Assembly: GCF_014203275.1 (NCBI RefSeq)
Contig: NZ_JACHIP010000001.1
Location: 496,001 to 560,000 of the forward strand
Origin: Granulicella aggregans
Lineage (GTDB): Bacteria; Acidobacteriota; Terriglobia; Terriglobales; Acidobacteriaceae
Length of the DNA stretch: 64,000 bases
Reading direction: 5' to 3'
Shown: piece after piece, positions 1 through 64,000 of the stretch
Numbering within the stretch: the stretch's first letter is position 1
How the letters are laid out: each line of letters starts with the position of its first letter
Notes under the pieces: generated by a model
What the model saw: the letters and a program-made list of their open reading frames with translations, nothing else
Told to the model about the DNA's origin: nothing
The model's database searches: none
Position numbers and translations under genes: made by a program

Positions 1-1
1 A

Positions 2-3000
2 GCCGAGTGCGTCATCGGCGTCGAGTTCAAGCCCACCGTCGTCGGCTCGCCCGTCACCGGCTCCATCTCTATCGCATCGAACGCCGCAAACTCCGCCGAC
101 ACCGTCTACGTCGTCGGCAACTCGCTCAACATTGAGCCCACCACCACCACACTGGCGTCGAGCGTCAATCCCTCCGCAGTGGGCCAGACGGTGACCTTCA
201 CCGCGACGGTCTCCAGCCTGGCAACACAACTGACAGGAACGGTCAGCTTCTACGCCGATGGGACGTTGATTAGCGGCTCCGCGCGAAACCTCAACTCGAA
301 CAGCCGCACCGCGTCCGTGCAAACCAGCAGCCTCACCCTGGGCTCGCACACCATCACCGCCGTCTTCTCCGGCGACGGTTCCAGCGCCACCAGCACCAGC
401 GATCCTCTCACCCAGGTCGTCAAGCAGACCGCCGCGCTCGCCCTCTCCTCGAACGAGAACCCGGCCCACGTCTACGACGCCATCACCTTCACAGTCGCCG
501 TCACCGAGACGCCATCCGGCGGGACGCAACCCGCAGGCAGCATCGTCTTCTCGGCTGACGGCTCCCTGCTTCCCAACGGGACCATCGCGATCGCCAACGG
601 AACGGCCACTTACACGACGTCGCTGCTCGCGGCTGGATCGCACACCATCACCGCAACCTACACGGGCGACATCAACAATCTGCCCGCGACCTCGAACGCG
701 CTGATTCAGGTCGTCAACGTAGCGACGACGACGACGACGCTCGCTACCTCAAACGCCAGCGTCCTGCTCACCGCTCCCGTCACCTTCACCGCCCAGGTCA
801 CCGGCAACAGCTCTTCGATTCCCACCGGCAACATCGTCTTCAAGGACGGCACCTCCACCATTGGCACCATCGGTGTAAACGGATCAGGTATCGCGACACT
901 CACCACGTCAACTCTCAGCACGGGTACGCACACCATCACCGCCACGTATCAGGGCGACACCGACTATAGCTCCAGCACCTCCGCCCCGCTCACTCAGACC
1001 GTCCAGAAGGTCGCGACGACCTCCGCCGTGATCTCCAGCGCGAATCCCGCCAACGCTGGCGCGACTGTCCGCTTTACCGTCACCGTCACCGCTGCGAACA
1101 GCACCTCACCGAACGTCACCATCACCGGCCCGGTAACGTTGATGGACGGCTCAACCGTGCTCGGCACCGGCGCTCTCGCAGCGGGCGGCTCCGGCCCCGC
1201 GACCGCAACCGTCATCATCCCTGTATCAAGTTTCGGCACCGGATCGCACAACGTAACCGCTGCCTATGGCGGCGACACCAACTACATCGGAAGCACCTCG
1301 AGCGCCCTCTCCCAGAGCATCGTTCTCGCCACCTCGAGCCTGATCCTCAGTTCCAGCGCATCGACTGCCATCGCCACCAAGCCGCTAACCTTCACGGCCA
1401 CGCTGTCCAGCACCGGCGGGACGCCCAGCGGCTCCGTCACCTTCATGGATGGCGCATCCGCCATCGGCTCCGCCAATTCCAACAACGGCATCGCTACCAT
1501 CACCACGACCGCCCTCACCGTCGGCACGCACACCATCACCTCCGTCTACCAGGGCAACACCAACGACAGCGCCGCAACGTCCAACGCACTCACCATCACC
1601 ATCACCGCTGCGACCACCGCCGTCCATCTCGCGCCCTCGCAGAACCCCACCAACTTCGGCCAGTCGCTCACTCTCACCGCAGCCGTGACCGGCAACGGCG
1701 GCACGCCCACCGGCTCTGTCACCTTCGCTGACGGCGGCAGCAACGTTCAGACCGTCCCAGTCAACACCAGCGGCGTCGCGACCTACGCTACCTCGACGTT
1801 GACCGATGGCACCCATCCGTTCACCGCAAGCTACTCCGGCGACAATAACGATCTGCCTGCGACCTCGTCAGTACTGAACATCCAGGTCCTTCAGACCGCC
1901 AACCTGACCTTGACCAGCACCAGTCCGAACCCCTCCATCGCACGCTCGAACGTCCACTTCGTCGCGACGATCACCGCGCTCCAGGGCATCCAGCCGACCG
2001 GTACGATCACCTTCAAGGACGGCGCGACCGTTCTCGGCACGGGCCTCATCAACGGCGGAACAGCAACCTTTGACACCGCCTCGCTCTCGGTCGGTACTCA
2101 CTCGATCATTGCCTCCTACGCTGGGGACGGGAGCACCCAGGCCATCACCTCCAGTGCCTACCCGCAGACCATCAACGCAGCGGGCACTTCGGTCGCACTG
2201 GCCTCGAGCGCGAGCCCCGCCACCTTCGGCAACCTGCTCACCTTCACTGCCACGGCGACCAGCACCGCAGGACCTCTTACCGGCACGGTCAAGTTTGAGG
2301 ACAATGGCACCACCATCGGCTCAGGAGCTCTAAGCTCGACCGGCGTTGCCACCTTCTCCACCTCGACTCTTGCCGCAGGTAGCCACAACATCGTCGCTGC
2401 CTACCAGGGCGACAGCAACGACCAGCCCGCCAGCTCCTCAACCCTGGTGCAGGTGGTCGAACGCACCTCCACCGTAACTCTTGCCTCCAGCCAGAATCCG
2501 CTGCTCACCCTCGCACCCGTCACCATCACAGCAACCGTCGCAAATGGCGGCGGCGCCACGCCGACCGGCACCGTCACCTTCCTGCAGGACTCCGTCGCCG
2601 TCTCGACCGTGCCCGTCACCGCCGCCGGAACGGCAACGCTCGCGGTGACCTCGCTCTCTGCCGGGACGCACTCTTTCACAGCGACCTACTCCGGCGACGC
2701 CATCAACTTCGCCAGCACCTCGACCGCTCTCAGCGAAATGGTTCAACTCCGCTCCACCACGGACACCCTAACCACCTCTGCCTCGTCTCTCACCGGCGGC
2801 CAGCAGCTTACTTTGATCTCAGTCGTCCGCTGGACCGGCTCGGCGACACCCACTGGCACCGTCAGCTTCATCAACGGAACGCAGACACTCGCAACAGCGC
2901 CGGTTGACAGCACCGGCGTGGCTACCGTAACTGTGCTGCTCTACGGAACCTCCGCTAACCTCTCCTCGATCTATAGTGGCGACGCCTCCTACGCCACGTC

Positions 3001-3577
3001 TACGTCTTCTACGGATCTCGTCACCATCGGCCCAGCGGCCAACTTCGACTTCATCGCCAATCCCCCGGTCGTCAACGTCGCGACGACGCAGCACCAGATG
3101 ATGACCGTCACCCTCTCCTCGCTGAAGGGCTTCACCGATACCATCTCGCTCGGCTGCCTCGGCCTTCCGCTCGCCGCCACCTGCACCTTCTCGACCGACC
3201 AGTTCATGCTCACCCCCGGTGGGATGCAGTCCGTCCAGCTCACCGTGGATACTGGCAACCCGCTGCTCGCGGGAGCCCAGGCAAAGAACGAGGCCCCCGG
3301 GGCCATCGGCAGCTCCGCGACGAAGCTCATAGCCGCCTGCTTCCTTCCCGGCGGCCTGCTGCTCGGCCTCGTTGGAATGCGCTTCCGCAGGCTCCGCAGC
3401 TTCGGCGGCCTGTTGATGCTCTGCCTTCTGCTGGCCGGCATGTCGACGGCCCTGACCGGCTGCGGCACCATCAAGCTAACCAGCACTCCTCCGGGCGTCT
3501 ATAACTTTGCCATCACGGCCACCGGCAAGACCGGCGTCAGCCAGTCGATCCCAGTCACCATGACCGTGACGAAGTGA
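2..3577 (+). CDS. Ig-like repeat surface protein, 5' truncated by window edge
   Basis: The reading frame is already open at the first base, so the N-terminus lies outside the window. The first ~55 codons resemble the end of an ASPM/SPD-2/Hydin-like or choice-of-anchor domain. Then come about ten tandem Ig-like (Big_3-type) repeats of ~90-100 residues, each with a TGTVSF/PTGTITF-like strand, an 'LxxGTHTITAxYxGD' strand and a linker ending in QVV/QTV. The last domain starts near 3030 and is interrupted by two hydrophobic segments (about 3325-3465) separated by an RRLR basic turn, before its final strands near the C-terminus (PGVYNFAITATG). Such proteins are usually exported adhesin or matrix-like proteins. 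The exact role is unknown. No enzyme domain is visible in this part. Confidence 0.9.
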   Translation, partial: AECVIGVEFKPTVVGSPVTGSISIASNAANSADTVYVVGNSLNIEPTTTTLASSVNPSAVGQTVTFTATVSSLATQLTGTVSFYADGTLISGSARNLNSNSRTASVQTSSLTLGSHTITAVFSGDGSSATSTSDPLTQVVKQTAALALSSNENPAHVYDAITFTVAVTETPSGGTQPAGSIVFSADGSLLPNGTIAIANGTATYTTSLLAAGSHTITATYTGDINNLPATSNALIQVVNVATTTTTLATSNASVLLTAPVTFTAQVTGNSSSIPTGNIVFKDGTSTIGTIGVNGSGIATLTTSTLSTGTHTITATYQGDTDYSSSTSAPLTQTVQKVATTSAVISSANPANAGATVRFTVTVTAANSTSPNVTITGPVTLMDGSTVLGTGALAAGGSGPATATVIIPVSSFGTGSHNVTAAYGGDTNYIGSTSSALSQSIVLATSSLILSSSASTAIATKPLTFTATLSSTGGTPSGSVTFMDGASAIGSANSNNGIATITTTALTVGTHTITSVYQGNTNDSAATSNALTITITAATTAVHLAPSQNPTNFGQSLTLTAAVTGNGGTPTGSVTFADGGSNVQTVPVNTSGVATYATSTLTDGTHPFTASYSGDNNDLPATSSVLNIQVLQTANLTLTSTSPNPSIARSNVHFVATITALQGIQPTGTITFKDGATVLGTGLINGGTATFDTASLSVGTHSIIASYAGDGSTQAITSSAYPQTINAAGTSVALASSASPATFGNLLTFTATATSTAGPLTGTVKFEDNGTTIGSGALSSTGVATFSTSTLAAGSHNIVAAYQGDSNDQPASSSTLVQVVERTSTVTLASSQNPLLTLAPVTITATVANGGGATPTGTVTFLQDSVAVSTVPVTAAGTATLAVTSLSAGTHSFTATYSGDAINFASTSTALSEMVQLRSTTDTLTTSASSLTGGQQLTLISVVRWTGSATPTGTVSFINGTQTLATAPVDSTGVATVTVLLYGTSANLSSIYSGDASYATSTSSTDLVTIGPAANFDFIANPPVVNVATTQHQMMTVTLSSLKGFTDTISLGCLGLPLAATCTFSTDQFMLTPGGMQSVQLTVDTGNPLLAGAQAKNEAPGAIGSSATKLIAACFLPGGLLLGLVGMRFRRLRSFGGLLMLCLLLAGMSTALTGCGTIKLTSTPPGVYNFAITATGKTGVSQSIPVTMTVTK

Positions 3578-3611
3578 CGCGGCTGCCAAACCGCAATGAG
3601 ATGATATCCAG

Positions 3612-4190
3612 ATGACCAAGTTCGGTATTCCGACCATGCTGAAGCTCGCTCTCGCGATGCTCGCGGTCGCAGCTTCAGCCGCTGGCCAGAAGCTGCCCAC
3701 TGCCACGGCTCCGGGAGCCTCCATCACCGTCGGCGGCACGTACTCTGCCTTCGAGGCAAAGTATCCGCAGGGCGTCCAGGGCGGAGCTGGCATCTACGTC
3801 GATCTCAACTTCCGTCATTACGTCGGCCTTGAAGGCGAGATCCACTACCTTCGCCAGAACACCATCGCGGGCTCAAATCAGACGACCTACGTTATCGGCC
3901 CGCGCGTCGAACTCCACTATGGCCGCTTCTCACCCTACGCAAAGGCATTCATCGGGAACGGCAAACTCACCTTTCCCTACAACCTCGGCTACGGCAACTA
4001 TGTCATCGCAGGCGGAGGCGGTGGTATTGACTACCAGCTCACCGAAAATCTCAAGCTCCGCGCCATCGACTTCGAATATCAGTACTGGCCGAACTTTACT
4101 CTAGGCTCCATCTCGCCCTACGGCGTCAGCGCCGGTCTCAGCTATCGCATCCTCCACACCGGCGGCTGGCATCACCACCACTACCGCTAG
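3612..4190 (+). CDS. Small outer-membrane beta-barrel protein
   Basis: A 192-residue protein with an N-terminal signal peptide (hydrophobic core MLKLALAMLAVAASA, probable cleavage after AAG/Q near residue 27). The mature part has alternating hydrophobic/polar strands with many Gly, Tyr and Phe, as in OmpA/OmpW-like eight-stranded barrels (for example GGTYSAFEAKY, YVGLEGEIHYL, FEYQYWP, SAGLSYRIL). It ends in a histidine-rich WHHHHYR tail instead of a plain terminal aromatic. It lies 34 bp after the Ig-like protein and may be co-transcribed with it. The assignment rests on strand pattern and signal peptide only; the ligand or role is unknown. Confidence 0.75.
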   Translation: MTKFGIPTMLKLALAMLAVAASAAGQKLPTATAPGASITVGGTYSAFEAKYPQGVQGGAGIYVDLNFRHYVGLEGEIHYLRQNTIAGSNQTTYVIGPRVELHYGRFSPYAKAFIGNGKLTFPYNLGYGNYVIAGGGGGIDYQLTENLKLRAIDFEYQYWPNFTLGSISPYGVSAGLSYRILHTGGWHHHHYR

Positions 4191-4221
4191 CCAGCACCAG
4201 CAGTGATAGCCTTCTACCCAG

Positions 4222-5598
4222 ATGGCCTTCACCTCCACAATCGGCAGCCAGCGTTACACCTTCCCTACACTTGCACGGCTGCTCGCGAAGGCCACGCCCG
4301 CCCGCTCCGGGGACGAGCTCGCAGGCATAGCCGCGACCAGCGCCCAGGAGCGCATCGCCGCCCAGCTGGCCCTCGCCGATCTCCCCCTCAAGCACTTCCT
4401 CACTGAACCCGTCATCCCCTACGAGACCGACGAGGTTACTCGCCTCATCGTCGACTCCCATGACCCCACCGCCTTCGCCCAGATCGGCCATCTGACCGTC
4501 GGCGAGCTGCGCGACTTCCTACTCTCGGACGAAGCCACCGGCGAAGTCCTCACCTCGCTGAAGTGGGCCTTCACCCCGGAGATGGTCGCCGCCGCCTCAA
4601 AGATCATGCGCGTGCAGGACCTGATCTTCGTCGCCCGCAAGATCCGCGTCGTCACCCGCTTTCGCACCACCGTGGGACTGCCCGGACGCTTGTCGACGCG
4701 CCTCCAGCCCAACCACCCCACGGACGACCCACGTGGCATCGCCGCTTCCATGCTCGACGGCCTGATGCTCGGCTCCGGCGACGCGGTCATCGGCATAAAT
4801 CCGGTCTCAGATAGCGCCCAGCGCGTCACCCAGCTTCTCGAACTCATCGACAGTGCCCGCCTGCGGTACGGAATGCCCATCCAGTCCTGCATCCTCGCCC
4901 ACGTCACCACGCAGATGGAAGCCATGCGCCAGGGAGCTCCGCTCGACCTGCTCTTCCAGTCTGTGGGAGGAACGGAGGCTACCAACACCAGCTTCGGCGT
5001 CTCGCTCTCCTTGCTCGAAGAGGCAAACCAGCAAGCGCGCTCGCTGAAGCGCGGCGGCATTGGAGAAGAGACTGGCGGCGAGAACCTCTTCTACTTCGAG
5101 ACCGGTCAGGGTTCGGCGCTCTCTGCCAACGCACACATCGGGGCGGACGGCCTCGGCATTGACCAGCAGACCATCGAAGCCCGCGCCTACGCCATCGCCC
5201 GCCACTTCAATCCCATGCTGGTCAACACGGTGGTCGGCTTCATCGGGCCGGAGTACCTCTACGACGGCAAACAGATCGCCCGCGCAGGTCTCGAAGACCA
5301 CTTTTGCGGCAAGCTCCTCGGCCTGCCCATGGGCTGCGACATCTGCTACACCAACCACGCCGAAGCTGACCAGGACGACATGGACACACTTCTCACGCTG
5401 CTCGGCGCCGCAGGCGTGAACTTCATCATGGGCGTCCCGGGTGCGGACGACATCATGCTGAACTACCAGTCGACCAGCTTCCACGATGCGCTCTACATCC
5501 GTGAAGTGCTGGGCCTGAAGCCTGCTCCGGAGTTCCAGGAGTGGATGGAAACGGGAAAGGTAATGGGGTTGGCGGTCCAGGGGTTGCTGGCAAGATAG
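4222..5598 (+). CDS. eutB: Ethanolamine ammonia-lyase large subunit (EutB)
   Basis: 458 residues, the usual EutB length (~450). EutB is the TIM-barrel catalytic subunit of the adenosylcobalamin enzyme that splits ethanolamine into acetaldehyde and ammonia. Family stretches are visible: SVGGTEATNTSFG, then FETGQGSALSANAH near residue 292 with the conserved Glu, GLPMGCDICYTNH, and the C-terminal VNFIMGVPGADDIMLNYQ segment. The frame is intact. The odd point is context: EutC, the small subunit that completes the B12 site, normally follows directly, but here the next genes are an opposite-strand DUF2185 gene and proline dehydrogenase. No eut shell or regulator gene is present. EutC must be elsewhere or lost. 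No clear Shine-Dalgarno precedes the ATG. Confidence 0.93.
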   Translation: MAFTSTIGSQRYTFPTLARLLAKATPARSGDELAGIAATSAQERIAAQLALADLPLKHFLTEPVIPYETDEVTRLIVDSHDPTAFAQIGHLTVGELRDFLLSDEATGEVLTSLKWAFTPEMVAAASKIMRVQDLIFVARKIRVVTRFRTTVGLPGRLSTRLQPNHPTDDPRGIAASMLDGLMLGSGDAVIGINPVSDSAQRVTQLLELIDSARLRYGMPIQSCILAHVTTQMEAMRQGAPLDLLFQSVGGTEATNTSFGVSLSLLEEANQQARSLKRGGIGEETGGENLFYFETGQGSALSANAHIGADGLGIDQQTIEARAYAIARHFNPMLVNTVVGFIGPEYLYDGKQIARAGLEDHFCGKLLGLPMGCDICYTNHAEADQDDMDTLLTLLGAAGVNFIMGVPGADDIMLNYQSTSFHDALYIREVLGLKPAPEFQEWMETGKVMGLAVQGLLAR

Positions 5599-5643
5599 AG
5601 ACTGTGGCGCGAGCGATTTACTTTCACCCCATACGATAAACCA

Positions 5644-6069
5644 TCAGGGATGGGGCACCCGAGCGTCTGGCTGGGTATCGTGGCGTGGAATGACAGACGT
5701 GTGATCGACGATCAGGATGCTGCCCTCTCGTACGAACGCTGTTCCAAAGGGTGCATCGAGATGTTCAATGATCGCTGAGTCGTAATTAGCGATCGTGTTT
5801 ACATCGTACAGGCCCAAATTCTTAGGCGTGTTCGCATAGTCGTCGGATTCATCACCAGCTAGAAATCTCCAGCCGCTGTCATATTGATCATCCGGTTGTT
5901 CGCGATACATAAAGCCAACGAGAGCGCCGTCAGCGGTAATACGATCGGAAGCGATGCAACTTCCAAAGCCCACGGCGATATCGTTGAAAGTCGACCCGTC
6001 TCGAAAGTATTTCTTGGCCATGCGTTTCCTCGTCTCACGGTCAAGCAAACCAGAGTGATGAGCTTCCAC
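5644..6069 (-). CDS. DUF2185 (Imm33-like) domain protein
   Basis: 141 residues from the outer ATG; a second ATG (MAKKYF) at 6021 is an equally possible start. The body shows the DUF2185 pattern: IASDRITADGALVGFMYRE, then YDSGWRFLAGDESDDYANTP and YDVNTIANYD. This domain, grouped with immunity protein 33, is a small beta-rich fold with no known catalysis; it occurs both as a stand-alone protein and in toxin-immunity loci. No toxin gene is adjacent. Base composition is noticeably lower in GC than in the flanking genes, suggesting acquisition. The C-terminal residues ARVPHP and the stop are encoded by a copy of the GGTGCCCCATCC repeat, so the native C-terminus was probably replaced. Confidence 0.8.
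   Translation of the reverse strand: MEAHHSGLLDRETRKRMAKKYFRDGSTFNDIAVGFGSCIASDRITADGALVGFMYREQPDDQYDSGWRFLAGDESDDYANTPKNLGLYDVNTIANYDSAIIEHLDAPFGTAFVREGSILIVDHTSVIPRHDTQPDARVPHP
5647..5668 (-). repeat. Partial copy of repeat family B forming the end of the DUF2185 gene
   Basis: On the minus strand this reads cgctcgggtgccccatccct, the left half of the palindromic family B repeat seen complete at 38356, 51850 and 56866. It supplies the last sense codons of the DUF2185 gene. The right arm of the palindrome is missing. Confidence 0.7.
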
Positions 6070-6083
6070 GGCTCTGTCTCCCT

Positions 6084-7025
6084 TTAACTCTTAAAGAAGT
6101 TCTTCACCAGAAAGATCACATTGGCCGGTCGCTCCGCCAGCCTTCGCATGAAGTACGGATACCACTCCGCCCCAAACGGCACATAGACCCGCACGCCAAA
6201 ACCTTCCTTCACCAGCTTCCGCTGCAGATCCCGCCGAATTCCATACAGCATTTGGAACTCAAACGAACTCTTCAGAATCCCCTGCTGCTGCACATAGCGC
6301 ACCATCGTGTCGATGACGCGTTCATCGTGCGTCGCCAGCCCGCAGAAGACAGGCCGCTTCAGATCCGGGTGGACGAACGTCGTCATCCGCGCCATCAACT
6401 TCACGTAGTTTGCGTCGACCTCGGCTTTCAGCGGGAAGGCATGCTCCGGCCCTTCCTTGTACGCTCCCTTGCACAGCCGCATGCGGATGCCCTGCGCCAG
6501 CAGCCGTTCCGTGTCCTTCTCCGTGCGATAGAGATAAGCTTGCAGCACTGCTCCTACGCGCCCGAACAGACCCGGCTTCGCGTGAATGCGTTCGACCAGC
6601 TGCAGCGTCGCCTCGGTCAGCGGAGTTCCCTCCATATCCACGCGCACAAACGAGTCCGCATGGGCCGCGTGCTCCACCATCTCCTGCACGATCGTCTCGG
6701 CCAGCGCCGGGTCGAAGTCCATGCCCATCTGCGTCAGCTTCACGCTCACATTCGCGTTCAACTGGCGCTGCTCAATCGCGTCCAGCAGCTCGTGATAGAT
6801 CGCCGCGGACTTGCGCGCCTCCACCTCGGTCATCACGCTCTCTCCCAGTGAGTCGAGCGAGACAGCGATCCCTTCGCGATTCAACGCAACCGCCGCACGC
6901 AACGCGTCATCAACCGACATCCCTGCAACAAAGCGGCTCGACATTGTCCGGCCAAGCGATGACTTCTCAGAGAACGAGCGCAGGGCCTTATTCTGCGACA
7001 AAGCTATAAAAAACGAACGCAACAC
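6084..7025 (-). CDS. Proline dehydrogenase (monofunctional PRODH)
   Basis: FAD-dependent oxidation of proline to 1-pyrroline-5-carboxylate, passing electrons to the quinone pool. The short, monofunctional type is present (313 residues from the chosen start). Visible family motifs include SVKLTQMGMDFD, VRVDMEGT, AYLYRTEKD, RMRLCKGAYKE, FCGLATHDE, FEFQMLYGIR and YVPFGAEWYPYFMRRLAERPAN. I chose the GTG at 7025, because a GAGG motif lies 9 nt upstream and the family begins with LRSFFIALSQNKALR. The frame stays open to an ATG at 7127, but those 34 extra residues look non-coding. No P5C dehydrogenase gene is nearby. Confidence 0.9.
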   Translation of the reverse strand: MLRSFFIALSQNKALRSFSEKSSLGRTMSSRFVAGMSVDDALRAAVALNREGIAVSLDSLGESVMTEVEARKSAAIYHELLDAIEQRQLNANVSVKLTQMGMDFDPALAETIVQEMVEHAAHADSFVRVDMEGTPLTEATLQLVERIHAKPGLFGRVGAVLQAYLYRTEKDTERLLAQGIRMRLCKGAYKEGPEHAFPLKAEVDANYVKLMARMTTFVHPDLKRPVFCGLATHDERVIDTMVRYVQQQGILKSSFEFQMLYGIRRDLQRKLVKEGFGVRVYVPFGAEWYPYFMRRLAERPANVIFLVKNFFKS

Positions 7026-7164
7026 AGCACAATACCTCGAGGGGAAACAGCAACGTGCGCCGCCCGCATTACTCTCAAATGATCTTGATTGGGTCTTGTC
7101 TCTGAAATCGGAAGCAACAGACTTCAAGGTCCACCGCAGCTTCCATGATACCCGCCGCGCCCCT

Positions 7165-8010
7165 CTACCGGCTGGCCTTGCCGACCTTCCGGATGGAGAT
7201 CGGAACCACTGGCGTCGCCGTCTGGCTGCCCTTCACCTGTGGCGTCACCATGCCGCTCGTATCCTTCCGCGCGGCGATCCCCCCGTCATACCGCCCAAAG
7301 AGCGAGTTCCACCGAATCAACGCCAGCTCTTCCAGCATCTTTATGCCGTCCTTCAGATACGAGATCCGGCTTCGCTCGTCGTGCCCCCACGTCACCGGCA
7401 CCTCAAAGATTCGGAAGTGCAATTTGCGCGCGATGAACAGGATCTCCGGATCGAAGCCCCAGCGCTCGATCCGCTGCAACCGGAATATGACCTGCGCCGC
7501 AGGCCTCCGGAACGCCTTGAACCCACACTGCGTGTCTTTGAAGGGCAGACCCATCACCGTCCGCGTCAGCCGGTTGAAGCACCGCCCGAAGAACCTCCGG
7601 TACATCGGCTGATGAATCGTCTGCCGCGTCCGGTCCATCCATCGCGAACCGATCGCCACATCCGCCCCGCCTTCGATCGAGTCCATCAACCGCTCCGCCT
7701 CTTCCATCGGAGCGGACAGATCAGCGTCGGTAAACATCACCACATCACCCGCCGCCTGCAGCAGCCCGTTACGAACCGAATACCCTTTGCCACGATTTCC
7801 AGGGTTTTTCACCAGGTTCAGCCGTGAGTACCGCCGCATCCATCGCTGCACGATCTCCGCCGTATCATCGCTGGATCCATCATCGACGACCAGCACCTCA
7901 GCGTTCCATCCCCGCATCTCCACGCACTCCATCACGCGCGCCAGAGTCTCTTCAATGCGCGCGCTCTCGTTAAATGCCGGGATCACGATGCTGAGGTAGG
8001 GATGTGGCAT
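7165..8010 (-). CDS. Family 2 glycosyltransferase, dolichyl-phosphate glucosyltransferase-like
   Basis: 281 residues with a GT-A fold of family GT2. The N-terminus has YLSIVIPAFNE, followed by VLVVDDGSSDDT, and the metal-binding region reads MFTDADLSAP, the DxD-like signature of the dolichyl-/polyprenyl-phosphate glycosyltransferase subgroup. Downstream are DTQCGFKAFRR and WGFDPEIL, typical of the same subgroup. It probably loads a sugar onto a lipid carrier at the inner face of the membrane. No C-terminal membrane anchor is seen. The gene is transcribed toward the proline dehydrogenase gene, 139 bp away. Acceptor and sugar cannot be deduced. Confidence 0.88.
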   Translation of the reverse strand: MPHPYLSIVIPAFNESARIEETLARVMECVEMRGWNAEVLVVDDGSSDDTAEIVQRWMRRYSRLNLVKNPGNRGKGYSVRNGLLQAAGDVVMFTDADLSAPMEEAERLMDSIEGGADVAIGSRWMDRTRQTIHQPMYRRFFGRCFNRLTRTVMGLPFKDTQCGFKAFRRPAAQVIFRLQRIERWGFDPEILFIARKLHFRIFEVPVTWGHDERSRISYLKDGIKMLEELALIRWNSLFGRYDGGIAARKDTSGMVTPQVKGSQTATPVVPISIRKVGKASR

Positions 8011-8020
8011 GCCGTACGAA

Positions 8021-8038
8021 GACTCTCAGGGGAGAGTC
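8021..8038 (-). promoter_or_regulatory. Leader hairpin of the glycosyltransferase gene
   Basis: GACTCTC and GAGAGTC form a perfect 7-bp stem with a 4-nt loop. It lies 10 nt upstream of the ATG at 8010 and so may affect ribosome access. No further evidence. Confidence 0.3.
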
Positions 8039-8204
8039 GCCTTTCAAAAGACTTGAAGCAATACCGGGCCGGGGAATGATCGCGGCAATCATACTTCAAT
8101 CGTTGGACTATCGAACAGTGCAATAAGTCGCAATTGCTTTCGAGCTACCCGAAGGCACAGCGCCCGGTCGATCACCTTCCGCCCAGCCTGATAGACTCGA
8201 TGCC

Positions 8205-9254
8205 ATGACGGAAGATCCGAGCAACCAGCCGCCTCCACCTCCTCTGCCACCCCAGCAACGGCCGGCTCCGTATCCGCCGCAGTATTCGTATCCGCCGCAG
8301 TATTCGTATCCGCCGCAGTACGCTGCTTCCTACGCCATTCCGCCGCGCCCACGGCGCTCGGCCTGGTTCTATATTTCCATCATCGCCGCGTCTATCTGCA
8401 TCTTCGGCATCATGCTCTGGGCGGTCGGACGCAGCGTCGGCAAGAGCCTCAACGGCGACATGACCGTCACCGGCTCCGGCAGCGACCAGATCGGCGTCAT
8501 CGACGTCTCCGGCGTCATCATGGACGCCGACAAGCTCGACACCCAGATCCGCAAGATGGCAGAAAACGACTCCGTCAAGGCCATCATCCTGCACATCAAC
8601 TCCCCCGGCGGCGGCGCCGCGGCCTCGCAGGAGGTCTACAACGAGGTTCTCCGCATTCGCAAGGAGAAGCACAAGAAGATCGTCGCCTCCATCGAGAGCG
8701 TTGGCGCCTCCGGCGCGTATTACATCGCCAGTGCCTGCGACGGCATCTACGCCAACGACGCCTCCGTCGTCGGCTCCATCGGCGTCATCATGGAGTGGAC
8801 CAACTACGGCGAACTCTACCGCTGGGCCAAGCTCAAGTCCGTCGTCATCCACGCAGGCGAACTGAAAGACGCAGGCGACCCCACCCACGACGTCACCCCG
8901 CAGGAGCAGGTCTACTTCCAGGGCCTCGTCGACAACATGTACGGCCAGTTCATCCACGACGTCGCCACCGGCCGCCATCTCCCCGAAGAGAAGATCAAGC
9001 CGCTCGCTACCGGACAGGTCTGGACCGGCCAACAATCGCTTCCTCTCGGCCTCATCGACCACGTCGGCGGCTTTCGCAGCGCCCTCATGGACACCGCCAA
9101 GAGCGTCGGCATCTCCGGTGAGCCTTCCATCGCGCGCCCGGCCAGTCAGAAGAAGGGCCTCATCGCCATGCTTACCTCCGACGGCGAAGACATCTTCCCC
9201 AACCCCAGCCAGCTTCTGAACCACTCGCCCGGTTTCTACTTCCTCTGGAAGTAG
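8205..9254 (+). CDS. sppA: Signal peptide peptidase SppA-like serine protease (S49)
   Basis: 349 residues. The N-terminal ~45 residues are a Pro/Tyr-rich cytoplasmic tail with three near-perfect YPPQYS repeats, followed by a single membrane segment (about 58-76). The S49 protease domain follows: INSPGGGAAASQEVYNEV, then SVGASGAYYIASACD containing the catalytic serine, GSIGVIMEW, and a LKDAGDP segment. SppA degrades cleaved signal peptides at the inner membrane. The length is that of the short, single-domain SppA rather than the 67-kDa tandem E. coli form. It is a single gene between divergent and convergent neighbours. Confidence 0.9.
   Translation: MTEDPSNQPPPPPLPPQQRPAPYPPQYSYPPQYSYPPQYAASYAIPPRPRRSAWFYISIIAASICIFGIMLWAVGRSVGKSLNGDMTVTGSGSDQIGVIDVSGVIMDADKLDTQIRKMAENDSVKAIILHINSPGGGAAASQEVYNEVLRIRKEKHKKIVASIESVGASGAYYIASACDGIYANDASVVGSIGVIMEWTNYGELYRWAKLKSVVIHAGELKDAGDPTHDVTPQEQVYFQGLVDNMYGQFIHDVATGRHLPEEKIKPLATGQVWTGQQSLPLGLIDHVGGFRSALMDTAKSVGISGEPSIARPASQKKGLIAMLTSDGEDIFPNPSQLLNHSPGFYFLWK
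8271..8320 (+). repeat. 18-bp tandem repeat inside sppA
   Basis: tatccgccgcagtattcg is present twice in full and a third time in part. It encodes the YPPQYS units of the proline-rich tail. Copy number may vary between strains. Confidence 0.85.
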
Positions 9255-9291
9255 ACTCGCGATTTTTCCTCGCCGGGTTCTCGCTTAGCCA

Positions 9292-9320
9292 CTGACGGAT
9301 TCCCGTATCCCGTCTACAAT
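9292..9320 (+). promoter_or_regulatory. Predicted sigma-70 promoter of the HU-like gene
   Basis: CTGACG and TACAAT are separated by 17 nt, about 90 nt ahead of the ATG at 9408. An AGGAG ribosome-binding site lies 9 nt before that ATG. Motif-based prediction only. Confidence 0.5.
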
Positions 9321-9407
9321 CAGCCTGTGGGCCTCTGTGACCTTCTAATCGTCTGACTCGTCAAGCATCAAGTAAGCTGCACCCAACATACTCAGGAGCA
9401 GTCTCCG

Positions 9408-9752
9408 ATGACCAAAGCCGACCTCGTCGACAAAGTGACCGCACTTGGCGACCTCACCCGCCGCGACGGAGAGATCATCGTCGATACCCTCTTTGAGTCC
9501 GTGATTGGCGCCCTGAAGTCCGGCGACAAGATAGAGATTCGCGGCTTCGGCAGCTTCCGCACCCGCCAGAGAAACTCCCGCATCGGCCGCAACCCCAAGA
9601 CCGGCGAGAAGGTCGACGTTCCGGCGAAGAAGGTCCCTTTCTTCAAGCCATCCAAGGAACTCCGCGACCTGGTCAACGCCAAGCCCGGCACCCATACCGA
9701 GCCAGCCGTAGACCCCGACCACATCGACCCTCATCACCCGCCAGCTATGTAG
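9408..9752 (+). CDS. HU/IHF family DNA-binding protein
   Basis: 114 residues: a full bacterial histone-like domain (residues 1-90) and a short Pro/His-rich tail (PDHIDPHHPPAM). The DNA-binding arm signature is clear (GFGSFRTRQRNSRIGRNPKTGE), with KADLVDKV at the N-terminus and VPFFKPSKELRDLVN closing the domain. Such proteins bend and compact DNA as dimers. The sequence is closer to the IHF-like/HU-beta broad group; subunit identity cannot be fixed. The tail could bind metal, but that is speculation. A strong hairpin follows the gene. Confidence 0.93.
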   Translation: MTKADLVDKVTALGDLTRRDGEIIVDTLFESVIGALKSGDKIEIRGFGSFRTRQRNSRIGRNPKTGEKVDVPAKKVPFFKPSKELRDLVNAKPGTHTEPAVDPDHIDPHHPPAM

Positions 9753-9793
9753 ACATGACGCAACGTCATCTCTGAACCCTGCAAGAGAAACGT

Positions 9794-9840
9794 CCTCTCG
9801 ACCGCGCATTGCGATGATGCCGCAATGCGCGGTCGAGAGG
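9794..9840. terminator. Perfect 20-bp inverted repeat between convergent genes
   Basis: The arms 9794-9813 and 9821-9840 are exact reverse complements with a 7-nt loop. It lies between the ends of the HU-like gene and pgeF, which converge, so it could act as a bidirectional transcription barrier. The arms contain TCTCGACC and GCATTGCG, and CCCGCATTTCA follows. That places it in the family A repeats (31427, 12586), with the palindrome extended. Confidence 0.65.
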
Positions 9841-9882
9841 CACCCGCATTTCACTTTTTGCCTCGTTCCCCAGAGCCACTAA

Positions 9883-10722
9883 TTACCCCCCGACAACTCC
9901 GATCACGCTCATCATCCGCCCCGTAAATCCATTCTCACAACGGTGCGAAAAATACCTCCTGCGCCCCGGCAGCCCCGCACACCCCGAGCACTCCCCCACC
10001 AACTCAATCCCCGCCTCCGGCACACCCGCCTTCAATAACTGCCGCCGATTCGCCTCCCACAAATCGAGAAATAGATCTTCACTCCGCGACTCAAACAACT
10101 CCCCCGCGTAGTCGAAACGATCGGCAAAAGCCTCGCGTACTTCATCCCCCACGCTGTAGCAGCAGGCTCCGATGGACGGGCCAACCGCCGCGACAAGGTT
10201 CTCCGGACTGCTACCGAAGTCAGTGGACATCTGCGCGATCCCCTTCTCCACAATCCCAGCAACCGTTCCGCGCCACCCAGCGTGGAACCCCGCGACGACC
10301 CGCAGCCTCGTATCCGCCATCAACACAGGAACACAATCCGCCGTCTGAATCCCAAGCAAGACGCCCGGAACCTTTGTCATCAACCCATCCGCTTCGAGAG
10401 CCGCTCTACCTTGGTCGTTGAAGAATCCGGACACATCCTCCGGCACCACCAGCGACTTCGCCGAATGCACCTGCCGCACCGTCACCAGTGTAGAGTCACC
10501 ACCCGCGACCGCCGCAATCAGCCTCCGCCGGTTCTCCACCACATTCGCCGAATCATCCGTCGCAGTCCATCCCGTATTCAGATCGCCATACCCGCCTGTT
10601 GCCTCTTGCCCCTGGTAAACCGTTGATACCCCGCCACTTCGTGTGCTGAACCCATGCCGCAGCCACGAGAAATCCTTCCACCCAGGTATCTGCACCACGG
10701 AGCTATCCGCCAGCAACGTCAT
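9883..10722 (-). CDS. pgeF: Peptidoglycan editing factor PgeF (laccase-domain/YfiH family)
   Basis: 279 residues from the ATG at 10722, preceded by GAGGG 5 nt upstream; the frame is open to 10797, but that extension has no good ribosome-binding site. The family's zinc-binding motifs are visible: VRQVHSA, QTADCVPVLM, GFHAGWRGTVAGI and GPSIGACCY. PgeF is a cytosolic zinc enzyme that removes mis-incorporated L-serine from the first position of muropeptides; homologues were formerly called polyphenol oxidase or laccase-domain protein. The gene stands alone, convergent with the HU-like gene. Confidence 0.92.
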   Translation of the reverse strand: MTLLADSSVVQIPGWKDFSWLRHGFSTRSGGVSTVYQGQEATGGYGDLNTGWTATDDSANVVENRRRLIAAVAGGDSTLVTVRQVHSAKSLVVPEDVSGFFNDQGRAALEADGLMTKVPGVLLGIQTADCVPVLMADTRLRVVAGFHAGWRGTVAGIVEKGIAQMSTDFGSSPENLVAAVGPSIGACCYSVGDEVREAFADRFDYAGELFESRSEDLFLDLWEANRRQLLKAGVPEAGIELVGECSGCAGLPGRRRYFSHRCENGFTGRMMSVIGVVGG

Positions 10723-10928
10723 CTCGTCCCTCTTCGCTTCATAAACAATCATCCCGACGATTGTACGAAAGCGCCGATCTCCACTTGCCGCCTGCAAACT
10801 TCAGCGTATGATCGTCGAGATTCTCCGCCGCTCTCGAATTGCATCTCCAAGGAGTCCAAGCTCAGGCTGCGCCGTCTCAAGGCAGTTGCAATGAGACGGG
10901 CACAGCGTTACTATCACGCGATTGCCTT

Positions 10929-12527
10929 ATGAAAACAAATGTACTCAGCACGACTCCACAGATGATCCGCTCCCGCATCGGTAAGATTTGCGTCTCCATC
11001 ACCGGCTCGACCGTGGCCGAGATGATCGAGCGCGCCGCACAGGCGACCAAAGAAACGACCTTCCTAGAGTTCCGTCTCGATTACCTCGACAAGCCCCTGG
11101 CGGCGCTGCCGAAGCTCAAGCAGTTCCTTGCCGAACAGACCGCCGTGACCGCGATCGCCACCTGCCGCCGCGCGCCCAACGGCGGCAAGTTCGAAGGAAA
11201 TCTCGCCGCTGAGCTTGAGATCCTCTCGAAAGCCGCAGCCTCCGGCTTCCATCTGGCCGACCTCGAACTCGAGTCAGCCGAAGCGCTCAAGAAGGCCGAC
11301 TTCCAGCACCTCCGCGAGACCGGCATTGCCTTGATCGTGAGCTATCACGACTTCAAGCAGACCAAAGATCTCGACGCCATCTTTAAGCGCATGGAGCCCT
11401 TCGAGCCCGACTTCGTCAAGATCGTTCCCACCGCTAAGTCCCTCACCGACAACGTCACCCTCATGCGCTTCCTCGAACGCATGAATGATCACAGCAACAT
11501 CGTCGGCGTCTGTATGGGCGATGCGGGCATCATCTCGCGCGTCCTCGGCGTCCGCGCCGGTAGCGCATTCACCTTCGCCGCCGCTACCCCCGGCGAAGAG
11601 ACCGCCCCCGGCCAGATCGCCGCCCGCACCCTCATCGAAACCTACCGCATCGACCAGGTAGACGCCGCCACCAAGGTCTACGGCGTCGCTGGAAATCCAA
11701 TCCGCAGTTCCCTTTCGCCGCTGATGATGAACGCCGCCTTCCGCCGCGAGACGGTCAACGCCGTCTATCTCGGCCTTCAGGCCGACAAGCTCTCCGACCT
11801 GCTCACGCTGGTCAACGAGATCCCCATCCAGGGCCTCAGCGTCACCATGCCGCATAAGCAGGAGATCATGGCGCACCTCGAGAAGACCGACCCGCTCTCA
11901 GCCAAGATCGGTGCCTGCAACACGGTCCTCCGCGCGCAGGACGGCAAGCTCTACGGCTTCAACACCGACGTCGCCGGAATCATCTCCCCGCTGGAGCGCC
12001 GCATGCCGCTCCGCGGAGCGAAGGTACTCGTCTTGGGCGCAGGTGGCGCCGCCCGCGCCGCCGTCTTCGGCCTGCGCGACAAGGGAGCCGAGGTCCACAT
12101 ACTCAACCGCACGCCTGAGACCGCCGCGAAGCTCGCAAAGCAGGCTGGAGCGAAGGTCATCAAGAAGGAAGCCGTCGCCAAGACCGCCTTCGACGTGATC
12201 GTCAACGCCACTCCGATTGGCATGGCCGGCAATAAGGCCGCGCAGATGCTTGAAGCCAAGGACCTGAACACCAAGCTGGTCTTCGATCTCGTCTACAACC
12301 CTATCGAAACACCGCTGATCGCCATGGCCCGAGCCAAGGGTATTCCTGTGGTCGCGGGTGTGGAGATGTTCGTCCAGCAGGGAGCTCGACAGTTCGAGAT
12401 CTGGACCGGCAAGCCCGCTCCCGAAGAAGAGATGCTTCGCGTAGTCCTCCACGCATTGAAGCAGAAGGCCGAAGAGCCGGAAGCGCCAGCAGAAAAACCC
12501 AAAGCGAAGGCCAAAACAGCAAAGTAG
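10929..12527 (+). CDS. aroDE: Fused 3-dehydroquinate dehydratase / shikimate dehydrogenase (AroDE)
   Basis: 532 residues catalysing two successive shikimate-pathway steps. Residues ~15-240 are type I dehydroquinase: EFRLDYLD, the catalytic His in VSYHDF (residue 140) and the Schiff-base Lys in FVKIVP (residue 164). Residues ~248-510 are NADP shikimate dehydrogenase: NPIRSSLSP, MPHKQE with the catalytic Lys, GACNTV, GFNTDVAG, the VLGAGGAARA nucleotide-binding loop, NRTPE and NATPIGM. A Lys/Ala/Pro/Glu-rich tail closes the protein. The ATG at 10929 is preferred to an upstream in-frame ATG at 10839, whose product looks non-coding. Such fusions are common in plants and in some bacteria. It ends toward the ATP synthase operon. 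Confidence 0.95.
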   Translation: MKTNVLSTTPQMIRSRIGKICVSITGSTVAEMIERAAQATKETTFLEFRLDYLDKPLAALPKLKQFLAEQTAVTAIATCRRAPNGGKFEGNLAAELEILSKAAASGFHLADLELESAEALKKADFQHLRETGIALIVSYHDFKQTKDLDAIFKRMEPFEPDFVKIVPTAKSLTDNVTLMRFLERMNDHSNIVGVCMGDAGIISRVLGVRAGSAFTFAAATPGEETAPGQIAARTLIETYRIDQVDAATKVYGVAGNPIRSSLSPLMMNAAFRRETVNAVYLGLQADKLSDLLTLVNEIPIQGLSVTMPHKQEIMAHLEKTDPLSAKIGACNTVLRAQDGKLYGFNTDVAGIISPLERRMPLRGAKVLVLGAGGAARAAVFGLRDKGAEVHILNRTPETAAKLAKQAGAKVIKKEAVAKTAFDVIVNATPIGMAGNKAAQMLEAKDLNTKLVFDLVYNPIETPLIAMARAKGIPVVAGVEMFVQQGARQFEIWTGKPAPEEEMLRVVLHALKQKAEEPEAPAEKPKAKAKTAK

Positions 12528-12585
12528 GTTAGCATAGCAACAAGAAACGTCGGCAGATGTACAAAACGTCGACAGCTATTAGAAA

Positions 12586-12644
12586 CGTCATCTCGACCGG
12601 AGTCCGCGCTTTTGCGGACGCAGTGGAGAGACCCCCGCATTTCG
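12586..12644 (+). repeat. Repeat family A copy
   Basis: Begins CGTCATCTCGACCGG, has an inner hairpin GTCCGC-gctttt-GCGGAC, and ends CAGTGGAGAGACCCCCGCATTTCG. The same frame with a different inner stem is found at 31427, 40982 and 51785, and a modified copy at 9794. Confidence 0.85.
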
Positions 12645-12676
12645 TTCTTTCCGCTTCCAGCTCCTTGACCAAAGAG

Positions 12677-12705
12677 AAAAGCCCGGCTCCATGAGCCGGG
12701 CTTTT
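12677..12705. terminator. Bidirectional intrinsic terminator between aroDE and atpC
   Basis: AAAAGCCCGGCTC-cat-GAGCCGGGCTTTT: a 9-bp GC stem flanked by A and T runs on the two sides. It can end both the aroDE transcript and the ATP synthase operon. Confidence 0.9.
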
Positions 12706-12723
12706 ACTTGATCTCAACCATTG

Positions 12724-13158
12724 TTATACCGCTTTGCCCTCGGCACTAGCAATCAACGCCTCAGCCTCACGCGTAACCGCATTGGCCTCGTCGTATTTAT
12801 GCGCGTCGTCGCCAGCCTCAGACCACATCTTCTGCCCCTGCTGCAGTTCTTGCTGCGCCGCAGCGACGTCAATGTCGCTAGGCGGCAGAGCCGTCTCCGC
12901 CAGAATTGTCACCCGCTCTGGCAGCACCTCGACGAACCCCCAAGCCACAAAGAACTTCTTGTCGCCCGAAGTTCCGCCGTGCAGCCGCACCTCACCCGCG
13001 CCCAACTCCGCCAGCAGCGGAGCATGCCCATAAAGCGCCTCAAGGTATCCCGAAGCCGAAGGCAGTTCGACAGCATCCGCAGTCGCATCCAGCAGCACCC
13101 GATCCGGCGTCACCAGCCGAACCTGCAACTGCCCCGAATTGTTTGTAGTCTCCGCCAT
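12724..13158 (-). CDS. atpC: ATP synthase F1 epsilon subunit
   Basis: 144 residues. The N-terminal beta-sandwich carries the usual LQVRLVTPDRVLLDATADAVELPSASGYLEALYGHAPLLAELG pattern in segments (VTPDR, PSASGYLE, GHAPLL), followed by a C-terminal helical hairpin (AAAQQELQQGQ onward). Epsilon sits on the central stalk with gamma and can act as an intrinsic inhibitor. It is the last gene of the operon, 64 bp after atpD and just ahead of the terminator. Confidence 0.95.
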   Translation of the reverse strand: MAETTNNSGQLQVRLVTPDRVLLDATADAVELPSASGYLEALYGHAPLLAELGAGEVRLHGGTSGDKKFFVAWGFVEVLPERVTILAETALPPSDIDVAAAQQELQQGQKMWSEAGDDAHKYDEANAVTREAEALIASAEGKAV

Positions 13159-13222
13159 TACCGTCCCATCGAAACTGTTGGGGTAGTTGCAGTCTCCTAC
13201 ACCCTACCCCTATTCCCTGCTC

Positions 13223-15779
<2,557 letters not shown>

Positions 15780-15782
15780 GGT

Positions 15783-17342
<1,560 letters not shown>

Positions 17343-17382
17343 TTACCTGGTCTTTTCTCTGTGCCGTATCCGGCACGAAATT

Positions 17383-17922
17383 CTACGCGTTGATAAGTCT
17401 CTGCTTCATCTGCTCAAGCTGGCCGCGAACGCTGCCATCGTAAACCGTGGAACCCATCTTGACGATCACGCCGCCAAGCAGCCCCGCATCCTGGGTATAA
17501 ACCGCCCGCACCTTGCCGCCTGCGAGCTTGCCAACCTGCTCTTCAAGCTGAGCGCGATCGTCGTCATTCAGCGCAAGCGCCGTCGTAATCTCCGCATCCG
17601 AGATTCCAGCATCGACGTCCGCAACCTGCGCGTACTCGTTGATGATTTCATCCAACTCGTGCAGCCGGTCGTGCTCCGTGATCACAGCAACGAAGTTACG
17701 CACCTGCGGATACATCCCGATCTTCACGCCGATCGCATCGAGCACCTTGAGCTTCTGCTCTTTCGGCACCGAAGGATCCATCAGCACTTCACGAAGATCA
17801 GCGCTGCCCGCAAAAGTTCCAGCAAAGTCCCGCAACTGCTGAAGCGCGGCGGCTCCATCGAGCTTGCCCGACACCACAACCTGCTCAAACGCATGCGCGT
17901 AACGAAGGGTAATGACAGCCAT
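17383..17922 (-). CDS. atpH: ATP synthase delta subunit
   Basis: 179 residues. Delta joins the peripheral stalk to the top of F1. The N-terminus has RYAHAFEQVV, and the C-terminal signature reads VRAVYTQDAGLLGGVIVKMGSTVYDGSVRGQLEQMKQRL in segments (LLGGVIVKMG, YDGSVRGQL). Its ATG shares an A with the stop of the upstream atpF (TAATG), so the two are translationally coupled. Confidence 0.95.
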   Translation of the reverse strand: MAVITLRYAHAFEQVVVSGKLDGAAALQQLRDFAGTFAGSADLREVLMDPSVPKEQKLKVLDAIGVKIGMYPQVRNFVAVITEHDRLHELDEIINEYAQVADVDAGISDAEITTALALNDDDRAQLEEQVGKLAGGKVRAVYTQDAGLLGGVIVKMGSTVYDGSVRGQLEQMKQRLINA

Positions 17923-18641
17923 TAGTTCTGCCCTTCCTTCGAGTCGTCCGCACCGACGCGCCGCGCAAAGTTCTGGATCAGCAAGCGGTCGGTCTCAGCA
18001 GTGATGACCAGCTTCTTAGCGGCCTGCTCGATTGCCAGCTCTGCTGCGTACTTCTGAATCTGTCGCTGCGCGTGCGTCGTAGCCGCTGCAATCTCCTGCT
18101 CGGCCGAAGCAAGAATCTTCTTCTTCTCTTCCTCGACGTTGGCCTTGATGCGCTGCTCGTCCGCCACAGAGTCCTGATCGGCCTTCGCGCGCATGGCGGC
18201 AATCTCGCCGTCCAGCTTGGCCAGCCGCGCTTCAACGCCACTCAAGCGGCTGTTCGCCTCTTCAGTAGCGGTGCGCGCATCGACCAGATCTTTCTGGATC
18301 GTCGCATTGCGTCCACGGAAGGTCTTCGGCAGCGCCTTCGCCAGGAACAGTCCAATCAGGATCGCCAGGACCGCGAAGTTCGCGACTTCAAACGCCGTGG
18401 CAGCCTGGTCCGTGCTCATGCCGAGCATCGATCCAATCTTCTTCACCGAAGCCGAGTGCTTGAACGAAGCCGTCTCGTCTTCTTCTTCTTCAACGCCCTT
18501 AGCCTCACGCGACTCAGGCGTGGACGTAGCCGCTACCTTGCCGTTCGAGGGTTCCTGCGCCCTGATCGAGTGCAAAGGGCTCGCCAGCAAAGCGGCAAAC
18601 ATCACTGCAAAAAATAGCTTCTTCAAACCGGATAGCCTCAC
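17922..18641 (-). CDS. atpF: ATP synthase F0 b subunit with N-terminal extension
   Basis: 239 residues, about 70-80 longer than a standard b subunit. Residues 1-29 look like a cleavable signal peptide (LKKLFFAVMFAALLASPLHSIRAQ). An acidic stretch (VEEEEDETASF) follows, and only then the usual b membrane helix (FEVANFAVLAILIGLFLAKAL, split here as AVLAILIGLFLA) and the long coiled coil (AEEEKKKILASAEQEIAAA-like). A signal peptide before the b helix implies that the extra N-terminal ~65 residues are periplasmic. The start overlaps the end of the b' gene by 4 bp. Confidence 0.93.
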   Translation of the reverse strand: MRLSGLKKLFFAVMFAALLASPLHSIRAQEPSNGKVAATSTPESREAKGVEEEEDETASFKHSASVKKIGSMLGMSTDQAATAFEVANFAVLAILIGLFLAKALPKTFRGRNATIQKDLVDARTATEEANSRLSGVEARLAKLDGEIAAMRAKADQDSVADEQRIKANVEEEKKKILASAEQEIAAATTHAQRQIQKYAAELAIEQAAKKLVITAETDRLLIQNFARRVGADDSKEGQN

Positions 18642-19102
18642 TGAATTGCCTCCGGAGGCACGCCGGCCGGAAGGATCGCGCGCAGGATCTGCGTGCTCAG
18701 CGCCGCGCTCGCGCCTTCAATCTGTTGCCGCGCGCTTGCCGCAGACTGCTCAATCTCGTTCTTCGCGACCTTCAGCCGCTCCTGTGTCGCTGTGCGCGCC
18801 TGCTCCAAACTGGAGTCTCGCTCGCTGTTCAGCGCCTTAAGCTTCTGCTCGCGGGCCTGGAAGATCTCAGCTTTCGCCGCGCGAAGCTTGTCCTCATACA
18901 CGGCCGTCTCAGCTTCCGCCGCGGAGATGGCACCGCGCGCCTGCTCTACTGCTCCAGAGGTACGCGCCCGGCGCTCTGCCAGCACCTTATTGAGAGGTCC
19001 CTGCACCAACACGCTATAAGCGGCAATTAGCAGCAGAAACAGCAGGATAGTCGGCACGGAGCCGAGCATAAGTCCACCAAGTTGATTCAGTATTTGTTCC
19101 AT
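18638..19102 (-). CDS. ATP synthase F0 b' subunit
   Basis: 154 residues: one N-terminal membrane helix (VPTILLFLLLIAAYSVLV) and a charged Ala/Glu/Arg-rich coiled coil to the end. The LNKVLAERRART motif just after the helix is typical of b/b' subunits. Two different b-type genes in tandem indicate a b/b' heterodimer stalk, as known from phototrophs, Acidobacteria and others. It is the first gene of the operon; atpB (a), atpE (c) and atpI are absent and must be elsewhere. No strong Shine-Dalgarno is visible. Confidence 0.9.
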   Translation of the reverse strand: MEQILNQLGGLMLGSVPTILLFLLLIAAYSVLVQGPLNKVLAERRARTSGAVEQARGAISAAEAETAVYEDKLRAAKAEIFQAREQKLKALNSERDSSLEQARTATQERLKVAKNEIEQSAASARQQIEGASAALSTQILRAILPAGVPPEAIQ

Positions 19103-19220
19103 AGTGAGGTCGGCTAGCGGGTAGATCTATGCCGTTATGATTCCTGTTGCCTGGCTGGCCAAGGCGGGGGGTGTGCGCCAGCGTTGAGTGGAAGAGCTTT
19201 ATTACAGTCGTGTCCCTATA

Positions 19221-19250
19221 TTTTTAGCAAAGCACTCACTAGAGTGTCAA
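19221..19250 (-). promoter_or_regulatory. Predicted promoter of the ATP synthase operon
   Basis: On the minus strand TTGACA is followed after 18 nt by TAAAAA. The expected transcript start is about 110 nt ahead of the b' start codon. The perfect -35 box and AT-rich -10 region make it the best promoter candidate in this spacer for the operon. Confidence 0.6.
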
Positions 19251-19263
19251 TGAATCAAACGAC

Positions 19264-19290
19264 GGTAATCGCACAAGTATCGCGATTACC
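19264..19290. promoter_or_regulatory. Inverted repeat between divergent promoters
   Basis: GGTAATCGC and GCGATTACC are exact 9-bp arms with a 9-nt spacer. It lies between the minus-strand promoter at 19221-19250 and the plus-strand promoter at 19329-19356. That is where a regulator acting on both would bind. No known consensus recognised. Confidence 0.45.
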
Positions 19291-19328
19291 GGACGCACGA
19301 ATTTTGTTCAATTCTCCGCCGATAACGG

Positions 19329-19356
19329 TTGACTTTCGCCGTCAGCAGCCTAAAAT
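19329..19356 (+). promoter_or_regulatory. Predicted sigma-70 promoter of a candidate RNA
   Basis: TTGACT and TAAAAT are separated by 16 nt. No plus-strand protein gene follows for about 900 bp, which suggests a non-coding transcript starting near 19363. Confidence 0.55.
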
Positions 19357-19362
19357 AAAACT

Positions 19363-19490
19363 CATCTGAAGGCCCTATGATCTGGGTCGCACAGGCCGCG
19401 TGACAGGGGACACCACCTCCGCTCCCCTTCAGGCGGCCTGTTCTAATTTCAGCTGCACTTCTCCTGATCTGACCCACGAATAGTACACGG
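19363..19490 (+). ncRNA. Candidate structured non-coding RNA beside hfq
   Basis: Downstream of a good promoter the sequence folds into nested perfect stems. TGGGTC (19383-19388) pairs with GACCCA (19471-19476), ACAGGCCGC (19391-19399) with GCGGCCTGT (19433-19441), and AGGGGA (19405-19410) with TCCCCT (19423-19428). A single 29-nt unpaired stretch (19442-19470) lies on the 3' side between the outer and middle stems. No protein frame fits. I do not recognise it as tRNA, tmRNA, RNase P, SRP RNA or a known riboswitch; a 6S-like RNA was considered, because of the long interrupted rod, but no diagnostic bases were found. The ends are approximate and no clear terminator was found. The rest of the spacer (19491-19721) holds only a 7-bp hairpin, TCCCCGC-aa-GCGGGGA, at 19591. 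Confidence 0.5.
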
Positions 19491-19721
19491 AAACATCATC
19501 GCCCGTCAGCCATCACGCTGTCGCTGCGCGAGGAGAAATTTTAGCTTCCCGAATTGATCGCTTCAGCATGCGCCGACAGGTGAATGCGCATCCCCGCAAG
19601 CGGGGACGCGAACCGGTAGCCGAGGCACAGTGGACCTCAAGGGAAATCAGAGATAGTACGAAACGTCCCGAAATGAGACGCTAATCAGCCGATCATCCGA
19701 CGACTCACAGGCAGTGGTGTC

Positions 19722-20051
19722 CTAGCGATCGAGAGAAGCGGCACCATCGGCGTGCATAGCGCTCGCCGAACCGACGTGGCCGCCCGACGAGGGCACCACC
19801 CGGCCTTCCGCCTTCTCCGGGCGAAGGTCAAGATGCATCCCCGCGCGCCCGCTCACCACCGTAGAGATGGCGTGCTTGAAGATGAGCTGTTCCTGGCTGT
19901 TGTTCTCGAGCAATACCGAGTACTTGTCGAAAGAGCGGATCTTTCCCGTCAGCTTCACACCGCTCACAAGATAAATCGTGATGGGACTCTTATCCTTACG
20001 GACCGTATTGAGAAACGTGTCCTGGATATTCTGTGCCGGCTTGGAATCCAT
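19722..20051 (-). CDS. hfq: RNA chaperone Hfq
   Basis: 109 residues. The Sm domain occupies residues ~7-70: [34 protein letters not shown] (Sm1), and IFKHAISTV (Sm2, with the KH motif). The ring-shaped hexamer pairs small RNAs with mRNAs. A 40-residue tail ([11 protein letters not shown], then [15 protein letters not shown]) is longer than in minimal Hfq and is low-complexity, as in E. coli, where tails assist RNA release. AGAGGAG lies 8 nt before the ATG. The gene points toward the candidate RNA. Confidence 0.96.
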
Positions 20052-20246
20052 AGTGCCGATCTCCTCTATTCAATTCCTTCTGGGGTTGAATGCGAATCTT
20101 GCCAGACCGTAAAAAGTCCTTCTACCTGGCAGTCATTGGCAAGGGCGTTTGCAGTTAATGCAACTGGACGTCACAACGATACGGGGATATACAAGAACTT
20201 TCAACTGAAGAGACGGAATCTCTTCAACAAGGTATGCGATCCGGCA

Positions 20247-21446
20247 ATGCCACTTTCGTGGTTGTACCATTGTACTGTGACCACCGCGACCTCCGCTCCT
20301 GTTCCGATGCTCGACTTCAGCCGCCAGTTTTCCGCGATTCGCGAGGAGGTCATGGCCGCCGTCGAAGAGGTCTGTGTTAGCCAGAAGTTCATCCTCGGCC
20401 CTGCCGTTTCCAGCTTCGAGCACGCCGCCGCCCAGGCCTGCAATGCCCCGTTCGGAGTAGGCTGTGCGAGCGGAACCGACGCCCTCTGGCTCGCCATGGC
20501 CGCCGCTGGCGTAGGCCCCGGAGACTTCGTCGTGACCACGCCCTTCAGCTTCTTCGCCACCGCCAGCGCCATTCTGCGCTGTGGCGCAACGCCGGTCTTC
20601 GCAGATATCGACCCCGCCACCTTCAACCTCTCGCCCGTCGCTGTCAGAGATGCAATCCGCTTCATCCAGGGCAACCTCCCCGGAACTCGCGTAGCCGCCA
20701 TCCTACCCGTTCACCTCTACGGCCAGTGTGCCGACTGGGACAGTTTCAGCACTATCAAAGAAGAATTTTCGCTCCGCCTGATCGAAGACGCGGCCCAAGC
20801 CTTTGGAGCAAACTGGAACGGATCGCCCGCAGGATCGCTCGGCGATGCCGCCGCATTCAGCTTTTATCCCACAAAAAACCTCAGCGCTTTTGGTGATGCC
20901 GGCCTGGTGACCACGGTCGATGCGGCGATCGCCGATCGTTCCCAGTTACTCCGCGCCCATGGCATGAGGCAACGGTACATCCACGAGGAAGTGGGCTGGA
21001 ACTCGCGCCTCGACAGCATCCAGGCCGTCGTCCTCGAGGTAAAGCTCCGCTACCTTCCAGCCTGGAACGCCGCCCGCCGCACCTGCGCCGCGATTTACGA
21101 TTCGCTCTTCACCGCCGCCGGTCTAGCCGCTGCCGACACCCAGAACGGCATCGTCCTCCCCATCACCGACCCACGCGCCGGACACGTCTTTCACCAGTAT
21201 GTGATCCGCGCTCCCCGCCGCGACGCCCTCCGCCAGCACCTTACCGACCGCCAGATCGGCACCGAGATCTATTACCCCATTCCGCTGCACCTGCAGACCA
21301 GCCTGGCCTCGCTCGGCTACAAGCCCGGCGACTTCCCCGTCACCGAGACCGCCGCCGCTGAGGTCCTCGCTCTCCCCATCTACCCCGAGCTCCGCGAAGA
21401 CGAGCAGCGCACAGTAGTAGACGCCATCGCCAGCTTCTACGCCTGA
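20247..21446 (+). CDS. DegT/DnrJ/EryC1/StrS family aminotransferase
   Basis: A PLP-dependent sugar aminotransferase-type protein of about 390-400 residues. Motifs seen: GVGCASGTDALWLAM, TTPFSFFATASAI, PVFADIDPATFNL, ILPVHLYGQCADW, LIEDAAQAFGA, FSFYPTKNLSAFGDAG (the PLP lysine is in FYPTKNL), and SRLDSIQAVVL. These enzymes transfer amino groups to keto-sugars of surface polysaccharides. The start is uncertain: ATG 20247, GTG 20277 and ATG 20307 are all in frame, and the conserved core begins with PMLDFSRQ just at 20307. No polysaccharide cluster surrounds it, so the sugar cannot be named. Confidence 0.9.
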   Translation: MPLSWLYHCTVTTATSAPVPMLDFSRQFSAIREEVMAAVEEVCVSQKFILGPAVSSFEHAAAQACNAPFGVGCASGTDALWLAMAAAGVGPGDFVVTTPFSFFATASAILRCGATPVFADIDPATFNLSPVAVRDAIRFIQGNLPGTRVAAILPVHLYGQCADWDSFSTIKEEFSLRLIEDAAQAFGANWNGSPAGSLGDAAAFSFYPTKNLSAFGDAGLVTTVDAAIADRSQLLRAHGMRQRYIHEEVGWNSRLDSIQAVVLEVKLRYLPAWNAARRTCAAIYDSLFTAAGLAAADTQNGIVLPITDPRAGHVFHQYVIRAPRRDALRQHLTDRQIGTEIYYPIPLHLQTSLASLGYKPGDFPVTETAAAEVLALPIYPELREDEQRTVVDAIASFYA

Positions 21447-21460
21447 TCAACTTACCTGGC

Positions 21461-21498
21461 CGTCATTCTGAGCTAACGAAGAATCCCCGCATTTCGCC
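21461..21498 (+). repeat. Short degenerate repeat at the end of the SH3 lipoprotein gene
   Basis: CGTCATTCTGAGC...CCCCGCATTTCG combines the start of family E (34691) with the CCCCGCATTTCG end of family A. It abuts the stop codon of the gene at 21501. Confidence 0.55.
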
Positions 21499-21500
21499 TC

Positions 21501-22814
21501 TTACCGTCGCTTCGCCTTCTTCTTATCCTTCTTCTCCGTCACCGGCTCCGGATGCGCGAGATCCGGCAAAGCGACACCCAGCGGCGGCACCATCCGGCGA
21601 GTGATGTTCCCCTCCAGCCGGTAGGCCTTCGTCACCGTGGCTCCCGGAACGATTGATCCCGTCATCGGGTCTGGCACCACCGGCGGAGCGTCAGCCCTCA
21701 GTACTCTATAGCTGAATCCCGGCAGCGGTGTCGCTGAGTTCGCGGCCTTCCCACCTGTATCCTCCATCATCTTTAGCTCGACCGGCAGATACCCCTCGAC
21801 ATTCTTCTCGCGAAACGCCGTCTCGTACCGATGCTTCTTCACGTTCCAGATGAACACTCGGATCTGGTCAAAGTCATAAGGCAGCCCAGCCTTGTACGGG
21901 CTCATCACCGTCAGATATTCGGGAATATTCTTGTCATCCTGCGGCGCATCCGGGTCGTAGACCTTCGCCAGCAGGTACGCCCCGACGATCCTCTGCCCCT
22001 CCGCATACCGCAGCAACGAGTCCGGCGCGTCCACGTCCATCAGCCGGCTCAACATCCACCCCGCACGGCCATGCGAGTCCCGCACCAGCCACCAGTCTTC
22101 CATCGGCGGTGGCGGCTCTGGCTCGGCACCTGCCGCCTTCTCGGTCGACGCACTGGTAGCACTCTTACCGGCCTTCGCATCCGACGCAGGTGCCGCAGGT
22201 GCCTTTGCCGCTGGGGTGGACTCGGTGCCAGCCTTCGGAATTCCCGTAGCCGCCCCCGGAATCGCAGCCTGCTTCGGATTCCGGGCAGGCGCCGGCTTCG
22301 CATTCGGATTCGGCCCACCGCCCTTCGGCAGCGACGCCCGCGCGATCAGGCTCAGCCGCTCGCCCTCCGCCAATCGGTAAAACTTCTCCGTCGACCGCCC
22401 CGGAGCAATGTGCAGGTACACCTCGTCCCGCACCACCGCCGACGCCACGGTCGGATCCTTCGCATGATCCTGATCGAGTTTCGTGAACTCGTCATAGATC
22501 TGTTGCGTCGCGACTGCCTTCTCGTCGATCCACCCGGTCTCGTTCTTGTCCGTCTGCACCCGCAGGAACCGCCGTCCGCGCTCGAGCACCGCTAGACGCT
22601 GGCCATTCTCCACCGTGCCGGTACGGTTCGAGACGGCGGCAACGCGGTCCCGGAGAAACGTCTGCTTCGCCGTGACGTAGACGTACACCGCCTCCGGCTT
22701 GCTCTTGAACCGGGAGCAGCCCCCGACCAGCAACACTGCAAACCCCAATGCCAGTCCCCGCCCCACCATCCATCCGAAACGCTTCAATAGGCCTCCGGGC
22801 AGCGCTCCGCACAC
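21501..22814 (-). CDS. SH3-domain lipoprotein
   Basis: 437 residues. A lipoprotein signal with lipobox LVGGC (Cys at about residue 33) is followed by a bacterial SH3-like domain (residues ~40-100: YVTAKQTFLRDR, VENGQRLAVLERGRRFLRV, ETGWIDEKAV). A second SH3-like region (about 120-270) is split by a long Ala/Pro/Lys-rich linker and ends in DSHGRAGWMLSRLMD. The C-terminal part (MSPYKAGLPYDFDQIRVFIWNVKKHRYETAFR) is a separate unnamed domain, and the tail is Lys-rich. It probably sits in the outer membrane facing peptidoglycan. No partner is evident. ATG 22769 is an alternative start. Confidence 0.8.
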   Translation of the reverse strand: MCGALPGGLLKRFGWMVGRGLALGFAVLLVGGCSRFKSKPEAVYVYVTAKQTFLRDRVAAVSNRTGTVENGQRLAVLERGRRFLRVQTDKNETGWIDEKAVATQQIYDEFTKLDQDHAKDPTVASAVVRDEVYLHIAPGRSTEKFYRLAEGERLSLIARASLPKGGGPNPNAKPAPARNPKQAAIPGAATGIPKAGTESTPAAKAPAAPASDAKAGKSATSASTEKAAGAEPEPPPPMEDWWLVRDSHGRAGWMLSRLMDVDAPDSLLRYAEGQRIVGAYLLAKVYDPDAPQDDKNIPEYLTVMSPYKAGLPYDFDQIRVFIWNVKKHRYETAFREKNVEGYLPVELKMMEDTGGKAANSATPLPGFSYRVLRADAPPVVPDPMTGSIVPGATVTKAYRLEGNITRRMVPPLGVALPDLAHPEPVTEKKDKKKAKRR

Positions 22815-22903
22815 CTGCTGCCCTGAGACTCATTATCGCGCGCTGCATCGTCCCAGCGTATTACTCCGCTGGATCACCTGCCGAATTCATCACGCAATCG
22901 GAA

Positions 22904-24115
22904 CTAGTGAGTCAGGGCGATCGCCACCGCTCCCGCTGGCTCCGTCGGATCGCCAGTCGAAGCCGTCGTCGACGTATCCAGCTTGCCCGCAGTCGTCGCA
23001 TCGAAGCTGAACATCTCTAGGTCCGGGCTTCCTCCCGACGCCGTCGAAAGCAGGTAGTCGCCCGTGCTGTCGTACCCCAGCGCAGTCACGGTCGTTCCCG
23101 CAACATAAGGAGACCCGCTCAACGCCGTTAGCACGCCTCCCGTTGCGATCGAAAAACCGGAGATCGACCCCGCAGTCCGATTGCCCACGTAGAGATACTT
23201 CCCTGTCTTGTCGATCAGGATCGACGCCGGTCCCGGAATCGTATCCCCAGTCCCAAGCGAAAACGGTGCTCCGCTCACCTGGGTCAGGGCCCCTCCACTG
23301 CCGATCGTGTAGGGATACACGCCAGCGTTCGTTCCACTCACAGCAACGTACAGCGTCGAACTCGTCGAATCGAAGACCGCTGCCTGGTCCGCGCTCGAAG
23401 ATGTCAAAGCCGTAAGCTGACCCGCCGGCGTCACCAGGCCCGTTCCCGTCGCAAAGGTGAAATCCACCAGCCCGCCCGTTCCCAACGAAGCAGCAAGATA
23501 GTCGCCCTTCGGAGATATAGCCAGGTTCGATGCCACAATCGTCGCCCCGCTCGTCAGCGCTTGCGTGGCTCCCGCCTCCAGCGTCAGAAGTCCCGTCGAG
23601 GTATCGATCCCGAACTCGTCGATCACCACCGCGCTCTGATTGACGTCCAGCCCCAGCAGCCACTTACCGTCCGGCGACACCACCATCGAGACCATGTTCG
23701 CATTCGCCAGAGCCTGTCCGCTCGTCGCCGTCAGTACCTGCGTCAGCGCTCCGGTAGTTGCGTTGATCGCATAGCCATAGATCACTCCCGACCCGGCAAC
23801 GTAGAGGTAGCTGTTCGTCGGCGTCACCGCCAGCGTCTGCGGAGCAAACAGCAGCGACTCGGTCGCTCCGGAGATCGCCGTCAACGCGGCCGAGCCAATC
23901 GCGAATCCAGTAATCGAGTACACGGAACTCGTCCCGCTCGACGTACTGGTGAAAGAGCTCGCCACGTATACGAAGTTGCCCGTCGTCGTGCCGGATCCAC
24001 TCCCGCTCCCGCTGCTCAGCGGCGGGAAAAACCCGGAACATCCCGTCATGCAAGCCAAGCCGGCCAGAACCGCAAGGGCGCCGTACATCCTGAGGAAACT
24101 CGCTTTGGAACTCAT
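22904..24115 (-). CDS. Beta-propeller lipoprotein (YncE/lactonase-like)
   Basis: About 403 residues. The lipoprotein signal ends in LACMTGCSG (LTGC-like lipobox), followed by a Gly/Ser linker. The rest consists of repeated propeller blades with 'SPDGKWLLGLD', 'SPKGDYLAAS', 'STSSTLYVAVSG', 'DKTGKYLYVGN' and 'DSTGDYLLSTA' motifs. This resembles the seven-bladed 6-phosphogluconolactonase-like/YncE folds, but catalytic residues cannot be judged. The frame extends to 24289; the ATG at 24115 puts the signal peptide at the N-terminus. Many Acidobacteria carry families of such secreted propellers of unknown substrate. Confidence 0.82.
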   Translation of the reverse strand: MSSKASFLRMYGALAVLAGLACMTGCSGFFPPLSSGSGSGSGTTTGNFVYVASSFTSTSSGTSSVYSITGFAIGSAALTAISGATESLLFAPQTLAVTPTNSYLYVAGSGVIYGYAINATTGALTQVLTATSGQALANANMVSMVVSPDGKWLLGLDVNQSAVVIDEFGIDTSTGLLTLEAGATQALTSGATIVASNLAISPKGDYLAASLGTGGLVDFTFATGTGLVTPAGQLTALTSSSADQAAVFDSTSSTLYVAVSGTNAGVYPYTIGSGGALTQVSGAPFSLGTGDTIPGPASILIDKTGKYLYVGNRTAGSISGFSIATGGVLTALSGSPYVAGTTVTALGYDSTGDYLLSTASGGSPDLEMFSFDATTAGKLDTSTTASTGDPTEPAGAVAIALTH

Positions 24116-24334
24116 CTGAGCAGTCAATCCCTTTGCCACCGGCCCACACTCCTGAACTTGCCTATCCATCTTCTCAACCACAGCCGCTTCCGGGAAGTCC
24201 CCAGACGAAGACACAGGTATTTGACGGACGCCATGTTCGACTCCCGCCGTCAAAAAATGGCACACGGAAAGCATGTGAAAAGCTCGCAACTTCCCTCATC
24301 CAGGAGGCTGTCATCGCTCTGGGACCCACGACGC

Positions 24335-24373
24335 TGTGCCCCATTCATTGCGATGAGTGGGTCGGCCACAAGT
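24335..24373 (+). repeat. Repeat family B copy at the 3' end of the TIR-like gene
   Basis: tgtgccccattcattgcgatgagtgggtcggccacaag in two parts: left TGTGCCCCATTCAT, short stem ATTG-cgatg, right GAGTGGGTCGGCCACAAG. On the minus strand it encodes the last residues (LWPTHSSQ) and the stop codon of the gene at 24345. Confidence 0.8.
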
Positions 24374-26348
24374 CTCCCGCCTCCCGCTCCCCCGTTCCCC
24401 AATACATCAGCTGCGCCCGCGCCTGCACCCGTCCATCCAGCGACGCCGACAGCAAGCTCGCAATATGTTGAATGTCGCTGGCAGACCGGTCCGCCGTCTC
24501 ATAGAGCTGGATAATCGGCTCCGCAATCGCGCGGTTCGGCGAATCACCACGCATCTTCGCCCATCGCTCCAACATCAGCTTGTGCAATAGATCCCGCGGA
24601 GTCAACGCATCGACCAGGAACAACAGTCGGTCTACTGGATAGTGGTCCACCAGTTCGCCAAGCTCATACGCGCAACCCTGCCGCTCGGCCGAAAATCCGC
24701 GCAGATCCATCAGCACCACATCCGCAACCGACAGCATATTCCGCACCGCTGGTTGCCACACATCGTCGTAGCAGAAGAACGGCGACCCGTGATAATCCGT
24801 CTCCAGACTGAGCGTCGATCGACTCACCCGCTCCACGCCCGCAACCGCCTGCGCCGGCGACTTCAAAAAGTGACGCCAGATATAGACCAGCATCGGAATC
24901 ACGGCGATGACCGCCAGGACCAGGTACAGGACAGCTCGGACGCGAGTCAGGAGCTGATCCGGAGGCAGTGAAGCCCAAGCCGTCGGAATCACCTGCGGAA
25001 GCATCAGCGGCGCAAAACGTGCCCCCTGGTCGGCCAGTGCCGCCAGCGTACCCACCGTCAGCGTCACACCCAGCGACCGGCCCTCACTCCCCCTGGCCAA
25101 TACCGAGAACCGATGCCGTATATAAGCCGGGTCCACGATCGTCAGAAACGACCCGATGAACCGCCACTGCTCCATCAGCTTGCCAAACGTAAACGCAGTA
25201 TTCTTGTCCGACCCAAAGACCCGAAGGATCACCAGTTTTCTGTTGCCATCCTTCCGCGCATCCCCGCGCAGCTTGCGGAACCCCTGAACCAGGCAAGCAA
25301 TCTGGACCACCGCTGGAATCACGAGAAACACTGGAATCTTTTCGCGCAGCCCAACCACGGTGATCGCAATCGTCGCCACCACGGAGAGCCCCGCCAGCAG
25401 TTCCACCAGCCGCGCACCCTGCAGCCACGTAGTCCACGCATAGAAGGCCAGCAGGGCGTCGATGACCAGCAGCGCCGCCGACCCTATTCCGATCTGCATG
25501 ATGTCGGCCGCAAAGACCGTGGGCATCAGCCACGCGATCAAACCTACCGCACACGCCAGCCCGCACACCTGCACCAGCAGCGACAACTCAAAGATCTTCA
25601 GCTTGCGTCCGCTTGTTCCTTCAGCGCGCAGCACCCGCGCCTCCGCCGGACCACTCAGCAGAATCCCGTTCAGCGTATTCATCTCCAGGAAGCCGGGCAT
25701 CACCTCCGGCGTCGGCCCCGGCTCTTCAACCGGCGCTGTGGCCAGCTTCGGAGCCCCACGCCGCATCATGAAGAAGTGAACCGTTCGCACCGCAAGCTCG
25801 CGCAACACAAAGAAGCCCGCAACCGGAAGCACTACAAAGAAAAGCCCCACCAGGAAGGTGCGAATCTGCGCCTTGATATCCGGAGGCTGAGGCTGAGGAG
25901 CCTGGCCGCTGTCAGAGACTTCCGGCTCCTGCTGCGGTTGCAGGTACGGGCTGCGCACCGCATTCGGATTGGCGTGCAGTGGAATCTCCAGGGATAATCC
26001 CGAAGCGCTCCAATTCTCGGTCACGTCGTCATAGCCAACCGCGTGAACAGTGATGGAATAGGTGAGCTTAGGGTTCAGCGACGCGGAGATCGTCCCCGCA
26101 GAATCCGTAGTGCCCGGAATCGGCGCAACAGCTCCATCGCTACTTGTGGCCTCAAGATCCACCTGGGTATCCGCAAGCGGCTGGTGCGTCGCATCGTCTT
26201 CCAGGATGAAGACGAAGTCCCTCTTGTTTCGTAGAGCGGCAGACGGATCGCTCGCTTTGCTCTGCGCGGCCTCCTGCGTCTGTTTCTGGCTCCGAGCCAA
26301 TGTTGGAACAAGGCAGAGCAGGCAAACGAGCGCGAGTGAGAGCTTCAT
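24345..26348 (-). CDS. Membrane protein with N-terminal Ig-like and split TIR-like domain
   Basis: About 667 residues; function unknown. Numbering is from the outer ATG at 26366; the ATG at 26348 (residue 7) is preferred because GAGG lies 9 nt upstream. Order: signal peptide (to ~26), a carboxypeptidase-regulatory-like beta domain (about 48-132), a Pro/Gln linker, a membrane helix (~170-190), a cluster of helices (~258-365), then LVILRVFGSDKNTAF (378-392) and FLTIVDP. Another membrane pair (~430-500) comes next, and then CYDDVWQPAVRNMLSVADVV, MDLRGFSAERQGCAYELGEL (553-572) and LLFLVD. The last block resembles the end of TIR/SEFIR domains, where an 'S..(W/G)C..EL' motif holds the functional glutamate (here Cys565, Glu568). 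If so, one Rossmann-like domain is split by membrane segments. This is inference. The C-terminus comes from a repeat. Confidence 0.65.
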   Translation of the reverse strand: MKLSLALVCLLCLVPTLARSQKQTQEAAQSKASDPSAALRNKRDFVFILEDDATHQPLADTQVDLEATSSDGAVAPIPGTTDSAGTISASLNPKLTYSITVHAVGYDDVTENWSASGLSLEIPLHANPNAVRSPYLQPQQEPEVSDSGQAPQPQPPDIKAQIRTFLVGLFFVVLPVAGFFVLRELAVRTVHFFMMRRGAPKLATAPVEEPGPTPEVMPGFLEMNTLNGILLSGPAEARVLRAEGTSGRKLKIFELSLLVQVCGLACAVGLIAWLMPTVFAADIMQIGIGSAALLVIDALLAFYAWTTWLQGARLVELLAGLSVVATIAITVVGLREKIPVFLVIPAVVQIACLVQGFRKLRGDARKDGNRKLVILRVFGSDKNTAFTFGKLMEQWRFIGSFLTIVDPAYIRHRFSVLARGSEGRSLGVTLTVGTLAALADQGARFAPLMLPQVIPTAWASLPPDQLLTRVRAVLYLVLAVIAVIPMLVYIWRHFLKSPAQAVAGVERVSRSTLSLETDYHGSPFFCYDDVWQPAVRNMLSVADVVLMDLRGFSAERQGCAYELGELVDHYPVDRLLFLVDALTPRDLLHKLMLERWAKMRGDSPNRAIAEPIIQLYETADRSASDIQHIASLLSASLDGRVQARAQLMYWGTGEREAGDLWPTHSSQ

Positions 26349-26407
26349 CGGTGCACACCTCGGCAAACTGGAGTAAGGGAACCCAGCCGAAGCCTATCAC
26401 GGTCGAT

Positions 26408-26845
26408 TCAGTTCAGCCGCTCCCGCTCACTCTTGTCGAAGCGCGCGTCCAGCGGCTTCCGCTCGCTGAACTCTTCTTCCAGCCCATGCCAGTGGCTGAT
26501 GCCCGGCTCGCCGATCTTCCAGCACAGCATCACCACATCCCCACTCACCATGCAGGGAAAGTCCAGCAGCCCATCTTCAAGCGACTGCACCTGCACACCA
26601 ATCGAGTCGATCTCCGCCAAAGTCTCCTTCGTCGACTCGATCGCCTTCTCCCGTTCCCCACGGCGTTTTGCGGCGGCAACGACATCGACGTGCATCCCAC
26701 CCGAGAGAAAGATTCGCTGATTCAACTCCTGCATCTCGCTCTCCAGCTCACTCACCCTCCCCGCCATCTTCTGCGCGCCACGCAGCAGCGACTCCAGCAC
26801 CGGCAGCAGCGTCTGCGCCTCGGACAACGTGAACGTCTTACTCAT
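26408..26845 (-). CDS. DUF2203 family protein
   Basis: 145 residues from the ATG at 26845. Pattern of DUF2203: TFTLSEAQTLLPVLESLL at the start, a long amphipathic helix region (VSELESEMQELNQRI), LAEIDSIGVQVQSLEDGLLDFP in segments, and CWKIGEPGISHWHGLEEEF. It is a small soluble helical protein with no known activity. Its start codon overlaps the stop of nadA by 4 bp (ATGA), so it is probably translated together with quinolinate synthase. The conserved W/H-rich C-terminal motif could bind metal, but that is untested. Confidence 0.85.
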   Translation of the reverse strand: MSKTFTLSEAQTLLPVLESLLRGAQKMAGRVSELESEMQELNQRIFLSGGMHVDVVAAAKRRGEREKAIESTKETLAEIDSIGVQVQSLEDGLLDFPCMVSGDVVMLCWKIGEPGISHWHGLEEEFSERKPLDARFDKSERERLN

Positions 26846-27987
26846 TTGACCTCCAACATCCTGTCGAGCGCGACCTTCGCCCATTCCTTTACATCGTCAT
26901 CCACCTTGATACGGTTCACCACCCGGCCCTCGACGAGGTTCTCGAGCGTCCACGCCAGATGCTGCGGCGAGATCCTGTACATCGTCGTGCACAGGCATCC
27001 GGAATCGTCCAGCGTGATGACCTTCTTGCCCAGCGGCGCAAACCGCTTAGCCAACCGGTTCACAAGATGAATCTCCGTGCCGACGGCGAAGCTCGAACCC
27101 TCCGGCGCCTTATCGATCACATCGATAATCCGCTCCGTCGATCCAATCGCATCCGCCTTCTGGCAGACCTCCCAGCGGCACTCCGGATGCACGATCACCT
27201 GCATCCCCGGCTCTTCGCGACGCACGCGATCGGCATGCTCCGGCAGAAACCTCTGGTGGACAGAGCAGTGTCCCTTCCACAAGATCACCTTCGCCGCTTT
27301 CAGACGGTCCGGCATCACACCGCCGTTGATCTGATACGGGTCCCAGACAACCATCTCGCTCATCGGAATCCCCATCGCGAAGGCGGTATTCCGCCCAAGA
27401 TGCTGGTCCGGAAGAAACAAAATCTTCTCCCCGCGAGCAAACGCCCACTCAAAAGCTCCTCGCGCGTTGGACGAAGTACACACCAGCCCGCCACGCTCGC
27501 CGCAGAACGCCTTAATATTCGCAGCCGAGTTCATATACGTCAGCGGGATCAATCCGCCTTCATGCGTCAGCCCAACCCGCTCCAGCGAGTCCCAACAGTC
27601 CTCAACCTGACCAATCTCTGCCATGTCCGCCATCGAACATCCCGCGTTTAAGTCAGGCAGGATCACTTGTTGCCAAGGCTTGCCCAGAATGTCCGCCGTC
27701 TCCGCCATGAAGTGAACGCCGCAGAACAGCATATACTTCGCCTGAGTCTCAGCAGCAATCTTCGAGAGCTTATAGCTGTCGCCGGTAAAGTCCGCGAACC
27801 GGATCACCTCGTCGCGCTGATAGTGGTGTCCCAGCAAAACGACATCGGTTCCAAGCTTCGCTCGCGCCGCAGCAATCCGCGCGTCCATCGTGTGGTCGGG
27901 TTGGGAAAGATAGTGGTCGAGGGAACAATTCTCCCCTGTAGCTGCGCCTTCGGCTATTGCCGGGGCTTCTTCCAGTAGATCGATCAA
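26842..27987 (-). CDS. nadA: Quinolinate synthase (NadA)
   Basis: A [4Fe-4S] enzyme that condenses iminoaspartate with dihydroxyacetone phosphate to quinolinate in de novo NAD synthesis. Motifs: VVLLGHHYQRDEV, DFTGDSYKLS, FCGVHFMAETADIL (first cluster Cys), PDLNAGCSMAD, YMNSAANIKAF, GLVCTSSNARG (second Cys), FLPDQHLGRNTA, HPECRWEV, STERIIDVI, and DSGCLCTTMYRI (third Cys). The TTG at 27987 has GGAG 5 nt upstream and is my preferred start; the frame is open to an ATG at 28110, but the extra N-terminus looks non-coding. NadB, the partner making iminoaspartate, is at 34827. The 28111-28323 spacer holds no feature I can support. Confidence 0.95.
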   Translation of the reverse strand: MIDLLEEAPAIAEGAATGENCSLDHYLSQPDHTMDARIAAARAKLGTDVVLLGHHYQRDEVIRFADFTGDSYKLSKIAAETQAKYMLFCGVHFMAETADILGKPWQQVILPDLNAGCSMADMAEIGQVEDCWDSLERVGLTHEGGLIPLTYMNSAANIKAFCGERGGLVCTSSNARGAFEWAFARGEKILFLPDQHLGRNTAFAMGIPMSEMVVWDPYQINGGVMPDRLKAAKVILWKGHCSVHQRFLPEHADRVRREEPGMQVIVHPECRWEVCQKADAIGSTERIIDVIDKAPEGSSFAVGTEIHLVNRLAKRFAPLGKKVITLDDSGCLCTTMYRISPQHLAWTLENLVEGRVVNRIKVDDDVKEWAKVALDRMLEVK

Positions 27988-28323
27988 AGTAACTCCGCCT
28001 TCAGTCCAGCGAGCCCTGCATAGCTGCAGCCGCTCGAGAACGGGGATGTTGAAAGCATTCACTGCGCGGTTGCAGTGGATTCGCTGTACCCATGCTCGAA
28101 GTCCGAACACGAAGCACCCAACCCACGGGGATGTTGCAACCCTTTACTCGTCCGTCAGAAGTCCGATGACCTCTGCCGAACGTACACTTTAGACGAGGTC
28201 GCCACCGAAACGATGCACGAATCTGGCATTGCCAGCACGCCCACTTTCATCATCGCATAATCTTCTGGCAACACTCCTGCCACATTTGTTGAGTCCCTTT
28301 CGAACCCGTATCATAGGAAGATT

Positions 28324-28953
28324 ATGCCGAGTCTCGGCGACAGCGCCGTCATCATCCTCTTAGGTCTTCTGCTCTTCGGTCCCAAGGGCCTTGCCCAGAT
28401 CGCTCGCCAGCTAGGCAAGCTCATGGGCGAGTTCCGCCGCGCCTCGAACGAATTTCGCATGCAGATGGAAGAAGAACTGCGTCTCTCCGAGCAGGCCGAC
28501 CGCCAGAAAGAGATCGCCAAGATTGAGGCAGCTGCACCGCCGCCGGCACCCGTCCTCGGAACCGATCCTGTAACGCCAGAGCCTGGTACGACAGCCTACG
28601 ACTGCCCCGAAGACAACCCGCAGCTCCGCTCTATTCCTACAGACAGCCCCGAAGCAGCGTCCATCGAAGCCACACCCGAAGTCCCCATCGGCGAAGTGGA
28701 ACCGCTCCCCATTGCCGTCTCGGGTGACCTGAAGATTATGCCGCCCGCCACGGGCCTGCCGCAGCCGCGGACCACAACGCTCGCCTCATCTTCCATCGCA
28801 CCGCTTGTCGACTCCATCCCACACGAAGAGCCCGCGGCAGCCGCAGAGCATGAGCATTCTGAGCAACGCCCGAACCGCTACACCAACGGCCACACCGACA
28901 CCGCCGGCCTTACGACCAGCGAAAACACCGCCGAGGAGTCCCTCCATGGCTGA
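28324..28953 (+). CDS. tatB: Sec-independent translocase TatA/TatB family protein
   Basis: 209 residues. A short N-terminal membrane helix (SAVIILLGLLLFGPKGL) with the Phe-Gly-Pro hinge, then an amphipathic helix (LGKLMGEFRRASNEFRMQMEEE) and a long Pro/Glu-rich tail. The FGP hinge, the length and the position in front of tatC favour TatB, though TatA and TatB can merge in one protein. AGGAAG lies 3 nt before the ATG. It overlaps tatC by 8 bp. The pathway exports folded proteins such as the Tat-signal glycosidase at 32987. Confidence 0.9.
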   Translation: MPSLGDSAVIILLGLLLFGPKGLAQIARQLGKLMGEFRRASNEFRMQMEEELRLSEQADRQKEIAKIEAAAPPPAPVLGTDPVTPEPGTTAYDCPEDNPQLRSIPTDSPEAASIEATPEVPIGEVEPLPIAVSGDLKIMPPATGLPQPRTTTLASSSIAPLVDSIPHEEPAAAAEHEHSEQRPNRYTNGHTDTAGLTTSENTAEESLHG

Positions 28954-29728
28954 CCTCATCGACAAGGCCCGCACCGCCGTCACCGACCGCGTCGACCTTC
29001 CCGGCATGACCCTCATGGAGCATCTCGACGAGCTCCGCAAGCGCATCATTCACTCCGTCATCTATCTGCTCATCGGCTTCTGCATCGCGTATGCCTTTCA
29101 TGAGCGCCTCTACGGAATCGTCCAGGCCCCGCTCGACCAGCTCCACATCAAGCTCAACTTCACCCACCCCACCGACGGCCTGAACCTCTACCTGAAGACC
29201 TCGATGTACGGTGGCGCGATCCTCGCCAGCCCCTTCATCCTCTATCAGCTCTGGCTCTTCATCTCCCCCGGCCTCTACCGCCACGAGCAGAAGTATATTG
29301 TCCCCTTCATGGGCACCACCGTCACCCTCTTCCTCGGCGGAGCATGGTTCGGCTACCACTTCGTCCTGCCCGGCATGCTCAAGGTCCTCATCGTGGACTT
29401 CGGCCGAAAGTTCAACCCCATCATCACCATCGAGGACTACACCGGCTTCTTCCTCGCCATCGTCCTCGCACTCGGCGTGACGTTTGAGCTTCCCGTGCTG
29501 ATGTTCTTCCTTGCCCTCTTCGGCATCGTCGACGGCAAGTTCCTGCTCAAGCACATCCGCTACGCCATCCTGCTGATCTTCTTAGTAGCGGCCATCATCT
29601 GCCCGTCGCCCGATCCAATCTACATGTGCCTCTTCGCCCTGCCGATGCTGGTGCTCTACATGGTCGGCGTAGTCGCAGCCTTCATCGTCAATCCGACCAA
29701 GAAGAAAGAAACACCTAAGGCCGCATGA
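28946..29728 (+). CDS. tatC: Sec-independent protein translocase TatC
   Basis: 260 residues and six predicted membrane helices. The N-terminal TLMEHLDELRKRI motif (twin-arginine receptor site), SPFILYQLWLFISPGLYRHEQKY and FGVTFELPV-like (ALGVTFELPVLMFFLALFG) regions are diagnostic. TatC binds the RR signal peptide. The ATG at 28946 is taken because the core begins just after it; the frame is open further upstream within tatB. Its stop overlaps the M28 peptidase start. Confidence 0.95.
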   Translation: MADLIDKARTAVTDRVDLPGMTLMEHLDELRKRIIHSVIYLLIGFCIAYAFHERLYGIVQAPLDQLHIKLNFTHPTDGLNLYLKTSMYGGAILASPFILYQLWLFISPGLYRHEQKYIVPFMGTTVTLFLGGAWFGYHFVLPGMLKVLIVDFGRKFNPIITIEDYTGFFLAIVLALGVTFELPVLMFFLALFGIVDGKFLLKHIRYAILLIFLVAAIICPSPDPIYMCLFALPMLVLYMVGVVAAFIVNPTKKKETPKAA

Positions 29729-30666
29729 TTCTCGCCGTCAGACTCCGCCAGCTAGCCATCTCCCTCTGCGTCCTCTCGACCCTAGCCTGCTCCGCCCAGA
29801 AGTCGAAGATTACCGGCGCAATCAGCGGCCAGGCCATCTATAACCTCACCCAGCAGTATGTGAACGCCGCGCCGCATCGCTATGTAGGCTCACCCGACCA
29901 CGCCGCCGCCGAGGCCTTCATCAAAAGCCAGTTTGCACCCGAGATCGCCAAGGGCACCTTCGAAACCGACAGCTTCGTCGCCTCCACGCCCATCGGCATG
30001 GTGCCCATGCGCAACTACATCGCGCGCTACCCGGGTAAGAAGGACGGCGTCATCGTCCTCGCCTCGCACTACGAGACCAACTACCCGCTCAGGGACATCA
30101 ACTTCGTCGGCGCCAACGACGGTGCCTGCACCTCCGCCCTGCTCATCGAGATCGCCCACTACCTCCGCGCCCACCCACCCGAGGGCTATAGCGTCTGGAT
30201 CGTCTTCGACGACGGCGAAGAGGCTATCAAGGAGTGGTCAGACTCTGACTCGCTCTACGGCACGCGCCACCTGGCCGCCAAGTGGTCAAAAGACGGGACC
30301 ATCACCAAGATCAAGTCCTTCCTCCTGGCCGACATGATCGGCGACAAGGACCTCAACATCCCTCGCGAGGGCAACTCCACCCCGTGGCTCAGCGATCTGT
30401 TAGCCACCGCCGCGAAGAACACCGGCCACAGCAGCAACGTCTTCAAGTCCTCGACCACCGAGCTAGACGATCACTTGCCCTTCAAGCAGCGCAACGTCCC
30501 CGTCCTCGACATCGGCGACTTCGACTATGGCCCCCACACCGCTCAACTCCCCGACGGCTACCATCACACCGCCCAGGACACAATGGACAAGATCAGCGCG
30601 AAGTCCCTGCAAACCTCCGCTGACTTATTCCTTGAGATGATCCACCTCATCGACCAGCGCAAGTAA
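29725..30666 (+). CDS. M28 family peptidase / glutaminyl cyclase-like protein
   Basis: 313 residues with a signal peptide (LRQLAISLCVLSTLACSAQ; the Cys could be lipidated). The zinc ligands of the M28/glutaminyl-cyclase fold are in order: ASHYET, GANDGA, FDDGEEA, LLADMIGDKD, and the final His in GYHHTAQDT. Single-zinc glutaminyl cyclases and two-zinc aminopeptidases share this fold. The GANDGA + DDGEE pattern with a FGxx-Y-D-rich loop is close to the cyclase branch, but substrate cannot be decided. ATGA overlap with tatC suggests co-translation. Confidence 0.88.
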   Translation: MILAVRLRQLAISLCVLSTLACSAQKSKITGAISGQAIYNLTQQYVNAAPHRYVGSPDHAAAEAFIKSQFAPEIAKGTFETDSFVASTPIGMVPMRNYIARYPGKKDGVIVLASHYETNYPLRDINFVGANDGACTSALLIEIAHYLRAHPPEGYSVWIVFDDGEEAIKEWSDSDSLYGTRHLAAKWSKDGTITKIKSFLLADMIGDKDLNIPREGNSTPWLSDLLATAAKNTGHSSNVFKSSTTELDDHLPFKQRNVPVLDIGDFDYGPHTAQLPDGYHHTAQDTMDKISAKSLQTSADLFLEMIHLIDQRK

Positions 30667-30710
30667 TTTGCTCTCGAGATGCCGTCACTACGCGCGAAGC
30701 GAAAATTCTC

Positions 30711-31358
30711 TTAGTTACGATCAAATCTCGCGGGCGATTTCATGTCTGCCTGAAGGCGGTCGACGGCTGCGTCTAATTGAGTCGGGTCGGTGACTTCAAT
30801 CCATCGTTTGGCCGTGACCACCACGATGGTAGGTGTACGGAAAACACCGACGCGTACCCCGAACGTACAGTCTGCCTGAACCTCGGCGGCACAGCGGCCT
30901 GAGGGGTCAACAACGAAGGGCAGTTGCTGGCCGTGCGATTGAAACCATTTGCGCGTGAACTGCTGCAAATCATCTACGCCCGCGATTAGTTGTTGGTTGG
31001 CGAAGACGTCGCGGCGGAAGCTCTCCGCAGCTGCGGGCGAGACTTTGTCTTCGAGGTACCGCGCGTCGATGGCGGCGGTCCGCGACCAACTATGGCTCGG
31101 GATAAGGAAGTCGTGGTGCACGCGCGGAATCCTATAGCGATCCATGGCGGTCTTGACGATAGGCGAAGCGTGAGCGCAAGCGGAGCATTCAAGGTCTTCG
31201 AACTCGACAATGGCGATCTTCGCTCCGGCTGGTGGCTTGAGGAGGGAAGTGTCCTTGAAGTGTGTCGGAGGCAACGAACCCATCGAAGTCTGCGCGGCAA
31301 GGGGCAGCGTGCAGAAGATGGCGGCGAAGGCGATGAGGGCACGATACATAGCGACCAT
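30711..31358 (-). CDS. DsbA-like thiol oxidoreductase
   Basis: 215 residues from the ATG at 31358. Signal peptide YRALIAFAAIFCTLPLAAQ, then the thioredoxin-fold start IAIVEFEDLECSACAHASP with a CSAC active site. The cis-proline loop is FRTPTIVVV near the C-terminus. A second cysteine pair (RCAAEVQADC) lies in the helical insertion, as in some DsbA/DsbG-like proteins. Likely a periplasmic disulfide-forming protein. ATG 31349 is an alternative start. A family A repeat lies between it and the divergent TerC gene. Confidence 0.88.
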   Translation of the reverse strand: MVAMYRALIAFAAIFCTLPLAAQTSMGSLPPTHFKDTSLLKPPAGAKIAIVEFEDLECSACAHASPIVKTAMDRYRIPRVHHDFLIPSHSWSRTAAIDARYLEDKVSPAAAESFRRDVFANQQLIAGVDDLQQFTRKWFQSHGQQLPFVVDPSGRCAAEVQADCTFGVRVGVFRTPTIVVVTAKRWIEVTDPTQLDAAVDRLQADMKSPARFDRN

Positions 31359-31426
31359 TCTATCTCTGCGAAGACATACATCAAGGCGAAGAGCAGGCTT
31401 CTGCGGAAAATTGCCAACCCAAGAAT

Positions 31427-31488
31427 CGTCATCTCGACCAAAGCATTGCGACTCATCGCAATGCGCAGTGGAGAGACCCCGCATTTCG
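31427..31488 (+). repeat. Repeat family A copy in a divergent promoter region
   Basis: CGTCATCTCGACC, inner stem GCATTGCG-actcat-CGCAATGC, then GCAGTGGAGAGACCCCGCATTTCG. It sits between the starts of the DsbA-like gene and the TerC gene, where it may influence either promoter. Its inner stem is the same as in the hairpin at 9794. Confidence 0.85.
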
Positions 31489-31531
31489 CATTTCCATAGC
31501 AACGAACCCCACGCGATACCATCAAAGACAC

Positions 31532-32458
31532 ATGGTCGCGACCCCGCTAAGCCACTGGATCGGCTTTCACCTCCTCATCCTCGCGTTGCTGGCGCTCGAG
31601 CTCGTCTACTCGCGCTGGCGAGGCCCATCCAAAGTCCAGTCCACCTCTGTCGCCGCGACCATCCTCTGGGTCGCCGCCGCCCTCGGCTTCGCCGCCTTCA
31701 TCTTCCACACCATCGACTCCGCCAGCGGCGTCGAATACCTCGCCAGCTACGCCATTGAAGAAGCCCTATCGATCGACAACCTCTTCGTCTTCCTCCTCCT
31801 CTTCCGCGTCTTCCAGATCGAGCCGCACCGCCAGCCCAAAGTCCTTTTCTGGGGAGTCCTCGGCGCCATCGTCATGCGCGGAGCCTTCATCTCCGCAGGC
31901 GTAGGTCTGCTCGATCACTTCCACTGGATCGGCTACATCTTCGGCGCGATCCTGCTCGTCGCCGCCGTCCGCCTCGTCCTCCCTCACGAAAAAGAGGAAG
32001 AGACCACGCCCGTCTGGATCAAGTGGGTCGCAAAGCTTCACCCCGTCAGTCTGCGGCAGGACCACTTCTTCGTGCGCGAGAACGGCCAGCGCATGATGAC
32101 CATGCTCTTCCTCGCCCTCATCGCCATCGAGTTCACCGACGTCGTCTTCGCCCTCGACTCTATCCCCGCCGTGCTCTCCATCACTCGCCACCCTTTCATC
32201 GCCTATACGTCAAACATCATGGCGGTCATGGGGCTGCGATCGCTCTACTTCCTGCTCGCGAACATGCTTGAAAAACTCCGCTTCCTGCACTACGGCCTCG
32301 CCGCCGTCCTCGCCTTCGCTGCTATCAAGATGCTCGGCTCAGCATGGTTCGAGATTGGCCCCATGATCTCGCTCGGTGTCATCGTAGGTCTCCTCGGCGT
32401 CTGCATCGCCCTCTCGCTCTTAATGCCCGCAAAGCCTCATGCCGAAGCTAAAATCTAG
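31532..32458 (+). CDS. TerC family integral membrane protein
   Basis: 308 residues with about nine membrane helices. The TerC signature is visible: EYLASYAIEEALSIDNLFVF with conserved acidic residues inside the membrane, HRVLFWGVLGA-like (PKVLFWGVLGAIVMRGAF), and ALIAIEFTDVVFALDSIPAVLSITR. TerC/Alx proteins export manganese or load it onto secreted proteins, and some are linked to tellurite resistance. No ter operon is here. The next gene follows after 6 bp. Confidence 0.93.
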   Translation: MVATPLSHWIGFHLLILALLALELVYSRWRGPSKVQSTSVAATILWVAAALGFAAFIFHTIDSASGVEYLASYAIEEALSIDNLFVFLLLFRVFQIEPHRQPKVLFWGVLGAIVMRGAFISAGVGLLDHFHWIGYIFGAILLVAAVRLVLPHEKEEETTPVWIKWVAKLHPVSLRQDHFFVRENGQRMMTMLFLALIAIEFTDVVFALDSIPAVLSITRHPFIAYTSNIMAVMGLRSLYFLLANMLEKLRFLHYGLAAVLAFAAIKMLGSAWFEIGPMISLGVIVGLLGVCIALSLLMPAKPHAEAKI

Positions 32459-32464
32459 TGAGAC

Positions 32465-32956
32465 ATGCCATCCAAAGCCTCTACCCTGAAACTCTTTCGC
32501 CAGATCCATCTCTACTTCGGCGTGTTCATCTCTCCCGCGATCCTCTTCTTCGCGATCACCGGCGCGCTCCAGACCTTCAGCCTGCACGAGACCACCAAAG
32601 GCAGTGACTACAAGCCGCCTGCATGGCTGGTAAAGCTCGGCCAGTTGCACAAGAAGCAGACGCTCGTCGTCCCCGTTCGCAGGCCCCAGCCACCCGCTCC
32701 CGCAGCAGCACCCGCGAAACCCGCTGATTTATCATCGCCATCCGCGTCGAAGCCGGCATCGCAGCCCGATGCAGCCGCCCCCAAGCCGAAGAACCTTCTC
32801 CCCATGAAGCTCTTCTTCCTGCTCGTCTCCATCGGCCTCGTCATCTCCACTTTCACCGGCATCTACATGGCCTACAAGTACAACCGAAGCAAGTCATGGG
32901 TCACCGCCCTGCTCGTCACTGGAATCGCAGTCCCGCTGCTCCTCTTACTCTTCTAA
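32465..32956 (+). CDS. PepSY-associated membrane protein
   Basis: 163 residues. N-terminal LFRQIHLYFGVFISPAILFFAITGALQTF is the first helix of the PepSY_TM family; an Ala/Pro/Lys-rich periplasmic linker follows. Then come two more hydrophobic segments (LFFLLVSIGLVISTFTGIYMAYKYNR and VTALLVTGIAVPLLLLLF). The protein is far shorter than PepSY_TM iron-uptake reductases and lacks the PepSY core, so it is a reduced form. It follows TerC by 6 bp, suggesting a common transcript. Function unknown. Confidence 0.75.
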   Translation: MPSKASTLKLFRQIHLYFGVFISPAILFFAITGALQTFSLHETTKGSDYKPPAWLVKLGQLHKKQTLVVPVRRPQPPAPAAAPAKPADLSSPSASKPASQPDAAAPKPKNLLPMKLFFLLVSIGLVISTFTGIYMAYKYNRSKSWVTALLVTGIAVPLLLLLF

Positions 32957-32986
32957 CGACCCACCACCAGAAACGAGGGTGTGCCC

Positions 32987-34663
32987 TTGAACCCCATCTC
33001 GCGACGCACCTTCTTCGGGGCAGCGGCAGCCGCAGCCGCAACTCCCCTCGCATCCGCGACCACTATCAAAGCCGCGCCGCCATCCTTCTTCAACATTCTC
33101 CGCATCCCTGACTACGCCGCCGTCTACGCCGAATCGTCAACGAGCGCGACTCCCCTCACCCGAAACGCCGCGCTCTGGCAGGCGCCCGGCATCGAACTCC
33201 GCACCGAAGCCTCATCCCACGATTTGGCCATCTCCATTACCGCCCCTACCACTCTGCTTACCCGCATTCATCTCCGCTGGAACTTCAAAGTCGCCCCCGA
33301 CCTTCTCTACCTAGGCGACGCATGGGAACGCAGCTACGGCGACCTCGCCTTCCGCACCATGGTCCCGGAACGAGTGCTCCCGTGGTACTTCGCCACGCAC
33401 GATCCCGCTGCAAAGACGACCCACACCTATGGCGTCCGCACCGGCGCAAGCGCCTTCTGCTTCTGGCAGGTCGACCCATCCGGCGTCTCACTCTGGCTCG
33501 ACGTAAGCAACGGCGGCTCCGGCGTTCTGCTCGGCCAGCGCAAACTCCACGCCGCCACCATCGTCTCCCGCTTCGGCATCCCCGGCGAACCCCCAACGGA
33601 GTCCATCGCCGCTCTCTGCCGCCAGATGTGTCCGAAGCCACGTCTGCCCAGCGGCCCGATCTACGGAACAAACGACTGGTACTACGCCTATGGCAAGAAC
33701 ACGGAAGCGGGCATCCTCCGCGACACCGCCCTGGTCGCAGATCTAGCGCCGCGCACAGGACCACGCCCCTTCTCCGTCATCGACGACGGCTGGCGCAGCA
33801 ATCCGGCCTTCCCCGACATGGCGAAGCTCGCCGAAAAGATCCGCTCCCACAACGTCCGCCCCGGCATCTGGATCAGGCCCACCATCGCCCCCGCAGCCGC
33901 CAACTCCAGACTGCTACTGCCACAGAAACACTTCCATTCCCCAGGCGACGAGCTCGCCTACGACATCACCATCCCCGAAGCGCACGCGAAGGCCATCGCC
34001 ATCATGAAAGAAGTCGTCGACTGGAAGTACGAACTGGTCAAGCACGACTTCTCCACCTACGATCTCCTCGGCCAGTGGGGCTCCCAGATGGGCCCATCAC
34101 CCACCATCCCGGGCTGGCACTTCAACGATCGCACCCGCACCAACGCCGAGATCCTCCTCGACTACTACAAGGCCCTTCGCACCGCCGCAGGCGACCACAC
34201 CATCCTGCTAGGTTGCAACACCGTCGGCCACCTCTCCGCGGGCATCTTCGAGATGCAGCGCACCGGCGACGACACCAGCGGCAAAGACTGGGAGCGCACC
34301 CGCCGCATGGGCATCAACACCCTCGCCTACCGTGTCGCCCAGGACCGCACCTTCTTCTCCGTCGACGCGGACTGCGTCGGCATCACCAACGACATCCCGT
34401 GGCAGCTCAACAAGCAATGGATGGATCTTCTCGCCCGCAGTGGCACCGGTCTCTTCATCTCACCCAGCCCCAACGCCATCGGCAACGAACAACGCAATGC
34501 CATCGCGGAAGCCTTCGCCATCGCCGCCGCTGGAACCTCTCAAGCCCAGCCCGCCAACGTCATCGACTCAACCACGCCCCAAACATGGAAGTCTGTCCAG
34601 GACGGCTCTATGCGCTCCTACAAGTGGTCGCCGACCGAAGGCACCTTCCCCTATTCCGTCTAG
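32987..34663 (+). CDS. Tat-exported GH clan D glycosidase (alpha-galactosidase-like)
   Basis: 558 residues. The N-terminus carries a twin-arginine signal (ISRRTFFGAAAAAAATPLA). The catalytic barrel shows FSVIDDGWR, RPGIWIRPT, the 'KxD' nucleophile motif of clan GH-D in ELVKHDFSTYD, CNTVGHLSAGIF, and QRTGDDTSGKDW as the probable acid/base region. These fit GH27/GH36-type retaining alpha-glycosidases; substrate unknown. The TTG at 32987 is chosen, because GAGG lies 8 nt upstream; GTG 32981 is also in frame. The downstream spacer contains repeats E and B. Confidence 0.8.
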   Translation: MNPISRRTFFGAAAAAAATPLASATTIKAAPPSFFNILRIPDYAAVYAESSTSATPLTRNAALWQAPGIELRTEASSHDLAISITAPTTLLTRIHLRWNFKVAPDLLYLGDAWERSYGDLAFRTMVPERVLPWYFATHDPAAKTTHTYGVRTGASAFCFWQVDPSGVSLWLDVSNGGSGVLLGQRKLHAATIVSRFGIPGEPPTESIAALCRQMCPKPRLPSGPIYGTNDWYYAYGKNTEAGILRDTALVADLAPRTGPRPFSVIDDGWRSNPAFPDMAKLAEKIRSHNVRPGIWIRPTIAPAAANSRLLLPQKHFHSPGDELAYDITIPEAHAKAIAIMKEVVDWKYELVKHDFSTYDLLGQWGSQMGPSPTIPGWHFNDRTRTNAEILLDYYKALRTAAGDHTILLGCNTVGHLSAGIFEMQRTGDDTSGKDWERTRRMGINTLAYRVAQDRTFFSVDADCVGITNDIPWQLNKQWMDLLARSGTGLFISPSPNAIGNEQRNAIAEAFAIAAAGTSQAQPANVIDSTTPQTWKSVQDGSMRSYKWSPTEGTFPYSV

Positions 34664-34690
34664 TTTCTGGATTCGAGCACACTCAGGAGC

Positions 34691-34722
34691 CGTCATCCTG
34701 AGCGAAGCGAAGGACCCGCCAC
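34691..34722 (+). repeat. Repeat family E copy
   Basis: CGTCATCCTGAGCGAAGCGAAGGACCCGCCAC. A closely matching copy with an extra CGGAGTCG segment lies at 59579. Both are between gene 3' ends. Confidence 0.75.
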
Positions 34723-34770
34723 ACTGCTCGCCAGCCACCACTTTTAGACCCTTTCAGCCACGAATCCCAT

Positions 34771-34818
34771 GTGCCCCATTCATCGCAGCACCATCGCGAT
34801 GAGTGGGATCTCGCCACC
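34771..34818 (+). repeat. Repeat family B copy
   Basis: GTGCCCCATTCATCGC, short loop, GCGATGAGTGGGATCTCGCCAC. It lies 9 bp past the stop codon of nadB, in the 3' region where the glycosidase and nadB converge. Confidence 0.8.
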
Positions 34819-34826
34819 CGATCTTT

Positions 34827-36383
34827 CTACGCCACAAACGACAACTTCCCCTTCTCCATAACAGAATGCAGCCCCACAGCATCCCTCTGCGGAAAGTCGT
34901 TCCGATAATGCGCCCCCCGGCTCTCTTCGCGTCCCAGCGCCGAAGCCACAATCACAAACGCCACCGTGAATAAACTCCGAGCCTCCACCGCCCGTCGCGA
35001 GTACCCTCGAGGAATCCCTCGCACCAGCGCATCGAGTCGCGTCTCCGCCCGCTTCAAGCCTTCGGCTTCGCGCAGCAGACCGGCATCCTCCCACATAATC
35101 TTCCGCACGTCAGAAATCCAGGCCTCCACCTTCGCAGTGTCCAGCTCAACCAACGGCTCAGCCAGCGCCACTTCTCCCTGATCCCTGATCCCCTCTTCCT
35201 GCATCATCGCCTCCGCCGCCAAAGCCCCAAACACCAGCCCCTCCAACAGAGAGTTGCTAGCCAGCCGATTCGCTCCATGCACTCCCGTGCAAGCCGCCTC
35301 ACCCGCCGCAAATAAACCGGGCAACGATGTCCTTCCATCCACGTCGGTCTTGATCCCACCCATCAAATAATGCGCCGCAGGCCGCACCGGAATCAGGTCC
35401 TTCGCAAGCTCCAGACCATAGCCCTCAAGGAACTTCGAGATCCCCGGAAATCGCGCCTTCATGTCCCGCTTGATATGCCGCATGTCGAGATACACCGGCC
35501 CATCCAGTGCCTCGCGCGTGATCGCCCTTGCCACGACATCGCGCGGCGCAAGCTCGAGCATCTCGTGATACTTGTGCATGAAGCAATCGCCCTTCGTATT
35601 GCGCAGCCATGCCCCTTCGCCACGCAGAGCTTCGCTCAACAAAAACCTCGGCGCGCCTTCCTTCGCAAACGCCGTCGGATGGAATTGATAGAACTCCATA
35701 TCACTCAGCGCCGCCCCCGCACGGTACGCCATGGCGATACCATCACCCGTCGCCACCGCCGGATTCGTCGTATCGCTATAGACCTGCCCCGCTCCTCCGC
35801 TAGCAATCAACACAGCCCGCGCATACACGTTGTGCAGCTTGCCCTCGCGGTCGAGCAGCACCGCTCCCACCACCGTCTTCACGCCGTCGATCACCTCCGT
35901 GATCAGATCCACCGTCGTCGTGAACTCCATCAGCGTGATGCCCTTCGTCTCCCGCGCATGGCGCAGCAGCGAAACGGCAATCTCACGACCTGTAGCGTCG
36001 CCGTTCGCATGAAGAATCCGCGATCGGCTATGCGCTCCCTCACGCGTCCGCAGCAGTCCGCCACCTTCAGCAGCGCTCGCCCGATCGAACTCCGTCCCCC
36101 ACGCCAGCAGCTCCTCGACACGCCTCGGACCCTGCTCTACAAGCACTGCCGCGGCCTCGCGATTCACCAGCCCATCGCCCGCATTCACCGTGTCTTCCAG
36201 GTGCTCGGCGACATCCCCGCCGCCGCCCATCGCCACCGCGATCCCACCCTGCGCATAAGCCGTATTCGACTCCGCCAGCTCTTCCTTGGTCACCACCAGC
36301 ACCGTATCCACCGCCGCCAGCCGGACTGCCGCGCTAAGCCCCGCGATCCCGCCACCTATCACTAGAAACCCAACCTCTTCCAT
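34827..36383 (-). CDS. nadB: L-aspartate oxidase (NadB)
   Basis: 518 residues. FAD enzyme making iminoaspartate, the substrate of NadA. FAD-binding motif [18 protein letters not shown] at the N-terminus, [67 protein letters not shown], and the C-terminal helical domain ([19 protein letters not shown]). It is divergent from aroB with a 56-bp spacer, which must hold both promoters. Confidence 0.96.
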
Positions 36384-36439
36384 ACCAAGATGCTACTCTG
36401 CTTCGAAGATGTGGGCCCCATCCAAGCCGCTGGGTTAAG

Positions 36440-37573
36440 ATGGAAGATACTGTGCCGCAACAAACATCATGCTCGACCTCGGTATCACTCACAACACCCT
36501 CCGCCAGCTACGAGATCGTCATAGCCGCAGGCCTCCTCAACACTCTCGAAAAGCGCCTGTTGAAGTTGACCAACGGCAAGCTCCCGAAGGTCTTCATCGT
36601 CACCTCTCCCGAAATCTGGGGCCTCTGGTCGAAGACCGTCCTGTCGTCCTTCAAAGAGTCGCCGACCGTCCTCTTCCTTCCGCCCGGCGAGCGCCACAAG
36701 CGCATGGCCAGTGTGGAATCGCTCGCCCAGCAGCTAGCCGAATCCGGCGCCGACCGCGACTCGCTCCTGCTCGCCCTCGGCGGCGGCGTCATCGGTGACA
36801 TCACAGGCTTCCTCGCCGCCATCTATATGCGCGGCATCCGTTACGTGCAGCTCCCAAGCACGCTGCTCGCCCAGGTCGACTCCGCGCTCGGCGGCAAGAC
36901 CGGCGTCAATCTCCTCGCCGGCAAGAACCTCATCGGCAGCTTCCACCACCCGCTAGCCGTCCTCGCAGACACCAACACCCTGGCAACGTTGCCCCCTGCG
37001 GAGCTGCGGGCGGGACTGCAGGAGTCCATCAAGTCCGGCATCATCTACGACGCCAAGCTCTTTCGCTACATGGAGCAGAACTCCGAAGCCATCCTCTCCG
37101 GTGACCCCGCCGCTCTAACCCGCGTAGTCACCGCCTCCGTCCGCGTCAAAGCCGACGTAGTGAGCAAAGATGAGCGCGAGTCCGGCCTGCGCATGATCCT
37201 CAACTTCGGCCATACTCTCGGCCACGCCATCGAGGCCGCTACCGGCTACAAAAAGCTCCTGCACGGCGAAGCCGTAGGCTGGGGCTCGATCGCCGCCACC
37301 TACGTCTCGCTCCATCGCGGCACGGTCACGCAAAAAGAAGCCGACCGCATCATCGCCACCATCCTGATGTACGGCCCGCTCCCACGCTTCACTGCGAAGG
37401 CCGAAAAGCTAGTCGCCCTTACATCCAGCGACAAGAAGACCCGCAGCGGCAAACGCGCCTTCGTCCTCGCCAAGGGCATCGGCGCAACCGAGATCGCCTT
37501 CGATGTCACCGACGCTGAACTCCTCACCGCAGCCAACGAGATGCTCTCCCTGATGAAGTCCCAAACCACATGA
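36440..37573 (+). CDS. aroB: 3-dehydroquinate synthase
   Basis: 377 residues from the ATG; a GTG at 36452 has GGAAG 5 nt upstream and may be the true start. It converts DAHP to 3-dehydroquinate using NAD and a divalent metal. Motifs: [79 protein letters not shown], and the metal ligands in [11 protein letters not shown] and [10 protein letters not shown]. The stop overlaps the next gene by 4 bp. aroDE and aroC are in other parts of the window. Confidence 0.97.
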
Positions 37574-38340
37574 TTGCCGCAAAGCCCGAACATGAACTCT
37601 CCACCGGCGCCCGCCCCACCGGCACTTCGACCGATCAACTCGCTGCGCAATCAGTCCAGCAGATGTTCGACACCATCGCACCCAGCTACGACAAGCTGAA
37701 CCACATCCTCTCCGTCGGCATCGACCGGTGGTGGTGGTGGCGTGCGGCCCGCAACTTCCGCAGTATCCTCGCCCGCCCCGAAGCCATCGTCCTCGATCTA
37801 TGCTGCGGCACCGGCGACATGACCATGGCCCTCTACAAACACCGGCCCAAGTCAACACAAGACGCGCCTATTCTCGCGCTCGACTTCTCCCACCAGATGC
37901 TCTCGCGCGGCGCGCAGAAGTTCGCCCCCCACAACATCATCCCCATAGAAGCCGACGCTCTCCACCTTCCGCTCGCCGACAACTCCGTAGACCTCGTCAC
38001 CGCCGCCTTCGGCTTCCGCAACCTCGCCAACTACGAAGAGGGCCTGGCCGAACTCCATCGCGTCCTCCGCCCCGGCGGCCAGATCGGCATCCTCGAGTGC
38101 AACCAGCCCGAAGGCCTCACTGGCGCGCTCTACTCCCTCTACTTCAGAAAAGTCCTGCCCCAATTAGGCGGCATGATCTCCGGCGACCGCAACGCCTACA
38201 CCTACTTGCCCGAGTCCGTAGCCCGCTTTCCCCGCCCGCCGCGCATGAAACAACTGATCGCCGCAGCCGGCTTCAAAGACGCGCAATGGACCGGCTACAC
38301 CTTCGGCACCGCCGGCCTCTACCGCGCCACCAAGCCCTAA
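37570..38340 (+). CDS. UbiE/MenG-type C-methyltransferase
   Basis: 256 residues. The SAM-binding motif is [13 protein letters not shown], preceded by [23 protein letters not shown], typical of UbiE/MenG (COQ5) enzymes; [38 protein letters not shown] and [14 protein letters not shown] follow. It methylates demethylmenaquinone and/or the ubiquinone precursor. Acidobacteria use menaquinone, so the MenG role is more likely. The first ~25 residues ([12 protein letters not shown]...) are a non-conserved extension. It is translationally coupled to aroB. Confidence 0.92.
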
Positions 38341-38355
38341 GCCTCGCCTCACAAC

Positions 38356-38406
38356 CGGGTGCCCCATCCATGGCTCGCCTTTGGCCATGGGTGGGTCCGC
38401 CACAAG
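38356..38406 (+). repeat. Repeat family B copy
   Basis: CGGGTGCCCCATCCATGGC, loop tcgccttt, GGCCATGGGTGGGTCC, then GCCACAAG. It fills the 67-bp gap between the convergent ubiE/menG and glgP genes and ends 2 bp from the glgP stop codon. Confidence 0.9.
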
Positions 38407-38407
38407 T

Positions 38408-40945
38408 TCATCGCTGCCACAAAATCTCCCCCGCCTCCAACGGCACCGAAGCCCCCGCAAAATACGGCACGACCCGGGGAATATAGGCCTCTACCGGCAG
38501 ATCCGCCGCCACCGATCCGGTAAACACCGTCGCCCCAACGCTTCCCGTTTCCTCACTCCGCGCCAGCAATACTGGCTGCACCGTTACCGCCCACCCCCGT
38601 GCTACATACACCTCCACCTTGAACGCATCCGAGCTCAACTCCCCGGCAAACACCTCGATCTTGAAGTCGTACCGAGTACCCACAGCCGTCATCTCAAAAG
38701 CCCCAAACCGCAGGCCCGCCCACTTCTTATCGATCTCACTCCGCCACGCCGCCATCCCCACCCCAATCGCCGAGCCATCCGCCGACCGCGACGCATAAGC
38801 CTTCGCCGCCGGAATGTAATGCTCCTCCGCATACTCGCGAATCGTCCTCGCTGCCGAGAACCGCTCCGTCATCTGCGCCATGCTCTCCCGCATCCGGGCC
38901 ACCCACCGAGCAGGCGGCGCGATGCCCTCTCTCGCATAAAAGTCCGCCGCAACCTCCGTCTCCAGCGTCCGGTACATCGCGTCCGCCTCAATCGCGTCCT
39001 GCTCTGCGATCACCGCCGGATCCTGGGAGTGCTCCTTGCCATCGCCCAGCGCCCAACCAACTGCGGAGTCATACGCCTCCGCCCACCAGCCATCAAGCTC
39101 CGATAGATTCAACCCGCCGTTCACCAGGATCTTCATCCCGCTTGTGCCCGAAGCCTCCCACGGCCGTCTCGGCGTGTTGACCCACAGGTCGATCCCCTGA
39201 ACCATCTCCTTGGCCACGCGCATGTCGTAGTCACTCAGAAACACGATCTTCGTCCGCGCGTCCTCGCGCTTCAGAAACTTGTTCCACTTCTCGATCAGCG
39301 CCTGCCCCGCCATGTCCGCCGGATGCGCCTTGCCCGCCAGCACAAGCTGCATCGGCCGCTCTGGATTCGTCAGCAGCCGCAGCAGGCGTTCCGGATCATG
39401 CAGCAGCAAGTCCGGCCGCTTGTACGTCGCGAATCTCCGAGCAAATCCGATCGTCAGCACGTCCTCGCGGAAGATGAACGCCGCCATAGCCGGATCTTCG
39501 CCGTCCAGCGCAAGCTGCCGGGCATACCGTTCCCGCAGCCATGCCACCAGCCCCTTGCGGCACTCCGTCCGCATCGACCACAGGGCCTCGTCGCTCATGC
39601 CGCGTACATCATCCGCACTGCACGGGGTCCCCAGCCATCTGCCCTGACCGCACGCTCCGCTCCACAACTTGTCCGCCGCCTCAGACTCCCACGTCGGCAC
39701 ATGCACTCCGTTCGTCACCGAGCCAATCGGCACCTCCTCCTTCGGCCAGCGCAGAAACAGCGGCCCAAAGATCTCCCGGCTCACCTCGCCATGCAGCTTG
39801 CTTACCGCGTTCACCTGGCCGCTCCCGTGCATCGCCAGGTACGCCATGTTGAACGGCTCCTTCGAGTTCGGCGGCTCCGGAGCCCCGGTGTCTGCCCTAC
39901 CCATCTCCAGCAACTCGTTGATCGAGATCCCCAGCCGCGAAGCATACGTCGTCATATAGCGCCGAATCAGCTCCGGGTCGAAGCGATCGAACCCCGCCGC
40001 CACCGCCGTATGCGTCGTAAACAGGTTCCCCGCCCGCGTCACACTCAGCGCCACGTCAAACCCCACGCCGTGATCCTGCATATAACTCCGCGCCCGCTCC
40101 AGCACCGCAAACGCCGCATGACCCTCGTTCAGATGACACACCTCGGGCTGGATGCCAATCGCCCGCAGCAGCCGCCATCCACCAATCCCCAACACCAGCT
40201 CCTGCTTTAGCCGCATCTCCGCGTCGCCGCCGTACAACTGGCTAGTAACGCAGCGGTGCTCAGGAGCATTCGCAAAGTCGTTGCTGTCCAGCAGGTACAG
40301 CTTCCCCCGACCCACCGAGACCTCCCAGCAGCGCAGCCAGATCGTCACCCCTGGAATCGGCACCTTCAGCCTCAGCCACTCGCCATTCGCTCGCCGCAGT
40401 GGCCGAATCGGCAACTGCCCCGGATCGTTCACCGGGTACAGCGCCCGCTGCCGCCCCGCGCTGTCGAACTGCTGACGAAAGTATCCCTGCCCATATAGCA
40501 GGCCTACTCCTACTACGGGAACACCAAGGTCGCTGGCCGCCTTCATCTGGTCGCCTGCGACATTGCCCAGGCCGCCTGAATAAATGGGCAGAGCCTCACT
40601 CAACATGAACTCCATGCTGAAGTACGCTACCGCCTTCAACCCCGAATCTTTATGCGTCTTCTGAAACCAGGCATCTCCCGCATACGCTGCCCGGGTGCCC
40701 GCCAGCACCTCGGCCAGCCGCCCCGAGAACTCCGGCTCGCCAAGAGCCGCCGTAATCGTCTCCTTCGAAACCGTCTGCAGGATCACCCATGGATCTTGCG
40801 TCGTCTCCCACAACTCCGCGTCCAACCGCTCCCAAAGCTCGTCCGACGCCCGACTCCACGACCAGTGCAGGTTCAGCGCCAAGTCCTTTAGATCCCCAAA
40901 TCCCTTGCGTTCCAAATCCCCGTTCACGCCTTCGTTCGTCTTCAC
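38408..40945 (-). CDS. glgP: Alpha-glucan (glycogen) phosphorylase, GT35
   Basis: 845 residues. Releases glucose-1-phosphate from glycogen or maltodextrin using PLP. This is the archaeal/actinobacterial-like subgroup: the N-terminal DUF3417 domain (DLKDLALNLHWSWS) precedes VAYFSMEFMLSEALPIYSGGLGNVAGD. Further motifs are HLNEGHAAFAVLER, TTHTAVAAGFDRF, GSVTNGVHVPTW, IGFARRFATYKRP, and the PLP lysine in EASGTSGMKILVNGG. The C-terminal ~130 residues form a beta-rich domain (AGLRFGAFEMTAVG). Single gene; no other glycogen gene nearby. Confidence 0.95.
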   Translation of the reverse strand: MKTNEGVNGDLERKGFGDLKDLALNLHWSWSRASDELWERLDAELWETTQDPWVILQTVSKETITAALGEPEFSGRLAEVLAGTRAAYAGDAWFQKTHKDSGLKAVAYFSMEFMLSEALPIYSGGLGNVAGDQMKAASDLGVPVVGVGLLYGQGYFRQQFDSAGRQRALYPVNDPGQLPIRPLRRANGEWLRLKVPIPGVTIWLRCWEVSVGRGKLYLLDSNDFANAPEHRCVTSQLYGGDAEMRLKQELVLGIGGWRLLRAIGIQPEVCHLNEGHAAFAVLERARSYMQDHGVGFDVALSVTRAGNLFTTHTAVAAGFDRFDPELIRRYMTTYASRLGISINELLEMGRADTGAPEPPNSKEPFNMAYLAMHGSGQVNAVSKLHGEVSREIFGPLFLRWPKEEVPIGSVTNGVHVPTWESEAADKLWSGACGQGRWLGTPCSADDVRGMSDEALWSMRTECRKGLVAWLRERYARQLALDGEDPAMAAFIFREDVLTIGFARRFATYKRPDLLLHDPERLLRLLTNPERPMQLVLAGKAHPADMAGQALIEKWNKFLKREDARTKIVFLSDYDMRVAKEMVQGIDLWVNTPRRPWEASGTSGMKILVNGGLNLSELDGWWAEAYDSAVGWALGDGKEHSQDPAVIAEQDAIEADAMYRTLETEVAADFYAREGIAPPARWVARMRESMAQMTERFSAARTIREYAEEHYIPAAKAYASRSADGSAIGVGMAAWRSEIDKKWAGLRFGAFEMTAVGTRYDFKIEVFAGELSSDAFKVEVYVARGWAVTVQPVLLARSEETGSVGATVFTGSVAADLPVEAYIPRVVPYFAGASVPLEAGEILWQR

Positions 40946-40981
40946 ACACCCTCACAATCGCTACAGTTGGAACCCAAAACC

Positions 40982-41030
40982 CGTCATCTCGACCGGAGCC
41001 GCGCGGGCCCATCGCGCGGCGTAGTGGATT
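40982..41030 (+). repeat. Repeat family A copy, decayed 3' end
   Basis: CGTCATCTCGACCGGAGCC, inner stem GCCGCGCG-ggcccat-CGCGCGGC, then GTAGTGGATTTAGCC in place of the usual AGTGGAGAGACCC end. It is in the 233-bp divergent spacer between glgP and the CDF gene. Confidence 0.75.
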
Positions 41031-41178
41031 TAGCCTTTGTACTTCGCGCGACTCTATGGCCTCACCTTGTCTCTCGCCTCGCACATGACCGATACTACGG
41101 CCGATTCGGTCCGGTAAATAACAATACAGACCGGACGCCGACTTCTGCCCGGAACTTTTGACCCTGTAACATCGAGCT

Positions 41179-42702
41179 ATGGAAGTGGCTGCGCCGGACA
41201 AACTCGCGCCGAAGCCCCCGGCAACTTCGCCGGACTCCGAACGCGCGTCCCACAAGCGCTCCGCCGCCCTGGCCTCGGTCATCGCCGCCCTCGGCATCAC
41301 CATCCTCAAGCTCGTCACCGGCCTGCTAACCGGCTCGCTCGGCATGTTGTCCGAAGCCGCCCACTCCGGCATCGACTGCGTCGCCGCCGCGCTCACCCTC
41401 TTCTCCGTCCAGGTCTCCGACCGCCCCGCCGACGCCGACCACAACTACGGCCACGGCAAGGTCGAAAGCCTCTCCGCCTTCGTCGAGACCGGCCTCATGC
41501 TCGCCTCCTGCCTCTGGATCATCGCCGAGGCCCTCCGCCGCATCATCGCCCGCGAGCATCTCGCCGTAACCCTCTCCATCTGGCCCTTCCTGGTCCTCAT
41601 CCTCTCCATCGCGGTCGACTTCACCCGCTCCCGCAACCTACGCAAGGTCGCCCGCCAGTACGGCAGCGAGGCCCTCGAAGCTGACGCGCTCCACTTCGGC
41701 ACCGATATCTGGTCCTCCTTTGCCGTCCTGCTAGGCCTCGCCGCAACCGCAGCCGGTGAGCACTATCACCTCCCCTGGCTCGAGTTCGCCGACCCCATCG
41801 CCGCCCTCGTCGTCTCCGTCATCATCGCCAAGGTCTGCTGGCACCTGGCGACGCAAACCGTCGATGCCCTGCTCGACGCCACCCCCGCCGATGCCAGCGG
41901 ACAGACCCGCCGCGAGGTCCGCGACGGACTCATCCGCGACCTCGCCGCCATCGACGGCGTCCTCACCGTCGACCGTGTCCGCACCCGCCGCTCCGGCTCC
42001 AGCTACTTCGCCGACCTCACTCTTGGCATGCCCCGCAACCTCACCTTCCAGCGGTCGGAGCAGATCACCATGGCCGCGACCGAAGCCGTCCAGCGCGTCC
42101 TTCCCGGTGCTGACGTCGTCGTTCACTCCGTCCCCACCGCCTCGCTCGCAGAGAGCGTCCACGATCGCATCCGCGCGGTCGCCGCCCGTGCCAATCTGAA
42201 CATCCACGACGTCAGCGTACAGCAATACGACGGCGCACTCCGCGTCGAACAGCACCTCGAAGTCGACGAGACCATGACCCTCTCCGCCGCCCACGCCCTC
42301 GTCACCCAACTGGAAGCCGAGATGCGCAAGGAGATCCCAGCGATCGCCACCATCCTCACCCACATCGAAAGCGAGCCCGCCACCATCGAGCGGCCCGCCT
42401 CGCTCGACCGCGACCGCCTGCTCGAGAACCGCCTCCGCAACGTCGCCACCGAGTTCCCCGAGATCCTCGACGTTCACGACGTGATCGTCACCCGCCTAAG
42501 CGATAACTCGAGCCATGCTGACTCAGCGAGCCCCCATCCCGGCCGCCTTCAGGTCACCTGCCACTGCACCCTCCCGGACGACCTCCCTATGTCCCGTGTC
42601 CACACCATCATCACCGCGCTCGAAAACGCCTTCAAACTCGACTCCCCTGAGGTCAGCCGCCTCCTGATCCACCCCGAACCCGCCACCGACAACCAGCGTT
42701 GA
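41179..42702 (+). CDS. Cation diffusion facilitator transporter with extended C-terminus
   Basis: 507 residues, much longer than typical CDF proteins (~300). Six membrane helices lie at ~28-215. The transport site is HSGID (His62/Asp66) in helix 2 and HFGTD (His172/Asp176) in helix 5, a His-Asp/His-Asp set expected for zinc or a similar divalent metal. The cytoplasmic part seems to hold three successive ferredoxin-like dimerisation units: ~222-310 (IDGVLTVDRVRTRRSGSSYFADL), ~312-397 (NIHDVSVQQYDGALRVEQHLEV), and ~405-500 (ILDVHDVIVTRL, LQVTCHCTLPDDL). Probably a metal/proton antiporter of the inner membrane. Metal identity is inference. Confidence 0.9.
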   Translation: MEVAAPDKLAPKPPATSPDSERASHKRSAALASVIAALGITILKLVTGLLTGSLGMLSEAAHSGIDCVAAALTLFSVQVSDRPADADHNYGHGKVESLSAFVETGLMLASCLWIIAEALRRIIAREHLAVTLSIWPFLVLILSIAVDFTRSRNLRKVARQYGSEALEADALHFGTDIWSSFAVLLGLAATAAGEHYHLPWLEFADPIAALVVSVIIAKVCWHLATQTVDALLDATPADASGQTRREVRDGLIRDLAAIDGVLTVDRVRTRRSGSSYFADLTLGMPRNLTFQRSEQITMAATEAVQRVLPGADVVVHSVPTASLAESVHDRIRAVAARANLNIHDVSVQQYDGALRVEQHLEVDETMTLSAAHALVTQLEAEMRKEIPAIATILTHIESEPATIERPASLDRDRLLENRLRNVATEFPEILDVHDVIVTRLSDNSSHADSASPHPGRLQVTCHCTLPDDLPMSRVHTIITALENAFKLDSPEVSRLLIHPEPATDNQR

Positions 42703-42725
42703 CACTGCCTCGCGCAGTCACAATC

Positions 42726-42755
42726 TGTGCCCCATATCTCGACTCTGAGATGTGA
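42726..42755 (+). repeat. Short family B-like element
   Basis: TGTGCCCCATATCTCGACTCTGAGATGTGAG: the TGTGCCCCAT start of family B, and a hairpin with imperfect ATCTC/GAGAT arms. It separates the CDF and PASTA genes. Confidence 0.5.
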
Positions 42756-42835
42756 GAATCCAAACCGGTCCCACAATCACCGCTTCACGATCTTCCCTCC
42801 ACCGCCTCACCCGGCACGATATCCTGATCCCGACC

Positions 42836-43756
42836 ATGCGTCGCTTCTTCAACATCGCTCTCGGCGCTCTCGCCATGATTGCCGTCGCCATGATCTCGGC
42901 CTTCATCACCATGCGCCTCGCCATCCACGGTCGCGAGGTAGAGGTTCCCAGCGTCTCAGGCCTCACCGTGGACGAAGCCCGTGCGCTCGCCGAAGGCCTA
43001 GGCCTCAACATGGACCTCGAGAGCCAGTTCTACTCGACCACGATTCCCTCCGGCCACATCCTCTCGCAGTCCCCCACGCCCGGCACCAAGGTCCGCCGCG
43101 ATTGGGTTCTGCGCGTTGCCGAGAGCATCGGCCCACAAAAGGTCTCCATCCCCAACGTAGTCGGCCAGACCGAACGCGAGGCCTCCGTCACCATCCGCCG
43201 CCTCTCCCTCAACCTCGGCACCATCGCCTACGTCCCATCGCCCGGCCCTCCCGGAATCGTCGTCTCGCAATCCCCCACGCCCGACGCCGCCGGCGTGGAC
43301 GGCCCCCGCATCAGCCTGCTAGTCAGCGAGGCAATCCCCACTCCTAAACCCCGCGTAGCCACCTTCGACGACGCCCCCGGCACAACCAGCTCCACCCAGC
43401 CTGCCTCCAGCGACGCTGACGCCAGCTCCTCGGCTTTGGCCGCATTAGAGCCCAACGCCGACGCCTACGTGATGCCCGACCTCATCGGCCTCACCCTCAC
43501 CGCAGCCTCGGCCCGCGTCTCTTCCATGGGCCTCAAGATCTACAGCATGAATGTCGTCCAGGGCAAGGTAAAATCCGTCGCACCTATTGGCGGCTTTTCA
43601 CCTGCGGCTCCCACTCTGAACGGTCAGCCAGCCCCCATCCGCCCGATCGCGCCGATAGCTCCTATCACGCCCATCGACACCGTGATCGCGCAAAAGCCCG
43701 CCGCCGGTGCCCGCGTCACCGTCAACGACAAGATCCAAGTCACCCTAAGCCATTAG
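42836..43756 (+). CDS. PASTA-domain membrane protein
   Basis: 306 residues from the ATG at 42836 (an ATG at 42752 is in frame but lies in a repeat). One membrane helix at residues ~5-30, then PASTA units: 'EVPSVSGLTVDEARALAEGLGL' with 'ILSQSPTPGTKVRRD', 'SIPNVVGQTEREASVTIRRLSL' with 'VVSQSPTPDAAG', and a third, interrupted one ('MPDLIGLTLTAASARVSSMGL' ... 'VIAQKPAAGARV'). A Ser/Thr/Ala linker and a Pro/Ile stretch (RPIAPIAPITPI) lie within. PASTA repeats bind peptidoglycan fragments and are usually fused to a Ser/Thr kinase; here no kinase is attached. It converges with rsmB, the stop codons being a few bp apart. Confidence 0.88.
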   Translation: MRRFFNIALGALAMIAVAMISAFITMRLAIHGREVEVPSVSGLTVDEARALAEGLGLNMDLESQFYSTTIPSGHILSQSPTPGTKVRRDWVLRVAESIGPQKVSIPNVVGQTEREASVTIRRLSLNLGTIAYVPSPGPPGIVVSQSPTPDAAGVDGPRISLLVSEAIPTPKPRVATFDDAPGTTSSTQPASSDADASSSALAALEPNADAYVMPDLIGLTLTAASARVSSMGLKIYSMNVVQGKVKSVAPIGGFSPAAPTLNGQPAPIRPIAPIAPITPIDTVIAQKPAAGARVTVNDKIQVTLSH

Positions 43757-45108
43757 ATGGCTCCAGAACGCTCCACCACCACTGCATAGAACCCATCGCA
43801 CCCATGCACCCCAGGCAGAGTCCTCAAAGCCCCATCCCGCACCACCGACCCTAATTCTCCCGAAACCACACCCGAATCAAGCAATGAACTTACCAACCCC
43901 TCCACCGCCACCCGCCTAAATCCGCTATCAGCGAGCACCGCCTCCACTACGCGCTCGTTCTCCTCCGGCTCCAGCGAGCAAGTCGAATACACCAGCCGCC
44001 CACCCTCAGCCAGCCGCGACAAGGCCCCCTTCAGAATCAGCTTCTGCCGGTCGGATTGTCTTAGAAACTCCTCAGGCTTGAGCCGATGCCGAATCTCCGG
44101 ATTCTCGGCCAGCGTCCCCGTCCCGCTGCAAGGCACATCGCACAGGATCAGATCGAACTTCTCGTCATTCTTCAGCACAGGAACCGCCGCATCGAGCACG
44201 AAGCACTTCACCTTCTCCGCCACGCTCGATCGCTTCATCCGGCTCTGCATCTGCGCCGTCCGCTTGGTGCTCACGTCGGTCGCAAAGATCTCCGCCTCTG
44301 GCTCCCGCAGCGCCAGAATCAGCGTCTTCCCTCCCGGAGCAGCGCAGCAGTCCCAAACCCGCTTCGCCCCCGGCACAGCCGCCGCCGCAAGCTCCGCCAC
44401 AAGCCGCGACCCATCATCCATCAGCGGAATCTCGCCGCCAACCTGCGCAAACATCGATCCCGCCGGATGCTCCAACTGATCCGCCTCGCAGATCTTCAAC
44501 GCCGCCTCACGCCCATACGCCGCGACCCACCGGTCCACCAGCCACTTCGGATGCCCGAGACGCTCCGCAAACGCAGCCGTCGATTCAAATATCCGGGCAC
44601 TCGGCTTCTGTGCAGAAGCCACCTTACGCAGGATCGCATTCACCATTCCTGTCGCATGCGGCTCACCCGCCGCGCGGCAAAGCTCGACACTCTCGCTCAA
44701 AGCCGCATGGGCCGGAATCCTATCCATGTGCAGCAACTGAAACGCGCCCATGCGCAGCGCCAGAGCCACCGGCTCCGCCAGCTTCTGATCGGGACGCTGA
44801 AGCAGCGTCTTGATCCGAGCATCGAGCGCAATCTGCCACCGAAGCACGCCCATCACCAGCGCGGTCGCAAGGTTCCTATCCTCGCCCGACAACCCATCCG
44901 TCAGCGCCGAGTGCAGCAGCTCATCGCTATGTCCCTTGTTCTGTCCCACCAGGGTCAAAATCTCGAACGCCGCCCGCCGCGCCGGCGTTACCTTAGCCAG
45001 CGCCTCCTCAGCCGAAAGCGTAGGCCCAGCACTAGCCGGTCTTCCCCTCACCGGCGGTTTTGGCTTCCCCACTCCCTTATCCCTAATCCCTTTTACCTGT
45101 TCTTTCAT
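43753..45108 (-). CDS. rsmB: 16S rRNA m5C967 methyltransferase (RsmB-like)
   Basis: 451 residues from the ATG at 45108. An N-terminal NusB-like helical domain (PARRAAFEILTLVG, HSDELLH, GVLRWQIALDARI) is followed by the RsmB/NOP2 catalytic domain: CCAAPGGKT for SAM binding, CDVPCSGTGTL with the releasing Cys, and YSTCSLEPEENE with the nucleophile Cys. It methylates C967 of 16S rRNA. The start overlaps the stop of fmt by 4 bp; the fmt-rsmB order is found in many bacteria. An ORF extension to 45222 is not needed. It overlaps the end of the convergent PASTA gene by 4 bp. Confidence 0.95.
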   Translation of the reverse strand: MKEQVKGIRDKGVGKPKPPVRGRPASAGPTLSAEEALAKVTPARRAAFEILTLVGQNKGHSDELLHSALTDGLSGEDRNLATALVMGVLRWQIALDARIKTLLQRPDQKLAEPVALALRMGAFQLLHMDRIPAHAALSESVELCRAAGEPHATGMVNAILRKVASAQKPSARIFESTAAFAERLGHPKWLVDRWVAAYGREAALKICEADQLEHPAGSMFAQVGGEIPLMDDGSRLVAELAAAAVPGAKRVWDCCAAPGGKTLILALREPEAEIFATDVSTKRTAQMQSRMKRSSVAEKVKCFVLDAAVPVLKNDEKFDLILCDVPCSGTGTLAENPEIRHRLKPEEFLRQSDRQKLILKGALSRLAEGGRLVYSTCSLEPEENERVVEAVLADSGFRRVAVEGLVSSLLDSGVVSGELGSVVRDGALRTLPGVHGCDGFYAVVVERSGAI

Positions 45109-46034
45109 CCCAGCCGCTCGCCACTCTTCACCTGGTATCCGCGCAGAAACTCCGCCGCCGCCATCCGTTTCTTGCCTTCCATCTGCACCTCGACCAGCTC
45201 CAGCGCCGAGCCTTCGCCGCATCCAACCATCAACCGATCACCATCCACAAGCAGCTCCCCCGCCGCAGTACCGCCGCCTTCAAAGACCTTCATCTTATGC
45301 ACAATCAATTTCTTTCCCCGCAAAGTCGTATGCGCTCCCGGCCACGGCTGAAATCCACGCCACCGATCGTAACTCTGCCTCGCCGTCCGCGAGAAATCGA
45401 TCAGTCCATCCTCGCGCGTCAATATCGGTGCAAGCGTCGCCAACGAGTGGTCCTGCTCCACCGGCGTCACGCTGCCATCCTCCAACCCCGCCAGCGTCTC
45501 GACCATCAACTCCGCCCCGATCGCCGCCAGCGAGACAAACAAGTCTTCCGAAGTCTCTTCCTCAGCCACCGGCACCGTCCGCGCCAGCAGCATCGGCCCG
45601 GTATCGAGCCCCGCCTCCAGCACCATCGTCGTCACGCCCGTCACCAACTCGCCGTTCGCCACCGCCCACTGAATCGGGGCGGCACCTCTGTACTTCGGCA
45701 ACAAAGACCCATGCAGATTGATGTTCCCGAACCGCGGCAGTTCCAGCATCCACTGCGGAATGATCCGGCCATAGGCCACGACAAGAATCGCGTCCGGAGC
45801 AATCGATTCCAGCCGCTCTCGAAGCTCCAAATTGTTCTTAATCTTGTCCGGCTGAGTCACCGCGATCCCGAGCGCAAGCGCCGTCTGCTTGACCGGCGAA
45901 AGATGCACCTCCAGCCCACGCCCTGCCGCGCGATCCGGCTGCGTCACCACCAGCGCAACCTCGTGGCCGGCGGCGATCACCGCCTCCAGCACCGGTACCG
46001 CGAACGCCGGCGTCCCACAAAATACGAGCTTCAA
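45105..46034 (-). CDS. fmt: Methionyl-tRNA formyltransferase
   Basis: 309 residues. Formylates initiator Met-tRNA with 10-formyl-THF. Motifs: VFCGTPAFAVPVLEA at the start, VVTQPDRAAGRG, ILVVAYGRIIPQ, NLHGSLLPKYRGAAPIQWA containing the catalytic His, and TGVTTMVLEAGLDTGPML. The C-terminal OB-type domain follows (WPGAHTTLRGKKLIV). Located 52 bp downstream of def and coupled to rsmB. Confidence 0.97.
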   Translation of the reverse strand: MKLVFCGTPAFAVPVLEAVIAAGHEVALVVTQPDRAAGRGLEVHLSPVKQTALALGIAVTQPDKIKNNLELRERLESIAPDAILVVAYGRIIPQWMLELPRFGNINLHGSLLPKYRGAAPIQWAVANGELVTGVTTMVLEAGLDTGPMLLARTVPVAEEETSEDLFVSLAAIGAELMVETLAGLEDGSVTPVEQDHSLATLAPILTREDGLIDFSRTARQSYDRWRGFQPWPGAHTTLRGKKLIVHKMKVFEGGGTAAGELLVDGDRLMVGCGEGSALELVEVQMEGKKRMAAAEFLRGYQVKSGERLG

Positions 46035-46086
46035 GGTCTCACCGCTCTCTCTACACCCTGAACCCTACACCCTAAACCTTGCCCCA

Positions 46087-46629
46087 CTACCACTCGCCAT
46101 TCTTCTGCATCTTCTTGATCTTCCGCAGTACCAACTCGCGCTTCAACCGACTCAGATGGTCGATAAACAAGACCCCATTCAAATGGTCGATCTCATGCTG
46201 CATACACCGCCCCAGCAGCTCCGTCCCTTCAATCTCGAAGGTCTTCCCATCCGCATCCTGAGCTCTTACTTTCACCCACTCGGCGCGACTCACCTTCTCG
46301 CGAATATCGGGCAGGCTCAGGCATCCCTCTTCTTCAAGCTGCTTGCCCGTGCGATCGACGATCTCCGGATTGATCAACACGATCTTGTCCTTCGGGTTCT
46401 TCTTGAAGCTGACGTCGATCACGGTAATCCGCTTCGAGATATTGATCTGCGGTGCAGCCAGCCCAATCCCTTGCGCGATGTACATCGACTCGAACATCTC
46501 GTTGACCAGTGTCTTCAACGCAGCGTCGAAGACCGTCACCTCTTCGCCGCGCTTCGCCAGCACGGGGTCGGGATACTTCACCACCTCATGAATCTTCACC
46601 GGATTCTTCGCCATCTTCTTCGTCGTCAC
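46087..46629 (-). CDS. def: Peptide deformylase
   Basis: 180 residues. Removes the N-formyl group from nascent proteins. All three motifs are present: GIGLAAPQ (I), EEGCLSLPD (II, metal Cys) and QHEIDHLNG (III, the two metal His and the catalytic Glu). The second ATG (MAKNPVKIHEV) is an alternative start. It lies 1 bp after aroC's stop, in front of fmt. Confidence 0.97.
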   Translation of the reverse strand: MTTKKMAKNPVKIHEVVKYPDPVLAKRGEEVTVFDAALKTLVNEMFESMYIAQGIGLAAPQINISKRITVIDVSFKKNPKDKIVLINPEIVDRTGKQLEEEGCLSLPDIREKVSRAEWVKVRAQDADGKTFEIEGTELLGRCMQHEIDHLNGVLFIDHLSRLKRELVLRKIKKMQKNGEW

Positions 46630-46630
46630 T

Positions 46631-47809
46631 TTAGAAATTCCGTATCTGTTCGCAATACCCGTCGTAGTTCCGCTTCAACTCCCGCAGCGAATCCCCACCA
46701 AACTTATCAATCACCAGCCGAGCAATCGTCAGCGCAACCATCGCCTCCGCCGCCACTCCCGCCGCCGGCACCACACAAACATCGCTGCGTTCATACGCCG
46801 CCTTGGTCGCCTCGCGCGTCTCGAAGCTCACCGAAGCCAGCGGCCGCCGCAGCGTCGAGATCGGCTTCAGATATCCACGCACCACAACATCCTCGCCATT
46901 CGAGATCCCACCTTCGATCCCGCCAGCATTGTTCTTCTCCCGCGAGAACTTGGTGAACGCCTCATCCGCCCCCTCATACGCAATCGCATCATGCACGGTC
47001 GACCCCATCGACTCCGCCGCCGTCACTCCGCGGCCAAGCTCCACAGCCTTCACCGCCTGCAGACTCATCACCGCCTGCGCCAGCAACCCATCCATACGCT
47101 CGTCCCAATTGACGTGCGTTCCGACACCGGGAGCCAGCCCATGCACAACAACCTCAAACACGCCGCCAACCGTATCGCCCGTCCGCAGCGCGACATCCAC
47201 CTCGGCCTTCATCCGAGCTTCAGCCTCGGCGTCAACGCAGTTCAAGAAGACCTCTTCCTTCGCATTTGCCGCCGCAATCTCCGCCCACGAAGCATCGCGG
47301 CCTAACTCCGCCTTACCCACGCGGATCACATGCGACCCAACCTCAATCCCCAGCGATTTCAGCAAGAGTTTCGCCAGCGCCCCGCAGGCGACCCGGGCCG
47401 CGCTCTCCCGAGCCGAAGCCCGCTCCAGCACATACCGCGCATCCTTGAAGTCGTACTTCAGAGCCCCCGCAAGGTCCGCGTGTCCCGGCCTCGGCGAAGC
47501 CACGGCCTTATGCTTCTCCGCGTCGCCCGTCTCGACCGGCAGAATCTCCGTCCAGTTCTTCCAGTCGTTATTGGCAAGCGTCATCGCCACCGGCGACCCG
47601 ATCGTCTTGCCATGCCGTACGCCGCTCAAAATGTGCGCCGAGTCCCGCTCGATCCGCATCCTTCCGCCGCGCCCATACCCCTGCTGCCGCCGCCAAAGCT
47701 CGCGGTCCACAAACTCCTGCGCCACCGGAATCCCAGCCGGCAGCCCACTCACCAACGCCACCAGGCTCTCCCCGTGGCTCTCTCCCGCAGTCGAAAAACG
47801 AAGCATCAA
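46631..47809 (-). CDS. aroC: Chorismate synthase
   Basis: 392 residues. Last step of the shikimate pathway, needing reduced FMN. Motifs: FSTAGESHGESLVALVSGLPAG in segments (AGESHGESL), RRQQGYGRGGRM, ILSGVRHGKTIGSPVAM, SPRPGHADLAGALKY, RASARESAARVA, NNAGGIEGGISNGEDV, and STLRRPLASV. The CDS starts the aroC-def-fmt-rsmB group. The spacer upstream (47810-48004) contains repeat family C. Confidence 0.97.
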   Translation of the reverse strand: MMLRFSTAGESHGESLVALVSGLPAGIPVAQEFVDRELWRRQQGYGRGGRMRIERDSAHILSGVRHGKTIGSPVAMTLANNDWKNWTEILPVETGDAEKHKAVASPRPGHADLAGALKYDFKDARYVLERASARESAARVACGALAKLLLKSLGIEVGSHVIRVGKAELGRDASWAEIAAANAKEEVFLNCVDAEAEARMKAEVDVALRTGDTVGGVFEVVVHGLAPGVGTHVNWDERMDGLLAQAVMSLQAVKAVELGRGVTAAESMGSTVHDAIAYEGADEAFTKFSREKNNAGGIEGGISNGEDVVVRGYLKPISTLRRPLASVSFETREATKAAYERSDVCVVPAAGVAAEAMVALTIARLVIDKFGGDSLRELKRNYDGYCEQIRNF

Positions 47810-47925
47810 TCTCTCTTATCCCGCCCGCCAGCCGTGCCGGCAAGCCAACCCCAAACTTCAATTGTAACGATAATTTCTGCACACGAAGTCGTTTGCTCGC
47901 AGGCAAGATTCCTTTTGCTTCCAGG

Positions 47926-48000
47926 TAAGCCAAGGCTTTAGCCTTGGCATTTCAACGAGCGAAGAGAGCGGGCTTTAGCCCTTGGGGTAAGTCTTCGGTC
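47926..48000 (+). repeat. Repeat family C: tandem CTTTAG hairpins
   Basis: Two successive hairpins share a TTTA loop: GCCAAGGC-ttta-GCCTTGGC (47929-47948) and GGGC-ttta-GCCC (47970-47981), joined by ATTTCAACGAGCGAAGAG and followed by TTGGGGTAAGTCTTCGGTC. It is located between the 3' end of the deacetylase gene and the start of aroC. Only one copy is in the window; it is listed as a repeat because of its two-hairpin structure. Confidence 0.6.
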
Positions 48001-48004
48001 GCCA

Positions 48005-48976
48005 TCAAGGCTTGCCCGGCACACCCGTCGCATCCCCATTCGCATACTTCTCAACCCACTCCTCCGGCTCCTCTTCTTTTATCCAGAGCTGCCCAAGCTT
48101 TTTCTCCTGCGCCCACCGATATCCCCACATCGGGCCATACTTCGTGACGTAGGTATCCGGAATCGCATAAGCAGGATCGCTCTGCGCCTCAGAGAGCGAT
48201 ACAAACTTATAGCCACGCTTGCGGAATAGTTCGAGCACATCCCGAACGCTGTCCGCGTTCAGCAGACTATCGTGCAACAACATCACCTCAGGCGGCTCAT
48301 AGCCAAGCACGCGACGGTTCAACGCTGCATAGAAATCAATCTTCGTCGCGCTATAAGCAAGATACTCACGCCGAATCTTCTCGGCCGTCGCCATATCGTT
48401 CTTCCCTACGGCCACGGCATACGCTCCAGCAAATACGTAGTCCGAATTATCAATCGTGCAGGCCGCTACCTGGTGGCCGTAGTTGCTCACTTTCAAAAAC
48501 TCCGCGACGGAGTCGTGCTTGGCCTGCGTGTCTCCCGTGCTGTTGTAGGGAAAACGAAAGAATCTGACCTTTTTCCCCTTCGCAGCGAGAAGAGGATAGA
48601 GGTACGAGTCAGCACGGGCGATCTCCGTCTCCATCTCCTCCGCCGAAATTTCGGAAAAGTTTGGATGTGAATAGCTATGACTTCCGAGATCGAAACCAGC
48701 GTCCAGCCAGAGATCCAGCGCCTCATGTCCCGACTTGCCAGCCTCCTCCGCGGTCCGCGTAATGACAAAACCTGTCACGGGAGCACCCGCCTTCACCAAT
48801 CCCGCCACAAGCTTCCGATTCGTCTCCACAAGAACGCCGTGCCGGGGCGTCCCATCCGCGTTCATCGGCGCACAGTTGGCGCATGGAAGATCGTCCACCG
48901 TTATCGCAACCGAACGCATCTGTCCCTGCGCCGCGACAACCCCAGCAAGAAGCCAACATCCAACGAGCACCCGCAT
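48005..48976 (-). CDS. Secreted polysaccharide deacetylase family protein (CE4)
   Basis: 323 residues from the ATG at 48976. Short signal peptide (RVLVGCWLLAGVVAAQG). NodB-homology motifs are visible: SVAITVDDLP with the catalytic Asp and metal Asp, LGSHSYSHPNF (metal His pair), FFRFPYN (arginine motif) and VMLLHDSL (final His). These metal-dependent enzymes remove acetyl groups from chitin, peptidoglycan or other glycans, and the family has a few amidohydrolases. The insertion DLPCANCAPMNADG after motif 1 is unusual and cysteine-containing. The substrate is unknown. Confidence 0.88.
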   Translation of the reverse strand: MRVLVGCWLLAGVVAAQGQMRSVAITVDDLPCANCAPMNADGTPRHGVLVETNRKLVAGLVKAGAPVTGFVITRTAEEAGKSGHEALDLWLDAGFDLGSHSYSHPNFSEISAEEMETEIARADSYLYPLLAAKGKKVRFFRFPYNSTGDTQAKHDSVAEFLKVSNYGHQVAACTIDNSDYVFAGAYAVAVGKNDMATAEKIRREYLAYSATKIDFYAALNRRVLGYEPPEVMLLHDSLLNADSVRDVLELFRKRGYKFVSLSEAQSDPAYAIPDTYVTKYGPMWGYRWAQEKKLGQLWIKEEEPEEWVEKYANGDATGVPGKP

Positions 48977-49098
48977 CCTGCCATTGTAGGCGGCAGCATT
49001 CGCAACGTGGGAAGCAGCCACCGCCGCGCGGACAGGCCAAAAGATTGACGCGACCCAACACCTATGAAACTCTTCTCCAGAATCAGCCCGCACCATCC

Positions 49099-49587
49099 TT
49101 GAAGGAGCACCCCATCAAAAAGACCATCCTCATCCTGCTCTCGCTGATCCTCATCCCCGCCACCTCCTTCGCCGCCACCCCCGCCGAACTCACCAAGCCC
49201 GTCCACCAGTTCATCGACGGCTTCAACACCGGCGACACCAAGTCCGCCTTCGCCGCCTACGCGCCCGGCGTCATCACCATCGTCGACGAGTTCGCCCCGC
49301 ACCGCTGGTCCGGCCCCCACGCCGTCCAAGACTGGGCCGCCGACTACGACAAGCACGCCACCGCCACCGGCGTCACCGAAGGCAAGGTCACCGCCGGCGA
49401 CCCCTCCCGTATCGAGGTCGAAGGCACACTCGCCTACGTCATCATGCCCACCGTCTACTACTACAAGGAACACGGCCAGCCACTCCAAGAGGAGGGCCAG
49501 ATCACCGTAGTCCTCCACCTCGAACCAACCGGCTGGAAGATGCAGGGCTGGACCTGGTCCGGCGTAAAACCCCATCCCGCGAAGTAG
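49099..49587 (+). CDS. Secreted SnoaL/NTF2-like protein
   Basis: About 158-163 residues. Signal peptide KKTILILLSLILIPATSFAAT, then an NTF2-like alpha+beta cone: VHQFIDGFNTGDTKSAFAAY, HRWSGPHAVQDW, VTAGDPSRIEVEGTLAYVIM, EEGQITVVLHL and WKMQGWTWSG. Such domains are often steroid-isomerase-like or of unknown function. The start is problematic: no in-frame ATG or GTG suits. TTG 49099 has no Shine-Dalgarno, while AAGGAG at 49102 is 6 nt before an ATC at 49114, which would give an ATC-initiated IKKTILILL signal peptide. Confidence 0.8.
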   Translation: MKEHPIKKTILILLSLILIPATSFAATPAELTKPVHQFIDGFNTGDTKSAFAAYAPGVITIVDEFAPHRWSGPHAVQDWAADYDKHATATGVTEGKVTAGDPSRIEVEGTLAYVIMPTVYYYKEHGQPLQEEGQITVVLHLEPTGWKMQGWTWSGVKPHPAK

Positions 49588-49593
49588 CGGCCC

Positions 49594-50070
49594 TTACAAA
49601 ACCTTCGCAAAGTACCGAACCGTCTTGGCTCCGCCGTGAATCGTGTTCTGCCCGACCGCCTCAAAGCCCATTGCTGCATGAAACGCATCGGACGCAGCAT
49701 TCGGCGGATCAAGATTCACCTCGCAGACGACACGCTCCTGCCCCGAATCCTTCGCGAAGAAGAACAGATCCTCATAGAGCGCTCTGGCGATGCCCCTCCC
49801 ACGCGCGGCATCGGCCACAATCACGCGATCGATATACACAAACCTCTCGTATGCCGCCTTGAACCACGCAAAGTTCGGATTCTCATACCCTGCTTCCTGG
49901 TCGAGCGCGATCAAGAGCGCAGTCGCGCCTCCATCCACGCCACGCGCATAACAAGCCATATCAAGAAGCGCCTTCAGCCTCGACGCATCAAGCTCCGAAG
50001 TCTCCATCGCATGTTCGTTGTTCAGCGCCAGAATCGGACCAAAATCCAGCCCGTGCAGATCCTGAATCAT
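49594..50070 (-). CDS. GNAT family N-acetyltransferase
   Basis: 158 residues. The acetyl-CoA binding motif is VADAARGRGIARALYEDL; a later strand VCEVNLDPPNAASDAFHAAMGFEAVGQ is the usual GNAT C-terminal region with the FHAAMGF helix turn. N-terminal portion IQDLHGLDFGPILALNNEHA is typical of one uncharacterised subfamily. The substrate cannot be predicted. It lies 56 bp from the SDR gene and may be part of the same minus-strand transcript. Confidence 0.87.
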   Translation of the reverse strand: MIQDLHGLDFGPILALNNEHAMETSELDASRLKALLDMACYARGVDGGATALLIALDQEAGYENPNFAWFKAAYERFVYIDRVIVADAARGRGIARALYEDLFFFAKDSGQERVVCEVNLDPPNAASDAFHAAMGFEAVGQNTIHGGAKTVRYFAKVL

Positions 50071-50125
50071 CTTCTACTACCTCCTCCAGCAATGGAGCCG
50101 GACGCCCAGCGCCCGGCTCCATTCT

Positions 50126-50989
50126 CTATTGATTGTGCAGGCCCTCAAACTTTCGAGCATCCGGAAAGACCGTCGACAGCGTCAACTCCCGAAACTTCGC
50201 CGCCTCTTCCGCGCGCGCGGTTTCGGCACCCTTCACCCAGGTCTCAGCATCGCTGCCCAGGATCAACCGCTTCGGAACATCCTCCGAACTCGCCAGCTTC
50301 ACCACAACCTCGGCAATCTTCTTCGGATCACCCTCCGTATGGTCGCGAACCTCCGCCAACAGCTTATAAATCGCGCCCACCGAAGGCTCATACTCCGGCA
50401 GCAGCTCCGGCGACCTCTCGCCTGCCCTCTGCGCCCAGTTCGTGCGGATGCCGCCCGGCTCCAACGTGCATACCTTCACGCCGAACGGCGCGACCTCCAT
50501 CGCTACTGAGTCACTGAAACCCCCGACAGCCCATTTCGCCGCGTGATACGGCGAGTTTCCCGGCATCCCAAGCCGACCGCCGATCGACGACACCTGGAAG
50601 ATATGTCCGCTCTTCTGCTTACGCATCACCGGCACCGCCGCACGCGTCGTGTACACCACGCCGAACAAGCATGTCTCCACCACGTCGCGAAACTCCTCCG
50701 ACGTCATCTGTTCAAACGGAGCCATGTGGCCATAGCCAGCATTGTTCACCAGCACATCCAGGCGGCCATACGTGTCCACAGCCGCCTGCACCGCAGCCTT
50801 CGCGGCATCTTCCTCACGCACATCGAGCTTCACCGGCTTGATGCGCTCGCCGTACTGCTTTACCAGCGGGTCCAACTCTTCCAGCCGCCGCGCGCCCGCA
50901 ACCACACTGTCTCCCGCCGCCAGCGCAGCCTCCGCGATATCGCGTCCCAACCCATTTCCACTTCCCGTAATCAACCAGACCTTAGCCAT
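50126..50989 (-). CDS. Short-chain dehydrogenase/reductase (classical SDR)
   Basis: 287 residues. NAD(P)-binding TGSGNGLGRDIAEAAL (TGxxxGxG), the NNAGYG motif, the catalytic Ser in ISSIGGRLG-like SSIGG, and YHAAKWAV with Tyr and Lys. The oxidoreductase subfamily resembles many 'oxidoreductase, SDR family' proteins with unknown substrate. A TetR gene lies 80 bp upstream on the same strand, so the SDR is its likely target. Confidence 0.92.
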   Translation of the reverse strand: MAKVWLITGSGNGLGRDIAEAALAAGDSVVAGARRLEELDPLVKQYGERIKPVKLDVREEDAAKAAVQAAVDTYGRLDVLVNNAGYGHMAPFEQMTSEEFRDVVETCLFGVVYTTRAAVPVMRKQKSGHIFQVSSIGGRLGMPGNSPYHAAKWAVGGFSDSVAMEVAPFGVKVCTLEPGGIRTNWAQRAGERSPELLPEYEPSVGAIYKLLAEVRDHTEGDPKKIAEVVVKLASSEDVPKRLILGSDAETWVKGAETARAEEAAKFRELTLSTVFPDARKFEGLHNQ

Positions 50990-51069
50990 TGTTTGGCCCC
51001 CTGAAGATCAGATTCATAAATGAGCGAGTGGTTGCTCATTTATTCAGGCAGAACATTCAGGGCTAAAAA

Positions 51070-51639
51070 TCACTTTGCCATCCGCCAAAAGGCGTCGAAC
51101 CCCTTTTCGACGAGGACCGCCTTCTGCCGCGGCTTCCTGGCGACCGTGTCGATCACGGCATCCTGCATCGCACCCATCGCCGACGCGGCAAACCCCGGCG
51201 GCAGATCCTTGAAGACGCCGCGAGCCGCAATCTCGCCCAACGTCTCTTCCACCGCCCCGCGTTGTTGCGACCCGATCCGTTCCCTCGTCGCGACGGTAAC
51301 CACATCCGAAACGCCCAACTGCACGGACGCCTTGCGCTCCTCCGGCCTCTCGATAGACCAGTTCAAAGACTCCGTCCACACATGTCGAGCGCGTACTTGC
51401 AGCGTTGCCTTGTAAGGAAATTCAGCGTTGATCCGTCGGTATACCTCGCCTTTCAGTTCGAGGTAGAGCTCATTGAACAATTCGTCTTTGCTGGCGAAGT
51501 AAGTGAACAGCGTCCCTTCAGCGACATCCGCACCCTTCGCGATCTTTGCCGTCGAAGCACCCAGTCCCGACGCCGCAATCTCTCGCGCCGCCGCCTGCAG
51601 AATCGCCTGCCGCTTCTCCGGACTCTTAGCCCTAGCCAT
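51070..51639 (-). CDS. TetR/AcrR family transcriptional regulator
   Basis: 189 residues. The N-terminal DNA-binding domain reads SPEKRQAILQAAAREIAASG, then AKIAKGADVAEGTLFTYFASKDELFNELY, the TetR helix-turn-helix and the following helix. The C-terminal ligand domain is unspecific. The gene is upstream of the SDR gene on the same strand; the two probably form a self-regulated pair. Confidence 0.92.
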   Translation of the reverse strand: MARAKSPEKRQAILQAAAREIAASGLGASTAKIAKGADVAEGTLFTYFASKDELFNELYLELKGEVYRRINAEFPYKATLQVRARHVWTESLNWSIERPEERKASVQLGVSDVVTVATRERIGSQQRGAVEETLGEIAARGVFKDLPPGFAASAMGAMQDAVIDTVARKPRQKAVLVEKGFDAFWRMAK

Positions 51640-51679
51640 ATCCCGATGCTATCCCAGCCGTCACCCTGTACTCACTTCT

Positions 51680-51767
51680 GTGCCCCATTCATCGCGGCGT
51701 CCGGGGTCCCCGGCGAACGTTCTTTGTTCCCCGGGGTGGCAGAGCGATGAGTGGGTCTCGCCACAGC
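51680..51767 (+). repeat. Family B copy interrupted by another palindromic element
   Basis: TGTGCCCCATTCATCGC, then ~49 bp containing CCGGGGTCCCCGG-cgaacgttctttg-TTCCCCGGGG, then GCGATGAGTGGGTCTCGCCACAG. Compare the uninterrupted copies at 24335 and 34771, where these arms are adjacent. Confidence 0.8.
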
Positions 51768-51784
51768 TCTCCGCTTCAAAGAAA

Positions 51785-51832
51785 AGTGATCTCGACCGAA
51801 GCGAAGCGCAGTGGAGAGACCCCCGCATTTCT
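51785..51832 (+). repeat. Repeat family A copy without inner stem
   Basis: GTGATCTCGACCGAAGCGAAGCGCAGTGGAGAGACCCCCGCATTTC. Same ends as the copies at 12586 and 31427, with a simpler middle. Confidence 0.85.
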
Positions 51833-51849
51833 TCCCCCACCTCAGCACT

Positions 51850-51898
51850 GGGTGCCCCATCCATGGCTCGCCTTCGGCCATGGGTGGGTCGGCCACAG
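51850..51898 (+). repeat. Repeat family B copy
   Basis: GGGTGCCCCATCCATGGC, loop tcgccttc, GGCCATGGGTGGGTCGGCCACAG. It ends 5 bp before the stop codon of the yhaM-like gene. Confidence 0.9.
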
Positions 51899-51902
51899 CC
51901 CC

Positions 51903-52883
51903 TTACTCGTCCGCCAAAAACGCCTTCGAATTTAGCAGCGGCCGATCCATACTCCTCACCCACTCCGTCATCCCCGAGCCGCTCTTACCATTCGCCAGCT
52001 CCTTCGCGAACTCCGCGCGCATGTTCTGCATCTTCGCCTCAAGGTCATCGAGCGCGCTCAGCAGAATCGCCTCAGGCGTCATCGGCAGCTTGGGCGATCC
52101 AAACTCATACTTCCCATGGTGGCTCAGGATCATGTGCTCCACCAACACCCGCAGCTTCGCCGGAAACGGCTCAAGCCCAATCAGCTTCTCCCGTAGCATC
52201 CCCTGCGCAATCGAAATGTGCCCGATCATCTGTCCTTCAAGCGTGTAGGAGAAACTGCTCTTCCACGCCAGCTCCTTGATCTTCCCAATGTCATGCAGAA
52301 TCGCCCCCGTCACCAGCAGTTCTCCATCCACCTCGGGATAAAACGGGACTGTAGCGCGGCACACGCGAACCAGCGTCAACACATGCTCCAGCAACCCACC
52401 CAGCCACGCATGATGCAGCGACTTCGCCGCCGGAGCCACGCGATACGCCCCACCAATCTCCTCATCGTCGAGAAACGCAAACACCAGCCGCTTCAAATCC
52501 TCATTCGCGAACGCCGAGACATACCCACGCAGCTCCGCCCACATCTCGTCCACGTCATACCGCGTCGAAGGCTGATAATCCCCCGCATCGATCTCCGACT
52601 CCGCCGCAAACCGCATCTTGCTCAGCGTGATCTGGTACTTCCCCTGGTACTTCGAGATCTGCCCCTGCACCTTCACATAGCAGCCCTCGGCGCAGCTAGC
52701 CAGCGAGTCGGCAAACTCGTCCCACATCCGCGCTTCCATCGTGCCGGTCTTGTCGGCCAGCATCAGCGCCAGAAACTGCCCACCCTGCTTCTTCTCTCTC
52801 ACCTGCAGCGACGACAGCACAAAGTAGCTCGTCACCGACTCGTTATCGAACTTCGCCGCATCCGCAATAAAAAAATCTTTCAT
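51903..52883 (-). CDS. YhaM-like 3'-5' exoribonuclease (OB-fold + HD domain)
   Basis: 326 residues. An N-terminal OB-fold nucleic acid-binding domain (VREKKQGGQFLALMLADKTGTMEARMWDE, in pieces QFLALMLADKTGTMEARMW) is followed by an HD phosphohydrolase domain: HAWLGGLLEHVL, TGAILHDIGKIKEL and MILSHHGKYEFGSP, SALDDLEAKM. This is the YhaM/Cbf1 architecture, a 3'-5' exoribonuclease. It is followed by a family B repeat, not by another gene. Confidence 0.92.
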   Translation of the reverse strand: MKDFFIADAAKFDNESVTSYFVLSSLQVREKKQGGQFLALMLADKTGTMEARMWDEFADSLASCAEGCYVKVQGQISKYQGKYQITLSKMRFAAESEIDAGDYQPSTRYDVDEMWAELRGYVSAFANEDLKRLVFAFLDDEEIGGAYRVAPAAKSLHHAWLGGLLEHVLTLVRVCRATVPFYPEVDGELLVTGAILHDIGKIKELAWKSSFSYTLEGQMIGHISIAQGMLREKLIGLEPFPAKLRVLVEHMILSHHGKYEFGSPKLPMTPEAILLSALDDLEAKMQNMRAEFAKELANGKSGSGMTEWVRSMDRPLLNSKAFLADE

Positions 52884-52916
52884 AGATAGACAGGATAGTA
52901 CGTTCGCAAATGTTCG

Positions 52917-52945
52917 TTGACACCCTCGGAGTAAGGTGCTCTGAT
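52917..52945 (+). promoter_or_regulatory. Predicted promoter of the 53-kb module
   Basis: TTGACA, 17-nt spacer, TCTGAT, about 60 nt before the start codon at 53008. Good -35 box, moderate -10 box. Confidence 0.45.
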
Positions 52946-53007
52946 TGGATCAGTAGAGGTAGACGGAAGTTTGCCTCCAGTAGTGAAGGCGTGCCCAGAG
53001 GTTTTTT

Positions 53008-53862
53008 ATGTCTCTTATTTATGATGGGAAAGTTGCAGGTGTGGCTGGCAGTGTCGCCAAGCTGCCGATTCGTTCAATTGCAAAACCCATAGCTCCGCAA
53101 TCCGCGAAGGATTTACTCGTCGGCGCGCTCGCTGTTGCGACAGGCCACCAGCAAGCATCCGATATGCTTCAGAATGCGGCCCTCTCTCTAGTTGGAAGCA
53201 CGCTCGAAATCCAGACCGAGCTTTCAGCGGCTATGCTCCGTCTACTATTCAATGCCCAAGCCATGCAATTAATGCAGTCTGCACTCAAAGAGAGGGGTGG
53301 GGGCAATATAACCATCAAGCTCTTACCTGCGATAGCCGACAAAGTAGAGTCGGAAGCTGCAAAAGTAGCAACGCCTTCTCCCGCCCTACTAAGACTTGCA
53401 GAGAGTGCGGCCAGACTAAACAAGGTCAGCGACCAACTCACCACCCAAATAGAACAGATTGACGCCGCTCTCAAGCGACTAAACCTTGGCGTTGCTACGT
53501 GGGTCACGATTTCTGAAATTGAAGACGAGGATGGCAATTGGTCGCGGGAACAACTAGGCTACGTAAGAATTGGAAGCAGATGGGGTGTAGCCCTGCGGTC
53601 TTCCTCCGGGATGCGGGGCGATCCCGGCGAGCCAGATGAAACATTTTCCGCATTCGCGGATGCTCCGCGCCAACTGAGAATCCGGGCTGTCGAACACATC
53701 CCCAAATTGCTTGATCAACTCTCAGGGGAGGCTGAGGCGATGATTGCGAAGCTATCACCAAAGGTTGATGAGATTAGTGAGCTGACTCTTGCCTTCCAAT
53801 CATTCAACCTGCAAGCTGCTTCAGCTCCGATTGCGAAAACGGCACCGGCGGTGAAGAAATGA
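53008..53862 (+). CDS. Hypothetical protein, lower-GC module gene 1
   Basis: 284 residues, not recognised. AGAGG lies 6 nt before the ATG. Residues ~1-40 are hydrophobic/Ala-rich (GKVAGVAGSVAKLP, DLLVGALAVATG), with no clear signal peptide. The middle is predicted helical with possible coiled coil (AESAARLNKVSDQLTTQIEQIDAALKR in pieces). A short beta segment follows (LGVATWVTISEIEDEDGNW, QLGYVRIGSRWGVAL), then helices and an Ala/Pro/Lys tail. Base use is clearly less GC-rich than its neighbours, and ATA, AGA and TTA-type codons occur. The stop overlaps the start of the next small gene by 4 bp. The pattern suggests a horizontally acquired unit of unknown function. Confidence 0.7.
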   Translation: MSLIYDGKVAGVAGSVAKLPIRSIAKPIAPQSAKDLLVGALAVATGHQQASDMLQNAALSLVGSTLEIQTELSAAMLRLLFNAQAMQLMQSALKERGGGNITIKLLPAIADKVESEAAKVATPSPALLRLAESAARLNKVSDQLTTQIEQIDAALKRLNLGVATWVTISEIEDEDGNWSREQLGYVRIGSRWGVALRSSSGMRGDPGEPDETFSAFADAPRQLRIRAVEHIPKLLDQLSGEAEAMIAKLSPKVDEISELTLAFQSFNLQAASAPIAKTAPAVKK

Positions 53863-54038
53863 TGGCCTTCATTTCTTCACTTTCCATATGGCTCGGGATG
53901 AAATCCTCTATCGAAAGACTGACGTGGTTCTCTCTTATTCTGTATGCCCTGCGTCACAAGGAAAATGTCGCTGCGAAGTTCGGGCACGGAACATTCGAGA
54001 TTGTCGCAACGGGAAAAGGTTTGAGGAAGGTGCCGTAG
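53859..54038 (+). CDS. Small protein (59 aa), lower-GC module gene 2
   Basis: ATGATG start overlapping the upstream stop (ATGA); 59 codons then TAG. The translated protein begins MMAFISSLSIWLGMKSSI and has a moderately hydrophobic N-terminal half (TWFSLILYALRHKEN) followed by a basic C-terminal half (AAKFGHGTFEIVATGKGLRKVP). It could be membrane-associated. No family recognised. Support comes from the ATGA coupling, the shared lower-GC composition and the absence of any other frame. The gene is followed by a family B repeat. Confidence 0.55.
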   Translation: MMAFISSLSIWLGMKSSIERLTWFSLILYALRHKENVAAKFGHGTFEIVATGKGLRKVP

Positions 54039-54072
54039 GACTAGGTACCAACGTCGACACGTGAGTGGGTGC

Positions 54073-54112
54073 CGGGTGCCCCATATCTGGCGGTCTCATT
54101 GCCAGATATGGG
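54073..54112 (+). repeat. Repeat family B copy, long stem
   Basis: GGGTGCCCCATATCTGGC, loop ggtctcatt, GCCAGATATGGG. The stem CCATATCTGGC/GCCAGATATGG is perfect over 11 bp. It lies 35 bp after the 59-codon gene and may end its transcript. Confidence 0.85.
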
Positions 54113-54157
54113 AATGCGACCAAACACACCTCGCTGTATCCTTAACCCACCACCCCA

Positions 54158-55333
54158 ATGAACCGACACCGCCGCTCCATCACCGCACGCTCACTCGCTC
54201 TCATCCTCGTCTTCCTTGCAAGCGCCATCGTCGCGCTCGCCCAATCCCCTCCGCCACCGCCCCCCGGCCAGCCTCATCCCCGAGTCATCGTCTTTGTCCA
54301 CGGCATCCACGGCGACCGCAACAGCTTCCGCGCCGCCAACGGCACGTTCTGGCCCGACCTCATCCGCTCCGACCCCCGCTTCGCCTACTCCGACGTCGAG
54401 GTTGCCGAGTACCCCTCCCCGGCCTCGAACGGCAAGATGTCCAGCGTCCAACTCGCCGACCTCCTCTGGAGCAACCTTCAGAAAGACCACGTCTGGGACC
54501 ATCGCGAGGTCGTCTTCCTCGCCCACAGCCTCGGCGGCATCCTCGTCGAAGAGATGCTGCTTCGTCACCCCGCCGACGCCGCAAAGGTCCGCTTCATCGT
54601 CTCCTACGGCACCCCGCACGAGGGGTCTACCGTCGCGCGAATCGCCTCCCTCTACGACAAAGACCCGCTGCTCAACGACCTCAGCGACGCCAGCAGCAAC
54701 AACTTCCTCACCCAGCTCGAACACAACTGGCGCAGCCACGACACCGTCAACACCATCCACCGCTTCTGCGCCTATGAAGCGCAAGACACCGTCGACGACG
54801 AGGGCTTCATCCGCTTCTTCAAGCCCCACACCCGCGTCGTCAGCTACTTCAGCGCCACCTACGGCTGCGACGTCACCACCCCACCCCAGGAGATCCCCGC
54901 CGACCACATCACCATGGTCCGCCCCATCAACCGCGCCACCGCCGCCTACGACTTCTTCCGCCGCGTCTACCGCGACAACCCCGTCCTCGACGAGCAGGTC
55001 GTCCCCCGCGACATCATCGTCGGCGGCCTGACCGCCACCTGCACCCAGGCCAGCCAGAGCCCCGACCTCCAGGTCCCCGTCGCCCTCGACCCCACCCTCC
55101 ACGAGCGTGTCGTCTCGGCAACCGCGACGCTGATCGACACCGTCGACGTCCACGACATCAGCCCCAGCCCGCCCGTCGTCACCCACATCGACCCCAACGG
55201 CCTCGCCCACATCAACTACAGCTTCAAAGGCCCCAGCAAGAAGCTCCTCGTCTGCCTCGGCACCGGCCGTGCCTCGCTCAAGGTCTCCTTCTCCATCGAC
55301 CGCCAGGTCCCCCTCCGCGAACCCCAAAACTAA
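54158..55333 (+). CDS. Secreted alpha/beta-hydrolase, lipase/PGAP1-like
   Basis: 391 residues. Signal peptide SLALILVFLASAIVALAQ. The hydrolase core has VIVFVHGIHGDRNSF (oxyanion region), EVVFLAHSLGGILVEEML with the nucleophile serine in AHSLGG, and SYGTPHEGSTVA; the histidine is likely in ADHITMVRP. The N-terminal mature region has a run of prolines. The family (DUF676/PGAP1-like) acts on ester or lipid substrates; specificity unknown. The last ~120 residues form a separate beta-rich segment without recognised motifs. Confidence 0.85.
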   Translation: MNRHRRSITARSLALILVFLASAIVALAQSPPPPPPGQPHPRVIVFVHGIHGDRNSFRAANGTFWPDLIRSDPRFAYSDVEVAEYPSPASNGKMSSVQLADLLWSNLQKDHVWDHREVVFLAHSLGGILVEEMLLRHPADAAKVRFIVSYGTPHEGSTVARIASLYDKDPLLNDLSDASSNNFLTQLEHNWRSHDTVNTIHRFCAYEAQDTVDDEGFIRFFKPHTRVVSYFSATYGCDVTTPPQEIPADHITMVRPINRATAAYDFFRRVYRDNPVLDEQVVPRDIIVGGLTATCTQASQSPDLQVPVALDPTLHERVVSATATLIDTVDVHDISPSPPVVTHIDPNGLAHINYSFKGPSKKLLVCLGTGRASLKVSFSIDRQVPLREPQN

Positions 55334-55404
55334 CCCTTAGCCTTTGCCTCTTGGTTTGTCATTCACGCAGAAAATCCTCGTCTGCCCTTCACTCCGGCAA
55401 AATG

Positions 55405-55448
55405 CCCGGGTGCCCCATCCATGCGGTCTCATCGCATAGGTGGGACGT
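55405..55448 (+). repeat. Repeat family B copy, variant
   Basis: CCCGGGTGCCCCATCCATGCGGTCTCATCGCATAGGTGGGACGT with inner stem ATGCG/CGCAT. The rest of the 245-bp spacer 55334-55578 shows no other feature. Confidence 0.8.
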
Positions 55449-55578
55449 ACCCCCCTCACCCCGTCCTCAACCCAGCAATTCGTCGCACCACGACGCCACC
55501 ACCCACGCATTGCTAAAATCTCCCGTCAGCAAAAACCCGCACTTCATCACCCTCAATCGCTGTCGTAAAAGGAAGTTC

Positions 55579-56856
55579 ATGCTCAAGCACCTGATCCTCT
55601 GCCTCTCAGCAACTGCCCTCGCCGGAACCGCCCTCGCACAGGAACCTACCGCGAAGCCACCAGATCCAACCCGCCCCGGCTTCACCGACTTCTCCTCCCC
55701 CAAGCCCGACCTCAACCCCGGCCAGCCCATCGACCACCGCTCCACAGAATTGAAGGGCGACAAGCCCGCATTTCCCGGCCAGACCCGCGCGCCCTACGTC
55801 CAGACCGCCGCTCCCAAGGTCACCCTCATCACCGACCAGCTCCACAGCCCCTGGGGCCTCGGCTTCCTTCCCGACGGCAAGATGATCGTCACCGAGAAGG
55901 AAGGCAAGATCCGCATCGTCTCACAGGATGGCGCCCTATCCGCTCCGCTCAGCGGCGTCCCTGAAGTCCTGATGATCAAGCAGCTCGGCCTCCTCGACAT
56001 CGAACTCGATCCCAAGTTCGCATCGAACCACACGATCTACTTCACCTTCAACGAGGCCGAAGACCACGACACCAGCGCCATCGTCGTAGGCAAAGCGAAG
56101 CTCGACGAAGCCAAGCTCGCCCTCACCGACGTCAACGTCATCTTCCGCGCCAAGCCCGCCCTGCCGCGCGACCACGCCGTCAACGCCGGCAGCCGCATCA
56201 CCATCGATCGCCAGGGCGATCTCTTCGTCAGCATCGGCGACCGCTCCCAGTCCCCACCATGGGACTACGCACAGAAGCTCGACAACGATCTCGGCAAGAT
56301 GATCCACATCACCCCCGCAGGCAAGCCCGCGCCGAACAATCCGTACCTGCATACACCGGGCGTGCTTCCGGAGATCTGGTCGCGAGGCCACCGCACCCCG
56401 CAGGGCCTCACCATCAACCCCGCCACCGGCGAGCTATGGGAGGTCGAGCACGGCCCCCGTGGCGGCGACGAGATCAACCAGCCCCAGGCCGGCAAGAACT
56501 ACGGCTGGCCCGTCATCGTCCACGGCATCGACTACCCCGGCGACATCATCGGCGCCGGCATCACCGAGCACGCCGGCATGGAGCAGCCCCTCTACTACTG
56601 GGACCCCGTCATCGCCCCATCCGGTCTGCTCTTCTACACCGGCGACAAGTTCCCGCAGTGGAAGAACAACCTCTTCGTAGGCGGCCTGCGTTCGGAGATG
56701 GTCGATCGCATCGTCCTGGACGGAACCAAAGTCGTCTCCGAAGAGCCGCTGCTCCTCGATCAGCACAGCCGCATCCGCGACGTGAGACAAGGCCCGGAAG
56801 GCTTCATCTACGTCCTCGGCGACAACGGCAAGCTCTTCCGCCTAACCCCGCAGTAG
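55579..56856 (+). CDS. PQQ-dependent sugar dehydrogenase (aldose sugar dehydrogenase type)
   Basis: 425 residues from the ATG at 55579, preceded by AAAAGGAA. Signal peptide LKHLILCLSATALAGTALAQ. The soluble six-bladed quinoprotein glucose-dehydrogenase fold shows HSPWGLGFLPDGKMIVTEKEGKI in pieces, VNAGSRITIDRQGDLFVSIGDR, SRGHRTPQGL, WEVEHGPRGGDEINQ, GKNYGWPVI, YYWDPVIAPSGLLFYTGD and LRDVRQGPEGFIYVL-like. Periplasmic oxidation of aldoses with PQQ; no PQQ biosynthesis gene here. A repeat family B copy follows immediately. Confidence 0.92.
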   Translation: MLKHLILCLSATALAGTALAQEPTAKPPDPTRPGFTDFSSPKPDLNPGQPIDHRSTELKGDKPAFPGQTRAPYVQTAAPKVTLITDQLHSPWGLGFLPDGKMIVTEKEGKIRIVSQDGALSAPLSGVPEVLMIKQLGLLDIELDPKFASNHTIYFTFNEAEDHDTSAIVVGKAKLDEAKLALTDVNVIFRAKPALPRDHAVNAGSRITIDRQGDLFVSIGDRSQSPPWDYAQKLDNDLGKMIHITPAGKPAPNNPYLHTPGVLPEIWSRGHRTPQGLTINPATGELWEVEHGPRGGDEINQPQAGKNYGWPVIVHGIDYPGDIIGAGITEHAGMEQPLYYWDPVIAPSGLLFYTGDKFPQWKNNLFVGGLRSEMVDRIVLDGTKVVSEEPLLLDQHSRIRDVRQGPEGFIYVLGDNGKLFRLTPQ

Positions 56857-56865
56857 CGAAGAAAC

Positions 56866-56930
56866 GGGTGCCCCATCCATGGCTCGCCTTTGGCCATGGG
56901 TGGGACATTCGCGCGAAGCACGAACCGCCC
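56866..56930 (+). repeat. Repeat family B copy with second hairpin
   Basis: GGGTGCCCCATCCATGGC, loop tcgccttt, GGCCATGGGTGGGACATTCGCGCGAAGCACGAACCG. The added ATTCGCGCGAAGCACGAACC stretch recurs at 59667. It is at the 3' ends of both convergent flanking genes. Confidence 0.9.
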
Positions 56931-56935
56931 TCCCC

Positions 56936-57400
56936 TCACCCCGGCAACTCATACTCCAGATCAAACGAATGCTTCCCCTCCGCGATCGTGATCACGAACG
57001 TCCCGGAGATCCCCTTCAACTCCCCGGTCCCCGATCCCGGAACCACCACCACCTTCATCTCCATCCCCGCCGCACTCATCGTAGCCATCTGCTGCAGCGC
57101 AAAGCTCCCATGCTTCCCGCCAAGCGTCCCGGTCACCACTTCAATCGCCACGTACCCTGCCGCACCAGCCTTCGGATCACCGCCCGAAAACATCTCACCC
57201 TTGGTCGTCGCCTCAAGGTCACCATGGATCTCCTTGTCGATCGAGAACCGCCCCAACCCCTCCGCCGGTGCTGGAGTAAGCGGCACAATCTTCACCGTAA
57301 ACGTCCCTCGCGCATGATGCATTGCACTCTCCTTCACCTGTGCGGCCACTCCAATCGGCAACATCGCACAGGCCACCAAAAATAAAATAAGGCTCCGCAT
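56936..57400 (-). CDS. DUF3224 domain protein with signal peptide
   Basis: 154 residues. The N-terminus (MRSLILFLVACAMLPIGVAAQ) is a signal peptide, then the DUF3224 beta-barrel domain: HHARGTFTVKIVPL, LGRFSIDKEIHGDLEATTKGEMFSGGDP in pieces, AGYVAIEVVTGTLGGKHGSFALQ in pieces, VVPGSGTGELKGISGTF, and GKHSFDLEYELP. DUF3224 proteins are usually cytosolic and lack a leader, so export is unusual. The start codon is in the loop of a hairpin followed by a T-tract (57377-57409), which suggests control at start. Function unknown. Confidence 0.85.
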   Translation of the reverse strand: MRSLILFLVACAMLPIGVAAQVKESAMHHARGTFTVKIVPLTPAPAEGLGRFSIDKEIHGDLEATTKGEMFSGGDPKAGAAGYVAIEVVTGTLGGKHGSFALQQMATMSAAGMEMKVVVVPGSGTGELKGISGTFVITIAEGKHSFDLEYELPG

Positions 57401-57409
57401 GGAGCCTTA
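57377..57409 (-). terminator. Terminator-like hairpin with the DUF3224 start codon in its loop
   Basis: On the minus strand TAAGGCTCC-atgc-GGAGCCTTA is a perfect 9-bp stem, followed by TTTTATTTTT. The ATG of the DUF3224 gene is in the loop and its only Shine-Dalgarno candidate (AAGG) is in the stem. It can end the transcript of the upstream blaI-M56 genes or limit translation of the DUF3224 gene. Confidence 0.6.
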
Positions 57410-57442
57410 TCCTACATCACCCAAACCTGCGGTCTTGTGCGA

Positions 57443-59125
57443 TCAGTAGATGCGAAAGTCCACCTGGACCTGGACCTTCGCCTCCACCGGCTTGCCATCC
57501 GCAAGCGCCGGCTCAAAACGATATTGCCGCACCGCCTTTTGAGCACTCTCGTCGAAATCATCACGGAGGCTATCCACAATATGCGTCTCTTTCACCGCGC
57601 CATCCGAGCCCACGGTCACTCCGACAACGACCGTACCATTCACCTTGTCGACCCTTCCCTGCGCTGGATACTCAGGGTCCACTTGCCCAATGATCTTCGG
57701 CAGATGGTTCGGTGTTCCTTGAGCTGAAGCCGTAACTTTTTGGATCAGCGGCTCTCCCTCGGAGTCATCCCCGAGAGAGTAAGTCACCGTCACTGTCGTA
57801 TCCACCTCGACCGGCTCTCCGTTCAGCAGATACGGCTGCCACCGCCAGTCCTTCACCGCATCCAGAGCGCTCCGATCGTAGTCAGCACGCAGGCTCTTCT
57901 TCACACTGATCTGCTCCACCGCGCCGTCCTTGCCGATAGTCACCGCCAGCACCACCGGCCCATTGATCGTGTCCTTCTTCGCCTTTGCCTCCGCCGGATA
58001 TACCGGCATTTTCTGACTCGTGTGCGTCAACTTCCCTTGGTCGACCTTCAGCGGATCAGCTCCGCCCGCAGCCGCAACCGCCTGCATCTCCGGCCCCACC
58101 TCAACCCTTAGCGCCAGCGCCGCAGCGCAAGTAGCCACCACCATCACCGCACACGCAGCAACCGTTCCTACCCGCTGCATGATCCGCATCTCCACAGGCT
58201 TCTTCGTCAGGTTCATAACTCTCCTCTCAAAGCTGTTGGCATCGAAGATCCCGATGGCGTGAAGTGTCTTCGCCGGACTTCCATCGGCGACCATAGCGGC
58301 CAGCCTCAGCAGCGATCGTGCATAGTTCTCATTCCCCGCGACCGCCTCTGCGGCCATCGCGTCGCAGACCATCTCGCGGCTCTCCGCCACCCGAGCCCGA
58401 GTCATCCACACCACCGGATGCCACGCCACGGCCACTGAAATTGCCTCGTACAGGAGGTTCTTCGCAAAGTCCCACCGCCGCACGTGGGCCAATTCGTGCG
58501 CCAGCACCGCCTCCAGATCACTCGATTCCACGCTCTCCAGAAACCCCACCGGCACCAACACCGCAGGCTGCGAGATTCCCACCGTCACCGGCCCCGACAC
58601 CACTCCCGAAACCCTTAACTCCACTACCGGCGCTAACCCGCCGCACCTCCGCCAGGCCCGAGCCGCCTCGCCCTCCAACACCAAAGGCAACGCCCGCCTC
58701 CGCATGCTCTCCGTCCGCCACGCACCCCAAGCCAGTCGTGCCACAAAGTAAACCACCGTCGCCGCAAAGATCGAAGCCAGACCCACCAGTAAGAAACTCG
58801 GCAGTCGCAGCCCGTCTCCATTAACAGCGCCAGCTCCCACCACAAGTCCCACAGCGCCCTCATGAGCACCGGATCGCCTCGAGAACAGCGCAGTCATCCA
58901 CTCCCACCCTGCCCTCAAATCCAAATGCGCTGCGGGCAGCAATGCCTCCAGCAACAGAGCCAGCACCCACACCCGGTGCTCTAACGCCGACCCGGTCCGT
59001 CGAGCCAACTTTGCCGCGATCCACGCCGCCGCAAATACCAGTGGTACCTGCCAAACCGCATTCGCGAGATACCCCAGCGCCACCCACTCGCCCTGCCGCA
59101 ACAAGCCTATCAATGAGTCGATCAT
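57443..59125 (-). CDS. M56 family (BlaR1-like) membrane peptidase with two TonB-C domains
   Basis: 560 residues. N-terminal membrane segments (residues ~15-40, 95-115), then the M56 zinc motif LEAVLAHELAHVRRWDF (HExxH), and ESREMVCDAMAAEAV with the third ligand region. A further helix (AACAVMVVATCAAALAL) precedes the periplasmic part. In place of the penicillin-sensing domain of BlaR1, two TonB C-terminal-like domains follow: ~380-460 (TVTIGKDGAVEQISV-like, DAVKDWRWQPYLLNG) and ~475-560 (VGVTVGSDGAVKETH, KAVRQYRFEPALADG). It overlaps blaI by 4 bp. By analogy it cleaves or inactivates BlaI in response to an unknown signal. BlaI/BlaR1 context is clear, the signal is not. Confidence 0.9.
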   Translation of the reverse strand: MIDSLIGLLRQGEWVALGYLANAVWQVPLVFAAAWIAAKLARRTGSALEHRVWVLALLLEALLPAAHLDLRAGWEWMTALFSRRSGAHEGAVGLVVGAGAVNGDGLRLPSFLLVGLASIFAATVVYFVARLAWGAWRTESMRRRALPLVLEGEAARAWRRCGGLAPVVELRVSGVVSGPVTVGISQPAVLVPVGFLESVESSDLEAVLAHELAHVRRWDFAKNLLYEAISVAVAWHPVVWMTRARVAESREMVCDAMAAEAVAGNENYARSLLRLAAMVADGSPAKTLHAIGIFDANSFERRVMNLTKKPVEMRIMQRVGTVAACAVMVVATCAAALALRVEVGPEMQAVAAAGGADPLKVDQGKLTHTSQKMPVYPAEAKAKKDTINGPVVLAVTIGKDGAVEQISVKKSLRADYDRSALDAVKDWRWQPYLLNGEPVEVDTTVTVTYSLGDDSEGEPLIQKVTASAQGTPNHLPKIIGQVDPEYPAQGRVDKVNGTVVVGVTVGSDGAVKETHIVDSLRDDFDESAQKAVRQYRFEPALADGKPVEAKVQVQVDFRIY

Positions 59126-59493
59126 TTGCCGCCGCCTTCCGTCTCCAGCCGCCTGCTCAACTCCGCAATCTTCTTCGCATCGATCTGCCGGCTCTTGATC
59201 AGACTCATCACCAGCTCCTCGCTCGATCCGCCAAACATCCGGTCCACCAGGTCCCGCACCGCCGTCCCCAGCGCCTTCTCCTCGCTCACCGCCGAGCTAT
59301 ACGCAAAGGCTCGCCCCTCCAACTCGCGCTTCAACTTGCCCTTCCGCACCAGGATGTTCAGCACTGTCTGGACCGTCGTATAGGCCAGCTCCTGCTCCAG
59401 CCCCTCCTGCACATCCGCCACCAGGCTTGCGCCCCGCCGCCAGATCACCTGCATGATCTGCAGCTCTAGTTTGGTCAAAACCTCGTCACCCAT
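59122..59493 (-). CDS. BlaI/MecI/CopY family repressor
   Basis: 123 residues. Winged-helix domain: LTKLELQIMQVIWRRGASLVADVQEGLEQELAYTTVQTVLNILVRKGKL in segments (LELQIMQVIW, YTTVQTVLNILVRKG), and an acidic/helical C-terminal dimerisation part (SEEKALGTAVRDLVDRMF). It should repress itself and the M56 gene. A matching palindrome overlaps its ribosome-binding site. Confidence 0.95.
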   Translation of the reverse strand: MGDEVLTKLELQIMQVIWRRGASLVADVQEGLEQELAYTTVQTVLNILVRKGKLKRELEGRAFAYSSAVSEEKALGTAVRDLVDRMFGGSSEELVMSLIKSRQIDAKKIAELSRRLETEGGGK

Positions 59494-59502
59494 CGCCCGC
59501 TC

Positions 59503-59518
59503 TCCTAACTGATTAGGA
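59503..59518. promoter_or_regulatory. BlaI-type operator overlapping promoter and RBS of blaI
   Basis: TCCTAACTGATTAGGA has exact 6-bp inverted arms (TCCTAA/TTAGGA) around a 4-nt centre; the arm style resembles BlaI/MecI boxes. It lies 10 nt upstream of the blaI start and contains the AGGAG ribosome-binding site on the minus strand. A half-site TTTAGGA lies at 59555-59561. Confidence 0.7.
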
Positions 59519-59547
59519 CACTACGCCCGGCCATCTCGCCATGTCAA
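59518..59547 (-). promoter_or_regulatory. Predicted promoter of the blaI-M56 operon
   Basis: On the minus strand TTGACA is followed after 18 nt by TAGTGT, with the operator immediately downstream, which suits repression by blocking initiation or clearance. Confidence 0.5.
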
Positions 59548-59578
59548 CTAAAAATTTAGGACTCACCTCCCACCACTC

Positions 59579-59622
59579 CGTCATCCTGAGCGGAGCGCAG
59601 CGGAGTCGAAGGACCCGCCACA
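59579..59622 (+). repeat. Repeat family E copy
   Basis: CGTCATCCTGAGCGGAGCG, CAGCGGAGTCGAAGGACCCGCCAC. Matches the copy at 34691 except for the extra middle segment. It is upstream of the promoter of blaI. Confidence 0.75.
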
Positions 59623-59666
59623 CCACCCATACCTCCATAGCCTCCGTGCCTTTCAGCCACCGCTGC

Positions 59667-59728
59667 GGGTGCCCATCCATGCAGTCTTATCGCTAAGGTG
59701 GGACATTCGTGCGAAGCACGAACCGCCT
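59667..59728 (+). repeat. Repeat family B copy with second hairpin
   Basis: GGGTGCCCATCCATGCAGTCTTATCGCTAAGGTGGGACATTCGTGCGAAGCACGAACC in two parts; the second part (TTCGTGCGAAGCACGAA) is also at 56907. It lies just before the small gene at 59790. Confidence 0.85.
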
Positions 59729-59789
59729 TCATCACCAACCCTTACCCGCGAACCCTGTATCGTTCTTACAGGCAACACCCGGAGCTTCC

Positions 59790-60044
59790 TTGCCCTACAT
59801 CTACATCGACAAGATCCTCAATGAGCTCCGCCCCGAACTCCTCTCGGCCATGCATGCCGCCGTCGATCGCGAGGTCCGCGCCGGTCAGAAGGTTGACGTC
59901 CAGCGCCTCTACCGCGCCTTCACCCGCGCCGCCGTAGGCCAGTGCGCTAATCCCGTCCGCGTCTCCGAGAAGTGCGTCGAAACCAACATGTCCCGCCCCA
60001 ACAAGGGCGCCGGAAAATCAGGCAATCATGACCACGAAATCTAA
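59790..60044 (+). CDS. Hypothetical 84-residue protein
   Basis: Not recognised. TTG start with GGAG 5 nt upstream. N-terminal half is helical and polar (LPYIYIDKILNELRPELLSAM; HAAVDREVRAGQKVDV; LYRAFTRAAVG), with two cysteines (GQCANPVRVSEKCVETN). The tail is basic and polar (NKGAGKSGNHDHEI). It overlaps the DUF2252 gene by 17 bp, implying co-expression. The frame also opens to an ATG at 59709 within a repeat, which is unlikely to be real. Confidence 0.65.
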   Translation: MPYIYIDKILNELRPELLSAMHAAVDREVRAGQKVDVQRLYRAFTRAAVGQCANPVRVSEKCVETNMSRPNKGAGKSGNHDHEI

Positions 60045-61428
60045 GCCCGCTAAAGCGAACATTGAGGCACCCGCAGCCACCCCGGACTCCACTCCGATAC
60101 CCGCACTCCCAGGCCACGCTACCTACCGGACCGTGCGCGAACGCATCGCCCTCGGCCAGGCCCGCCGCAAGCAGATGAAGCGCATCGCCCACGCCGCCTG
60201 GTCCGTTAAAGATCGCAAGCACGAACCCCTCGATCTCCTGAAGAAGTCCACTCGCGGTCGCGTCCCCAAACTCATCGCGTTGAAGAACGAGCGCATGGCC
60301 TGCTCGCCCTTCGCCTACTTTCGCGGAGCCGTCCCGGTCATGGCCTACGACCTATCACTCATCCCCAACACCGGACTGCTCACCCAGCTCTGCGGCGACG
60401 CTCACGTCCGCAATCTCGGAGCCTACGCCGGCCCGGACGGCCGCCTCGTCTTCGACATCAACGACTTCGACGAGACCCTCGTGGCCCCCTTCGAGTGGGA
60501 CGTCAAGCGCATGGCCACCTCGCTCATCCTCGCCGGGCGCGAAGCTGCCGTCGCCAACCAGCACTGCCGCGAAGCCGCCACCGCCTTCCTCGCCCGCTAC
60601 CGCCGCATGATGCAGCTCTTCTCCACCATGCCCGTGCTTGAGGTCGCCCGCTTCCAGGTCCATCGCCTTGGAGAAGTTGGCCCTGTCTCCGCCATCCTTC
60701 TCGCCGCCAAGCGCAGCACCCCCCTTACCAACCTCCTGAACCTCACCGAACCCATCCCCGCTCATCCCCGCCAGCGCATCTTCCGCCACAATCCGCCCGT
60801 CCTCGAACGGGTCACCGGCAAGGAAGCGGAGAAGGTCATCGCCTCGCTCACTCCCTACGCCGAGACCCTCCTTCCCGAGCGCCGCCGCTTCCTCGCCCAG
60901 TACCGTGTCGTCGACGTCGCCTTCAAGGTCGTCGGCACCGGCTCCGTAGGCCTCCGCGACTTCTGCGTCTACCTCGAAGGCAACGGCCGCAAAGATCCCC
61001 TCTTCATCCAGATCAAAGAAGAAGCCGTCTCCGCCTACGCACCCTACGTCACTCGAAACGCTCTCAAGACCTATCACCAGGGACGCCGGGTAGTAGAGGG
61101 CGAGCGCGCGATGCAGCTCCAGTCCGACCCCTTCTTAGGCTGGACCAAAATCGAAGGCCGCGACTACTTGGTCCGCCAACTCAACGACCACAAGGGTTCG
61201 CTCGACATGACCACCTTGAAGCCCGCCGGCCTCATGGAATATGCCTCTGTGTGTGGAGAACTCTTAGCGAGAGGCCACGCCCGGGGCGGCGACTGCGCTC
61301 TTCTCGCCGGCTACATCGGCAACTCCGAGCGCTTCGACGAAGCCATCCTCCAGTTCGCCTCCACCTACGCCGACCAGACCGAAAAGGACCACGCCCAGCT
61401 CGTAAAGTCCCTCAAGGCCAAAGCATGA
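60028..61428 (+). CDS. DUF2252 family protein
   Basis: 466 residues. Family motifs: GRVPKLIALKNERMACSPFAYFRGAVPVMAYDL in pieces, CGDAHVRNLGAYAGPDGRLVFDINDFDET with the HxxN and DxxDFDE signature, WDVKRMATSLIL, VGTGSVGLRDFCVYLEG, KTYHQGRRVVEGERAMQ, and YLVRQLNDHKGS. The GDAHxxN and FDxxDFDE elements resemble the catalytic and metal motifs of aminoglycoside/choline kinase-like folds, so a phosphotransferase function is possible. Not proven. Its stop overlaps the glycosyltransferase start by 4 bp. Confidence 0.9.
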   Translation: MTTKSKPAKANIEAPAATPDSTPIPALPGHATYRTVRERIALGQARRKQMKRIAHAAWSVKDRKHEPLDLLKKSTRGRVPKLIALKNERMACSPFAYFRGAVPVMAYDLSLIPNTGLLTQLCGDAHVRNLGAYAGPDGRLVFDINDFDETLVAPFEWDVKRMATSLILAGREAAVANQHCREAATAFLARYRRMMQLFSTMPVLEVARFQVHRLGEVGPVSAILLAAKRSTPLTNLLNLTEPIPAHPRQRIFRHNPPVLERVTGKEAEKVIASLTPYAETLLPERRRFLAQYRVVDVAFKVVGTGSVGLRDFCVYLEGNGRKDPLFIQIKEEAVSAYAPYVTRNALKTYHQGRRVVEGERAMQLQSDPFLGWTKIEGRDYLVRQLNDHKGSLDMTTLKPAGLMEYASVCGELLARGHARGGDCALLAGYIGNSERFDEAILQFASTYADQTEKDHAQLVKSLKAKA

Positions 61429-62603
61429 AGGTAGTGCAGGCCGTCTTCGGTGTCTTCCACCACTTCGAGCTCGCCCACCAGCTCCGCCGCCGAGGCCACC
61501 TTCAACGCATCTACTCCACCTGGCCCTGGGCCCGCCTCAAGCGTGAAGGCCTACCCCACTCCATCGTCCGCACATTTCCTCCGTTCCACACCTCCGAGTA
61601 CATCCTTGGCCGCACCGGCCACGCCCCTCCCGCGCTCCTCTCCAAACTCGCCGCCTGGAACGCCCTCACCTTCGACCGCTACACCCGCTTCCATCTCTCC
61701 CGTGACCCGCAGGGCTATCCCGATGCCTTCATCGCCATATCCGGTGCGGGCCTCCTCACCGGAGCCGAAGTTCAGCGCCACGGCGGGGTCTTTATCTGCG
61801 ACCGCGGCTCCACCCACCAACGCTTCCAGGATCAAGTCGTTCACGCCGAGTACAAACGCTGGGGTCTCCCTCTGCCCCTCGCCAAGCCCCACATCCTCGT
61901 CCGCGAAGAGGCGATCTACGCCCAGGCCAACGCCATCACCGTCCCCTCGACCGTAGCCCGCCGATCCTTCATCCAGATGGGCGTCCCCGCCGAGAAAGTG
62001 CACGTCATCCCCTACGGCGTCCGCCTCGACAAGTTCACCCCTGCCCCTGAGCCTCCGTCACAAGAAGAGTTCCACCTGCTCTTCGCCGGCGGCGTCAGCC
62101 TCCGCAAAGGCATCCCGTACCTACTGCATGCCTTCGCCGCCCTGCGCCACCCGCATAAGCACCTCACCATAGTCGGCCATATCTCAGACGAGATCCGCCC
62201 CCTGCTCCCCCGTCTCCCTACAGAAGACGTCACCTTCACTGGCTCCCTTCCACAGCCCGAGCTAGCCAGCCTCATGGCCCGCAGCCACGCTCTCGTCCTG
62301 CCTTCCATCGAGGAGGGACTCGCTCTCGTCCAGGGTCAGGCCATGGCGTGCGGCTGCCCCGTCATCGCGACCCCCGCCACCGGCGCTGAAGACCTCTTCA
62401 CCAACGGTATCGAAGGCTTCATTCTCCCGCGGACCGAAAATCCCACCCAGGCCCTCGCCGACCGCATGCAGCATCTGGCCGACGACCCCGCCCTCCAACT
62501 GGCAATGCGCTCCGCAGCCCTCGCACGAGTGCATCAACTAGGCGGTTGGGACCACTACGGCGACCTCTGGGAATCCCTCCTCCACACCCTCACTCACCTA
62601 TAA
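61425..62603 (+). CDS. Glycosyltransferase family 4/1 (GT-B fold)
   Basis: 392 residues. N-terminal AVFGVFHHFELAHQLRRRGHLQRIYST, with little of the usual GGxE motif, and the C-terminal Rossmann domain has LLFAGGVSLRKGIPYLLHAF, TIVGHISDE, FTGSLPQPELASLMARSHALVLPSIEEGLALVQGQAMACGCPVIATPATGAEDL in pieces, with the EEG-L-V-Q variant of the EGFGL-type catalytic segment. It transfers a sugar from a nucleotide donor; acceptor and donor unknown. It is translationally coupled to the DUF2252 gene. Confidence 0.9.
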   Translation: MKVVQAVFGVFHHFELAHQLRRRGHLQRIYSTWPWARLKREGLPHSIVRTFPPFHTSEYILGRTGHAPPALLSKLAAWNALTFDRYTRFHLSRDPQGYPDAFIAISGAGLLTGAEVQRHGGVFICDRGSTHQRFQDQVVHAEYKRWGLPLPLAKPHILVREEAIYAQANAITVPSTVARRSFIQMGVPAEKVHVIPYGVRLDKFTPAPEPPSQEEFHLLFAGGVSLRKGIPYLLHAFAALRHPHKHLTIVGHISDEIRPLLPRLPTEDVTFTGSLPQPELASLMARSHALVLPSIEEGLALVQGQAMACGCPVIATPATGAEDLFTNGIEGFILPRTENPTQALADRMQHLADDPALQLAMRSAALARVHQLGGWDHYGDLWESLLHTLTHL

Positions 62604-62685
62604 ATAAACTTCGACTCTGAGCGACGGCTTCGCCCTCCACGCTTCAATCCTGTCTCCGAGCCAGAAATCGAACCGGAAACCAAAT

Positions 62686-62717
62686 AAAAAGGGCCAACCC
62701 ATACCGGATCGGCCCTT
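62686..62717 (-). terminator. Intrinsic terminator of bamD
   Basis: On the minus strand AAGGGCC, 15-nt loop, GGCCCTTTTTATTT: a 7-bp stem followed by a T run, 30 bp after the bamD stop. The 62604-62746 spacer has no other feature. Confidence 0.75.
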
Positions 62718-62746
62718 CACTATACCCTTTTCCCTAAACCCTGCTC

Positions 62747-64000
62747 TTAGAAAGGATTGATCTTCCCCAATCCCTTCTTCTTCTTGTGCTTGTTCGACGA
62801 CTCGTCGTTCTTATCGAACTCCGGCTTCGCCTTCTTTCCGTTCGCCGGAGCAGCTGCCGCAGGCGGAGCCTGTCCGGGTTGAATGTCGTTCACGGTGTCC
62901 GGAGCGTCCGCAGGCTTTTCGATCGCAGGCAGCGGCGTGTTATTCGCTGGCCCAACCGCCTTCATCCCATCAATCGGAGCACTCGAGCCGGGACTCACAA
63001 TCTCGATGCCTGCCGAAGCCGCCGGGGCTCCGCCGCCATTCGTTACCGGCGCGACAGTCATCGTCGATCCCGATGCGCCAGTGCTGGTCCCCGCCGCTGG
63101 GACATCCTGGAACGCCAGCGGAGCCGCAGTGTCTGCAGCGGGAGCCGGGGTACCCGATCCGTCCGTCACCGGAGCCGCCGCGTCGCCAGTAGCCGCACCA
63201 CCAGGAGCCGTCGCCGGCCGCGCATTTGGATTCATCGCCAGCGTGAAGTCCTTCACAATCTGCCGGGTCACATCCGGAGCCACCGTCGGCTTCGGATCGA
63301 CCAGCGTAGGATCGCCCGTTCTAGCTGCCGTCACCACGTCGGGCTGGTGCATGACCAACAGCCGGGCGCGGTCCGTGATCTTGTACTGGGCGCGACTGTT
63401 TTCCATCTCTTCACTCCGCGCAATCTGCTCCGCCGTCGGCTTCGGAATGTCGGCATGCAGCGCAATCAGACGATCCTTCGCGTCTTCCACTCCGCGCGAA
63501 GCGGCGTGCTCGGTCACAATCTTCGAGTAGGCCGCGATCGCCTGGTCGTCGTACACCTTCTCCAGCCGCGCCTTTCCAGCCTCGGGCAGCTTCAGACTGC
63601 GCACATACTTCGCCTCGGCCTCGAATCCATCTCCCAGCCCCAACAGCACGTCGTCCATGTGGCTGTACTGCGGATACGTGTCCGCCACCGTCTGGTAGCG
63701 CGCAATCGTCGCCGGCCAGTTCGAATGCGTCGAGTAGAACTCCGCAATCGTGCTCTCACGCGTCGCCAGGACCTCCTGCACCTCGCGCAGCCGCTGCTTC
63801 GCGTCCGGCACCAGAGTCGAGTCCGGGAACTGCTGCAGCATCGTCCGGTACTCCTGCTCCGCGTGGACAGCCTTCGCGTAGTCGCGGTCGGGCTTGTCCA
63901 TCTGCCGGAAGTAAATATCGCCTACGCGCATTTGCGCTTCTGCGGCCTCAGGAGCGTTCGGGAAGAAGGTAATAAAGTCCTTGTACTCCTGCTCGGCCTG
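62747..64000 (-). CDS. bamD: Outer-membrane assembly factor BamD-like, 5' truncated by window edge
   Basis: The reading frame is open to the last base of the window (…QAEQEYKDFITFFPNAPEAAEAQ), so the N-terminal lipoprotein signal is outside; 417 codons are visible. TPR repeats are typical of BamD: KAVHAEQEYRTMLQQFPDST, VPDAKQRLREVQEVLATRE, FYSTHSNWPATIARYQTVADTYPQYSHMDDVLLGLG, and AIAAYSKIVTEH. BamD anchors the BAM complex that inserts beta-barrels. The C-terminal ~200 residues are a low-complexity Ala/Pro/Gly/Thr-rich tail ending in a KHKKKKGLGKINPF basic cluster, much longer than E. coli BamD (~245 residues total). Confidence 0.88.
   Translation of the reverse strand, partial: QAEQEYKDFITFFPNAPEAAEAQMRVGDIYFRQMDKPDRDYAKAVHAEQEYRTMLQQFPDSTLVPDAKQRLREVQEVLATRESTIAEFYSTHSNWPATIARYQTVADTYPQYSHMDDVLLGLGDGFEAEAKYVRSLKLPEAGKARLEKVYDDQAIAAYSKIVTEHAASRGVEDAKDRLIALHADIPKPTAEQIARSEEMENSRAQYKITDRARLLVMHQPDVVTAARTGDPTLVDPKPTVAPDVTRQIVKDFTLAMNPNARPATAPGGAATGDAAAPVTDGSGTPAPAADTAAPLAFQDVPAAGTSTGASGSTMTVAPVTNGGGAPAASAGIEIVSPGSSAPIDGMKAVGPANNTPLPAIEKPADAPDTVNDIQPGQAPPAAAAPANGKKAKPEFDKNDESSNKHKKKKGLGKINPF

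Follow-up and report, generated by a model that had tools for sequence, protein, structure and literature searches.

A predicted two-hairpin small RNA gene of Granulicella aggregans and its relatives in the Terriglobales

Several bacterial small RNAs are described as reaching their targets through cytosine-rich stretches. PmaR of Agrobacterium tumefaciens, as portrayed in the cited sections of its description, has a long stable stem and an open C-rich loop; this loop is the target-binding site, and changing four of its letters abolished target regulation (PMC6234868). According to the same sections, the PmaR loop is not an anti-Shine-Dalgarno region and the RNA acts mostly away from ribosome-binding sites (PMC6234868). 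RoxS and FsrA of Bacillus subtilis are likewise reported, in the cited part of the source, to bind mRNA targets by C-rich regions (PMC8216469). The streptococcal csRNAs, in the excerpted account, are small stand-alone RNAs predicted from an intergenic promoter and terminator; their promoters depend on CiaR, and each genome has between two and six such genes (PMC3091779). Within the phylum considered here, Acido-1 (RF01686) and Acido-Lenti-1 (RF01687) are presented in the cited portion of their report as candidate structured non-coding RNAs (PMC2864571).

The locus analysed here lies in a window (the whole 64,000-nt stretch of DNA, G000:C1:496001-560000) of a 7.3-Mb genome. Judged from sequence, a ~90-nt RNA gene with two hairpins is likely present at ~19363-19453 on the plus strand, downstream of a sigma-70-type promoter, and we regard it as nearly certain that the locus is a genuine structured RNA gene. 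Its features (positions are those of the window) were as follows.

19329..19334, plus strand: -35 element TTGACT, the commonest -35 of the family (22 rows)
19351..19356, plus strand: -10 element TAAAAT; the commonest family forms are TACACT, TAAACT and TAGACT
19361..19370, plus strand: 5′ leader before hairpin 1, with CACC in 59/73 distinct rows
19363..19453, plus strand: predicted small RNA of ~90 nt, both ends placed from the promoter and the limit of conservation
19371..19388, plus strand: hairpin 1, in which 19371-19375 (GGCCC/GACCC) pairs with 19384-19388 (GGGTC)
19391..19441, plus strand: hairpin 2, pairing 19391-19399 with 19433-19441, 19401-19403 with 19429-19431 and 19407-19410 with 19423-19426
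19411..19422, plus strand: terminal loop CACCACCTCCGC, predicted largely unpaired and containing CACCTCC
19442..19453, plus strand: T-rich tail past hairpin 2, a weak terminator-like end judged by the T fraction over 80 rows

With PmaR this RNA shares the long stable stem and the open C-rich loop, but PmaR is alphaproteobacterial and is described as a single spoon-like structure; the likeness, compared by description, is one of design and not of kinship. RoxS and FsrA have C-rich regions as here in a Bacillus host and are likened by description only. The csRNAs resemble it as small stand-alone RNAs, and differ in their CiaR-dependent promoters and in gene number, one copy being the rule here.

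On the plus strand the fold beat 200/200 shuffled sequences, with z scores of -3.96 for the 162-nt region and -4.92 for the 90-nt core. The original prediction had drawn a rod of three nested stems reaching to 19490. All three stems are present as letters (GGGTC 19384-19388 with GACCC 19471-19475, CAGGCCGC with GCGGCCTG, and AGGGGA with TCCCCT), and on the 3′ side the outer pair of stems is indeed separated by the stated 29 nt (19442-19470). The outermost stem, however, was not conserved: GACCC or GGCCC occurred anywhere downstream in only 8/29 genus members (window included), and no such partner was present downstream in L010, the closest relative. Instead GGGTC is the partner of 19371-19375, giving two hairpins side by side in place of a rod, and conservation stopped near 19453.

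A BLAST search with 19200-19760 found the region in 29/61 genomes; every one belongs to the genus of the source genome, which is itself among them. The genus alignment (A1) comprised 29/29 of these genomes, own window included; L009, a repeat of the window, and L038, the second of two pieces of a single place, were excluded. In this single-orientation alignment the relatives shared the -35 and -10 elements, the leader, both hairpins, a near-constant loop and the tail, and little else. A covariance model built on the 29 rows (R1) detected the RNA in 51/62 genus genomes and 46/200 family genomes; when 7 of the 11 genus genomes without a match were re-searched with laxer filters, 0 matched. A second model (R2, 49 rows) detected it in 237/298 sampled genomes of the order, covering 48/70 genera, the source rows of R2 recurring among these matches; 234 of the 237 carriers belonged to the own family and 3 to a second family of the order. 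One copy per genome was the rule in this search. Two genomes, G236 and G110, had two model matches each, the second in G110 being weak (E 0.041).

Across the phylum, R2 matched 44/396 genomes, 40 of the own family and 4 marginal, and a single weak match (E 0.0028) came from ten genomes of the class that lie outside the order. The four phylum-wide matches outside the order (G319, G543, G513 and G331; E 1.3e-4 to 9.3e-4) are probably due to chance: by eye they had neither a promoter nor a hairpin pair of the present type, though CCTCCGC occurs in the G513 match. A DNA-pattern search of named genomes returned at least 119 stretches, and the 80 listed ones were rescored. Among these listed matches, 48 scored 50 bits or more (47 titled acidobacterial and 1 Verrucomicrobia), and the other 32, one of them titled Acidobacteria, scored 18 bits or less. 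The locus titled Verrucomicrobia (L134, CAJCIP010000075.1) carries the RNA together with Acidobacteriaceae-like atpF and hflX, and is probably a mislabelled or mixed bin. By sequence, the relatives of the window included Edaphobacter (Acidobacteriota, Terriglobia, Terriglobales), Granulicella, Terriglobus, Acidicapsa, Bryocella and Acidobacterium; named carriers include Edaphobacter modestus, Granulicella mallensis and Terriglobus albidus.

Covariation was assessed in three alignments. A3 comprised 49 sources (L023, L091 and the genus loci L039-L071 excluded; one weak minus-strand match in the window was removed by raising the cut-off). A4 comprised 80 loci picked for diversity, 73 of them distinct, including six second-family and far-family rows (L102-L107). 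Both were fitted to the model and are thereby biased toward its structure. A5, a structure-blind MAFFT alignment of 54 of the 80 rows of A4, without L104-L107, is free of that bias. In the model-fitted alignments, changes on both sides of a pair were found at 14/21 pairs (49 rows) and 17/21 pairs (80 rows), those of hairpin 2 accounting for 14/16 of its pairs in the 80 rows; 0/500 shuffles reached the observed values in either alignment, and all slid structures scored far lower. RNAalifold applied to A5 predicted the same two hairpins, with 13/17 predicted pairs changed on both sides, although only 2 hairpin 1 pairs were called, since some rows were mutually shifted. Pairing of hairpin 1 was kept in 98.6% of genus cells and, once the family alignment was fitted to the model, in 100% over its 73 distinct rows; 98.0% of cells were paired in the genus alignment. 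Sequence comparison shows that the helices are kept by compensatory changes. Helices 1 and 4 were near-invariant in sequence as well as in pairing. The second-family loci L104-L107 shared hairpin 1 and the base of hairpin 2 and had no CCRC-UCCC tip; they may be only distant members, or a different element.

The promoter TTGACT-16-TAAAAT named in the original prediction was confirmed at 19329-19356 (plus strand), followed as stated by ~900 bp free of a plus-strand protein gene: the next such gene is of the DegT aminotransferase type (named by eye), with a mechanical open frame from 19752 and relatives aligning from ~20298. By itself the promoter was at chance level (1 found vs 0.8 expected in shuffles). 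It counts as evidence through its recurrence among members and not through this single occurrence: under a rule that fixed the -10 as TAnnnT and asked for at least 4/6 matches at the -35, it recurred in 41/73 distinct members (32/73 failed), vs 0-1 of 70-73 at ten displaced positions. Past hairpin 2, the T fraction was 0.418 in the first 12 nt vs 0.22 over the next 48 nt (80 rows). The plus strand of the window showed no consensus terminator, and the tail no long U-run. Hfq-dependent RNAs usually have a strong U-run or U-rich 3′ end.

A coding role was rejected. Among the 73 distinct rows no conserved reading frame was found within the RNA; the commonest start-codon column was occupied in 36/73 rows, with reading lengths of 1 to 370 codons. 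Two mechanical ORFs overlap the RNA (19184-19369, plus strand; 19286-19477, minus strand), and both have in-frame stops in L010. The claim of a non-coding structured RNA behind a promoter thus stood on conservation, covariation and the recurring promoter, its transcription being a prediction. That this is a stand-alone small RNA gene is indicated by the covariation, the recurring promoter, the single copy, the wide occurrence and the lack of a conserved ORF.

What the RNA would do is suggested by its unpaired parts. The loop and the leader ranked among the best conserved unpaired stretches, and this, with the likeness to PmaR and to RoxS and FsrA, favours a base-pairing small RNA. We give about even chances to a stand-alone gene for a ~90-nt trans-acting regulatory RNA that base-pairs by its C-rich loop. 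Transcription would start at an RpoD-type promoter and end just past hairpin 2. G-rich mRNA stretches, e.g. ribosome-binding sites, would then be bound by the C-rich loop through base pairing, perhaps by the CACC leader too, and the pairing would alter translation or stability of the mRNA, possibly with Hfq. The loop, predicted to be open, is CACCACCUCCGC here, and it ended in CCRC in 68/73 distinct rows. Its CACCTCC equals the core of the 16S anti-Shine-Dalgarno sequence.

Some observations speak against base pairing. CCTCC was present in the loops of 42/73 distinct rows, so that the anti-Shine-Dalgarno letters vary; the leader of this genome has diverged (CTCATCTGAA) and lost CACC; and hairpin 1 is more invariant than pairing needs. 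The lack of a strong U-run, and the description of the PmaR loop as no anti-Shine-Dalgarno region, also count against it. The loss of the RNA from some genus members speaks against the small RNA reading as well. A preference of the loop for start regions over gene interiors was tried on 234 crudely called genes in 400 kb of the own genome: 7/40 shuffled loops did as well as the real one, in a test of little power in which the 16S tail itself was equalled by 8/40. For six other family loops 1 to 27 of 40 shuffles were as good, and for two leaders 15 and 24.

The main rival to a base-pairing small RNA, possible but less probable in our judgement, is a new protein-binding or housekeeping RNA, in which a protein would recognise the tip (GGGA/CCRC-UCCC) together with hairpin 1 (GACCC...GGGTC), and the RNA would sequester or scaffold that protein. 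The near-invariance of helices 1 and 4 in sequence as well as pairing fits such a role, as do the single copy with wide retention and the persistence of CCRC and UCCC while the anti-Shine-Dalgarno letters of the loop vary. Yet no known protein-binding motif was identified in the RNA, its loss from some genus members means that it is not essential there, and conservation is also seen in the seeds of base-pairing RNAs.

An element acting in cis, whether as leader or riboswitch for a gene that follows it or by regulating the adjoining atp, hflX or hfq genes, was considered improbable from the gene neighbourhood, in which the following genes flank the RNA.

18638..19102, minus strand: atpF-type ATP synthase b-subunit gene (named by eye), the divergent neighbour in 70/80 loci
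19722..20051, minus strand: hfq (named by eye), the convergent neighbour in this genome

The usual order was atpF, RNA, hflX, hfq. The RNA occupies a place of its own, with the outward-facing atp operon on one side and incoming hflX or hfq on the other. The divergent atpF match sat 179-554 bp upstream of the RNA in the 70/80 loci, and the next gene after the RNA was convergent hflX in 59/80 and hfq in 6/80, window included (some flanks were too short in both counts). The place beside atpF, kept so widely, would suit a cis element, but the downstream hflX or hfq is oppositely oriented in 65/80 loci. Moreover, in L080, L086 and L090 the RNA sits elsewhere, away from atpF and hflX, with promoter-like letters upstream. 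In 9/11 RNA-less genus genomes atpF was located; the gene across the spacer is hflX in 6 of them and hfq in 3, and by eye the RNA was absent from all nine spacers. These RNA-less spacers that still have hflX or hfq indicate that the RNA is a separate, losable gene and that hfq is independent of it, hfq adjoining atpF in three of them (L237, L240 and L243). Together with the occurrence of the RNA away from atpF and hflX, they support the stand-alone small RNA gene. An arrangement that would also suit a cis element was that of the second-family loci L104, L105 and L107, where a same-strand alpha/beta-hydrolase-like gene (named by eye) follows; the element preceding it there is RNA-like, with the same hairpin 1 and a different loop.

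The position beside hfq on which the original prediction had remarked holds for this genome but is a derived state, hfq being the direct neighbour in 6/80 loci only. It is so here because hflX sits elsewhere in the genome: the best hflX match was at C6:316310-317647, with none between the RNA and hfq (19490-19722), and hflX was likewise not between them in L010, L011, L018, L027 and L036.

A 10-bp inverted repeat, CGGTAATCGC, whose halves stand 9 nt apart, was noticed at 19263-19291; it lies between the RNA promoter and what looks by eye like a minus-strand promoter of the atp operon (TTGACA...TAAAAAT). The place was also listed as a terminator-like element of the minus strand. In 4/29 genus members exact repeats of at least 8 bp were seen there, and the repeat is possibly an operator.

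The locus was unlike any Rfam family: in the Rfam 15 search no curated threshold was reached there, and the only matches in the window were two of the nadA family, neither at the RNA. Those two are tandem nadA-motif riboswitches (RF03013; 59.6 and 44 bits) at 27997-28141 on the minus strand, where they overlap the start, as mechanically called, of an ORF resembling quinolinate synthase (26842-28110, named by eye); tandem nadA-motif riboswitches at such a gene start are a known arrangement. Permissive Rfam searches of the locus and the loci of 16 relatives gave four sub-threshold matches (E 0.6-3.5), none credible; the sole one at the locus, mir-1281 (E 3.5, 17.7 bits vs a cut-off of 70), was at chance level. 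Neither the Acido-1 nor the Acido-Lenti-1 model matched here or at any of the loci from the 16 relatives. Bacterial SRP RNA (RF00169) was rejected, with no match at the locus and the SRP RNA located at C3:181874-181971. Among open-licence papers no report of the RNA was found; earlier publication in a 2017 survey, which reportedly presented 224 candidate RNAs, is possible.

6S RNA binds RNA polymerase and templates a product RNA, and has a large asymmetric central bulge between two long arms. The locus had been suggested to be possibly 6S-like, and a promoter in front of a largely double-stranded RNA is a trait common to both, but 6S RNA or a 6S-like occupier of RNA polymerase is very improbable here. 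RF00013 gave no match at E 10 in 19200-19760, the genome has its 6S RNA at G000:C1:637564-637750, no central bubble is conserved and the outer stem is unconserved; the Rfam 6S model, at 187 positions, is about twice as long as this RNA. Equally hard to credit is an untranscribed element, a mere terminator stem or chance intergenic palindrome, since, common as GC-rich intergenic hairpins are, hairpin 1, loop, leader and promoter recur jointly here and the covariation is far above its controls.

Acidobacteria are abundant in many soils and few small RNAs are annotated in the phylum, the cited table of a 2022 review giving only 4 for Acidobacteria (PMC9029176). An RNA found in 237/298 sampled genomes of the order, with a model, an alignment and named carriers, is a testable entry to RNA regulation in this group. 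Tentatively, it may be a Terriglobales-specific core non-coding regulator: a rigid scaffold of two hairpins, with two stems that hardly vary, would display single strands that are rich in C and in part anti-Shine-Dalgarno, and the RNA could thereby influence translation globally or else hold a protein.
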